In this document: piece after piece, positions 1 to 41,158 of the stretch
How the letters are laid out: each line of letters begins with the position of its first letter
How positions within the stretch are numbered: the stretch's first letter is position 1
Assembly (NCBI GenBank): GCA_029263455.1
Contig: JAJCXM010000020.1
Location: forward strand, 250,753 to 291,910
DNA length: 41,158 nt
Reading direction: 5' to 3'
Source of the DNA: Holophagae bacterium
GTDB lineage: Bacteria; Acidobacteriota; Holophagae; Acanthopleuribacterales; Acanthopleuribacteraceae
Position numbers and translations under genes: made by a program
The notes under the pieces: generated by a model
Databases searched by the model: none
What the model was told of the DNA's origin: nothing
The model's input: only the letters and a program-made list of their open reading frames with translations

Positions 1-1
1 C

Positions 2-496
2 AGTTTTGTGGCCGGTAAGCGCGCCTTTGAGTATCTTGCATCACGTGATAAATGGCTGCGTGAAAGTGCCCAAAAACTAGGCTGCGCTGTACACGAGGTG
101 TGTGATGCCATTGAGCGGCAAGAACAGAAACTGAGTCAGTTGCAGCAAGAGCTTGGATTACATCAAGCACAGGCGCTCATGAAAGATGTAGAAGAAACCT
201 ATCATTCACCGCACAGGGACGTGCTATTGATGAGACCTGACTACGATCAGGATCAAGCACGTAAGTTTGTCAATCTTCTGCATGAACGAACGGCAGAACT
301 TGTGGTCGTTGTTTGCAGTAAACAACCCCAGCGATTTGTCATGCATGGCGGAACTAGCGATCTACGTCAATGGCTGAAACAGCAGGGCACTGCCATTGGT
401 TGGCGAGGCGGCGGAAAAGCCAATCATGTTGAAGGGGTCGTTCAAGGCAGTTTTTCTCAATCCGAGATAATCAAGGCGCTTAGATCGCTGGATTGA
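2..496 (+). CDS. DHHA1-domain protein, 3' part (alanyl-tRNA synthetase or AlaX-type editing protein)
   Basis: This is the C-terminal part of a gene whose 5' end lies outside the window. The frame is open to the left edge and reads SFVAGKRAFEYL before any start codon, so the GTG at position 8 is internal. A predicted coiled coil (AIERQEQKLSQLQQEL) is followed by a compact alpha/beta domain ending in GWRGGGKANHVEGVV. This matches the glycine-rich GG-GGG signature of the DHHA1 domain found at the end of alanyl-tRNA synthetase and of long AlaX proteins, where it helps bind tRNA(Ala) for aminoacylation or Ser/Gly-tRNA(Ala) editing. The catalytic or editing domains are not visible, so full synthetase and free-standing editing protein cannot be told apart. 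A strong hairpin follows the stop codon. Confidence 0.75.
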   Translation, partial: SFVAGKRAFEYLASRDKWLRESAQKLGCAVHEVCDAIERQEQKLSQLQQELGLHQAQALMKDVEETYHSPHRDVLLMRPDYDQDQARKFVNLLHERTAELVVVVCSKQPQRFVMHGGTSDLRQWLKQQGTAIGWRGGGKANHVEGVVQGSFSQSEIIKALRSLD

Positions 497-514
497 TAGT
501 CTATTAAGGCAAAA

Positions 515-542
515 AAAAGGGGAGGCACCAGCCTCCCCTTTT
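515..542. terminator. Bidirectional intrinsic terminator between convergent genes
   Basis: A perfect 12-bp stem (AAAAGGGGAGGC / GCCTCCCCTTTT) encloses the loop ACCA. It has an A-run on the left and a T-run on the right, so it can terminate transcripts from both strands. It sits 18 bases past the stop of the DHHA1 gene and 18 bases past the stop of the convergent S8 peptidase gene. Confidence 0.9.
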
Positions 543-560
543 CTCGTTTACTTGGAGCCT

Positions 561-3500
561 TTAAGGGCAGGGTCCATAGTTTTCCATTGTCCAGACCAGG
601 TCTAACATATCGATAACGCCGTCGTTGTTAACGTCATGTGTATCAATGAAGTGCCAATCGGGAATAAGTAGCATCAAGTCCGTTGCATCAATGACTAAAT
701 CACCATTTGCATCACCGTCACATGGCGCTGCCATTTCGCAGACGGCCGGCGCAGCAGATAAGTCCTCGGCTATGAAGTCGCCCGGTGTACCACCGCCGTT
801 GGAGAGGCCAACCAAGCCATCAACTTCATCCATCGACAAGTGAGTAATATGGATTCGACCATCATGGAAAAGTTCGATTTGAAAGTTATTGCTGTTGGAC
901 GCTTGGTAACCGGTGACGTCTTGCCAAGTGACAGCTACGCGGTCGCCGAGCTGTAGCACGGTGACCGAGCCTTGTAGCTGTGGGCTGTAGTCATCAAAGT
1001 GGCCCGATATACCTACATGACTGAAATGATCGGCGTAGGTTTCGGTCCACTCTGTTTCGCCACTATCAAAGGTGATGTAGCCGTTACTGCCGACATACAT
1101 AGTTGAATAATCCGAACCATAAAAATTGAATGGTTGATTAAGAGCAACAGTGGCAAATGAATCCTCGCCTAACCCCAAATCGGTTCCACCGCTTGGGTCC
1201 GTTGGGAAACTTAGTGATTCCCAACCACATAGTATGTAGAAGTTGCCGTTGCCACTGAGTTCAAATGCCGTCGTGTGGTTTTCTAGATCGAATCCTGAAG
1301 GAAACAACTCGGTGAAATAAAGGGGTTGATCAAGTGTTGTGAAGCTGTAGGTGGTTGAGAATGCGCTGGTGCCGCAGGCATTGCTCGCCTGTGTGCGCCA
1401 GTAGTGGGTGGTCAACGAATCCAGAGGTGCGGAAACACTCCAAGATGTTCCGGTCAGGGTCGCAGAGTCGACAATATTTGAGAATGCCGCATCGGTGGCG
1501 ATCTGTACCAGATACGATTGCGTGCCGGCATCTGCAGACCAGTTCAGCGTCGGGATTAGTGAAACACTTGTTGCGCTATCGGCTGGTGTGATTAAGCTTG
1601 GTACAACCGCTATGCCATCGAACACACTGAATTGGAAACTGCGATTAACCGTGATCGAAGTACTAGTTCCCGTTACTGTAAAGGGATAGTCGCCTGTTGC
1701 TAGTGAACCGACGCCAGAGATGGTGAGTGTGGACATTCCGGGAGGATTAACAGGGTTGGTCGAGAACATGGCTGTCGTGCCTGCGGGTAGGCCTGAGGTC
1801 GAAAAAGTAACAGGTTCTGAAAAGCCAGGCGCAGGGTCAACGCTTATTGGGAAAACGGCGTCTGTAGGAGAGCAGACCGCTATCGAGTTGGCCGGCGTGT
1901 TCAAACGAAACCCGAAAAAGATACCGCCAGATACAACCAATGCGAAATCAGCGTCGTTAACGCCATCCGTTTCGGTATGACCGTCTTCTACGATTTCGGT
2001 TGCAATCACTTCAACCGTCCACGTGCCTTCAGCTGGGTTTTCGATGAAAACATTTTCTACGGTGTCGTAGTCATTGGCTGATCCTCCGGCCGTTGAGTAG
2101 TTGCCGTCCAGCAGGCCAACGTTGCCCCAGTACTCAGTTAGATCAGGCGCAATCACACGCAGGTCGAGATTATTGATACGGTGTTGAGCGGCCGCCGGGT
2201 TGCCGGGTGGGTCCGCAAAGGTCATGGTGAATTTCAGTTCGGGCTCGCCAGCAGTCACAACGATCGGGTATGAAGCCGATTGCAGATTACTCAATACGTC
2301 CACTTCGTCGACAAAGAACATCTTGTCTCGTTTGTCCCAAAGATTTCGCGGTGAGGGCATACCCCATCCCTGATGGACACGCGTCAGGTCATGGCCTTGA
2401 CCTGTAAACGCGTATTGTTCTGCGGTATTGATCATGGCGGCTTTGGCTAATGTCATGTGAGGCCTATTGGAAAATACGGTTCCGCCGGGATCGAAATCAT
2501 TACCAAAAATACCTTCGGACCACATTTGATAAAAGAGACCAGTATTGCCACAAATATTGGGTGTGGCGCCGCTTGTACCGCCAAAACTGGATGTGTAACT
2601 GGTAGTGCTGCCCGTGGTTGTCGTAAAAGTGGCATCATAAAAATGGCTTAGGTCGGGTTTGATGCGTCCATCTGTTGCTGGTCCAATGGAACCGCCACTA
2701 CACCAACAATCGTCGCTCTTATCCAGTGTGTTTTGGTGATTGACGCCGCCGCCTGAAATGATGTTCTTGGCCCACGCTTGGGGGCGCGAATCCTGGTCGC
2801 CCGCATTACTTTGGGACTGGCAATGGGTGATATCAAAATCGAATAGAGCAGCATCGGTGTCGGCCGAAATCGTGGAGTAAAAATGGGTCCTTGTTGAACC
2901 AACGCTGGAAGTCTGAAAAACAGCTTCATAAGGGGGCTGGGTCAGTTCGCCCGTGTGGTCATAACGAGGTGTACCTGTACTAACGACATCCCAGTCCGCA
3001 ACAATGCCTTGTCCATCGGGCAAAATACCTCGTCCCATAGGGTTTCCGGTTCCATCAGCGAAACAAATACCCGAACAAGCGGCTCCATGTGAGTCTGAGT
3101 TAACCGCCGTGTGCTCGATGAGCGGATGATGACCAAAATCAACGTGGGTCATGTTGAAGCCCAAATCTAAGATCTCCCCACGAACGCCTTGCCCGGTGTA
3201 ACCAGCCACGGTTTCAACATAATTCACACCCGTGATTTCACGTGAGATGTCCATGTCCGCTTCGCCTGGGCTCCAACGATCGATGAATTGGATTTCGTTA
3301 AAATGCACGACTTCGAACAGTTGGTCTGGGGTGAGGGTGGCCTCAATTAAGTATTTACCGGCATGGGAGCGATCGATCGTGCCGCCCGTCTTTAAGATCT
3401 TCTTCGCCACCTTCTCTTTCGCTAACAACGAATTTTCCCAGATCATGATGTTGTACTTGAGTCGTGGGTAATAGGATTCTGCATCGTCGGCATGGTTGAG

Positions 3501-3992
3501 CATGAACTCATCCAAGCGATAGGCGGGATGATAGGCGCCAACCCAGCGCACGAAGGGTAAGGCTTCTATTGCTGACTTGGAACTGGCCGTCATCCTTACG
3601 ACATAGGCATTGTTAGGCAAGAATTTGTGAATGATGCCTCCCAATTGAGTCAGTTTCTGCCGATAAGGTAAAAGAGGTTGTGTATGAAATTGAACAATAA
3701 ACAGTTGGTTTTGCGCTCGTGATTGAAATCGCGAAGGTACATCCACTGGTGCTCTTTGTAACGGGTCGAAGGTATCGAATCGAAGTTGGATCGTCGGGTT
3801 CAATTGCTTTTCGGCAACCACTTTTCCTTGTTGATAGATACGGTAGTGCGTTTGCTGGCTTACCGAATCTGTCCAAAGCTCGACGTTTATTTGTTCGCTG
3901 GGCAATGAAAAATCTCTCTTATTTAGAGGTTCGCTTGCCATTGCTAACGAAACTGCCGCCAAAACCACAATATTTAGACCAAACATTCGCAT
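561..3992 (-). CDS. Secreted S8 (subtilisin-like) serine peptidase with C-terminal dockerin-like repeat
   Basis: A large exported subtilase of 1143 residues. The chosen ATG (3992) is preceded by GGAGG at 4002-3998; an ATG 12 bases upstream overlaps that site and is unlikely. The signal peptide is MRMFGLNIVVLAAVSLAMA. The catalytic triad is visible in family context: Asp276 (GEILDLGFN), His302 (DSHGAACSG) and Ser474 (GGTSGATP). After the catalytic domain come a beta-rich P-domain-like region, an Ig-like segment (NTPANSIAVCSPTD onward), a fibronectin-III-like segment (PADSATSVSLIPTLNW to TYSFTT), a nidogen-like beta domain (GSNGYITF, FQIELFHDGRIHI), and two Ca-loop repeats, GDANGDLVIDATDLM and DVNNDGVIDMLDLV, which form a dockerin type I-like end. 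It probably degrades extracellular protein. No cohesin partner is present in the window. Confidence 0.9.
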   Translation of the reverse strand: MRMFGLNIVVLAAVSLAMASEPLNKRDFSLPSEQINVELWTDSVSQQTHYRIYQQGKVVAEKQLNPTIQLRFDTFDPLQRAPVDVPSRFQSRAQNQLFIVQFHTQPLLPYRQKLTQLGGIIHKFLPNNAYVVRMTASSKSAIEALPFVRWVGAYHPAYRLDEFMLNHADDAESYYPRLKYNIMIWENSLLAKEKVAKKILKTGGTIDRSHAGKYLIEATLTPDQLFEVVHFNEIQFIDRWSPGEADMDISREITGVNYVETVAGYTGQGVRGEILDLGFNMTHVDFGHHPLIEHTAVNSDSHGAACSGICFADGTGNPMGRGILPDGQGIVADWDVVSTGTPRYDHTGELTQPPYEAVFQTSSVGSTRTHFYSTISADTDAALFDFDITHCQSQSNAGDQDSRPQAWAKNIISGGGVNHQNTLDKSDDCWCSGGSIGPATDGRIKPDLSHFYDATFTTTTGSTTSYTSSFGGTSGATPNICGNTGLFYQMWSEGIFGNDFDPGGTVFSNRPHMTLAKAAMINTAEQYAFTGQGHDLTRVHQGWGMPSPRNLWDKRDKMFFVDEVDVLSNLQSASYPIVVTAGEPELKFTMTFADPPGNPAAAQHRINNLDLRVIAPDLTEYWGNVGLLDGNYSTAGGSANDYDTVENVFIENPAEGTWTVEVIATEIVEDGHTETDGVNDADFALVVSGGIFFGFRLNTPANSIAVCSPTDAVFPISVDPAPGFSEPVTFSTSGLPAGTTAMFSTNPVNPPGMSTLTISGVGSLATGDYPFTVTGTSTSITVNRSFQFSVFDGIAVVPSLITPADSATSVSLIPTLNWSADAGTQSYLVQIATDAAFSNIVDSATLTGTSWSVSAPLDSLTTHYWRTQASNACGTSAFSTTYSFTTLDQPLYFTELFPSGFDLENHTTAFELSGNGNFYILCGWESLSFPTDPSGGTDLGLGEDSFATVALNQPFNFYGSDYSTMYVGSNGYITFDSGETEWTETYADHFSHVGISGHFDDYSPQLQGSVTVLQLGDRVAVTWQDVTGYQASNSNNFQIELFHDGRIHITHLSMDEVDGLVGLSNGGGTPGDFIAEDLSAAPAVCEMAAPCDGDANGDLVIDATDLMLLIPDWHFIDTHDVNNDGVIDMLDLVWTMENYGPCP

Positions 3993-4042
3993 GTAGTCCT
4001 CCATCCCAAATTACTCGTAATTTCCTGAAGCGCAATCCCTGC

Positions 4043-4072
4043 ATCCTAGCAAATTGCCCCCAATGGAACCAA
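4043..4072 (-). promoter_or_regulatory. Possible sigma70 promoter for the S8 peptidase gene
   Basis: On the minus strand, TTGGTT (4072-4067) and TAGGAT (4048-4043) are separated by 18 bp and lie about 50 bp upstream of the peptidase start. The matches are moderate, and this is the only reasonable pair I see in the gap. Confidence 0.35.
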
Positions 4073-4109
4073 GGAAAACAATATAGAAGCGCTGACTGAT
4101 TGGCGGTGT

Positions 4110-4835
4110 TTAGAGCGAATCCAACATTTCCTCTAACATGTGATGCACCTGTTCGCTGACTTGCCCTCGATCGTCCATGCCCAACCCTTTTGTGTCGATG
4201 GCATGGCCGATAACCACTTGGATCATGCCGGGTCTGACGTTGAAACCATCAGCCGGTAAAACAAACCTGGATCCTTGAATGGCGACAGGGACGACCGCTA
4301 TTCCGGACATCAGGGCTGGCCCAAATGCACCTTTCTTGAGTTTCTTGAGCTGGCCGTGTCGGCTGCGGGTGCCTTCTGGAAAACAAAGCACACTGTGACC
4401 GCCTAACAATAACGCACCGGCCTCGCTCATATCTGCAACGGATTCTTTGACGTTCGTCCGCGAGACAAAAATCATACCCATATTGCGGATATATCTGCTT
4501 AGGAAAGGGACCCTTGAAAGCTCTTTTTTGACGATGAAGTGAAGGTCGTGAGGGAGCGCTCGCATGAGCACGGGGATGTCTATCATCGATTGGTGGTTCG
4601 CCGCAAAAAAGTAAGTTTTGCCGGGGTCTATGCGCTCAAGACCGGTGACTTGAATACTAGCACCCGCGCCCATTAATAAGCCTGGTGCCCAGATTCTACG
4701 AGCCACCTTGAAGCAGGTCTTTCGCGCCTTGAACACGAAGACCGCGAACAGCGAGATAACGATCCAGAATACGGTCCAGCACGCCGTAAAAAGAGCTTGG
4801 ACCGTATTGAAAAGGAACCAGACAACGCGCCACAT
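4110..4835 (-). CDS. plsC: 1-acyl-sn-glycerol-3-phosphate acyltransferase
   Basis: This membrane enzyme transfers an acyl chain to lysophosphatidic acid to give phosphatidic acid, the second acylation of phospholipid synthesis. The 241-residue length is normal for the family. An N-terminal hydrophobic segment (residues about 3-35) anchors it. The acyltransferase block I is ANHQSMID (NHxxxxD, near residue 80), and block III is FPEGTRSRHG (near residue 153). It stands alone between the S8 peptidase and the divergent OPT transporter. There is no clear ribosome-binding site; instead a TATAAT sits just upstream of the ATG, which raises the possibility of a leaderless transcript. Confidence 0.93.
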   Translation of the reverse strand: MWRVVWFLFNTVQALFTACWTVFWIVISLFAVFVFKARKTCFKVARRIWAPGLLMGAGASIQVTGLERIDPGKTYFFAANHQSMIDIPVLMRALPHDLHFIVKKELSRVPFLSRYIRNMGMIFVSRTNVKESVADMSEAGALLLGGHSVLCFPEGTRSRHGQLKKLKKGAFGPALMSGIAVVPVAIQGSRFVLPADGFNVRPGMIQVVIGHAIDTKGLGMDDRGQVSEQVHHMLEEMLDSL

Positions 4836-4843
4836 GATGGGCG

Positions 4844-4849
4844 ATTATA
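4844..4849 (-). promoter_or_regulatory. Consensus -10 element close to the plsC start
   Basis: A perfect TATAAT on the minus strand ends 8 bases before the plsC ATG. If used, transcription would begin at or within a base or two of the start codon. I do not see a convincing -35 hexamer at 16-18 bp. Confidence 0.35.
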
Positions 4850-5016
4850 GGCGTCTATGCCGCACTGCGCTAGATTGAACTGCGATTCATTTTTGGTGTT
4901 TGTTAGCGTAATTGCCGATGGCGACGTAATAATTTGCGCACGATGTACCATCGCGGCCCCGATCTTGCTAGACTTGGCAAATTATTTTGTACCCTCGAAA
5001 TCGATTGGAGTGATTC

Positions 5017-7053
5017 ATGAGTTCTGAAAAACCGTTGGTGCCTGCAAGTCAGATTTTGCCCGAATTTACGGTGAAGGGCTTGCTTCTTGGAGCATTTCTA
5101 TCGATGGTGCTTGCATTCGCAAATGCCTATATCGGCTTGTTGGTTGGATTAACTGTTTCAGCTTCGATCCCAGCAGCAGCCATTTCGATGGGTGCTTTGC
5201 GTGCCTTTAAGAAATCCAATATTCTCGAAAACAATATGGTGCAGACGTCCGCTTCTGCAGGTGAATCGTTGGTGGCTGGCATGATCTTTACCATTCCGGC
5301 GTTGGTTATGATGGGCGCCTGGGACAGTTACCTATACGGCCCTATGGTTTCGATTGCCATTGTCGGTGGCGTGATGGGTGTGGCCTTTACTATCCCACTT
5401 CGTAAAGCGCTTATCGTTGAGGCCAAGTTGGCTTTCCCTGAGGGCGTTGCAACCGCTGAAGTACTGAAGACCGGCGGCATTGAAGTCGATGCCGATCACG
5501 TCGATAAACAGGCTAGCGACGAGGGCAAACGCGGGTTTTTCAGACTGTTGGAAGCCACTGTTATTGGTGGCGCGTTCAAATTGTTAGAAGGCGGAATCGG
5601 GTTGTTCTCCGGAAACGTGGCTGCTGTTAAGTCGTTTTTTGGGGGCAAGTACCTATTTCAGGGCGACGTCAGTATATCGCCAGCCTTGATTGGCGTTGGT
5701 TTCATCGTCGGTATTAACATCGCGACCCTCGTTTTCATGGGTGGTGTGATTGGAACAGTCGTTGGTGTGCCCGTTAACTGGGCAATCAATTCCGAGGCCA
5801 TACTCGCAGCTGCGGGTCTTGACCCACAAATATCATGGTCTGCCATGAGTGCGGCGGATTGGGGAGCGGTTGCCAATGAGTCGTGGCAGAATTGCAGGCG
5901 CATAGGCGTGGGTGCCATGATGGTTGGGGGGCTGTGGTCCCTGATCGCTTTGGCGAAGCCACTGGTGGCAGGCGTTAAAGTGAGCCTGGCCGCTTATCGT
6001 GCCTCATCCTCTGGTGGCGCTGCTATCGAACGAACCGAGTACGATACGCCGATTAACATTGTCGCCATCGTTGCTTTGCTTGGCTCGATCCCTGTCTATT
6101 TTATCTTTAGCAGCGCCCTTGGTGATTTCCCTAATAAAGGCATGATCGCCTTGTTGATGACGGTTTTGATGCTCGTGTTTGGTTTCATTTTTAGCTCGGT
6201 GGCTGGTTACATGGCTGGATTGGTGGGTAGTTCCAACAATCCCATTTCCGGTGTGACGATTGCCACGGTGATTGTTTCGGCACTTATTTTATCGGCAGTC
6301 ATGGGGACTGAGGGTGCTGCAGCCACGGTCGGGCCGATTGCGGTGCTCTATCTGGCGGGACTCATTTGTTCTGCAGCAGCCATTGCTGGCGACAATATGC
6401 AGGATCTCAAGTGCGGTCATATTGTGGGCTCTACGCCTTGGCGGCAGCAAGTGTATCAAGTTGTAGGTGTCGTCTCGGCGGCCGCCGTCATACCCATCGC
6501 ATTGGGTGTATTGGATAAGGGCCAAGGTATTGGTCGCCCTGTAGTCGAAGGCGGCAGCTTTTTGGCGGCTCCGCAGGCAGGTCTCATGCGCGATATTGCT
6601 CAAGGTATCTTTGGCGGTGGTGACATGCACTGGGGCTTCATTTATCTTGGATTTGGTCTTGCCGTTCTGTTGATCGTGCTCGACAAGATTCAAGAGAAGC
6701 GCGGAGCCTCGTTCAGGTTCCCGATTCTGGCAGTCGCCGTTGGCGTCTATTTACCGCTTGGCCTGTCGGTGACGATTTTTGTCGGTGGCGTTATGGCTTA
6801 TTACGTATCTAGAAAATCGGCGAAGGCATCAGGAGAAATTCGGCAGAAACGTGAAAATACTGGGCTCTTGTTGGCCTCCGGACTCATAACCGGTGAAGCA
6901 TTGATGGGTGTTTTGGTTGCTATAGGCGCTGTGTTCAGTTTGACCATGGATGTGCCGGTACCCGGTGCCGCGATTATGTCGATATTGGTCCTGGTGGGCG
7001 TGATGGTTTACCTGTTACGTCGAACAATGGGGTCGTCAAACGAAGGTGCTTAA
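5017..7053 (+). CDS. OPT-family oligopeptide transporter
   Basis: A polytopic inner-membrane protein of 678 residues, highly hydrophobic throughout with perhaps 14-16 membrane segments. The start has GGAG 8 bases upstream. Family hallmarks are the N-terminal PEFTVKGLLLGAFLS, the segment NMVQTSASAGESLVAGMIFT, and GDNMQDLKCGHIVGSTPWRQQ, which is characteristic of prokaryotic OPT proteins. Members of the family take up small peptides or metal-siderophore-type compounds with protons; the substrate here cannot be told. It is a single-gene unit, divergent from plsC and convergent with a thioesterase gene. Confidence 0.92.
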   Translation: MSSEKPLVPASQILPEFTVKGLLLGAFLSMVLAFANAYIGLLVGLTVSASIPAAAISMGALRAFKKSNILENNMVQTSASAGESLVAGMIFTIPALVMMGAWDSYLYGPMVSIAIVGGVMGVAFTIPLRKALIVEAKLAFPEGVATAEVLKTGGIEVDADHVDKQASDEGKRGFFRLLEATVIGGAFKLLEGGIGLFSGNVAAVKSFFGGKYLFQGDVSISPALIGVGFIVGINIATLVFMGGVIGTVVGVPVNWAINSEAILAAAGLDPQISWSAMSAADWGAVANESWQNCRRIGVGAMMVGGLWSLIALAKPLVAGVKVSLAAYRASSSGGAAIERTEYDTPINIVAIVALLGSIPVYFIFSSALGDFPNKGMIALLMTVLMLVFGFIFSSVAGYMAGLVGSSNNPISGVTIATVIVSALILSAVMGTEGAAATVGPIAVLYLAGLICSAAAIAGDNMQDLKCGHIVGSTPWRQQVYQVVGVVSAAAVIPIALGVLDKGQGIGRPVVEGGSFLAAPQAGLMRDIAQGIFGGGDMHWGFIYLGFGLAVLLIVLDKIQEKRGASFRFPILAVAVGVYLPLGLSVTIFVGGVMAYYVSRKSAKASGEIRQKRENTGLLLASGLITGEALMGVLVAIGAVFSLTMDVPVPGAAIMSILVLVGVMVYLLRRTMGSSNEGA

Positions 7054-7058
7054 GTGAT

Positions 7059-7084
7059 AAGGCCGGGAAACCGGCCTTTCCTTT
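7059..7084 (+). terminator. Intrinsic terminator after the OPT transporter
   Basis: A hairpin AAGGCCGG-GAAA-CCGGCCTT, with a GNRA-type tetraloop, is followed by TCCTTT. It starts 5 bases after the OPT stop and runs into the 3' end of the convergent thioesterase gene, so it can act in both directions. Confidence 0.85.
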
Positions 7085-7535
7085 AATCGTTCTGTTTGAT
7101 TCTGGAGGGCAGTGCCAGATAGTCTTGGCTGCGCTCTAATGATCGCAAAGCTTTCAGCAGCGCGTCGGGCGGTGTGACGAATTTTCTTAGCTGGAGGTCC
7201 AGCCAACCGCCTTCACTTGACACACTTGCAGCCATTCTCTCGTCAGCTCGCCAGAATTCGTTACGCAAGATGAATCGGCTACCATCGTCCGAAAGCCCGG
7301 CGATGGCAAGAGTCACGCGCATGGATTCGAGCAACCTTATCTCCTTGAAGTATTTGATCTCGTCTTTCATAACCACAGGTCCGATTTTTCTTTTCATAAA
7401 TTCCTGCGTAGGGTAGCCGTTTTGGGCAAAGAACATCATACGGACGGTGGCAGATTTATCTAAGAATGCGGTGTTTCGCATGTGGGAATTGAAATCCATG
7501 TCTCCCCAACCTGCTAAGAACGACGCCTCAAACAT
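7083..7535 (-). CDS. Acyl-CoA thioesterase-like hotdog protein (4HBT family)
   Basis: A cytoplasmic hotdog-fold protein of 150 residues. The N-terminal FLAGWGDMDFNSHMRNTAFLD carries the conserved Asp/Asn-His-Met motif of 4-hydroxybenzoyl-CoA thioesterase-like enzymes, which hydrolyse acyl-CoA thioesters. The following long helix and beta sheet also fit. The ATG at 7535 is chosen because GGAGG lies at 7545-7541 with a 5-base spacer; a GTG two codons upstream overlaps that site. The substrate cannot be predicted, and its neighbours give no clear pathway. Confidence 0.82.
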   Translation of the reverse strand: MFEASFLAGWGDMDFNSHMRNTAFLDKSATVRMMFFAQNGYPTQEFMKRKIGPVVMKDEIKYFKEIRLLESMRVTLAIAGLSDDGSRFILRNEFWRADERMAASVSSEGGWLDLQLRKFVTPPDALLKALRSLERSQDYLALPSRIKQND

Positions 7536-7650
7536 GTTCACCTCCAGTTGAGAAGCATAAGTTAGCGGTGGTTAAAACCGAGTCAGGCAGGGTGACGTAG
7601 CAAAAGGCACAATGATGGCTGAGCATGGATATAGGGTGTTTCGTGATGAG

Positions 7651-8160
7651 TTAGTTCTGACGTATCGAATTCAGAACAGAATTGAAGTTACTCTGGTTAT
7701 CGTCAAACTTGGAGGGCAGGCTCCATAGCAGGATCTGAAGAAAATGGTCCGGTGCGTCGATGGTCACATGCCAATACTTGATCCTAATATTCCCTATCGA
7801 TCCATGAAGTGTGTAACGTAGCGCGTTCATTTCATTAATAGTTATATTCTCAGGTTCAGAAACGGTTACATCTTCGAGTGAGCTTAAAAGTGAAGCCCTC
7901 GTGGTCTCGCTATGCGCTTCAATATCTGTCGGTTGTGCAAAGTCAACTTTAGCGTCACCAAGGATCACCATGTAAGCTTCTTGACTCAATTGGCCCAATT
8001 GTACGTCTGCATTTTCGTTGAGATCGTCCAAGTTGTTCCAGGTTGCGGGTCGAATCAAGCTGTATTGTCCATTTAGAAAACGGACGGACTGGGGTTGTGT
8101 CTGGCAATTTATTAAGGTGAAAAGTAAAAACAGACCAAAACCACACTTATGGCTATGCAA
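7651..8160 (-). CDS. Small putative lipoprotein of unknown function
   Basis: 169 residues starting at a TTG with a good GGAGGT 6 bases upstream (8172-8167). The N-terminus MHSHKCGFGLFLLFTLINC is a lipoprotein-type signal sequence with the candidate lipid-attached Cys in LINC. The mature part is a mixed alpha/beta domain (FLNGQYSLIRPATWNNL, later FLQILLWSLPSKFDDNQSNFNSVLNSI) reminiscent of PsbP/DcrB-like domains that begin with a "sipyP.gW" pattern. That similarity is only by eye. It lies downstream of, and in the same direction as, the Sel1 gene, with a 72-base gap. Confidence 0.75.
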   Translation of the reverse strand: MHSHKCGFGLFLLFTLINCQTQPQSVRFLNGQYSLIRPATWNNLDDLNENADVQLGQLSQEAYMVILGDAKVDFAQPTDIEAHSETTRASLLSSLEDVTVSEPENITINEMNALRYTLHGSIGNIRIKYWHVTIDAPDHFLQILLWSLPSKFDDNQSNFNSVLNSIRQN

Positions 8161-8232
8161 GTCAGCACCTCCGCCGTTCAGCTCACGTTATTTAAGGACG
8201 AAGCGATATTGTATCAGAGCATTGGCTTGTGT

Positions 8233-9300
8233 TTATTGTGATTCAAGTCTGGCAACGATAGCAGTGGCTTCGGCGTTACCGGATTCGGCTGCCCGTTTAT
8301 ACCAACGCAGTGCTGATGTCTGCGATTTTTGTGTCCCGCGTCCCATCATGTACATGTCAGCAACTGTTTTCTGGGCTAATGCATGTCCAGCCTGCGCGGC
8401 CTTTAGTAGCCATTGCAGTCCCTCTTTGTCCGATGCATTGCGACCTTGTCCCTTGAGGTACATCATGCCAAGCGTCCATTGAGCGTCAACATGGTTTTGG
8501 GCACCAGCTCTACCAAACCAGTCGCCAGCCTCTTCGTAGGAAACTGGCGTCCCTAGTCCGTGATAGAGCAGCCAGGCCAAATTGTACTGCGCCAAAGCAA
8601 CACCTTGGTCGGCAGCATGGCGGGTCCAGCGTTCCGCCTCAATATAATCGGTCTCTACGCCAACGCCTTTAGCGTAGAGTTGACCTAATACAGTCTGAGA
8701 AAGCGGATGCCCTAGCTGTGCAGCCTTTGTAAACCATTCGGCGGCCTTTTTTGCATCTTTGGGTGAACCCTCTCCGTTAAGGTTCATGTCAGCCATCGTA
8801 TACATTGCGCCCGCGTCGTTTTGAAGAGCCGCCGACATGAGCCACTCCTGTGCGCCTTTATAGTCGATTTCGGTACCTATACCTGTCCTTAAGAGACGAC
8901 CGTAAGTAGTCTGTGCTTCGACGACGCCAATTCGTGCTGCACGTGCGAAATATTCTACGGCTTTTTGCTCGTCTTTAGGGTACGCTTCGCTTCCTTCAAG
9001 GTGCCCGTAGGCCATTTCCATCAGTTTGTCTGGAGGGAACTCTTCGGCAATAGCGGAATAGCTGACATTAGGTTGCTCGTCGGCTATAGGGGTTTCAGTT
9101 TCTACGGCAATGTCGGGTGCGGATTCTTGTGGTTGGATATCCGTCGCAACTTTTTGGGCGTCCCGATAAGCCAATGCCATCATGAGGATGATGGCAGTAC
9201 CAAACACGGCTAATGGACCTAGTGCCGATCGCAGTGCAAAACTGCTAGAATGCCCTGCCGGAGGGCTTGATGGATATTTTGGATTCCGACGATCGCGCAT
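8233..9300 (-). CDS. Membrane-anchored Sel1-like repeat protein
   Basis: 355 residues with one transmembrane segment at about residues 25-45 (ALGPLAVFGTAIILMMALAY), then a Pro/Glu-rich linker, then about seven Sel1-like (TPR-related) repeats of about 36 residues with the A-x-x-W-x-x-x-A-A...G...A pattern (for example AAEWFTKAAQLGHPLSQTVLGQLYAKGVG). Such proteins act as protein-interaction scaffolds, often in the cell envelope. The N-terminus is probably cytoplasmic with the repeats outside. The start codon has only a weak upstream GGGG. The first 31 bases overlap the divergent DUF493 gene, and no plausible later start exists because the next Met lies inside the membrane helix. Confidence 0.88.
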   Translation of the reverse strand: MRDRRNPKYPSSPPAGHSSSFALRSALGPLAVFGTAIILMMALAYRDAQKVATDIQPQESAPDIAVETETPIADEQPNVSYSAIAEEFPPDKLMEMAYGHLEGSEAYPKDEQKAVEYFARAARIGVVEAQTTYGRLLRTGIGTEIDYKGAQEWLMSAALQNDAGAMYTMADMNLNGEGSPKDAKKAAEWFTKAAQLGHPLSQTVLGQLYAKGVGVETDYIEAERWTRHAADQGVALAQYNLAWLLYHGLGTPVSYEEAGDWFGRAGAQNHVDAQWTLGMMYLKGQGRNASDKEGLQWLLKAAQAGHALAQKTVADMYMMGRGTQKSQTSALRWYKRAAESGNAEATAIVARLESQ

Positions 9301-9536
9301 GTATTCAGTACCCCTGTACCTGGCATTTCAAGATTATTGGCCGAGATTGCCAACAACTTGAGGAATTAGTAACGACGTTATTCGCGGGCGAACGTTACGA
9401 CGTCACGTTTTCGCGCCACAGCGCCAAAAAGACATACTGCAGCATCAATCTCGCTTTGTGGGTGCAAAACGCGAGCCAGCGTGATCAGGCGTTTCGCAGC
9501 CTAAAAGATGATCCCCAAGTTGTCATGGTGATCTAG
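9270..9536 (+). CDS. DUF493 (YbeD-like) family protein
   Basis: A small cytoplasmic protein of 88 residues. The pattern YPCTWHFKIIG, then a variable region, then VTFSRHSAKKTYCSINLALWV, then FRSLKDDPQVVMVI, matches the ACT-like ferredoxin fold of the YbeD/DUF493 family (pCh.ypiKviG...s.kgkY.S.tv...v.mvl). The family is linked in Escherichia coli to lipoic acid and peptidoglycan gene clusters, but its function is unproven. The ATG at 9270 has GGAGGG at 9260-9265; a TTG one codon before is also possible. It is divergent from, and overlaps by 31 bases, the Sel1 gene. Confidence 0.8.
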   Translation: MDILDSDDRACIQYPCTWHFKIIGRDCQQLEELVTTLFAGERYDVTFSRHSAKKTYCSINLALWVQNASQRDQAFRSLKDDPQVVMVI

Positions 9537-9587
9537 GGGCTTATGCGTCCTGCTGCTTATGCAGCACCCACCCCTTTTTAATTTTTT
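9536..9587 (+). terminator. Intrinsic terminator of the DUF493 gene inside the 3' end of the ligase gene
   Basis: An inner hairpin TGCTGC-TTAT-GCAGCA (9551-9566) is flanked by AGGGG (9536-9540) and CCCCT (9571-9575), which can extend the stem. It is followed by the T-rich tract TTTTTAATTTTTT. The hairpin overlaps the last codons of the convergent ligase-like gene, so terminator and coding sequence share the same bases. Confidence 0.6.
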
Positions 9588-10992
9588 GGTCCCGGTATTC
9601 CTCAGCAAGCTCCAGGATCTGCGGCTTGGAATTGGAAATACGCACCTCTTGTTGTAAGGCATCCTTACGACCCGCACTATAGTCTGTATACGCCAATGTG
9701 TAGGTGGCAAAGGACGCATCCATGCGTTCCTTATTGGTTTTCCAAACGACAATTTTGCGGACCGCAATTTTATCTTTTGACTCTTTTATGTAGACTTCAC
9801 GACTGATGAGATCGATATCTGGAAAATGAATCGCTTGACGCGCTTGTTCGCTGGTGTCGATCAGGATCTGGTCAGTTATTTGATTGATGCGCAAGTCGAT
9901 TGGGTTGACGGATTTGTCGGACCGAAACCGGATGAATTTGCAGTGCCTCAATGAAGCGAATTGTGAGGAACGTAGTAAACGATACTTATTGTCTTTTAAA
10001 CTTAGGGTGGCTTTTCGGATCGGTAATCCATTGTGTCGTTCGGCCACCATGTCGGTGGCGCTAAATTCGATAACTACTTTCGGTTGAACCATCAAGAATG
10101 GCGTCTGGAAGCCGCTCACCTCTAAATAATCCGATTCGGCCGGCTGTTCGCGTAACTGATCATAGAGTTGAGTTTTGTCGAGGTCAGAGAAGCCTTTTTC
10201 AACTGCTGCGAGTACTTGTAAAGTGTTGTCGTCATTGAGCAAAGCTGTTAGGACACTGGTGATGGATGTTTGTTCATCGTCGGCCGTGTAACCAATAATA
10301 ACGGCGTCAGTTGTGTGCTGCGCCTTGAGTTTATAACGAAAGGTTAGATCGCTGCGAATCATCAAACCTTCCGCGTTACGGCTGCCAACCCATAGATCGT
10401 AAAACGACTCAATATCTTTTATTTCTTGAGTCTTGATCATGGGAGGTGGACTAAGTGACGTCGATTCAAAAAGCGTATCTAGGCGCTCGCGTATCTGGAC
10501 ATAGTCCGTAAAGGTCTCGTCGTTGAGCCGCAGAATATCAAATGGTGAAAAACTGAGGGCGGCCAGGTCAGCATCTGTTTTTGGACTCTTGGTTAACGAG
10601 ATGACGTCGAAGACACGCGTTCGCTCTAGCTCAGCCTTTCGAACGAATAATTCGCCCGGGATTAGGGCTTGTCGAATGCCTGCCGCATCAAATATTTGTT
10701 TCGCTTGTTCTAAACAAGGCAGCCCGGTGTAGGCATAACCACGGTGCCGAATGAGGAAAGCTCTTTCGCCGTCGTAATAGAGGTGCGCGTGTTCACCGTC
10801 CAATTTTACCGAAGCGTAGAATTCATGTCCTTGAAGGCGTTTGAGCCCGGCTCGGTCGATCGACTTGAATTTGGATGCAATCCTCAATTTGTATTCTTTG
10901 ACTTGTTGATAGAGTTGGAAATCAACCGCTTCGATAGGGATTTCAACGAAGTCTCCGCGTACGGTCTTGCCTTGGTTTAGATCAATCGACAT
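9541..10992 (-). CDS. ATP-dependent DNA ligase-like protein with extra C-terminal domain
   Basis: 483 residues with covalent-nucleotidyltransferase motifs in order: motif I SVKLDGE (Lys63 is the expected adenylated residue), motif III IPGELFV (Glu114), motif IIIa FSPFDIL, motif IV NAEGLMIR (about 206-213) and motif V RYKLKAQHTTDAVIIG. An OB-fold follows (FMVQPKVVIEFSATD), with the FIRFRSDK segment typical of ATP-dependent DNA ligases. These enzymes seal nicks through an enzyme-AMP intermediate. The last 100 or so residues (from about 380) are not part of a standard ligase and end in EEYRDQKIKKGW, faintly WGR-like. The start is ATG 10992 (TTG 10995 possible). It overlaps the upstream gene's end by about 11 bases, which implies translational coupling. 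An RNA ligase is less likely. Confidence 0.83.
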   Translation of the reverse strand: MSIDLNQGKTVRGDFVEIPIEAVDFQLYQQVKEYKLRIASKFKSIDRAGLKRLQGHEFYASVKLDGEHAHLYYDGERAFLIRHRGYAYTGLPCLEQAKQIFDAAGIRQALIPGELFVRKAELERTRVFDVISLTKSPKTDADLAALSFSPFDILRLNDETFTDYVQIRERLDTLFESTSLSPPPMIKTQEIKDIESFYDLWVGSRNAEGLMIRSDLTFRYKLKAQHTTDAVIIGYTADDEQTSITSVLTALLNDDNTLQVLAAVEKGFSDLDKTQLYDQLREQPAESDYLEVSGFQTPFLMVQPKVVIEFSATDMVAERHNGLPIRKATLSLKDNKYRLLRSSQFASLRHCKFIRFRSDKSVNPIDLRINQITDQILIDTSEQARQAIHFPDIDLISREVYIKESKDKIAVRKIVVWKTNKERMDASFATYTLAYTDYSAGRKDALQQEVRISNSKPQILELAEEYRDQKIKKGWVLHKQQDA

Positions 10993-11692
10993 CAACGTAA
11001 TCTTTCAGCTCCAAATTACTAAGGTGCAAGCTCAGACGATATGCTTCTCCATCAATGGCACCTACCAAGAATGCGCGATAGGGTAGGCCGTCGCGCTGGA
11101 ACCGCAACGGTTCACGACCTTTTTCGCCAGCGCCAATGAGTACCGCGCATTTTCGATCACTCAGATCTTTAGCCATGTGGAATAGATAGTCGTAGGTCAA
11201 GCCATTGACGTGATGGATTTGATAGATCTTGGTGACCGCGACTGATTGAAGCAGCTTCTTGAGTGGTATGTATTTATGTGTCCATACCAGCGGAATCTCA
11301 AGCGTTATGTTGGAAGGTGAAGGGATGTGTTCCTCGCGAATTGTCTCCTGTCCTTTACGGTCATATGTGACGTCTTTGAATCTGAGATGATAAGCAATCT
11401 GTTCGCTGTCATCGACAAAAACTGTTTTGGTGGTCGAGGAGATTTTACCCATGTAGTTGAAGTCAATTTCAGGATCACCCTTGATGAGTAGTTCCTCGAT
11501 TTCCTGCGATTCGTCGATAGACATCTGTTGGATGCGCGCCAAGCTAGACGGAAAAGTGGTCTTAATGACTTTGACCGAAAAAACGCGGTCGTCGTTTTCT
11601 AGTCTAAATTGCGTATCATTTTCCTGGCTGACCGATTCAAAAGCCACGTGCGTATCGCGTTGCTTGGAATCGGTTAAATAAATAGCGCGCAT
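10982..11692 (-). CDS. Conserved-looking protein of unknown function, ligase operon
   Basis: 236 residues, soluble, with no signal peptide and no membrane segment. I do not recognise the family. It appears to have an N-terminal beta-rich part (MRAIYLTDSKQRDTHVAFE, then VFSVKVIKTTFPSSLARIQ) and a C-terminal part with KCAVLIGAGEKGREPLRF and YRLSLHLSNLELKDY. The start has AGGAG overlapping the TAG stop of the gene before it (7-base gap), and its own stop overlaps the start of the ligase-like gene. The three genes are therefore almost certainly co-transcribed and co-translated, and a role together with the ligase is inferred only from this. Confidence 0.8.
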   Translation of the reverse strand: MRAIYLTDSKQRDTHVAFESVSQENDTQFRLENDDRVFSVKVIKTTFPSSLARIQQMSIDESQEIEELLIKGDPEIDFNYMGKISSTTKTVFVDDSEQIAYHLRFKDVTYDRKGQETIREEHIPSPSNITLEIPLVWTHKYIPLKKLLQSVAVTKIYQIHHVNGLTYDYLFHMAKDLSDRKCAVLIGAGEKGREPLRFQRDGLPYRAFLVGAIDGEAYRLSLHLSNLELKDYVDVD

Positions 11693-11699
11693 GGAACTC

Positions 11700-12290
11700 C
11701 TACATCATGCTGAAGTCGATATCGTCTTCATCGTCGAAATCTTCGATTTCAAATCGTTGTGGTTTTTGCAAATAGGAAAGTTTAGTCACTTCGGTAACCA
11801 TCAAGAACAGATTGGCCCCTGTCGGATTGAGAAATGCACGTTTTGGTGAGTGCCCGGCTCGATAGTTGAAAGGGAAAACGAAGAAATCAGCGGACTCAAG
11901 GACTGCATCAGCCAAGCGTTCTTGGTTGTGGGCGCGCAGGACATAAACAGCCGAGACCTCACTTATCAAGAGCTCATCTAAACTCGCTTTTTCTGACAAC
12001 TCAATGGGCTCGTCAAAAGTGGAGGGGAAGGTTTCCAAAGGCACTCCTAACCCATTGACGGCCACTAATTCATTGCGCGAACGCCACAACCTCTCGTCAT
12101 CCATGTAACCCATGCCGCTCGATTGAATAAGTACGCTGCCCCATTCATCCAAATAGCCTTTGTGCAAGGGCTCGCCCTTGGCGCTTTCGACAACGATTTC
12201 CTTGCGACCATACAACTTTGTGCGGTCCACTTTGTCCACCGTACATTCGAATTTGGACTCACCCAAAATAAAAGTAAGTTTACGCGCCAT
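11700..12290 (-). CDS. Unknown protein with acidic C-terminal tail, first gene of the ligase operon
   Basis: 196 residues, soluble, no recognised domain. The N-terminal half looks beta-rich (RKLTFILGESKFECTVDKV, KGYLDEWGSVLIQSSG). A central segment, FFVFPFNYRAGHSPKRAFLNP, contains aromatic and basic residues. The protein ends in IEDFDDEDDIDFSMM, a very acidic tail that resembles in composition the DFDDDIPF tip of bacterial single-stranded-DNA-binding proteins, although it is not the exact motif. It is the first gene of the three-gene unit and is divergent from recC with a 76-base gap. The ribosome-binding site is weak. Confidence 0.78.
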   Translation of the reverse strand: MARKLTFILGESKFECTVDKVDRTKLYGRKEIVVESAKGEPLHKGYLDEWGSVLIQSSGMGYMDDERLWRSRNELVAVNGLGVPLETFPSTFDEPIELSEKASLDELLISEVSAVYVLRAHNQERLADAVLESADFFVFPFNYRAGHSPKRAFLNPTGANLFLMVTEVTKLSYLQKPQRFEIEDFDDEDDIDFSMM

Positions 12291-12327
12291 AGCCTGCCGA
12301 TTAGTCGTTTAGAGTAATTAACCCACC

Positions 12328-12334
12328 TATAATA
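12328..12334. promoter_or_regulatory. Overlapping divergent -10 elements between ligase operon and recC
   Basis: TATAAT (12328-12333, plus strand) is a perfect -10 for recC, with the start codon 33 bases beyond it. The same bases read on the minus strand give TATTAT (12334-12329), a 5/6 match pointing at the unknown-protein/ligase operon. No clear -35 hexamer was found for either direction. Confidence 0.4.
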
Positions 12335-12366
12335 GCAGGGTCGTAATTCATAAAAGAGACGAGTTC

Positions 12367-15300
12367 ATGACTTCGCTCATTGTTACTCAAAGTAATCGCC
12401 TAGAACGTTTGGCCGATGCCGCCTGTGCATGGCTACGTGCGCCCTTAAGTCATCCACTCGAAAGCGACGTTGTAATTGTGCAAAGTCGCGGTATGGCGAC
12501 TTGGCTGGCTCGTGTTCTAGCCAATGACCGCGGCATTTGCGCCAATGTTAGCTTCCCTTTTCCCAAAAGTGCGCTCACGGAATTGGTTGATATCGTATTG
12601 GGACCCGACCAGAATTTTTTTCAATGTTTCGCCAAGGAAACGACCACCTGGCGTTTGTTAGAGCTTTTACACGATCGTGAAAAGCTATCCACATACACTG
12701 AAGTCGCAAATTACGTCGACGGCAACGCCGACCGTCGTTTGAGTCTAGCGGTGCGCATCGCCGATATGTTCGAGCAATACCTCGTTTATCGAATGGACAT
12801 GCTTAGGGATTGGGAGCAGAAAAAGCAGGATCCAGCTCACTGGCAAGCCGATCTATGGCTTGCACTCGTTGCCGAATTCCACACTTCACCTTGGCTGATA
12901 ACTACACAGCTCATCGATAAAATACCGCGCTGCCCGTCGTTACCTGAACGTATGGCTGTTTTTGGACCGGCAACGTTGCCGCCTCTGTATTTACAGATCC
13001 TTCAATCGCTTGCGTCAGTACGACCCGTTCACCTTTTTGTACACGCACCTTCTCCGTTCTACTGGGGAGATGTACGTACGCGTTCCAGTCAAATTCGTGC
13101 AGCCGTCGAGTCAGGATTGGATGAATTGGAAACGGAATCCGTATTGCTTTCGTCATTCGGGAAAATCGGTCGCGACTTTCAAGTCATGCTTGAGGCCTTT
13201 CCGTATATCGATGTGCCAGGCGACTTTTTCGAAAAACCAGAGGAGAAAAACCTGCTCAACGTCTTACAGGCCGACATTTTTTATGCGCGTGGACGAGATG
13301 AGTGTGCCGCTTACGAATGGCAAGTGGACGACGACTCGCTTGAATTTCATGCCTGTCATTCCCCGATGCGGGAAGTGGAAATTCTTAGAGATCAATTGCT
13401 TGATCTATTCGAGAACTCGGATCTGCGTCCCGATCAGGTCGTTGTCATGATGCCGGATATCGATGCTTATGCGCCTCTCATCGAAGCGATTTTTGCGATT
13501 GATCCTCTGGATCCCTTATTTATTCCCTTTACCGTATCTGACCGCGCCCACCGCGAAGCATTCTCGACCATCGAAGCTTTTCTGGCTGTTTTGGATGTGT
13601 TTGATTCGCGTTTTTCGGCGGCCCAAGTGGTTGATATACTCGCGTACCCAAGTATTCAATCGGCATTTGACCTTAATTCTGATGAGGTTGATCGAATTAC
13701 CGAATGGGTTACTCAAGTAAAGATTCGCTGGGCTGCCGATAAAGATCATCGGCAACAAGAGGGCCAACCCGGAAGTGACTTGAACACGTGGAACTACGGT
13801 CTAGAACGCCTGTTTCTGGGCTATGCATTTCCGTCTCAAGGCAGCCGTTTCTTTGGTGGGCGACTGGGATATGATCATGTTGAAGGTCAAGACATTATGG
13901 TCTTGGGCAAATTGTCTAGATTTGTGCGAAACCTAACCGAACTACGCTGTATCGCCAGTCGACCGCAAACAATGCCTGCATGGATCACATGGTTAAACGC
14001 GGTTTTGGATAAGCTCTTCTCAAGCAGCAAGCAAAATGCATATGAAGTTCACGTTTTGAGACAGGCTGTCTCAGAATTGACCCGCGCCAGCGAGTCGTTG
14101 ACGATAGAAATGCCGTTGAGTTTAGCCGCGATTCGAGGCCAGATGGTGGCACGATTGGAGGCCGTTCCCATGCGGGCTCGTTTCCTTAATGGTGGTGTTT
14201 CTTTTTGCGCGTTATTACCCATGCGCGCCATTCCGTTTCCCGCCATTTTTCTGTTGGGCCTGTCTGAGACAGCGTTCCCGCGAAGCATGATCCGTGACCC
14301 GTTGGATCTCATGGCCAACAAGCCCAAATTAGGGGACCGTTCGCGCCGCAACGATGACATGTTTCTATTTTTGGAGACGCTTCTCTCGGCCCGTCAAAAA
14401 CTCGTCATTTCATACGTGGGTCAAAGTCAAAAAGATAACCGGGAACGGCCGCCGTCTGTTGCTGTTTCGTCATTGTGGGATGCCATTTGTGCGCGCGTTC
14501 GCTTCCCGCAGGGCGCGCCGCCGAACCATGCGACTTTAAAAGAGTACCTGGTGAAAAGACATCCATTACAGCCCTTTTCTGTGCGTTATTTTTCTGAACC
14601 CAGTCCGTTTTTCTCCTATTCTGATGTTCACCTGGCAGGTGCCAAAAAATTGTTAGCTCCGCGACTCGGTGCTCGGCCGTTCATTACGCAACCAATTCCA
14701 GCTGAGATTCCAAACGAACTAGATCTGAAGCAATTAGTGAAATTCTTTAAAGATCCGGTTCGAACCTGGTTGCGTCAACGACTGGGTGTTGAAGATGAGC
14801 GACGAGTCGACGAACTAGCGCACGGCGAACGTACGCAAATTACACACCTTGAGCGTGAGTATCTAGGTCGCTTCGTTATTCGTAAGTCGCTGTTTCAGGT
14901 GCCTGTCGGTTATGACGAATTACTGGCATTAGGTTTACTCCCGCAGGGTGGGTTAGGTCGCGCTGAATATGAATCGGTGTTGCAAAATGTGGAGCCGATG
15001 CTCGCCGAGTTAGGCACGCTTTGGTCGCAGCCGCGGCCTGACGCTAAGCTGATTGAAGTACCCCTCGCTCACTGTGTATTAACAGGCGCCATTCACGATT
15101 GGAGAGGCACAAACCTGATCCGCTTCAATTTCGGCAAAAAAGCAGCGCGTCATTTGATGGCAACCTGGATTCAGTTACTCGCGGTCAGTGTCGCAGAGTC
15201 GGAAAACTGGAGCGCGAATCACGTGTTTAAGGGTGAAAAGTATAAACAGGCCGCAAACATCCACATCGCTGCACCTTCAAATTCCGCTAAGGTACTTTCA

Positions 15301-15540
15301 GATCTCGTTCAGCTATATCAGGAAGGCTTGGCGCAACCCTTACCTCTTCCTGCCGATGCTGCACTGGAAATGATCAACAAGTCCGGATCCGTCGATTTGC
15401 GTCAAGTATGGCTGAATGCCACTAATCGAGTCGGCCAAGCATGGTGGCAGCGTGTTTTTGAGGTTAATGACGCATTGCTAGATAAGTTTCGCGACACAGC
15501 GGAACGGGTATATGCACCTTTGCAGGACCAACTATCATGA
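12367..15540 (+). CDS. recC: Exodeoxyribonuclease V gamma subunit, RecC
   Basis: 1057 residues, slightly shorter than Escherichia coli RecC (about 1120). The N-terminus LIVTQSNRLERLADAACAWL, then VIVQSRGMATWLARVLA and NVSFPFPKSAL, is the RecC signature. FLLGLSETAFPRS is the degenerate helicase-like segment. In the RecBCD complex RecC splits the DNA duplex and recognises the Chi sequence. The gene's last four bases, ATGA, are shared with the recB start. No ptrA protease gene lies between, unlike the E. coli arrangement. Confidence 0.95.
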   Translation: MTSLIVTQSNRLERLADAACAWLRAPLSHPLESDVVIVQSRGMATWLARVLANDRGICANVSFPFPKSALTELVDIVLGPDQNFFQCFAKETTTWRLLELLHDREKLSTYTEVANYVDGNADRRLSLAVRIADMFEQYLVYRMDMLRDWEQKKQDPAHWQADLWLALVAEFHTSPWLITTQLIDKIPRCPSLPERMAVFGPATLPPLYLQILQSLASVRPVHLFVHAPSPFYWGDVRTRSSQIRAAVESGLDELETESVLLSSFGKIGRDFQVMLEAFPYIDVPGDFFEKPEEKNLLNVLQADIFYARGRDECAAYEWQVDDDSLEFHACHSPMREVEILRDQLLDLFENSDLRPDQVVVMMPDIDAYAPLIEAIFAIDPLDPLFIPFTVSDRAHREAFSTIEAFLAVLDVFDSRFSAAQVVDILAYPSIQSAFDLNSDEVDRITEWVTQVKIRWAADKDHRQQEGQPGSDLNTWNYGLERLFLGYAFPSQGSRFFGGRLGYDHVEGQDIMVLGKLSRFVRNLTELRCIASRPQTMPAWITWLNAVLDKLFSSSKQNAYEVHVLRQAVSELTRASESLTIEMPLSLAAIRGQMVARLEAVPMRARFLNGGVSFCALLPMRAIPFPAIFLLGLSETAFPRSMIRDPLDLMANKPKLGDRSRRNDDMFLFLETLLSARQKLVISYVGQSQKDNRERPPSVAVSSLWDAICARVRFPQGAPPNHATLKEYLVKRHPLQPFSVRYFSEPSPFFSYSDVHLAGAKKLLAPRLGARPFITQPIPAEIPNELDLKQLVKFFKDPVRTWLRQRLGVEDERRVDELAHGERTQITHLEREYLGRFVIRKSLFQVPVGYDELLALGLLPQGGLGRAEYESVLQNVEPMLAELGTLWSQPRPDAKLIEVPLAHCVLTGAIHDWRGTNLIRFNFGKKAARHLMATWIQLLAVSVAESENWSANHVFKGEKYKQAANIHIAAPSNSAKVLSDLVQLYQEGLAQPLPLPADAALEMINKSGSVDLRQVWLNATNRVGQAWWQRVFEVNDALLDKFRDTAERVYAPLQDQLS

Positions 15541-18500
15541 GCTTTTCTCCATTTGAGGTTACCCTCGAAGGTCGTCACTTGGTGGAAGCAAGCGCCGGAT
15601 CTGGGAAGACCTACAATATTGTTCGTATTTATCTGAGGTTGGTCTTGCAGCTGGATGCAAAGCTCGAGAAGATTTTGGTCGTCACCTTTACCGAAGCCGC
15701 AGCCGCTGAACTGAATGAACGTATCCGGGATTTGTTAGTTTTGGCTGTCTCTGTGCTCGAAGGGACTCAGTCGGACAGTGAATTGACCGAGTTTTTTGCA
15801 ACTCGTTCGAATCCAGATAAGGATCGCCATATCCTGAACCTGGCGATCCGGAGTTTTGATCGTGCGCGCATCAGTACGATCCACGGATTCTGTCACAAGA
15901 TCCTTACGGAATTTGCCTTCCTAGCTGGCCAATCATTTACCCAGAAACTAGTTCCTAGCCAAAAAGAATGGTTACACGAATTGGTTGACGATTTTAAGGT
16001 GCGATTCTGTTTTGAGATAGATACGCGAACGGTGCAGCTACTAGAGTCCTTTTCTCCTTCTGATTTGCACAAGATTGTAGAGATAGGTTGTGCGGATTCA
16101 CAGGCACCTCTGGCGCACGAATATGTGAAACCCGCTAGTTTGGCTTTACTACAACAGGAGCTGATTAGCACTTGGCGTGACAGATCTGAAGATCTATTGG
16201 CCTTGTTGGTCCAAAAGAAGACGCACTCTGGGCGTCTTCGGGCGATTAGGGAGCATTTCGGAAGGATGTCAGATCATGAGTATGTGGATCATGAGGTCGA
16301 TAAGACTTTTGTCAGTTTATTGAAGGAAGATGACAAACACCATTTGCATCACCCTTTTGTTTTGTCTGTGCGTCGTTGGGTAGAAGCAAGTACGCAGTGG
16401 CGGCTTTTTTTTACCACATCACTGGTTAACTTTGCACGCGAGGCATTCGTGCAGCGGAAGCGGCGGGCAGACGTTATGTCGTTTGACGACGTCTTGACTC
16501 AATTAGACGAGTCATTGAACGGGCCCAATGGGGTGAGACTCACCCGATCTGTTCAGGAAAGTACGCCGTTTGCTCTTGTTGATGAATTTCAGGATACCGA
16601 TCCAGTACAGGCACGGATATTCGAACGATTATTTGCCGATCGTGGTTGTCTCTTCACGATAGGTGACCCAAAACAGTCAATTTATGGTTTTCGCAGAGCT
16701 GACATTCGCGAGTACTTACGATTCAAGAAATTATCCGGCATGGTAACGCACCGATTAGATTCCAATTGGCGATCGAGTAACGCGCTCATCCTGGCAGTCA
16801 ACCGCTTATTCTCAACCATAGATTCGGCATTTGCTCATCCAGAAATCCAGTTCAGACCGGCTTTGCCAGGCGGACAGGCGCGTCCTCTGTTGGGTGGTCA
16901 AGCAGCCATCGCTCCATGTCGCATTTCGGTACTTGAAGGCAGCCGAAATAGTGATTTGGAGTTGGACGCAGTGCAACTCTTAGTCCAAGAAATCAACGAT
17001 CTATTGGTACAACAAAAAAAAGATAATCTGCCTTGGAAAGCACGCGATGTGGCGGTATTGGTCCACACTCATGCCCAGGCTAGTCAGGTTGTGTTGGCTC
17101 TGACACAACGAGGGATCCCCTGCTCTTATCAGGGCGCAAAAAACGTGTTTGAGGCGGAAGAGGCAGAGGATCTCGCTGTGATCTTGGCGGCAATCGCAGA
17201 GCCCAGGCAGCTTGCTCTTGTTAAACGTGCTCTGGTGACACCGATCATGGGCTTTGACGCGCGTGAATTGCTCTTACTAGAAGAGGATTTGTCGCAGTGG
17301 TCTGAAGTGGTCTTGCATTTTCGCAGCCTACGAGAAACCTGGGCCGAGCGTGGCTTTATCCGCATGTTCCGCCGCTTTGTTTCTCGCTGGGATCTTGAGT
17401 CTCGTTTGCTTGGAATGGAACAAGGTGAACGCCGCTTGACCAACTTCTTGCAATTAGGTGAGCGCTTGGGGCAAGTGGCCCATCGGCATCATCTGGGGCC
17501 AGCGGCGTTGTTGAGATGGTTGGACCGCCGCCATCTCTTGAACGAATCTGAAGATGAAATAAGATTGGAGACGGATGAAGATGCGGTTCATGTCATGACC
17601 GTATTTGCCAGTAAAGGTTTAGAATTCTCAGCCGTCTTTTGCCCCTTTTCGTGGATGGCGCCCAGAAAACTTAGCGACAAGATTGCCCTGCAGTTTGCTG
17701 AGGATGGCTCAAGGTCACTTTTGTTTGCAGATAGTGAGGGCTGGGATACTGTACGCGCGGGGCTTGAGCATCAGCAACGGGCTGAAAGCATGCGATTACT
17801 ATATGTGGCGCTGACAAGGGCTCGGGACTTCTTGCATGTATTTGTGGGATGCGGGACTCGTGCAGAGTCGATGTCGCCATTGAACGCGTTAATCGTTCGC
17901 GAGCAGCAGTGGACCGACGCCAAACAAGGTGACAAAAAGCGACCGCTACAATGGCAATCGGCGATTGATTTTTGGACGCGAGAAACGACGATAGATATTC
18001 GTTGGGCCGAACTCAATCCTGCGCCTGTTGACCATCAATCAAGCAACCCACCAAAGACACTTACTGCAAGAGCCAAGAAAAAGAAATTGCCTGAATCGAT
18101 TCGACAAACCAGTTTCAGTATGATTACTTCTGGCGGATCGCACCTTGATACTCCAGGCTGGGTTGATGACGAACCGCATGAAATGGGCATGGTGATCCCG
18201 GATGACGCCAGTCCAAACTTTGCTGATTTCCCCCGTGGAGCACAAGCTGGTAACTGTTTACATAGGATGCTTGAAGGCATCGACTTTCAGGATGAGCCGA
18301 GCAAATGGCAGCCTGTAATTCTGGACAGTTTGACTCGATTTGGCTATTCATCCGACCGAGCCGAATCCGTCTCTCAAGCTCTGCAAAGTGTTGTGCAAAC
18401 GCCTTTGGATACAAGTGGCCTCAGTTTGGCGCAGATACCCATGGCTAAGCGCTTAGTTGAGTGGGAATTTACGATGCCACTTACCCGGCAAAACAAGAAA

Positions 18501-18950
18501 TTGAGTCCGTCTGAGCTGGCCCGAGTCTTCGGAATTGAAGGTGGGCAAACACCCGTTTCGTACCATCTCGAACTTGCCAAATTGGAGTTCAGAGTCGTTG
18601 AGGGTTTTTTGAAGGGCTTTGTTGACCTTGTATTCGAACATGCAGACCAATGGTTCGTGATTGATTACAAGAGCAATGATTTGGGACCTAACTTAAGTGA
18701 CTTTCACCCTCAAGCGATGACGAAAGAAATGGTCCGCCACCATTACATCTTGCAATATCACCTTTACAGTGTGGCGTTACACAAATACCTGCAAGTAACC
18801 AAAAACGATTACGATTACGATAAGCATTTTGGCGGCGTCTACTATTTGTTCTTGCGTGGGATGGCGAAGCACGAAGGTGTCGGCGTCTATTGCGATCGAC
18901 CACCCAGGAATCGTATTGAATCATTACTGCAATTGATGAGAGCATCATGA
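15537..18950 (+). CDS. recB: Exodeoxyribonuclease V beta subunit, RecB
   Basis: 1137 residues, about the usual length. It is a UvrD-type helicase with Walker A EASAGSGKT (residues 17-25), early motif Ia VVTFTEAAAAELNERI, Walker B LVDEFQDTDPVQ, motif III GDPKQSIYGFRRAD, and motif VI LLYVALTRAR. The C-terminal nuclease domain has the RecB-family residues in FLKGFVDLVFEHADQWFVIDYKSN, with QYHLYSVALHKYL after it. It unwinds and degrades DNA ends 3' to 5' and loads RecA after Chi. Translation is probably coupled to recC and recD through ATGA overlaps at both ends. Confidence 0.96.
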   Translation: MSFSPFEVTLEGRHLVEASAGSGKTYNIVRIYLRLVLQLDAKLEKILVVTFTEAAAAELNERIRDLLVLAVSVLEGTQSDSELTEFFATRSNPDKDRHILNLAIRSFDRARISTIHGFCHKILTEFAFLAGQSFTQKLVPSQKEWLHELVDDFKVRFCFEIDTRTVQLLESFSPSDLHKIVEIGCADSQAPLAHEYVKPASLALLQQELISTWRDRSEDLLALLVQKKTHSGRLRAIREHFGRMSDHEYVDHEVDKTFVSLLKEDDKHHLHHPFVLSVRRWVEASTQWRLFFTTSLVNFAREAFVQRKRRADVMSFDDVLTQLDESLNGPNGVRLTRSVQESTPFALVDEFQDTDPVQARIFERLFADRGCLFTIGDPKQSIYGFRRADIREYLRFKKLSGMVTHRLDSNWRSSNALILAVNRLFSTIDSAFAHPEIQFRPALPGGQARPLLGGQAAIAPCRISVLEGSRNSDLELDAVQLLVQEINDLLVQQKKDNLPWKARDVAVLVHTHAQASQVVLALTQRGIPCSYQGAKNVFEAEEAEDLAVILAAIAEPRQLALVKRALVTPIMGFDARELLLLEEDLSQWSEVVLHFRSLRETWAERGFIRMFRRFVSRWDLESRLLGMEQGERRLTNFLQLGERLGQVAHRHHLGPAALLRWLDRRHLLNESEDEIRLETDEDAVHVMTVFASKGLEFSAVFCPFSWMAPRKLSDKIALQFAEDGSRSLLFADSEGWDTVRAGLEHQQRAESMRLLYVALTRARDFLHVFVGCGTRAESMSPLNALIVREQQWTDAKQGDKKRPLQWQSAIDFWTRETTIDIRWAELNPAPVDHQSSNPPKTLTARAKKKKLPESIRQTSFSMITSGGSHLDTPGWVDDEPHEMGMVIPDDASPNFADFPRGAQAGNCLHRMLEGIDFQDEPSKWQPVILDSLTRFGYSSDRAESVSQALQSVVQTPLDTSGLSLAQIPMAKRLVEWEFTMPLTRQNKKLSPSELARVFGIEGGQTPVSYHLELAKLEFRVVEGFLKGFVDLVFEHADQWFVIDYKSNDLGPNLSDFHPQAMTKEMVRHHYILQYHLYSVALHKYLQVTKNDYDYDKHFGGVYYLFLRGMAKHEGVGVYCDRPPRNRIESLLQLMRAS

Positions 18951-20830
18951 GGCATCAACATGGGTGGCCGGTGGCCGGTTTCTTTGAACCTGCTCATGTC
19001 GCTTTTGCTGAAGCGATGCACCAGCTCTTGCCCAGCCTTACGCTAGAGGAATTATTAGCCGCGGCGCTTGCATCACGTGCAGTAGAAACAGGTAGCGCTT
19101 GTGCAGATCTCAACTGTCTACCTTATGAATTCGAAGTTGAAGGCGAAAAACATAAGATCCAATGGCCTGAGCGTTTGAGTTGGCGGCAAGCTTTGCTCGA
19201 TAGTGCTCTTTTCGCAAAACCAGGGCAGATAGAAGAGAAACCGCTCTTTTTTGATGGTCACTCGCGCGTATATCTGGAGCGGTATCATGCTTACGAACAC
19301 ACATTGGCTTCTTTTGTAGCCACCTGTCTAGCTTCTCATGAGGAGCTAGACCTGGTTTGGGCGCAGTCGGTTCTCGCTATGCTCTTCCCCTCGCGCAACG
19401 GTATCGACATGCAAGCGGTGGCAGCTGCTTTGGCTCTGAGATCCCGCTTAACCATCGTCTCTGGAGGCCCTGGCACGGGAAAAACGACGGTCGTTACACG
19501 TCTACTTGCAATGCTGATTGCTTGGCAACGAAAACATGATCTAGCTAACCCACGAATTGCCCTGCTTGCTCCAACCGGGAAGGCGGCTACTCGATTAGCA
19601 GAAGCTATTCGCGGTCAAAAGCAGACATTGCCTAACGCGCTCAAGTGGGTCTGCGACGCTATTCCTGATGAGGCCAGTACCATTCATCGCTATTTAGGTT
19701 GGCAGCCGTATGCGCCCACCGAGTATTTCCACAACGAACATCATCCCACTGCGGCTGATATTGTTGTAGTCGACGAATGTTCCATGGTGGATTTGGCCAA
19801 TCTGGCCAAACTCGTTAAAGCACTTAAAGCCAACAGCAAATTGATTCTTCTTGGGGACCATCACCAGTTAGCCTCGGTCGAGGTAGGGACCGTCTTAGGC
19901 GATTTAGTGCGCGAAGAACGCGACTGGACCTGCTCTCAGGAAACGGCCAACTATTTGGCGAAGGTTTTAGCTCTTGAAACGAAACATAGGCCTCGTACGC
20001 AGAACAGGCGTGGAATCTGGGACCATGTGGTCGTGTTACAGAAGAGTTTTCGATTTGACAATACGAAGTCGTTGGGTCGTTTTGCTGCGTCAATCCGGTC
20101 CGGCTCGCCTTCGTCTATGAATGAGTTGAAGTTGGCTAACGACGGTCACATCACCCAATTCGAGAATGGCTACGCCGATCAAGTCGCTTTTTCTCAACAA
20201 GTGATCAGCGGGTTCGAGTCTTATTTGCGTGCCGGTGACCCTGAACGACTGCTGCGACATTTTGAAGACTTTCGTGTTCTGTGCGCCCATCGGCAGGGCG
20301 TGGATGGCGCCGAGCAAGTTAATGTAGCCATTGAGCGAATTTTGGAGGAGGCGGGCCTGCTGTCGCCCCATTCAATTTGGTACTCTGGGCGCCCAATCAT
20401 GATTACGCGCAACGACTATCAATTAGGATTGTTTAATGGCGATATGGGCGTTTGTTTTAAGCAAGAAAATGGCGATATGGCCGTGGCCTTCCCACCATCA
20501 TCGGGCAATGAGATTCGATGGTTCTCTCCTTTTCAGCTACCACCTTGTGAGACGGCATTTGCCTTGACGATCCACAAGAGTCAAGGGAGCGAATACGAAC
20601 GCGTTGCGCTTGTTTTACCAGAACGCGATTCACGCGTCATGACGCGGGAGCTCATTTATACCGGTCTAACACGGGCAAGGTCACAGGTGGCAATCTTTGC
20701 CTCGTCAGCGAGCTTGGCAGCTGCATTGGCGAGGCGTGTTGATCGAGCATCCGGGTTGGGTCAACAGTTTTGGACGCCAATGCAATCAATGTTGGAAGGT
20801 GAGCAACTCAATCTGTTTGTTGACAACTGA
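18947..20830 (+). CDS. recD: Exodeoxyribonuclease V alpha subunit, RecD
   Basis: 627 residues, close to the 608 of Escherichia coli RecD. It has an N-terminal domain of about 150 residues, then a superfamily 1B helicase core: Walker A SGGPGTGKTT (about 172-181), LLAPTGKAATRLAEAI, Walker B VVVDECSMVDL, LLGDHHQLASVEVG, and the C-terminal ALTIHKSQGSEYERV with ELIYTGLTRAR. It is the 5'-3' motor of RecBCD. It starts on the last bases of recB (ATGA). No clear terminator was found in the short gap to the convergent SCO gene. Confidence 0.95.
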   Translation: MRHQHGWPVAGFFEPAHVAFAEAMHQLLPSLTLEELLAAALASRAVETGSACADLNCLPYEFEVEGEKHKIQWPERLSWRQALLDSALFAKPGQIEEKPLFFDGHSRVYLERYHAYEHTLASFVATCLASHEELDLVWAQSVLAMLFPSRNGIDMQAVAAALALRSRLTIVSGGPGTGKTTVVTRLLAMLIAWQRKHDLANPRIALLAPTGKAATRLAEAIRGQKQTLPNALKWVCDAIPDEASTIHRYLGWQPYAPTEYFHNEHHPTAADIVVVDECSMVDLANLAKLVKALKANSKLILLGDHHQLASVEVGTVLGDLVREERDWTCSQETANYLAKVLALETKHRPRTQNRRGIWDHVVVLQKSFRFDNTKSLGRFAASIRSGSPSSMNELKLANDGHITQFENGYADQVAFSQQVISGFESYLRAGDPERLLRHFEDFRVLCAHRQGVDGAEQVNVAIERILEEAGLLSPHSIWYSGRPIMITRNDYQLGLFNGDMGVCFKQENGDMAVAFPPSSGNEIRWFSPFQLPPCETAFALTIHKSQGSEYERVALVLPERDSRVMTRELIYTGLTRARSQVAIFASSASLAAALARRVDRASGLGQQFWTPMQSMLEGEQLNLFVDN

Positions 20831-20872
20831 CGCGTTGACGGAAGTTATGCACCTAATCGATTCACCGCTCGC

Positions 20873-21487
20873 TCAAAGCTGATTTGGATTGAGCCACTTT
20901 CTTAGGAAGGAAATGGTCTCGGCGGGATCGGAGGACAAACCTAATTGTTTGTGAATGATGACGCCGGTGTCGTCAATTAACGCAATTTGGTTGCTGTGAT
21001 TGAAGTCCCCGTCTGCCGTTGACTGATACTTGACGCCAAGGACAGCTGCTATTTCCAGCACCTTCGCTTGATCGCTTGTGATGAGCGTCCAGCGCCTCAT
21101 GTCGAGGTTCCAGCGTTTAGCGAAATCTTTCAATACAGCGGGTGTATCTCGTTTGGGGTCCATGCTCACCAGTAAATAACGAACGTTGTCATTTGCTTCG
21201 AGAGCTTTGTCGATGATTCCTAGGTCTGCCATGATGCGAGGGCAGGCATCTGGGCAGTGGGTAAAGATCATCGCTACTAGTGTTGGGTTTCCCGCTAGTT
21301 GTGACAGCGTGAAGTCTTGGTTGTCCTGATCCTTCCACGTCGTCTTGAGGTGGAATATTGACGTGCCCGGTAATTCTGGGCAAACGGCTACCTCGGCTTT
21401 GTGGGACTGACAACATGAGGCTGGTTTGCTCTCTTGGGCTAAGACAGACATACAACACATGGCCAACATAATTAGTTTAATTTTCAT
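20873..21487 (-). CDS. SCO1/SenC family copper-chaperone-like protein
   Basis: 204 residues from the ATG at 21487, which has AAGGAG 6 bases upstream and begins a signal peptide, MKIKLIMLAMCCMSVLAQ. The thioredoxin-like domain carries the copper site Cys78-x3-Cys82 (FTHCPDACPR) and the partner His164 (DFNHSNQIALID). The mature N-terminus has extra Cys and His (ASCCQSHK, VCPEL), possible additional metal ligands. SCO proteins deliver copper or adjust thiol redox state for CuA oxidases and other periplasmic copper enzymes. Here it is the third gene after nirK and nirV, overlapping nirV by 11 bases, so supplying copper to NirK is the likely role (inference). Confidence 0.9.
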   Translation of the reverse strand: MKIKLIMLAMCCMSVLAQESKPASCCQSHKAEVAVCPELPGTSIFHLKTTWKDQDNQDFTLSQLAGNPTLVAMIFTHCPDACPRIMADLGIIDKALEANDNVRYLLVSMDPKRDTPAVLKDFAKRWNLDMRRWTLITSDQAKVLEIAAVLGVKYQSTADGDFNHSNQIALIDDTGVIIHKQLGLSSDPAETISFLRKWLNPNQL

Positions 21488-22268
21488 CTTCGACTCCTTC
21501 TGCGCAACGACATCCGAGGCTGGCCACCGCATAGTTTGCTTGGAGACTACTTCGGTAAGCGAAACGCATGAACGCAGCGTAATTCTTGAAATCTGAGGCA
21601 CCAACCGCGCCGCCACCGCAGAATAGCGTGCGCTCAATGGCCGAGTCACCGCGTGATTCGCCTGTGACTAGCGCCGATTGGAAATCTTGGGTCCATTCCC
21701 AAACTAGACCGTGCATGTCATAGATACCAAGCACATTACTTTTACTTAAACCCACGGCTGGCAATACTTGAGGCGTGGGTTTTCCGTACCATGCTAGCAG
21801 TTTGTCGTAAAAACCGGCTTCGTTATGGCCATCAAATTGACTGAATCCGATTTGGGCGGCGCGTTCCCATTCAGCAACGGTAGGTAGCCGTTTACCCTTA
21901 GAAGCACAGTAGGCTTTGGCTGCAAACCAACTTATATGGGTGACTGGGCTCTGCAATTGATCTATTCCCTCAGGGTTCGGTTCTAAATCATTTGCCCAAT
22001 GTGATAGGTAGTGTTCGTCTGCAAATAGGGCAGGCACCGCCGATTTGCGCCAGTTACCAGAGGCCTTAACAAATTCAAGGAACTCCGCGTTTGTGACCGG
22101 ATAGCGATCCAATTTGAAGGCTGGCACCCAAGATGCCTGCTGGTCGGTGGAGCGGTATAAGGGTAGGTATTGGCCCGCTGGGACCAACACCATGCCCTTG
22201 CTTAGATTCTCCGAGGCAATCTCAGGGTCAGCAAAAGCAATGAGATTGATTAGGAAAAGTTGGATCAT
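21477..22268 (-). CDS. nirV: NirV-like formylglycine-generating-enzyme-family protein
   Basis: 263 residues with a short signal peptide (MIQLFLINLIAFA) and the SUMF1/FGE fold: MVLVPAGQYLPLY, KLDRYPVTNAEFLEFVKA, PVTHISWFAAKAYCASKGKRLPTVAEWERAA, YDMHGLVWEWTQDF and the final ASLGCRCAEG. The paired active-site cysteines of true formylglycine-generating enzymes are not seen in the matching C-terminal region (AFMRFAYRSSLQANYAV), so sulfatase activation is unlikely. A family member directly beside nirK is classically called NirV, whose biochemical role is unknown. It lies 14 bases after nirK and overlaps the SCO gene. Confidence 0.82.
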   Translation of the reverse strand: MIQLFLINLIAFADPEIASENLSKGMVLVPAGQYLPLYRSTDQQASWVPAFKLDRYPVTNAEFLEFVKASGNWRKSAVPALFADEHYLSHWANDLEPNPEGIDQLQSPVTHISWFAAKAYCASKGKRLPTVAEWERAAQIGFSQFDGHNEAGFYDKLLAWYGKPTPQVLPAVGLSKSNVLGIYDMHGLVWEWTQDFQSALVTGESRGDSAIERTLFCGGGAVGASDFKNYAAFMRFAYRSSLQANYAVASLGCRCAEGVEDEN

Positions 22269-22282
22269 AATCGTTGCCTGAC

Positions 22283-23710
22283 TTAATGTTCCTGTGGCTG
22301 TGTGTTAGCAGCTGGTTTTGCTCTGACCTTGGCGACCTGGTCTGAGGTGATTTCACCACCCGTATTGCCCCAACTATTCTTGACGAAGGTCAAGACACTG
22401 GCAATTTCTAAGTCCGTGAGTTGCATGGCGGGCATAACACTATTGAATTTATGGTTGTTGACCGTGATTTCGCCTTGTAGACCATTAACGACGACTCCTA
22501 TCGTGCGTTCGTCATCTACGGTGATGAAATCAGATTTGGCTAGAGGAGGGAATGCGGCGGGGATGCCTTGGCCTTCACTTTGATGGCAAGCCAAACAGTT
22601 TGCCTTGTAGAGGCGATCGCCAAATGCCAGTTTCTCGCTCTTAGTCATGGTTGTCGGTAGTTCGGGCTTGTCCGCTGCAGGAACCGTCTGGATAGCGCCA
22701 CCTTCAGCTAAATACACGGTGTCCGCTTGTTTACCAGAATAAACCGTGAGGTCCTCTGGACCGCTCACTTTGAGCATGCCTATTGCACCTTTGTTAAATG
22801 CTCGGAAAATACTGTGGTCGACCAAGATGAATGTGCCCGGTACTTCTAGTTTGAATTCTGCGATGGCTGAACCGCCAGCTGGGACCAATGTAGTTTGGAC
22901 CTGATGCTGGTTGGCTAATACGCCACCTTCGGTATAGACGCTGTCAAAAATTTCGCCAATGAGGTGGAAACTAGAGATCAGGTTAGGACCCCCGTTACCC
23001 ACATAAAGTCTCACCGTCTCACCGACGTTTGCCGTGATCGCATTGTCGCCAGCAAGTGCGCCTACTGATCCGTTAAAGACGACGTAATCAGGAATCTCGG
23101 TTAAGGCCTTTTTCATCGAGAATGGCTGTAAGCCTTCTTCGCCGTATGCGCCTTCAGTGTAAAATTCGCTTTGCATCACATAATACTCGCGGTCAACGGC
23201 TGGCATAGGTACTTCTGGCTGAACCAAAATGAGACCGTACATGCCGTTGGCGATGTGCATTCCTACTGGTGCCGTCGCACAATGATAGACATAGAGGCCG
23301 GGGTTTCTGGCTTTAAATGAAAATTGAGAACTGTGACCTGGTGTTGTAAAAGAAGAGGCAGCGCCTCCACCTGGTCCGGTAACCGCATGTAAATCGATAT
23401 TGTGCGGCATCTTGCTATTGGGATGGTTGCTCAGGTGAAATTCCACCAGATCGCCTTCACGAACGCGAATGAATGGACCGGGCACTTTCCCGCCAAACGT
23501 CCAAAACGTGTAATCGACGCCATCTGCAAGACGCTTTATCACCTCGGTTGTCTCCACTTCGACCACGACCTTCGCGGGCTGGGTTCTTGTGATGGCCGGA
23601 GGAACGTCTGGTGCGTGTGTCAACACCGCCTTTTCAGTCGACATAGGCTCTTGGGCCAGCGCAAACCAGGTAAACATTATCCCCAAGCTAAGCATTGATT
23701 TTCGAAACAT
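22283..23710 (-). CDS. nirK: Copper-containing nitrite reductase with fused C-terminal cytochrome c domain
   Basis: 475 residues with a signal peptide (to about ALAQE). It reduces nitrite to nitric oxide in the periplasm. Two cupredoxin domains carry all expected ligands: type 1 copper His103, Cys144, His152 and Met157 ([16 protein letters not shown]); type 2 copper His108, His143 and His299 (VDHSIF); catalytic Asp106 (HNIDLH) and His249 (SSFHLIG). A third domain from about residue 355 has the haem site CLACH (372-376) and probable Met426 ligand (SVMPAM). This matches the three-domain NirK type known from Ralstonia pickettii. AAAGGAG lies 7 bases before the ATG. It is the first gene of nirK-nirV-SCO. 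Confidence 0.96.
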
Positions 23711-23779
23711 CCCTGTACTCCTTTTGTGTAAACGAAAGCCTTTAAAAAAGGCGCTGGACTCTTCCAGCTGATTAGTTCG

Positions 23780-23808
23780 ATTCTACGCGAGTTGGCGAAT
23801 AAAATCAA
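23780..23808 (-). promoter_or_regulatory. nirK promoter
   Basis: On the minus strand, TTGATT (23808-23803) and TAGAAT (23785-23780) are separated by exactly 17 bp, close to the sigma70 consensus. The predicted transcription start near 23773 gives a leader of about 60 bases that contains a small hairpin GCCTTT-AAA-AAAGGC (23738-23752). Confidence 0.6.
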
Positions 23809-23836
23809 TAGTGGACCATGTAATCAACTATTGATT
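23803..23836. repeat. 10-bp inverted repeat over the nirK -35 element (operator candidate)
   Basis: AATCAATAGT (23803-23812) and ACTATTGATT (23827-23836) are perfect inverted repeats separated by 14 bases. The proximal arm contains the nirK -35 hexamer, so a dimeric regulator bound here would contact RNA polymerase or block it. The half-sites face outwards relative to the FNR/NNR consensus (TTGAT-N4-ATCAA). Confidence 0.55.
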
Positions 23837-23866
23837 GTTGCCAAAAAAATGAGGACGTGCGGACGG

Positions 23867-23898
23867 GGACGAGAGCCCAAGAGTTGGGGCTCTCGTCC
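23867..23898 (-). terminator. Strong hairpin after the M14 peptidase gene
   Basis: A 12-bp perfect stem GGACGAGAGCCC / GGGCTCTCGTCC with an 8-base loop lies 8 bases past the M14 stop. The nearest T-run on the minus strand (seven T) is about 17 bases further on, so it is not a textbook intrinsic terminator. It still probably insulates the nirK promoter from the upstream gene. Confidence 0.6.
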
Positions 23899-23906
23899 TT
23901 AGGTGT

Positions 23907-26777
23907 TTAAGGCGTTGGTAAGTCTAAATTGTTGACGTTGGAGGTGCCTAAACCAGGTCCGTAAGTAATGGCATTGATCAACAAACGAATAGTTCCCATG
24001 GTTGTTCCGCGAAAGGCGGGTGAGCTAGCGAACATAATTATTTGGCCCAGCCCGAATCGTTCACGTGTTAAATAGGCTGCGTTCGCGATCCGGTCACTGG
24101 CTTCGGGCCATAAAAGGCCACTCATTCTTAGGCGTAACTCTTGCCCTTCGGGTGTCATTGCCCAGCCCGCTCGGGTAAGACTTTCGGTTTCTGCAGCCTT
24201 CTTTTTAGGAACCGCTTGGGCCTTGGGAATCATGACACCAAAACGAACCGGCGCTTCATCTGTGGTCATCAGTAGTGGATCGCGACTGTACATGGTTGGC
24301 ACGTATTCTCTACATCCCAGAGTCAGCCAATGATTTTGATCAGCTCGTGCGGCAAATATGGCGCCTTGCGGCATGAATTGAGCTCGCCAGGCATCCTGTT
24401 TGGCCAATTCATCTTTTTCAGCTCGTTTAGGCAAGTTACTCCAAGGGAATTCTTGTTGGTTCGGAGGAGAATTGGACCAAATCTCATCGGTTGACCAATC
24501 CATCTTTTTTGCTTCCCATTTCTTGAGCAAATCTAGCTCGTACTCATCTAGTTTCTCTAAGACGTCTGAGAGTTGGCGGACTTTCGAAAATTCGGCCTTT
24601 TCGTTCGCAATTTGAGCAGATGACTGTCCAACTGTGATCAGCGTGCCACCTGTCTTGACCCACTCTTTGAGTCTCTTGAGAAGAGATTCATCGAGAGAGC
24701 CATAATTAGTCGGCAAGATGATCACATTGTAGCGGCGTAAATCGTGAGAAGAGCCTGAATCTAGTTGGGAAAAAGAGACCCCAAGATAACGGTCAATAAC
24801 ATGCCAAATGGAACCGTAATCGTAACTACTGAATGTGCCGCGCCCGTACATAGCGATATGTGGTTTTTCTAGCAACTGAAAATGATCGCCGCCCAGGTCG
24901 GCCAAGTCGCCGTCGCCCCAGCCGGTATGGATGGCACTGGCTTTAATAGACAATTCTTTTGATACGGTCTCTAAATGGGGGATGATTTCAGCGAAAGCTC
25001 GGCTTTGGTCAGCACGTACAACCAACACAGAGCCTCTAGGGAATTCATCGTCTTCGAATTTAAAGGTTTCGTCAGCAACACGGACTTGAATACCTTGTTC
25101 CATTAATCGAGCAGCTACGGCGACGGAGTTATCATCCAACCCATTCCAGACATAGGCTAACGCTTCTGCATCCAAAGGTTGGTCAAGCGGACCCTGGTCC
25201 TGCGCGACGTAGGCTTTGGCTTTGGATGGTAAACCTTCGGGCAACTCGTAGCTTTCCAAGTCGTGCAACATCGTCGCACACCAACCGGTGGTGTCGTACA
25301 TGATAGATCCACCTTTTTCCAGAATCTCACGACGTTCCTTTTTCAGCGTTTCCATGGGAATGCGGGGATCAAATTCCATCATGCTCGTCAATAATCGGGC
25401 TTCCGACTGAAGACGTGGCAGAAGCAGAGTTCCTACAGGAAGCACGATGTCGGCGACTTTCTGGCCCAGTTGGTTAGTTGCAGATTTGACTCGATAAGCC
25501 TCACTCAACTCGTATAGTTCAAAAGACTGCAGCTGCAGCGTTCTTATGAATTCGCGCATTCTGCGGCCATTCTGGCTTGGCAAGATGGCGTAGGTCACGC
25601 CCGCGTAAGGGCTTTCAGCAGAGACCACCTTCTTGCGATCAGCCCAGAAATCTTGTCGCATTTTTTGATGATTCTCTAATAACGTTTTGAGGTTAGTCAG
25701 AGAACTAGCTAGCTGGTGGTGGACCGATTCACGATAGGTCATGATGGTGCCTTCGGGGCGCTTCACGCCGTCCTCGGCCAGTCGAGCCTGTTCGTACAAG
25801 ATGGTCAAACTTCCGCGATAGGCACACCAGAATGAATAACCTGGATACCAGTTATCATTCCATTCACCGGTGAAATAACGCCACCCTCTTTCGTCAAAAG
25901 CGTGGGCTTGATCAATGGCGAAAGTTTGTCCCCATTTCTTGTTGAATCCGGCCAAATGTAAGTTAATGGGCTCTCGAGCAGGAGAGAAAAGGAAGGTACT
26001 CGTTGATCCCATTTCATGGGCATCAACAAAAAGTTGCGGTGCCCATTGATTGATCATTCGAACTCGGCCAATCGTTTCTGGATTGATACCCAGCGTAAAA
26101 TCACGATTCAAGTCGTAAAAGTAGTGATTCGTGCGGCCGTAAGGCCAGCTGCCCGAATGCAGGAGAGATTGATTGTCGAAATTTGGTGATTGACCGCGAG
26201 TCTCTTGCAACTCTTTACAGAACCGTGCCCGTCCATCAGGATTCATCATTGGATCGATGAAAATGATCATCTCATTTAGGAATCGGTCCAACTCTGGGCT
26301 TTGCGCGGCCAATAAATAGTAGATCAGCGCAATGCTTGCGTCGGAGCCCGACGATTCGTTACCGTGAATCGAATAAGCTAACCATGCCGTTGCCGGTAAA
26401 TCACGCATTAGGTTTTGGGCTTCGCCGTCTGACAACTTTCGGGGATCTCTTAGTTTCTGGATATTTGATTGGTATTCGTCCAGCTTTTTTAGGTTAGCGG
26501 GACTAGAAATAATCATCACCGATAATGGGCGACCTTCATGAGAGTGCGCATAAGTCTTTAATAAACCGCGTTCGGTTTGAAGGGACCACTGCTGCAATAG
26601 AGTTTCTATTTGGTCTGGGTTCGCCGTCCTTTCTCCAACCGGAAACCCGAGCACCTCTTCAGGCTTGGTGATCTCAGTAGCAAAGACCGCTTCGGGAAAC
26701 AGAGGGACGGAATAGGATGTTTCATTGCGCACATGAACATCGCCCATACAAACAACAAGAAATAACGCAGTTAACAT
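23907..26777 (-). CDS. Secreted M14-family zinc carboxypeptidase-like protein
   Basis: 956 residues from the ATG at 26777, which follows CAGGAG by 6 bases and starts a signal peptide (MLTALFLVVCMGDVHV). The peptidase domain has the zinc motif His138-x2-Glu141 (SIHGNESSG), MMNPDGRARF, the third ligand His254 (FVDAHEMGST) and a candidate catalytic Glu329 (LTILYEQARLA). The second half is a large domain with a glutamine-amidotransferase-like segment (IAMYGRGTFSSYDYGS, later TGGTLITVGQSSAQIA), as seen in long bacterial M14 proteins. It probably trims C-terminal residues from peptides in the periplasm or outside. It is a single-gene unit divergent from the TPR hydrolase. Confidence 0.9.
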   Translation of the reverse strand: MLTALFLVVCMGDVHVRNETSYSVPLFPEAVFATEITKPEEVLGFPVGERTANPDQIETLLQQWSLQTERGLLKTYAHSHEGRPLSVMIISSPANLKKLDEYQSNIQKLRDPRKLSDGEAQNLMRDLPATAWLAYSIHGNESSGSDASIALIYYLLAAQSPELDRFLNEMIIFIDPMMNPDGRARFCKELQETRGQSPNFDNQSLLHSGSWPYGRTNHYFYDLNRDFTLGINPETIGRVRMINQWAPQLFVDAHEMGSTSTFLFSPAREPINLHLAGFNKKWGQTFAIDQAHAFDERGWRYFTGEWNDNWYPGYSFWCAYRGSLTILYEQARLAEDGVKRPEGTIMTYRESVHHQLASSLTNLKTLLENHQKMRQDFWADRKKVVSAESPYAGVTYAILPSQNGRRMREFIRTLQLQSFELYELSEAYRVKSATNQLGQKVADIVLPVGTLLLPRLQSEARLLTSMMEFDPRIPMETLKKERREILEKGGSIMYDTTGWCATMLHDLESYELPEGLPSKAKAYVAQDQGPLDQPLDAEALAYVWNGLDDNSVAVAARLMEQGIQVRVADETFKFEDDEFPRGSVLVVRADQSRAFAEIIPHLETVSKELSIKASAIHTGWGDGDLADLGGDHFQLLEKPHIAMYGRGTFSSYDYGSIWHVIDRYLGVSFSQLDSGSSHDLRRYNVIILPTNYGSLDESLLKRLKEWVKTGGTLITVGQSSAQIANEKAEFSKVRQLSDVLEKLDEYELDLLKKWEAKKMDWSTDEIWSNSPPNQQEFPWSNLPKRAEKDELAKQDAWRAQFMPQGAIFAARADQNHWLTLGCREYVPTMYSRDPLLMTTDEAPVRFGVMIPKAQAVPKKKAAETESLTRAGWAMTPEGQELRLRMSGLLWPEASDRIANAAYLTRERFGLGQIIMFASSPAFRGTTMGTIRLLINAITYGPGLGTSNVNNLDLPTP

Positions 26778-26994
26778 GAAGGACTCCTGGCTTTTATAGA
26801 ATGAAAGAAATGGTTTGGGACGTACAGACAAACTGGGAAATCGGTCTTAAAACCTAACACGATCTAAGTCAGAACTTACTCAAGAAAATGTCATGGGGGC
26901 ATTACGCTGACCGGCAGCGACACTTGGCAACCTGCACCAGTGCCGCAACTGGCACCCTTGAATCCGCTAGAATGATGGCATCAAAGGGGTGTTT

Positions 26995-28038
26995 ATGTTG
27001 ATACTGTGGCTTGTGCTCTGTGGCGGCGATTTTGATACGCGCCTGAATGAAGCTTTTCAAGAGAATCGGCAAGGTAACTATCAAGCGGTTTACCAAATCA
27101 CTTCGGAGCTTGTTGTCGAAGGTCCTACTCACAGCGACTTGAATTTACTGCATGGGTTGGCTTGTCTGTCGTTAGGCAAGGTCCAGGAATCGATCCAAGC
27201 AAATATCCATGCCTCAAAGCAACCCTCATTACGTGGTGTGGCTAACTATAACTTAGCGTGTGCATACGCTTTGTTGGGGGATGGGGATAAAGCAGTACAG
27301 CATCTAAAAGCCGCGTTACAGGCAAAGACCTTTTTCAGAGCCGGTATTGAGAACGATTCAGACTTGGCATCGTTGATGGGACGATCAGACTTGCCGCTAG
27401 TCGCCGACGAAATAATAGACTTGGATCTGGGTGATGGCGACATGCTACGCGCTCGCATTATGTTACCTAAACAGTTTGATAAATCTCAGGCCTATCCGCT
27501 CCTGATTGGATTGGGGCCCGGTCAAGGGCGCGAAGCTGGCCAGTTGTGGGCGGTTCAGAATTTGTGGGGCACGCAAGCCAGTTACCGGTCTTGGATATCC
27601 GTAAGTCCTTTGGCACCCGAAGAAACCTGGTTCTCAGCAAAAGGTCAGCGTCTCATGAAGAAATTAGTCAGTTATTTGAAAAAAGCCTATTTGGTCGAGC
27701 ATGCCAAGGTCCATTTGGTGGGCTGTAGCAATGGTGGCGTAGCAGCCATGCATCTCGCGTTGTCTACACCAGAGCATTGGGCTTCGATCACCCTATGCCC
27801 GGGCGCGGTGCGTGACGATTTTGACTTTGACGCCTTAAAGCGAGTTAAGGCGGACCATGTCTGGCTGTGTGTGGGTGGCCAAGATCAGGTGTGGTGGATT
27901 GAACAAGCAAACGATTTGCATCGAAAACTATCGGCCGCTGGCATCAACACGGAACTCAAGGTATTCACGGAAGATTCACATGTGTTGGCATCTTTGGTAG
28001 GTGGTGAACTGATCAAGAAGCTAGAGCGTTTTAGGTAA
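26995..28038 (+). CDS. TPR / alpha-beta hydrolase fusion protein
   Basis: 347 residues from the ATG at 26995 (AAAGGGG 5 bases upstream; a GTG two codons before overlaps that site). The short hydrophobic N-terminus MLILWLVLCGGD may be a weak signal or lipoprotein-like sequence. Residues about 15-125 contain TPR-like helices (RQGNYQAVYQITSELV, VANYNLACAYALLGDGDKAVQHLKAAL). The rest is an alpha/beta hydrolase with nucleophile Ser245 in GCSNGG, Asp297 (GGQDQVWW) and His329 (EDSHVLASL), similar to bacterial polyhydroxybutyrate-depolymerase-like esterases. The substrate is unknown. Confidence 0.83.
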   Translation: MLILWLVLCGGDFDTRLNEAFQENRQGNYQAVYQITSELVVEGPTHSDLNLLHGLACLSLGKVQESIQANIHASKQPSLRGVANYNLACAYALLGDGDKAVQHLKAALQAKTFFRAGIENDSDLASLMGRSDLPLVADEIIDLDLGDGDMLRARIMLPKQFDKSQAYPLLIGLGPGQGREAGQLWAVQNLWGTQASYRSWISVSPLAPEETWFSAKGQRLMKKLVSYLKKAYLVEHAKVHLVGCSNGGVAAMHLALSTPEHWASITLCPGAVRDDFDFDALKRVKADHVWLCVGGQDQVWWIEQANDLHRKLSAAGINTELKVFTEDSHVLASLVGGELIKKLERFR

Positions 28039-28070
28039 CGATATTGGTCATGTGAGGTAATAGGGTCACT

Positions 28071-28472
28071 TTACCGACAAATGTCCACGCGTTCAGGTAG
28101 GTCGCATCTGTACGACGCACTCGGCTCAAAGAGATGCGTATAGGTTTCATCACCGCCAATGGCTGGGTTCCACCTGACCCGGTCCTGAGCATCGAAATGA
28201 ATAGCCGCGACCGGAAATCCTGGATTTCGCCAATACAAGATGTAGGCTGTATCCGCGTCTTTGGCTCCGAAATCACCCGTGTCGCTACTCAACCCAACCC
28301 AAACTGGGGGGCCCAAAGCATTGATGACTTGTTCTTTGCTTAACTCCTTTTCAATGAGTGACCAAGGATCTGGCGACTGGCTCTCTTGGGTAATGTCATT
28401 GCTGGAACCGCAACGATTCATCAACAGCATGAGTAACGACGCGATAGCGAAGGTTTTTATTACATTTGACAT
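28071..28472 (-). CDS. Small exported protein, possibly BamE/SmpA-like
   Basis: 133 residues from the ATG at 28472 (GGAG 9 bases upstream). MSNVIKTFAIASLLMLLMNRC is a signal-type sequence with Cys21 where a lipid could attach, though MNRC is a poor lipobox. LSKEQVINALGPPVW resembles the helix pair of BamE/SmpA domains (mt.dqV...lG.P), followed by beta strands (AYILYWRNPGFPVAAIHFDAQDRV). That similarity is weak and by eye. Divergent from the sensor kinase gene. Confidence 0.65.
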   Translation of the reverse strand: MSNVIKTFAIASLLMLLMNRCGSSNDITQESQSPDPWSLIEKELSKEQVINALGPPVWVGLSSDTGDFGAKDADTAYILYWRNPGFPVAAIHFDAQDRVRWNPAIGGDETYTHLFEPSASYRCDLPERVDICR

Positions 28473-28496
28473 AAGAGCACGCTCCAAGACTGTTAT
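28466..28496 (+). promoter_or_regulatory. Possible promoter of the two-component operon
   Basis: A perfect TTGACA (28466-28471) overlaps the start codon of the divergent lipoprotein-like gene. The best -10 is TGTTAT (28491-28496) at a long 19-bp spacing, so the match is incomplete. Confidence 0.3.
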
Positions 28497-28525
28497 TCTA
28501 ACCTGCAATAGAAAGGTATGACTCG

Positions 28526-29611
28526 ATGACACGCCGCTGGCATCAACCCTTTCCCATCAATCCATGGATCGTGGTCGTATTTATTGCGATGTTGGGTGTT
28601 ATTGTGTCTGTACAGGGTTTAATTCCTTATCTTGTCGCAGGCCGTTCGTTCGATGGCTATGCGGTATTGGCGCCAAGCCTCATTGCTTTTTTGCTATGGC
28701 TGCTTGCCTCGCCTCTGATCAATGACCTGGCGCATTACATGGTTTCGATGGACCGATCATTGGCATGGCGCATGTCGGTGGGCTTGGTCGTGTTCGCCAT
28801 ATTGTCCTTTGTACACAGTGCCGTGAGTTTGTGGCTCTTTTCGCTTCGATATACATTATTTGAGCAAATGTCTCTTAATCTTGATTTCCATGCATTGTTG
28901 GGCATGAACTTATTGCAGAGCGCCTTGGAGCTAGTCATGTTGTTGGGCCTTTTGGTAAGTGCCGTGCTTTTTCGGCGAGCACAGCGCCAAGCAACTGATT
29001 TGATCATGAGAGAGCGCGATCTAGCTAATGCCAAGACGGAGGCTTTGACCTTGCAGTTACAGCCCCATTTCTTGTTCAACGCGTTGCACTCGGTTTCAGG
29101 TTTAATTGATGGTGAACCCGATAAAGCACATGCCATGTTGGAGAAAACGGGCAACTTCCTACGTACGATTCTCACCTCTACGAAACAATCACATGGAACA
29201 CTGGCTGACGAGGTAACCCATTTAAGGAATTACGTGTCGATGGTCCGGGAGCGTGTAGGACAAACGTTTCAGGTTCATTTTGCGGTTCCAAACGAGTTAA
29301 ACGATTGCATGTTACCCTCCCTTATCTTGCAACCACTAGTAGAGAATGCTTTTAAGTACGGCACGGATGGGAATGGTGGAAAGATTGAAATTGGTGCTGG
29401 AATGGACGGTGAGCGGTTGCATTTGTGGGTAGAAGATGAGGGTTGTTCTCATCAGTCACCCGTGCTTCCATCAACGGGCGTCGGTCTTGCCAATACGCAA
29501 GCGCGGCTGAGGGCACTGTACGGTAGCGACTACTTTTTTGAAGCACAGGAAACGACCGACGCAGGATTCCGTGTCGATTTGAAGATCCCCTTTCGACGGA
29601 GCAGTTCGTGA
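28526..29611 (+). CDS. LytS-type membrane sensor histidine kinase
   Basis: 361 residues with four membrane segments in the first 155 residues (for example WIVVVFIAMLGVIVSVQGLI and LLQSALELVMLLGLLVSAVL), a short coiled linker, then the His_kinase domain with QLQPHFLFNALHSVSGLI (phospho-accepting His near residue 181). An ATPase domain follows with LILQPLVENAFKYG and STGVGLANTQARL. This class phosphorylates LytTR response regulators. It shares its stop with the start of the regulator gene (GTGA overlap), so the two are a pair. The membrane signal is unknown; no periplasmic sensor domain is evident. Confidence 0.93.
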   Translation: MTRRWHQPFPINPWIVVVFIAMLGVIVSVQGLIPYLVAGRSFDGYAVLAPSLIAFLLWLLASPLINDLAHYMVSMDRSLAWRMSVGLVVFAILSFVHSAVSLWLFSLRYTLFEQMSLNLDFHALLGMNLLQSALELVMLLGLLVSAVLFRRAQRQATDLIMRERDLANAKTEALTLQLQPHFLFNALHSVSGLIDGEPDKAHAMLEKTGNFLRTILTSTKQSHGTLADEVTHLRNYVSMVRERVGQTFQVHFAVPNELNDCMLPSLILQPLVENAFKYGTDGNGGKIEIGAGMDGERLHLWVEDEGCSHQSPVLPSTGVGLANTQARLRALYGSDYFFEAQETTDAGFRVDLKIPFRRSSS

Positions 29612-30384
29612 TAAATGTGGTTGTCATTGATGATGAATCCTTAGGGCGAAAACGAATTCTAAGACTGCTGCAGGAATACCCTGATTTCTTGGTGGTAGGT
29701 ACCTGTTCTTCTGCCGATCAAGGCTACCGTGTGATTAAAGAAAAACGTCCCGATGTTGTTTTTCTGGACATCCAGATGCCTGGCCTTTCGGGCATGGATT
29801 TGTGGGCGAAGTTGAAGAGTCCTCCGCTGGTGGTGTTTGTGACGGCTCATGAACAATATGCGCTGCGGGCTTTTGCTGTGAAGGCACTGGACTATTTACT
29901 TAAACCCTTTTCCAATGAACGATTTCAACAAGCGATCGAGGCGATCCGACAGCGCTTGCAAGAAACCCGATCCGCGGAATTGAGCCACAAAATGCTTCAA
30001 ATGGTGAGGGGCTTTGAACGTAGCCAAAACCTCTATCTAAGTGAAGTTAAAGTCAAACACCATGGGCGCGAACAGGCTATTGATCTTAGTCATGTGCTTT
30101 GGTTCGAAGCTGCTGGCAATTATGTCAGCTTACACACAATGCAGGCTGAGTTCTTGTATCGAGGCACCATTGCGATCTTATGTGAACAGCTCGACCCGGC
30201 CGTCTTTGTCAGAATCCACCGCGGCACGATTGTGAATATGGCACAGGTGGTGACCCATAACTACCTCAACAACAATCAATATCGTTTCAACTTTGGTAAC
30301 CAGTCGAGTGTCACGTCCAGCCGGCGATTCAAGAACGATTTGGACCGGTTCTTTGAGGAACGAAAAGGCCGTGGCCCTGCCTGA
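29608..30384 (+). CDS. LytR/AlgR-family response regulator with LytTR DNA-binding domain
   Basis: 258 residues starting at a GTG that overlaps the kinase stop. The receiver domain has the acidic pair in VVVIDDESLGRKR, phospho-acceptor Asp54 (VVFLDIQMPG), Thr in VTAHEQ and Lys99 (LLKPF). The C-terminal LytTR domain (YLSEVKVKHHGREQAIDLSHVLWFEA to FVRIHRGTIVNMAQV) binds DNA. Its targets are not known, and no obvious LytTR direct repeats were recognised in the window. The stop codon lies in the loop of a hairpin. Confidence 0.94.
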   Translation: MINVVVIDDESLGRKRILRLLQEYPDFLVVGTCSSADQGYRVIKEKRPDVVFLDIQMPGLSGMDLWAKLKSPPLVVFVTAHEQYALRAFAVKALDYLLKPFSNERFQQAIEAIRQRLQETRSAELSHKMLQMVRGFERSQNLYLSEVKVKHHGREQAIDLSHVLWFEAAGNYVSLHTMQAEFLYRGTIAILCEQLDPAVFVRIHRGTIVNMAQVVTHNYLNNNQYRFNFGNQSSVTSSRRFKNDLDRFFEERKGRGPA

Positions 30385-30395
30385 GCGGCAGGGCC
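30373..30395. terminator. Hairpin between the response regulator and the convergent TPR gene
   Basis: A 9-bp perfect stem GGCCCTGCC / GGCAGGGCC has a 5-base loop that contains the regulator's TGA stop. There is no T-run on the plus side. On the minus side CCTTTTCG follows. It may act as a weak terminator or protect the 3' end. Confidence 0.5.
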
Positions 30396-30404
30396 CTGAA
30401 TCAA

Positions 30405-31868
30405 TCAGCTACGATCTTTAAGTTTGATAGCGGCTTTCTTGCGAACAAATGAATAGTTGAAGTTAAGTGGTGAGTGGAAATCCACGACATATTGAAACAT
30501 GTCTCTAGCCTGCTTTGATTGGCCCAAAGATTCGTAGGCAAGACCGATTCTGTACATATTGTATGCGTCTGTTGCATTTCCCTGTTGGTAATGTTCAATT
30601 GCTTGAGCGTGTTGACCTCGGGCCTGCGCCAATATGCCCAGTACATCCTGATAGCCCTGCTGCATGAATGGATTGTTGAGTTCATCGATGAGGCCTTTTG
30701 CAACCGCTAGCTTTTCTTCTGCTTTCGCAAATGATTTCATTTCGCAGGCCAACTGAGCTTCAGTCAATGCGAAGTTGGCTTGCGTAAATGCCTTGCCGCG
30801 CGCATTTTGGTTTGGATCGTTCATGTTCATCTCGTGAGCTGTTGCGTATGTTTCGAGGGCTTGCTCGACATGGCCTTGTTCAAGTTGAACGCGAGCTATG
30901 TTGCGTAAGTCGAGAGCCATGGCTGCGGTATCTGCATTTTCTTTTGAGATAGCGTAGTTCTTGTGGAGTTCTTCTAAACATTTATCGAATTTGCCTTCGT
31001 CCGCATAGGTGACGGCCATCGCCCAATGGATACCGGACTTCATGCCAGCATGAGGCGCGATTTCGAATAGTTTCGCAAGTCGTTCTCGTGCTTCGCTATA
31101 ACGACCCAATAAACATAAATTGGATGCTACGCCGATTTGTGCGCTTGGGAACAGCGGATCTATTGCCAATGCTTTGTCGTAGTTACTAATGGAATCCTGG
31201 TGACGACCAAGTTTGAGCAAGAGCTCAGCGTATGAGTCGTATCCATTTGGGTTCTCTTTGTCGAGTTCAATGGATTGTTTGAACGCCATTTCTGCTTTGT
31301 GTATCTCGCCTTGTTGTCGATAGGCATATCCAAGCGTGTTGTAAACCGGGATGAAGTGGCCATTGATTGCCTTAACTTGCTCAAAGATATCTATCGCCTT
31401 GTCTAAGTCGGAATTGTAATAAGTACCAGCATATTGGAAGAGTAATCGTTCGTCTTTTGGGTATTTGTGAACCAGGTGGCCGAGAATCTCTTGACGTTTG
31501 GCCTGGTCACCGTCTATTGCGGCCTGGAATGCCTCAAAAAAGAGATTCTCGCCTTCAGATACGGGAACATTGCCGATCATCGCTTTTAAGCGTTCAAAGA
31601 TTTCGCGGCCGACTTTAAAGGTAGGTGCCGTTTGGCGCAGCGCATTGACAGCCATGATGAAGTTGGGATCAAGTTCAAGGGCCTTTTCCAGGAGCGGACG
31701 CGCTCGTTCTGGTCTCGAAGTGTCCATAAACTTTAGCGCGTCGTAATAAAGTTGTTTTGCTTCACTTGATGAAGTGGTGATAGGCATTTTCCCATCATCT
31801 GCCTGGATATAGGGCAGAATGGAAATTGCCACTAGGCCGAGCCACCATCGTGTGTTTCTAATAGCCAT
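30405..31868 (-). CDS. Exported TPR-repeat protein
   Basis: 487 residues with an N-terminal signal peptide (RWWLGLVAISILPYIQA). The rest is helical, with many TPR units, for example AKQLYYDALKFMDTSRPERARPLLEKALELDPN, PVYNTLGYAYRQQGEIHKAEMAFKQSIELD and DSYAELLLKLGRHQDSISNYDKALAIDP. GGAG lies 8 bases before the ATG. It probably acts as a periplasmic or surface scaffold; no enzyme domain is present. Single-gene unit. Confidence 0.88.
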   Translation of the reverse strand: MAIRNTRWWLGLVAISILPYIQADDGKMPITTSSSEAKQLYYDALKFMDTSRPERARPLLEKALELDPNFIMAVNALRQTAPTFKVGREIFERLKAMIGNVPVSEGENLFFEAFQAAIDGDQAKRQEILGHLVHKYPKDERLLFQYAGTYYNSDLDKAIDIFEQVKAINGHFIPVYNTLGYAYRQQGEIHKAEMAFKQSIELDKENPNGYDSYAELLLKLGRHQDSISNYDKALAIDPLFPSAQIGVASNLCLLGRYSEARERLAKLFEIAPHAGMKSGIHWAMAVTYADEGKFDKCLEELHKNYAISKENADTAAMALDLRNIARVQLEQGHVEQALETYATAHEMNMNDPNQNARGKAFTQANFALTEAQLACEMKSFAKAEEKLAVAKGLIDELNNPFMQQGYQDVLGILAQARGQHAQAIEHYQQGNATDAYNMYRIGLAYESLGQSKQARDMFQYVVDFHSPLNFNYSFVRKKAAIKLKDRS

Positions 31869-32112
31869 GAGTCATTCTCCTTGTACGTCTCGCAATAAGA
31901 TGCGGTCTGTATAACTGATACGCACAGTTGGAGAAGCCGTCGCGACAAATGGGGCAGACAACAAACCCCGGGATAAATGGCGAGTTTCGTTGCCGGTCCA
32001 AGCGCCAGCGCGCCTAGTTCCGTGATCAAAGGGCCAAATATTCCCAGTCTAGATGGGCTGTAGCAGCTGTTGACCTTGTGACGTCAATTGGTTCTTGGGG
32101 GACCAAGTCCGG
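31869..32112. other. Intergenic region
   Basis: 244 bases between two minus-strand genes. It should hold the promoter of the TPR gene and the 3' end of the carbonic anhydrase transcript. A weak hairpin CTTGG-GGGA-CCAAG near 32093-32106 is the only structure noticed, and no convincing promoter was found. Confidence 0.3.
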
Positions 32113-32841
32113 CTAATACAGTACAGTTCTAGCGTTCAGGGGCTGAATGGGCCGGTTGTTTGCTCCATGAATGACTTCAGTAAAAGCCTTAATCTGTTCT
32201 TTCGATGCGGTTATGGGGTCCCGCATTACCAGCCACAGTACGCCTTCGCTGCATGGCGGCGTTGTCAGTGATCCGTTGAAGCGGAAATAGCTTCGGTCGC
32301 CAGGCAATAACTGCTCTGGCGTAATTGCATCCTGAATGGCAGCGGAATCACCCTCCTTCTCTGGAATTTTCTTCCAAAAACTAGCCAGGGCCCCGTTGGT
32401 TTCTCCCTCAGCCACCATAACCCCGATGACGGCCAAGTTACCGTACTCGTCGCCATGAACTAAGTGAAGCTCTAAGGTAAATGAGTGCCCCTCAATTTGA
32501 TTCTCACTGGGACTGTGAGCATGGAACTGTAGCAAACGATAAACGCGACCCTCAACTTGCAAGCTGCTGCCAGTCTCAAAATCGACCTTCACGGTGTGAC
32601 CGTTGTTTACAATACGACACCTGACGGCCGCATAGGTCAACGATATGGGTGCCAATTGTGCGTCGATGAATTCAGTCAGATTTATTGGTGACTGATTCTT
32701 GCCTTCAGAACACATATTGAATTCGGGGCTCAGTTCGCCCCAGCTTTGTGGACCTTCATCGCCCGAATAACTCCAATGGACACCATCACCGGCAAACAGC
32801 ATTCCAACGAGAAATATAGCCAGGCAAACTCGAAACAACAT
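32113..32841 (-). CDS. Alpha-class carbonic anhydrase
   Basis: 242 residues from the ATG at 32841 (AGGAGG 4 bases upstream), with a signal peptide MLFRVCLAIFLVGMLFAG. It interconverts CO2 and bicarbonate in the periplasm. Zinc ligands are His107 and His109 (LLQFHAHSPSEN) and His126 (LELHLVH). His82 (NNGHTVKV) is the proton-shuttle position. The substrate-pocket motif GSLTTPPCSEGV is intact, and WSYSGDEGPQSWGEL is the usual N-terminus. All key residues are present, so it should be active. Confidence 0.96.
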   Translation of the reverse strand: MLFRVCLAIFLVGMLFAGDGVHWSYSGDEGPQSWGELSPEFNMCSEGKNQSPINLTEFIDAQLAPISLTYAAVRCRIVNNGHTVKVDFETGSSLQVEGRVYRLLQFHAHSPSENQIEGHSFTLELHLVHGDEYGNLAVIGVMVAEGETNGALASFWKKIPEKEGDSAAIQDAITPEQLLPGDRSYFRFNGSLTTPPCSEGVLWLVMRDPITASKEQIKAFTEVIHGANNRPIQPLNARTVLY

Positions 32842-32999
32842 GGTTCCTCCTATTGGATCCAATTCGACAACTTCATTTAAACACGATTTTCACATGGCTG
32901 AGTCTGCACTTGGTGGATCCACGATCTTATCCGCGAATGTAACCTGGATCATCGAAATACGCTCCGGCCAAGGCTATTTTTGCCTGCAGGGAGGTGACT

Positions 33000-33785
33000 A
33001 TGTGCCTACTTTTGATGGTTTGGAGCTCGGTGACACCAGAATTGGCGGCGCATCTGCCGCTATGGGGAACCCAAGGCGATCCCTGCCTCTCGGGTGATTG
33101 GTCCGTTGTCGAACTGCAGAACTTATTGGGCCCATTTTCGATTCTGAACGATGATTTTGATGTAGGCCCACTTGATCCAAGTTGGACGGTAGTTAATGGT
33201 GACAATTACTTGCGAGAATTCTTGGCAGGACGGCTAATACTGACTCCGACCACATATACACAGTGGTACCAGGAACAGAATTCAGGCGGACTGATTGCTA
33301 AATTGGTGCAAGGCAACATTAAAATTACAGCCAGAATTAGAGCACGCAGCGCAGGCAATCCCAGCCTGCCGGTAACCGGTGGACCATTTCAGTTGGGGGG
33401 CTTAATGATGCGAAACCCAGCCGGAGCATCCGAGAACTACATTTTTGTGGCTGTAGGGTTAAGCGGTGGTTCTCTGGGCATTGAGACAAAAACGACTCAA
33501 GACAATTCGAGTGTCTTTCAAGCTTCGCCTTGGGGCAACGGCGATGCAGAACTTAGGCTTTGTCGCATCGGCTCTCGGTTTTTCATGTATGCGCGGCCCA
33601 TAAATGGCGGCGCGTGGATGCCTGGCACGCCCAATGTGCCTTTCTTTGATCGACCTGACCTGCCGTTGACATTGATGGCGGGTCCAATCGCCTATGGCCC
33701 AACGGCCACGCCTGACCTTCAGGCCGAATTCGAAGAGATTAGTTACGAACCCGCCTTCACGGAATGTGATTGCACACTCGATTGA
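33000..33785 (+). CDS. Secreted LamG/concanavalin-like protein of unknown function
   Basis: 261 residues from the ATG at 33000 (GGGAGG 5 bases upstream; a GTG two codons earlier overlaps that site). The hydrophobic N-terminus (CLLLMVWSSVTPELAA) looks like a signal peptide. The body is beta-rich: FSILNDDFDVGPLDPSWTVV, then FLAGRLILTPTT, IKITARIRARS, QLGGLMMRNPAG and NYIFVAVG. This is the layout of DUF1349/LamG-like jelly rolls, which often bind carbohydrate. It ends in ECDCTLD. Function unknown. Confidence 0.75.
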   Translation: MCLLLMVWSSVTPELAAHLPLWGTQGDPCLSGDWSVVELQNLLGPFSILNDDFDVGPLDPSWTVVNGDNYLREFLAGRLILTPTTYTQWYQEQNSGGLIAKLVQGNIKITARIRARSAGNPSLPVTGGPFQLGGLMMRNPAGASENYIFVAVGLSGGSLGIETKTTQDNSSVFQASPWGNGDAELRLCRIGSRFFMYARPINGGAWMPGTPNVPFFDRPDLPLTLMAGPIAYGPTATPDLQAEFEEISYEPAFTECDCTLD

Positions 33786-34051
33786 GCGATTTCTTCATTA
33801 TTTGACGACTTTATTGCAACGGTCGTTAGGGCTAATACATGGATCAATTCGCGTGTGTTTGAGTCCTAGGACCAAAGGAAAAGAAAAAGTTATTTATTGA
33901 AAGTTTGCCGCTCAGTTTTCAATAATCCGAGTCGCTGTCTGATACGCAATCTTTTAATTAGGCGACTCGTTGGATTCCTGCCTTTTTACGGCTGAAACCT
34001 TCATCTTTGTGCGACGTTCATAGCAGCAATCCAATCGCTTCGAGGTGTTAG
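33786..34051. other. Intergenic region with an inverted repeat
   Basis: 266 bases upstream of the propeller gene. It contains the palindrome GTCCTAGGAC near 33863-33872 and a 9-bp perfect inverted repeat, TTATTGAAA (33894-33902) and TTTCAATAA (33917-33925), separated by 14 bases. No coding frame with a ribosome-binding site was seen. Confidence 0.4.
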
Positions 34052-35215
34052 GTGCTCGTTCTTTGCTTGCTATGTTCACTGAATCTAGTCGAAAACGGGC
34101 TGAAACCCAAAGGGCCAGCTAGGACGATTCGACTGCAAGAAGATTTGCGCGTCACGCCGAGCCGAGGCGACGAGTATCTTTGGACTGGACCCAATGTGGG
34201 TGTGGATGCTTTGGCGGATGGACGTATGATCGTGGTCGATGATCGAGAGAATCGGCTGGTCCTGCTAGATGTCAACGGTCAATTCATTCGCATCGTTGGT
34301 GGGACAGGTGAAGGTCCAGGCGAGTTTCAGTCCTTGCGAAGCTTTCAGATATTGCAGAACCAACAGGGTTTGGCCTTTGACCACCAGGGCCCATCGAGTA
34401 GCTTGTCGACCTTTGATGCCGGCCTGGAATTTGGTGACCGTAGACACGTCAGCGCGAAGGGCGTCATTCTGCGCTCGCTGAATTTCTCAGGTGACAGTCG
34501 ATGGTGCTGGGGCGTAGCGAGCAGCATTGATGTGACTCGTAATGTGGAAATCACTCAAGTGCTGTTGATGAACGATCGTTTTGAGGTACAAGAAGAGCTG
34601 CTAAATTGGGAAACCATGACTCTGGATCCCACAAAGATCAGCGATGGCAATCACTGGGTCAAATTCTTAAGTGAAAGGCTGGGTGTTCTTTCGCTAGGTA
34701 AGGATGCCTTTGTCGCCTTCGCGCCCGATGGAAGCATTTATAGCGCTCGTGCAGACGCGTATGACATCTTAAAGCAAGATGCTGGCATGGAGCCAATCAT
34801 GCGCATTACCAAGAAATACCAACCGATTACTTTCACCGAAGAGGAAGTGGCAGCCTTGGTTGACCCTGTCCATGAAGCCATTCTTTCGCAATTGCCGACG
34901 CAACTTCAGGAAATCGTGACCAAAGGCGTCGTCCGGCGCGCTACTGAGGCGGCAGAGTTTCCGCGCGTGAAGTGGCCGATTGCAGGATTGCGAGCCATGG
35001 AGGATAGCCAACTGCTAGTTATCCACAACGCTGATGCACGTACAGGTGTGGCGACGGCTCATCTCTTTGATCGATCAGGCAAATTTGTCGGTGCCTTCGA
35101 TCAACCCCATAAAGCCCTAAATACCATTGTTTTTAAGAATGGTTTTGCCTACGCGATTGAGGAAGTTGATGGTGACCGACACTTGGTACGCTATCAAATC
35201 AAGATTGAAACTTGA
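34052..35215 (+). CDS. Six-bladed beta-propeller protein
   Basis: 387 residues starting at GTG (a stop codon lies immediately upstream in frame; GAGGTG precedes by about 6 bases). The N-terminus LVLCLLCSLNLVENG is only weakly signal-like. Blade-like segments are visible: PNVGVDALADGRMIVVDDRENRLVLLD, NGQFIRIVGGTGEGPGEFQSL, ATAHLFDRSGKFVGAF. The GxGPGEF motif is typical of bacterial 6-bladed (NHL-like) propeller proteins. No catalytic site is evident; a binding role is likely. Confidence 0.78.
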   Translation: MLVLCLLCSLNLVENGLKPKGPARTIRLQEDLRVTPSRGDEYLWTGPNVGVDALADGRMIVVDDRENRLVLLDVNGQFIRIVGGTGEGPGEFQSLRSFQILQNQQGLAFDHQGPSSSLSTFDAGLEFGDRRHVSAKGVILRSLNFSGDSRWCWGVASSIDVTRNVEITQVLLMNDRFEVQEELLNWETMTLDPTKISDGNHWVKFLSERLGVLSLGKDAFVAFAPDGSIYSARADAYDILKQDAGMEPIMRITKKYQPITFTEEEVAALVDPVHEAILSQLPTQLQEIVTKGVVRRATEAAEFPRVKWPIAGLRAMEDSQLLVIHNADARTGVATAHLFDRSGKFVGAFDQPHKALNTIVFKNGFAYAIEEVDGDRHLVRYQIKIET

Positions 35216-35220
35216 CGGAC

Positions 35221-36315
35221 TTAAACGATCATTACCCAGGCTAGCGCCGCGAATGCAGCTGACATAGGGAGCGTGATTACCCACGCCAAGAGAATTGACC
35301 AAATGGTGGACCAGTGAGCGCCTCCGGTTTGTGCACCAATCCCGAACAACGATCCGCAAGATACATGGGTTGTTGATACCGGCAGACCAAGGAATGATGC
35401 ACCAATCACCAGAACCGATGTCACTGCGTTTGCCGTGAAACCCTGACCTGCGTTCATATCAGTCACTTTGTGTGACATGGTTTCACCCACTCGGCGCGCG
35501 AAAAGCACAGCGCCAATTAACATAAAGATACCGGTGAACTGGATGGCTGTCGAAGCCGTTAAGGCAGATCCCGCTAGCAATAATGCCGCAATTTTTGGCG
35601 TATCGTTGAGCCCACGAGCGAAACTAACGGCGCCGGCGCTTAGGAAGTGTAAACTGTCCAATAATTTCTGTGCTGAAAGTCCCGCGACTTGACTATCCGT
35701 TGAACACTCGCCTAGGGAGGCCACTTCTATGTGTGGCAAGTCCATCCGGTTCATCGCCTGTTCTCCGTGGATATTGCAGGACGCCGTCACCGTTTGTTCG
35801 ATGCAAACACATGATTGATCTGACAGTCCCCATTTCATTCGCAATCGTCTTAGCGGAATGTAAATAAGCGCCGTTGAAATCATAGAGAGAAGTGGGCTAG
35901 CCATCAATGGCACGACAAAGGCGTGAAGTAGCTTCTCCCAATGAACGCTGGATGAGGCAATCAGGCCAACACCTATTAATGCTCCGATTAGGCTGTGCGT
36001 CGTGGAAATGGGTATACCCAAACGTGACGCGACTAGAACCGTGATGCCGGCACCTGCCGCCACTGAAAGCGGAAAGGCGACGTTAGCTACAAGCTCGGCG
36101 TCGACAAGGCCCTTCCCGGAAAAGTGTGCTAACAATCCGCGCGCCACAACCAATGCGGTCATTGAACCCAAAGCCGTGGTTAGCGTAGCCCAGGTGATGG
36201 CTTTCTTGTAAGTGGTGGTGCCGCTCCCAAATAGGGTCGCTACGCCCTTAAAGGTATCGTTTGCACCGTTGGCAAACGCCAATGTCAACCCAACAAGCAG
36301 GGTAAGGACAACCAT
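35221..36315 (-). CDS. PiT-family inorganic phosphate transporter
   Basis: 364 residues from the ATG at 36315, which has GGAGG 9 bases upstream and begins directly in a membrane helix. The frame extends 27 codons further up, but without hydrophobic or family-like sequence. The two inverted PiT halves carry GANDTFKGVATL and RGLNDTPKIAALL, and each has a GxPxSTTH motif (GIPISTTHSLIG, GLPVSTTHVSCG). A central cytoplasmic loop contains a cysteine cluster (SCVCIEQTVTASC). It imports phosphate with H+ or Na+. The stop is 5 bases from the convergent propeller gene's stop. Confidence 0.93.
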   Translation of the reverse strand: MVVLTLLVGLTLAFANGANDTFKGVATLFGSGTTTYKKAITWATLTTALGSMTALVVARGLLAHFSGKGLVDAELVANVAFPLSVAAGAGITVLVASRLGIPISTTHSLIGALIGVGLIASSSVHWEKLLHAFVVPLMASPLLSMISTALIYIPLRRLRMKWGLSDQSCVCIEQTVTASCNIHGEQAMNRMDLPHIEVASLGECSTDSQVAGLSAQKLLDSLHFLSAGAVSFARGLNDTPKIAALLLAGSALTASTAIQFTGIFMLIGAVLFARRVGETMSHKVTDMNAGQGFTANAVTSVLVIGASFLGLPVSTTHVSCGSLFGIGAQTGGAHWSTIWSILLAWVITLPMSAAFAALAWVMIV

Positions 36316-36420
36316 TTTCGACTTCCTCCATTTAGCGACTAAACCTGAAAACGTCGTGAAGCTCGTGAATGTTCCAACATGAATTAATGTTTGCACCAGG
36401 CTACAAAACCAACAGGATAT

Positions 36421-36494
36421 GAAGAGCGCCTTATGCCAATATGAATTTGTGCTTAAGGGTAAAAAAGGATTTGTCGAATTGAGTAGCGCCTTAT
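36421..36494. repeat. Pair of 14-base direct repeats in the PiT/beta-lactamase-family divergent region
   Basis: GAAGAGCGCCTTAT (36421-36434) and GAGTAGCGCCTTAT (36481-36494) agree at 12 of 14 bases, with their starts exactly 60 bases apart. They lie in the 278-base gap between the PiT start and the beta-lactamase-family start, where regulatory sites for both genes should be. Confidence 0.35.
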
Positions 36495-36593
36495 ATTTTG
36501 GTAGGAAACATCAATGCTTGAATCATTGGACAAGTTAGACTTGCTCGAGATCGTGTCTATTCATGCTGCGTGAAATGCAGACGGGAGTAATCA

Positions 36594-38366
36594 ATGAAAT
36601 ATAGATTAGCTGTAGTTTTGAATCTGTTTCTAATCGCTGGGCTGGTTGCGCAAACTCGGGTACCTGAATCCAGTTGGATGCAATATGCCGATCCAGCGGA
36701 AGCCGGATTTGATGCTGTCAAACTTGATAGCGCCCAAAAGGAATGGGAGTCGCAGCCGTCTGCTGCATTTATGGTGGTGTCTGAAGGGGCCGTGGTCGTG
36801 GCATGGGGTGATGTAGAGCGTCGTTTCATGTGCCATTCGGTTCGTAAGAGCTTCATGTCGGCTTTGTATGGGATCTATTGGGATCAAAATAAGATCGATC
36901 TCAACAAGACATTAGCCGATCTGGGCATTGACGACATTGGTGACGGTTTACTCGAGAGCGAAAAACAGGCTCGCATCTTGGATCTATTGAAGGCGCGCTC
37001 GGGCATCTTTCATCCGGCAGCGTACGCGGGTCGTACGGATTCGCAGCCTCGTGGTAGTCAAGGTCCTGGCCGCTATTTCGCCTACAATAATTGGGACTTC
37101 AATACGCTAGTTACGATCTTTGAACAAGAAACAGGCGACCGCTTCTTTGAGTCATTCGATCGTTATTTTGGCCAGCCTTTGGCGATGAATGACTGGCGAG
37201 TTAGCGATGGTTATTACCATTACGAATTGGAGAAATCGAAACATCCCGCTTACCCATTTCGGATGTCGGCACGAGATGCTGCTCGCATCGGATTGCTCTT
37301 TGCCCGTGAAGGTAAATGGGGCGATACGCGCATCCTGTCCCGTGATTGGGTACGCCGGAGTACAGCCCTTTATTCTCACGATACGGAGACTTTTGGTTAC
37401 GGAATGTTATGGTGGGTGGCCCGTGAGCCAAGATTCGCTGAATACGGGATGTTTGCGGCATTGGGTGTCGGCAATCAGATGATTGCGGTGCTGCCAGAAC
37501 TTGATTTAGTCATCGTGAATCGAGCCAACACCTACAAAGGCGAGCACACACCAACCGGTCCCTTGCTCGATTTGATCGAGTCGATTGTCGAAGCGCGCGT
37601 TTCTCCCGCGGTTCAGAATGCGAACTTGCACTCACTTGTAAGCCCCGTTGCGCGTCCAGTGTTTGAAAAAGTGGAGGCTGATTTATCTGAGTTTGTTGGG
37701 ACCTGGTCCTATCCGCCGCCTCCTTTGGGATTGCCTAGCCAATTTGAGATCAAAATAGAGATCGACTCAGGCGTTTTGGTGGCCAGCTCGCCAAACTCAG
37801 GCACCTTCCGTGAGTACCAGCAACGAGATGGCAACTTCATCGAAGAAGATAGCCAAGATCTCTATGTCTCGATTCGAGACCAAGACGGGAATTTTGCTGG
37901 CTTATCGAATGTGAATAGCTTGTGTCAGGCAACGTTAGCAGCAGCGGTCAGCGATAACGATGAGTTGGTTGCTCGCTGCGTTAATTACTTGAAGTCGGTG
38001 ACGGATCTGAGGTCCAATGTGACGCTGTCACTCGTCTCGTCAATTGACGGCCAAAACAAACAGGCCGAGACAAGCTTGCAATCATTGATTTCTGAGCAAA
38101 ATTCGGCTGAGATAGAATCTATGATTAACCGCGCTGGCTATGGCTTAATGGCTGCTGCTCGCCTCCAGATTGCCCGTCAGGTCTTTGAATTGAATACGCG
38201 ACTTTTTCCCTCCGCCTTTAACACGTGGGATAGCTTGGCCGAATGTTGCGTAAATCTTGCTGAGCATGATGATGCCATTAAGTATTACCAAAAATCACTG
38301 GAACTCAACGATCAAAACCAAAACGCACGGTCCATGATTGAGCGCCTCAAATCCAAAACAGAGTAA
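36594..38366 (+). CDS. Serine beta-lactamase-family (class C-like) hydrolase with C-terminal TPR
   Basis: 590 residues with a signal peptide (MKYRLAVVLNLFLIAGLVAQ) and GGAG 6 bases before the ATG. The hydrolase domain has the S-x-x-K motif Ser82-V-R-Lys85 (CHSVRKSFMSA), the Y-x-N motif Tyr164-N-Asn166 (FAYNNWDFN) and a GVGNQM segment at the third-motif position. The last 100 or so residues include a TPR (LFPSAFNTWDSLAECCVNLAEHDDAIKYYQKSLELN). Family members are esterases, peptidases and penicillin-binding proteins as well as lactamases, so antibiotic hydrolysis should not be assumed. Confidence 0.88.
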   Translation: MKYRLAVVLNLFLIAGLVAQTRVPESSWMQYADPAEAGFDAVKLDSAQKEWESQPSAAFMVVSEGAVVVAWGDVERRFMCHSVRKSFMSALYGIYWDQNKIDLNKTLADLGIDDIGDGLLESEKQARILDLLKARSGIFHPAAYAGRTDSQPRGSQGPGRYFAYNNWDFNTLVTIFEQETGDRFFESFDRYFGQPLAMNDWRVSDGYYHYELEKSKHPAYPFRMSARDAARIGLLFAREGKWGDTRILSRDWVRRSTALYSHDTETFGYGMLWWVAREPRFAEYGMFAALGVGNQMIAVLPELDLVIVNRANTYKGEHTPTGPLLDLIESIVEARVSPAVQNANLHSLVSPVARPVFEKVEADLSEFVGTWSYPPPPLGLPSQFEIKIEIDSGVLVASSPNSGTFREYQQRDGNFIEEDSQDLYVSIRDQDGNFAGLSNVNSLCQATLAAAVSDNDELVARCVNYLKSVTDLRSNVTLSLVSSIDGQNKQAETSLQSLISEQNSAEIESMINRAGYGLMAAARLQIARQVFELNTRLFPSAFNTWDSLAECCVNLAEHDDAIKYYQKSLELNDQNQNARSMIERLKSKTE

Positions 38367-38416
38367 TTGACTCAACGCGCAGATGACGGTTTAGACGAAA
38401 AAATCGAGGTAGAAAA

Positions 38417-39727
38417 ATGTTATTCATCCTGACAAGCTGGATCTTTGTGAATGAATCAAGCCATAACTGGCCAAGCTGGCGTGGTCCCAACGGGACGGGC
38501 TCCAGCGAAGTAAATCTGCCAGTCAGTTTTGACGCGTCTAACAACTTGTTATGGTCAGTACCGCTATCAGGACGTGGCCATTCCACACCCATCATTTGGG
38601 GTAACTTGGTTTTGTTTACCTCGGCTGTTCCAAATGAGGTTCCCGTTTCTGAGGACGCCAAAAAAATGATCGCGGAAAAAGGTGTGGAATGGTCAAAACC
38701 GCATGTCCCTGACTACGAGCAGTCCTTTGTCTTGTGGGCACATGATCGTTTAACGGGAACGTTACTTTGGAACAAGACACTTAAAGTTGGCGTGCCACAC
38801 GAAACAACGCATGGTGACGCCAGTTGGGCATCCAGCTCATGTGCTACCGACGGCGAATATGTCGTCGTGTCGTTTGGCTCAATGGGTATTTTTTGTACCG
38901 ATATGGAAGGCAACGCTCAATGGGAAATTGATCTTGGCGACATGCGGACACGACGAGGCTTTGGAGAAGGCAGCTCGCCAGTGATTCACGACCAATCGGT
39001 GATCATCAATTGGGACCACGAGGACCAGTCCTTCATCTTGGCCTTAGACTTAAAGAGCGGCCGAGAGTTCTGGCGTCAGAATCGCGATGAACCTACCTCA
39101 TGGGCAACACCTCTGCTGGTGGAAAGTCAAACGAAAGCTCAGGTTGTTGTGCCAGGAACGGGTTCATCACGTGGTTATGATGTGGTGACTGGAGAGGAAT
39201 TATGGTCGCTTTCTGGCATGACGGTCAACGCGATACCCAGTCCTAACAGTCATGCGGGTCTTGTCTATTTGATGAGCGGTTATCGCGGCAATATGCTGCA
39301 AGCCATTCGCATTGATGGAGCAGCGGGCGATCTCGCTGGCAGCGATGCTGTGGTTTGGACACATGAGGCAGATACGTCATACGTTCCATCTGGCCTAGTC
39401 CATCACGGTCGCATGTATTTCCTGAAGGCAAATAAAGGCATCATCACCTGCGTTGATGCGCTTACTGGGAAACTTATTTACGGGCCTCAACGACTTGATG
39501 GTATTGATGCCGTTTACGCATCCCTTGTCGGCGCAGGAGACCATATCTACGTGGTTGGACGTAATGGCGCCATTGCGGTACTAAACGATGGCAATGAATT
39601 CAAACAGGTGGCAACCAATCGCTTCGACGACACCTTTGATGCTTCGCCAAGTATTAGTGGCGATATATTATTGCTTCGCGGTCATCAATCGCTCTATGCC
39701 GTTTCAAAGAAAGGCATCGAAAAATAG
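38417..39727 (+). CDS. PQQ-like (BamB-type) beta-propeller protein
   Basis: 436 residues, with GAGGTAGAAAA before the ATG and a short hydrophobic N-terminus. NWPSWRGPNGTGSS is the hallmark start of secreted PQQ-like propeller proteins common in Planctomycetes, Verrucomicrobia and Acidobacteria. Repeats of the LTGTLLWNKTL, LKSGREFWRQ, VVTGEELWSLSG and LTGKLIYGPQ type mark the blades. No PQQ-dehydrogenase catalytic residues were recognised. It is 50 bases after the beta-lactamase-family gene, so the two may be co-transcribed. Confidence 0.88.
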   Translation: MLFILTSWIFVNESSHNWPSWRGPNGTGSSEVNLPVSFDASNNLLWSVPLSGRGHSTPIIWGNLVLFTSAVPNEVPVSEDAKKMIAEKGVEWSKPHVPDYEQSFVLWAHDRLTGTLLWNKTLKVGVPHETTHGDASWASSSCATDGEYVVVSFGSMGIFCTDMEGNAQWEIDLGDMRTRRGFGEGSSPVIHDQSVIINWDHEDQSFILALDLKSGREFWRQNRDEPTSWATPLLVESQTKAQVVVPGTGSSRGYDVVTGEELWSLSGMTVNAIPSPNSHAGLVYLMSGYRGNMLQAIRIDGAAGDLAGSDAVVWTHEADTSYVPSGLVHHGRMYFLKANKGIITCVDALTGKLIYGPQRLDGIDAVYASLVGAGDHIYVVGRNGAIAVLNDGNEFKQVATNRFDDTFDASPSISGDILLLRGHQSLYAVSKKGIEK

Positions 39728-39789
39728 GGGAACCCTGCTCCCGCCCAACCGTATAAGTAAGTTAATACAAATCAGCTTGAGGAGCACCT

Positions 39790-40608
39790 ATGTCCAAACG
39801 CGGTCATTTAGTCCTCTTTATACTCCTAAGTACGTTCTGGCCTGCGTGCTCTCAAGGTCCTGAATTTCAATACCTTCATGGACTGGGTGAAGTAAGCTAC
39901 ACGAAATTGGAATCGGCTATCAACCACCATAGCTACCATGTCTACGTAAGTGTGCCCGACGGCGTGGAAGCAAACGTAAAGTTGCAGACCCTTTACGCGC
40001 TGGATGGTGGACTAACGTTTCCAATCCTTTCGGCCTATTCCCGTTACCTAAATATGGGTGAACTTGTCCCCAAACAAATTGTCGTCGGAATCTCTTACGG
40101 GACCGACGATTGGCAAGAAGGGAATAAACGGAGTCAGGACTACACGGCACCCAGCAGTGAACGCGAATTTTGGGGCGGCGCCGCCCTTTTTCAGCGGGTT
40201 CTGGCCGAAGAAATCATACCTTGGGTCGAGAAAACCGTTCCCTCGGATCCTGGGAAACGCATTCTCTTTGGTCAATCGTTGGGTGGCCAATTTGTGCTTT
40301 ATTCGGCGTTTAATCGACCCGGCCTCTTCTGGGGTCATATTGCGAGCAATCCCGCTTTGCACAGGAACCTGTCTTATTACTTGGAAACAAAACCCGCAGC
40401 TGGGGATACGCGTCTGTTTGTCTCCGACGGCGAATTGGATGACGACCGATTCAAGACGCCAGCGCGCAAATGGATGGCTCATTGGGAGGCTCACAAAGAA
40501 TATCCTTGGCTCTTAAAAACGGTTATCTTGTCTGGTCAAACCCACATGTCTGCCGTCCCCGAATCATACCGACAAGGCATGATCTGGCTTATGACGCATG
40601 ATAACTAG
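39790..40608 (+). CDS. Exported alpha/beta hydrolase of the esterase D / Fes type
   Basis: 272 residues. The start has GAGGAG 5 bases upstream. The signal sequence ends at Cys20 (FWPAC), so it may be a lipoprotein. The PF00756-type fold shows VYVSVPDGVE, LYALDGGLTFPI, nucleophile Ser163 in FGQSLGGQF, an acidic residue in VSDGELDDDRF and catalytic His252 (SGQTHMSAVP). Relatives hydrolyse ferric enterobactin, S-formylglutathione or carboxylic esters; the substrate is unknown here. It is 62 bases after the PQQ-like propeller gene. Confidence 0.87.
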   Translation: MSKRGHLVLFILLSTFWPACSQGPEFQYLHGLGEVSYTKLESAINHHSYHVYVSVPDGVEANVKLQTLYALDGGLTFPILSAYSRYLNMGELVPKQIVVGISYGTDDWQEGNKRSQDYTAPSSEREFWGGAALFQRVLAEEIIPWVEKTVPSDPGKRILFGQSLGGQFVLYSAFNRPGLFWGHIASNPALHRNLSYYLETKPAAGDTRLFVSDGELDDDRFKTPARKWMAHWEAHKEYPWLLKTVILSGQTHMSAVPESYRQGMIWLMTHDN

Positions 40609-40609
40609 A

Positions 40610-40657
40610 AGAGGTTGAAGAGTATCTGACCTCTCGTTAACGACAACCGTTCTTTTT
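40610..40657 (+). terminator. Possible terminator after the esterase gene
   Basis: AGAGGT (40610-40615) pairs with ACCTCT (40629-40634), and a TTCTTTTTT tract follows near 40649-40657. The stem is short and the T-run is not adjacent, so support is weak. Confidence 0.25.
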
Positions 40658-40807
40658 TCCAGCTCAAGCCATAAATACCCAGATCTGGGTAGGAATATTG
40701 ACAATCTTCGATGTTGTAGTTTGAGATATGATATTGATTGAACGTCTGCATGACGATATAACTGGATACAGGTCTTTGCAGAACAAAAACTTGAAGGGGA
40801 GGCCACC

Positions 40808-41158
40808 ATGACCACAATGACACACCAACGGTTGTGGCTATGTCTCGTATGGTCATGTGGGCTGGTTTTTGCTCAAACAGTTGAGTTTCGTATCCCGCTT
40901 GACTTGGACGATGACCCTAATACGGGTTGTTCGGTAGTCACCGTTGACGGCACGTTTTTGGGTGCCGAACAGATCCTGATCACCACCGTCGATCAAGGCA
41001 GCATGCTGGTGACCGATGTCTCGATTGCCGACTGCACCGGTGCGGTTTTTGGCGCACCTGTTTCCGTCAACCCTGGTGGCTGGGCGGTGGGTCAAGGGAC
41101 GGGAGAGGCTGGTTCCGACGTCATCGAGACCCTCTACCCGATGACCGTTTTCAATACA
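40808..41158 (+). CDS. Secreted protein, 5' part only (cut by the window edge)
   Basis: The frame is open for 117 codons to the end of the window. GGGGAGG lies 5 bases before the ATG. A signal peptide, roughly TMTHQRLWLCLVWSCGLVFA, is followed by a beta-rich start of the mature protein: TVEFRIPLDLDDDPNTGC, VVTVDGTFLGAEQILITTVD. No family was recognised. The style (Cys and Asp/Asn rich, extracellular) resembles the other exported proteins in this region. Confidence 0.7.
   Translation, partial: MTTMTHQRLWLCLVWSCGLVFAQTVEFRIPLDLDDDPNTGCSVVTVDGTFLGAEQILITTVDQGSMLVTDVSIADCTGAVFGAPVSVNPGGWAVGQGTGEAGSDVIETLYPMTVFNT

Follow-up and report, generated by a model that had tools for sequence, protein, structure and literature searches.

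A conserved module of two predicted Ku-like proteins and an ATP-dependent DNA ligase with a WGR-like domain as a probable divergent form of prokaryotic end joining

What do an ATP-dependent ligase and two small proteins of no recognised family do together on the chromosome of a Holophagae bacterium? The question was raised by a first-pass annotation of the window, by which we mean the whole 41,158-nucleotide stretch analysed here, part of an assembly of 6.2 Mb with acidobacterial MAGs as its relatives. That annotation placed three minus-strand genes at 9541-12290, with a 7-base gap, a ribosome-binding site on the preceding stop codon and a short overlap, all of which is confirmed from the sequence. 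Gene A (11700..12290 (-), 196 aa) encodes predicted Ku-like subunit 1, with an acidic C-terminal tail of the FDDEDDIDFSMM type at 11703..11744 (-) that is conserved on comparison with homologues. Gene B (10982..11692 (-), 236 aa), encoding predicted Ku-like subunit 2, follows after the 7-base spacer GAGTTCC (11693..11699 (-)), the purine-rich ribosome-binding site TAGGAG beginning on the gene A stop codon. Gene C, the ATP-dependent DNA ligase (9541..10995 (-)), counts 484 aa from a TTG start and overlaps gene B by 14 bases, or 483 aa from the ATG at 10992, with an overlap of 11 bases. The module promoter presumably lies between gene A and recC, in the divergent intergenic region of 76 bases at 12291..12366. 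Beyond this gap recC (PF04257, RecC_C) and recB (UvrD helicase plus PD-(D/E)XK) lie within 12367-20830 (+), divergent from the module, followed by what is probably recD at 18947-20830 (+). In a same-genus genome (locus L006) recC/recB occupy the same place beside the module, and a probable Myxococcota carrier (L146) has a RecB/AddA-like gene about 3 kb away; a probable end-joining module adjoining resection genes suggests pathway choice. At the other end an 89-aa ORF at 9267-9536 (+), which we take to resemble a DUF493-type protein, is convergent with the ligase gene and has a counterpart at the same position in L006 (10136-10396).

The last gene had been read as an ATP-dependent ligase with intact motifs, and this reading stands, the enzyme being of the DNA type. 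Pfam matches above cut-off to DNA_ligase_A_M (PF01068, residues 39-224, E 1.2e-12) and DNA_ligase_A_C (PF04679, residues 243-361, E 1.2e-7) delimit a nucleotidyltransferase and OB-fold core at 9913..10881 (-), residues 39-361, and a PDB profile search returns DNA ligases at E 1e-25 to 1e-5. With motifs I, III, IIIa, IV and V and an OB domain, gene C falls within the ATP-dependent DNA ligase superfamily; the motifs read KLDG (64-67), GELF (114-117), FDIL (152-155), EGLMIR (209-214) and YKLK (221-224), and ten nucleotidyltransferase motif residues were checked, every one of them being conserved in 52 or more of 53 ligase homologues. Among NCBIfam models TIGR02779, which describes the ligase domain of non-homologous end joining (NHEJ), comes closest (E 1.4e-15; the score of 57.3 is below the cut-off of 227.8), and with no polymerase-domain (PolDom) or phosphoesterase (PE) match gene C is not LigD as curated. 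The C-terminal stretch of some 90 residues (about 395-484; 9544..9813 (-)) aligns with WGR in hhalign (prob 87.8, P 3.3e-6), the aligned part being confined to the last 42 columns (residues 444-484); its score of 38.0 compares with 17.9 for the best of 100 column shuffles. The curated WGR profile (PF05406) has no match in 30 ligase C-terminal domains searched against Pfam as single sequences, and the profile alignment marks the stretch as a divergent WGR-like domain. WGR, a DNA-break-sensing fold known from PARP1-3, binds both ends and nicks.

Conservation of the gene order was then read from genomes carrying gene B, of which 56 were found, in Acidobacteriota, Planctomycetota, Bacteroidota, a phylum of large genomes that is probably Myxococcota, and two Asgard-binned MAGs. 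As can be seen from the loci read in detail, the ligase lies directly downstream of gene B in 50 of 50 (median gap 11 bases), and gene A is present in 49, co-directional in 47 and divergent in two, both of them Pyrinomonadaceae-like genomes. Chance falls far short of explaining such an arrangement. HMM scans place A and C around nearly every gene B, and a ligase C search of 61 relatives gave one remnant and four ligases of full length, all four accompanied by A and B; a single-sequence ligase C scan of genome contigs returned no match. The first-pass annotation had held that conserved co-occurrence of all three genes beside the same ligase would support a system, and it is such a conserved three-gene system that we find across genomes. 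If gene B is taken as Ku-like, its invariant downstream neighbour is an ATP-dependent ligase linked to Ku.

Several altered copies were seen alongside. At L005 (1498-2337 (-), genome G004) the N-terminus of gene A is fused in frame to the ligase C-terminus, which looks like a deletion of gene B and the ligase core in a genome that also has fuller copies (L003 and L004). The ligase gene of L008 (8696-10138 (+)) is interrupted in frame by a single stop codon, located after the OB-fold and before the WGR-like domain, reflecting a pseudogene, a sequencing error or a split gene. At L070 a ligase homologue with a degraded motif I (no Lys) has as neighbours a gene B match of reduced length and a divergent gene A tail, and is probably a decaying or repurposed copy.

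The first-pass annotation set the partners apart from polymerase/nuclease partners. In some genomes an optional polymerase/phosphatase partner also exists: at six loci in two phyla a primase-polymerase fused to a HAD phosphatase (AEP-HAD) adjoins the module. In five acidobacterial loci it lies directly downstream of the ligase gene, with gaps up to 253 bases and one about flush; in the sixth, a planctomycete locus, it is divergent from gene A and split by apparent frameshifts. Copies beside the module are found at L009 10407-11597, L129 9872-11029, L130 9771-11027, L131 4510-5799 and L132 4519-5778. The protein, of about 400 aa, consists of an AEP primase-polymerase domain and a HAD-phosphatase-like domain; PF22548 scores above cut-off in two of four AEP-HAD proteins, and the nearest relative is the AEP domain of TOTE conflict systems, the match to the TOTE AEP family being weak. 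Seven carriers have AEP-HAD relatives of full or nearly full length, in six of them beside the module; most module carriers, including the genome of this window, lack AEP-HAD. A polymerase and a phosphatase correspond to the end-processing needs of NHEJ, so the neighbour fits such a pathway, and AEP-HAD is possibly a new end-healing polymerase. It could also fill gaps in a module working like LigC/Prim-PolC, in single-strand gap or base-excision repair and not in double-strand break joining. The nick binding of WGR domains also suits that role, as does the core of gene C, which stands alone, with no fused PolDom or PE, as in LigC. Each complete module, however, has two Ku-like subunits, and Ku-type rings recognise double-strand ends; we therefore hold it rather unlikely that the module shares the single-strand gap or base-excision repair role reported for mycobacterial LigC (PMC5663958).

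Genes A and B had been called unlike Ku. The Ku hypothesis came first, by eye from alignments, and the fold searches followed; with the Ku fold in view, an idea drawn from the acidic tail, that gene A is SSB-like with an OB-fold, was given up. Neither gene A nor gene B has a meaningful match in Pfam, NCBIfam, PHROGs or PADLOC. The Pfam Ku profile (PF02735) finds nothing in 103 sequences (A, B and 101 homologues) or anywhere in the genome holding this window, and PDB sequence-profile searches of A and B gave no match, fold comparison alone doing so. The label of unrecognised proteins therefore holds for the 236- and 196-residue products in Pfam and falls in Foldseek, where Ku comes first. With AlphaFold2 models (mean pLDDT 74 for A and 71 for B), the best PDB Foldseek matches of gene A are B. 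subtilis and M. tuberculosis Ku (E 1.3e-5, prob 1.00) and those of gene B are all Ku (E 4e-5, prob 1.00), M. tuberculosis Ku, B. subtilis Ku and human Ku80 being top-ranked for both. VIA-align gives Z 11.4 for gene A, with 148 residues aligned to B. subtilis Ku, and Z 12.2 for gene B to Ku80 (121 residues at 3.1 A) and Mtb Ku (165 residues). In a viral library the only confident matches of gene B are two phage Ku proteins. Over most of each protein the predicted models thus adopt the Ku core beta-barrel fold, and the two partners, Ku-like in predicted fold though invisible to the Pfam Ku model, look like DNA-end-recruiting subunits, in keeping with the recruiting role once proposed for them; the best reading is accordingly a divergent kind of end joining and not a complex without Ku.

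The SPOC fold is a relative of the Ku barrel that lacks the bridge by which DNA is encircled, and SPOC domains (PHF3, SPOCD1, FPA) appear in the same fold searches at Z 9.3-11.4 over shorter stretches; the bridge region of the gene B model, residues 23-102, is of low confidence. A and B might on these grounds be SPOC-like scaffolds that tie the ligase to another partner instead of ringing DNA ends. We consider this quite improbable: Ku covers 148-175 residues of gene A against about 99 for SPOC, Ku is first in all three fold searches, the confident viral-library matches are Ku only, and the paired ATP-dependent DNA ligase, WGR-like domain and AEP neighbour all suit NHEJ.

The two proteins were also compared at profile level. 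The A-B profile-profile score of 31.7 exceeds the maximum of 23.9 in 100 column shuffles, so that A and B are homologous subunits, and their HMMs never cross-match, implying that the duplication is old. Gene A aligns co-linearly with the canonical Ku profile over 153 columns, and of 599 shuffles 15 score as high and not one gives an alignment longer than 125 columns, a result suggestive of homology and not proof of it; for gene B the score against the Ku profile is within the shuffle null. Sequence-level Ku homology of the two proteins is accordingly weak. The gene A tail is itself a recurrent feature, with 45 of 51 gene A proteins ending in a hydrophobic-DF motif plus one to three residues within a strongly acidic stretch, and a mean net charge of -9.6 over the last 25 residues of the homologues. 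Bacterial Ku recruits LigD through its C-terminal region (PMC9638933, PMC12784961), and by analogy the acidic tail may recruit ligase C.

Searches with the B profile across whole genomes found carriers in 7 of 347 Acidobacteriota, 6 of 246 genomes in the planctomycete phylum and 1 of 296 in the Bacteroidota set. An alignment of gene B against GTDB contigs placed the module in acidobacterial, Bacteroidota, Planctomycetaceae and "proteobacterium" MAGs and in a Lokiarchaeota-labelled MAG; the phylum of the "proteobacterium" MAG, probably Myxococcota, has 37 carriers among 284 genomes, and that of the Lokiarchaeota-labelled MAG 2 among 119. The two Asgard-binned carriers are short contigs (L015 and L074, 4 and 11 kb), the first having a gene A with a Lys-rich N-terminal extension. 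The module possibly occurs in Asgard archaea, the two contigs carrying it either as a native gene or through binning contamination. Sporadic distribution across phyla and a fourth gene whose closest counterpart is the TOTE AEP domain would suit a defence or mobile-element conflict system employing end-joining enzymes, a very remote prospect given that there is no PADLOC match, no module homologue in phage, plasmid or viral-contig collections (the plasmid search returned generic ATP ligases only, and no module relative), no recurrent defence gene near the module, and recBCD as the neighbour in this genome.

We think it likely that the module is an NHEJ system in which a Ku-like A/B heterodimer encircles DNA ends and brings in the WGR-ligase. 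Fold and constant A-B pairing suggest a dimeric ring that would bind DNA ends and which on the predicted models would be built from two homologous but distinct Ku-core subunits and would thread onto the ends of a double-strand break. Ligase C would then be brought to the ring, probably through the acidic tail of gene A and/or the WGR-like domain, to adenylate and seal the ends, and the WGR-like domain, as its counterpart in PARPs does, may recognise the nick or 5' phosphate. Gap filling would fall to AEP-HAD or to other polymerases of the cell, and AEP-HAD, where some acidobacterial and planctomycete genomes have it, would add end cleaning.

The module would work like the Ku and LigD system of Mycobacterium, Bacillus and Pseudomonas, with which it shares a predicted Ku-fold end-binding protein beside a dedicated ATP-dependent ligase and, as an option, an AEP polymerase and end-cleaning phosphatase. 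It differs in having two distinct Ku-like subunits instead of a homodimer and no detectable Pfam Ku signature, in a ligase with a WGR-like domain and neither PolDom nor PE, and in a polymerase-phosphatase that is a separate, usually absent protein. With eukaryotic Ku70/Ku80 and Lig4 it has in common two divergent Ku-like subunits in a predicted heterodimer-type arrangement and a separate ATP ligase, but A and B are without vWA, SAP or C-terminal helical domains, and ligase C has neither BRCT domains nor the DNA-binding domain found at the N-terminus of Lig4. The module is also linked to PARP1-3 and bacterial WGR proteins by its WGR-like domain, a reader of DNA ends in PARPs that is fused here to a DNA ligase. 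LigC is not known to have a WGR-like domain or Ku-like partners in the same operon; what the LigC/Prim-PolC complex (PMC5663958) shares with the module is a stand-alone ATP ligase core and, in some genomes, a separate AEP protein. Sinorhizobium and Streptomyces likewise have more than one ku gene per genome, and heterodimers have been speculated on (PMC5124664), but theirs are closely related paralogues of canonical Ku, dispersed together with LigD/LigC, while the highly divergent A and B share a single, constant operon with one ligase.

Bacterial end joining was still described in 2025-2026 as the work of a homodimeric Ku with LigD (PMC12784961, PMC13201618), and conventional homologues of these two are what surveys of NHEJ count (PMC7719229, PMC11936186). 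The open-access literature searched, which included no preprints and few subscription papers, contains no description of divergent, heterodimeric or WGR-ligase bacterial NHEJ. Canonical Ku is absent from 37 of 39 carriers tested, a count that is uninformative given the base rate, and mutual exclusion of canonical Ku and the module was not supported, 2 co-occurrences being observed against 3.4 expected (237 genomes), a shortfall not beyond chance. That the A/B Ku heterodimer is obligate in a separate NHEJ lineage of bacteria and native to some Asgard archaea, with a direct bearing on the origin of the eukaryotic Ku70/Ku80 heterodimer, strikes us as quite improbable. The module has been missed by standard annotation and recurs in several bacterial phyla, possibly also in Asgard archaea. 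If confirmed, it would be a second bacterial NHEJ architecture, composed of a heterodimeric Ku and a WGR-ligase, and genomes scored as NHEJ-negative, including the 37 carriers above, may have the pathway; it would also offer a compact alternative end-joining toolkit and a small prokaryotic model in which to ask why Ku turned heterodimeric.
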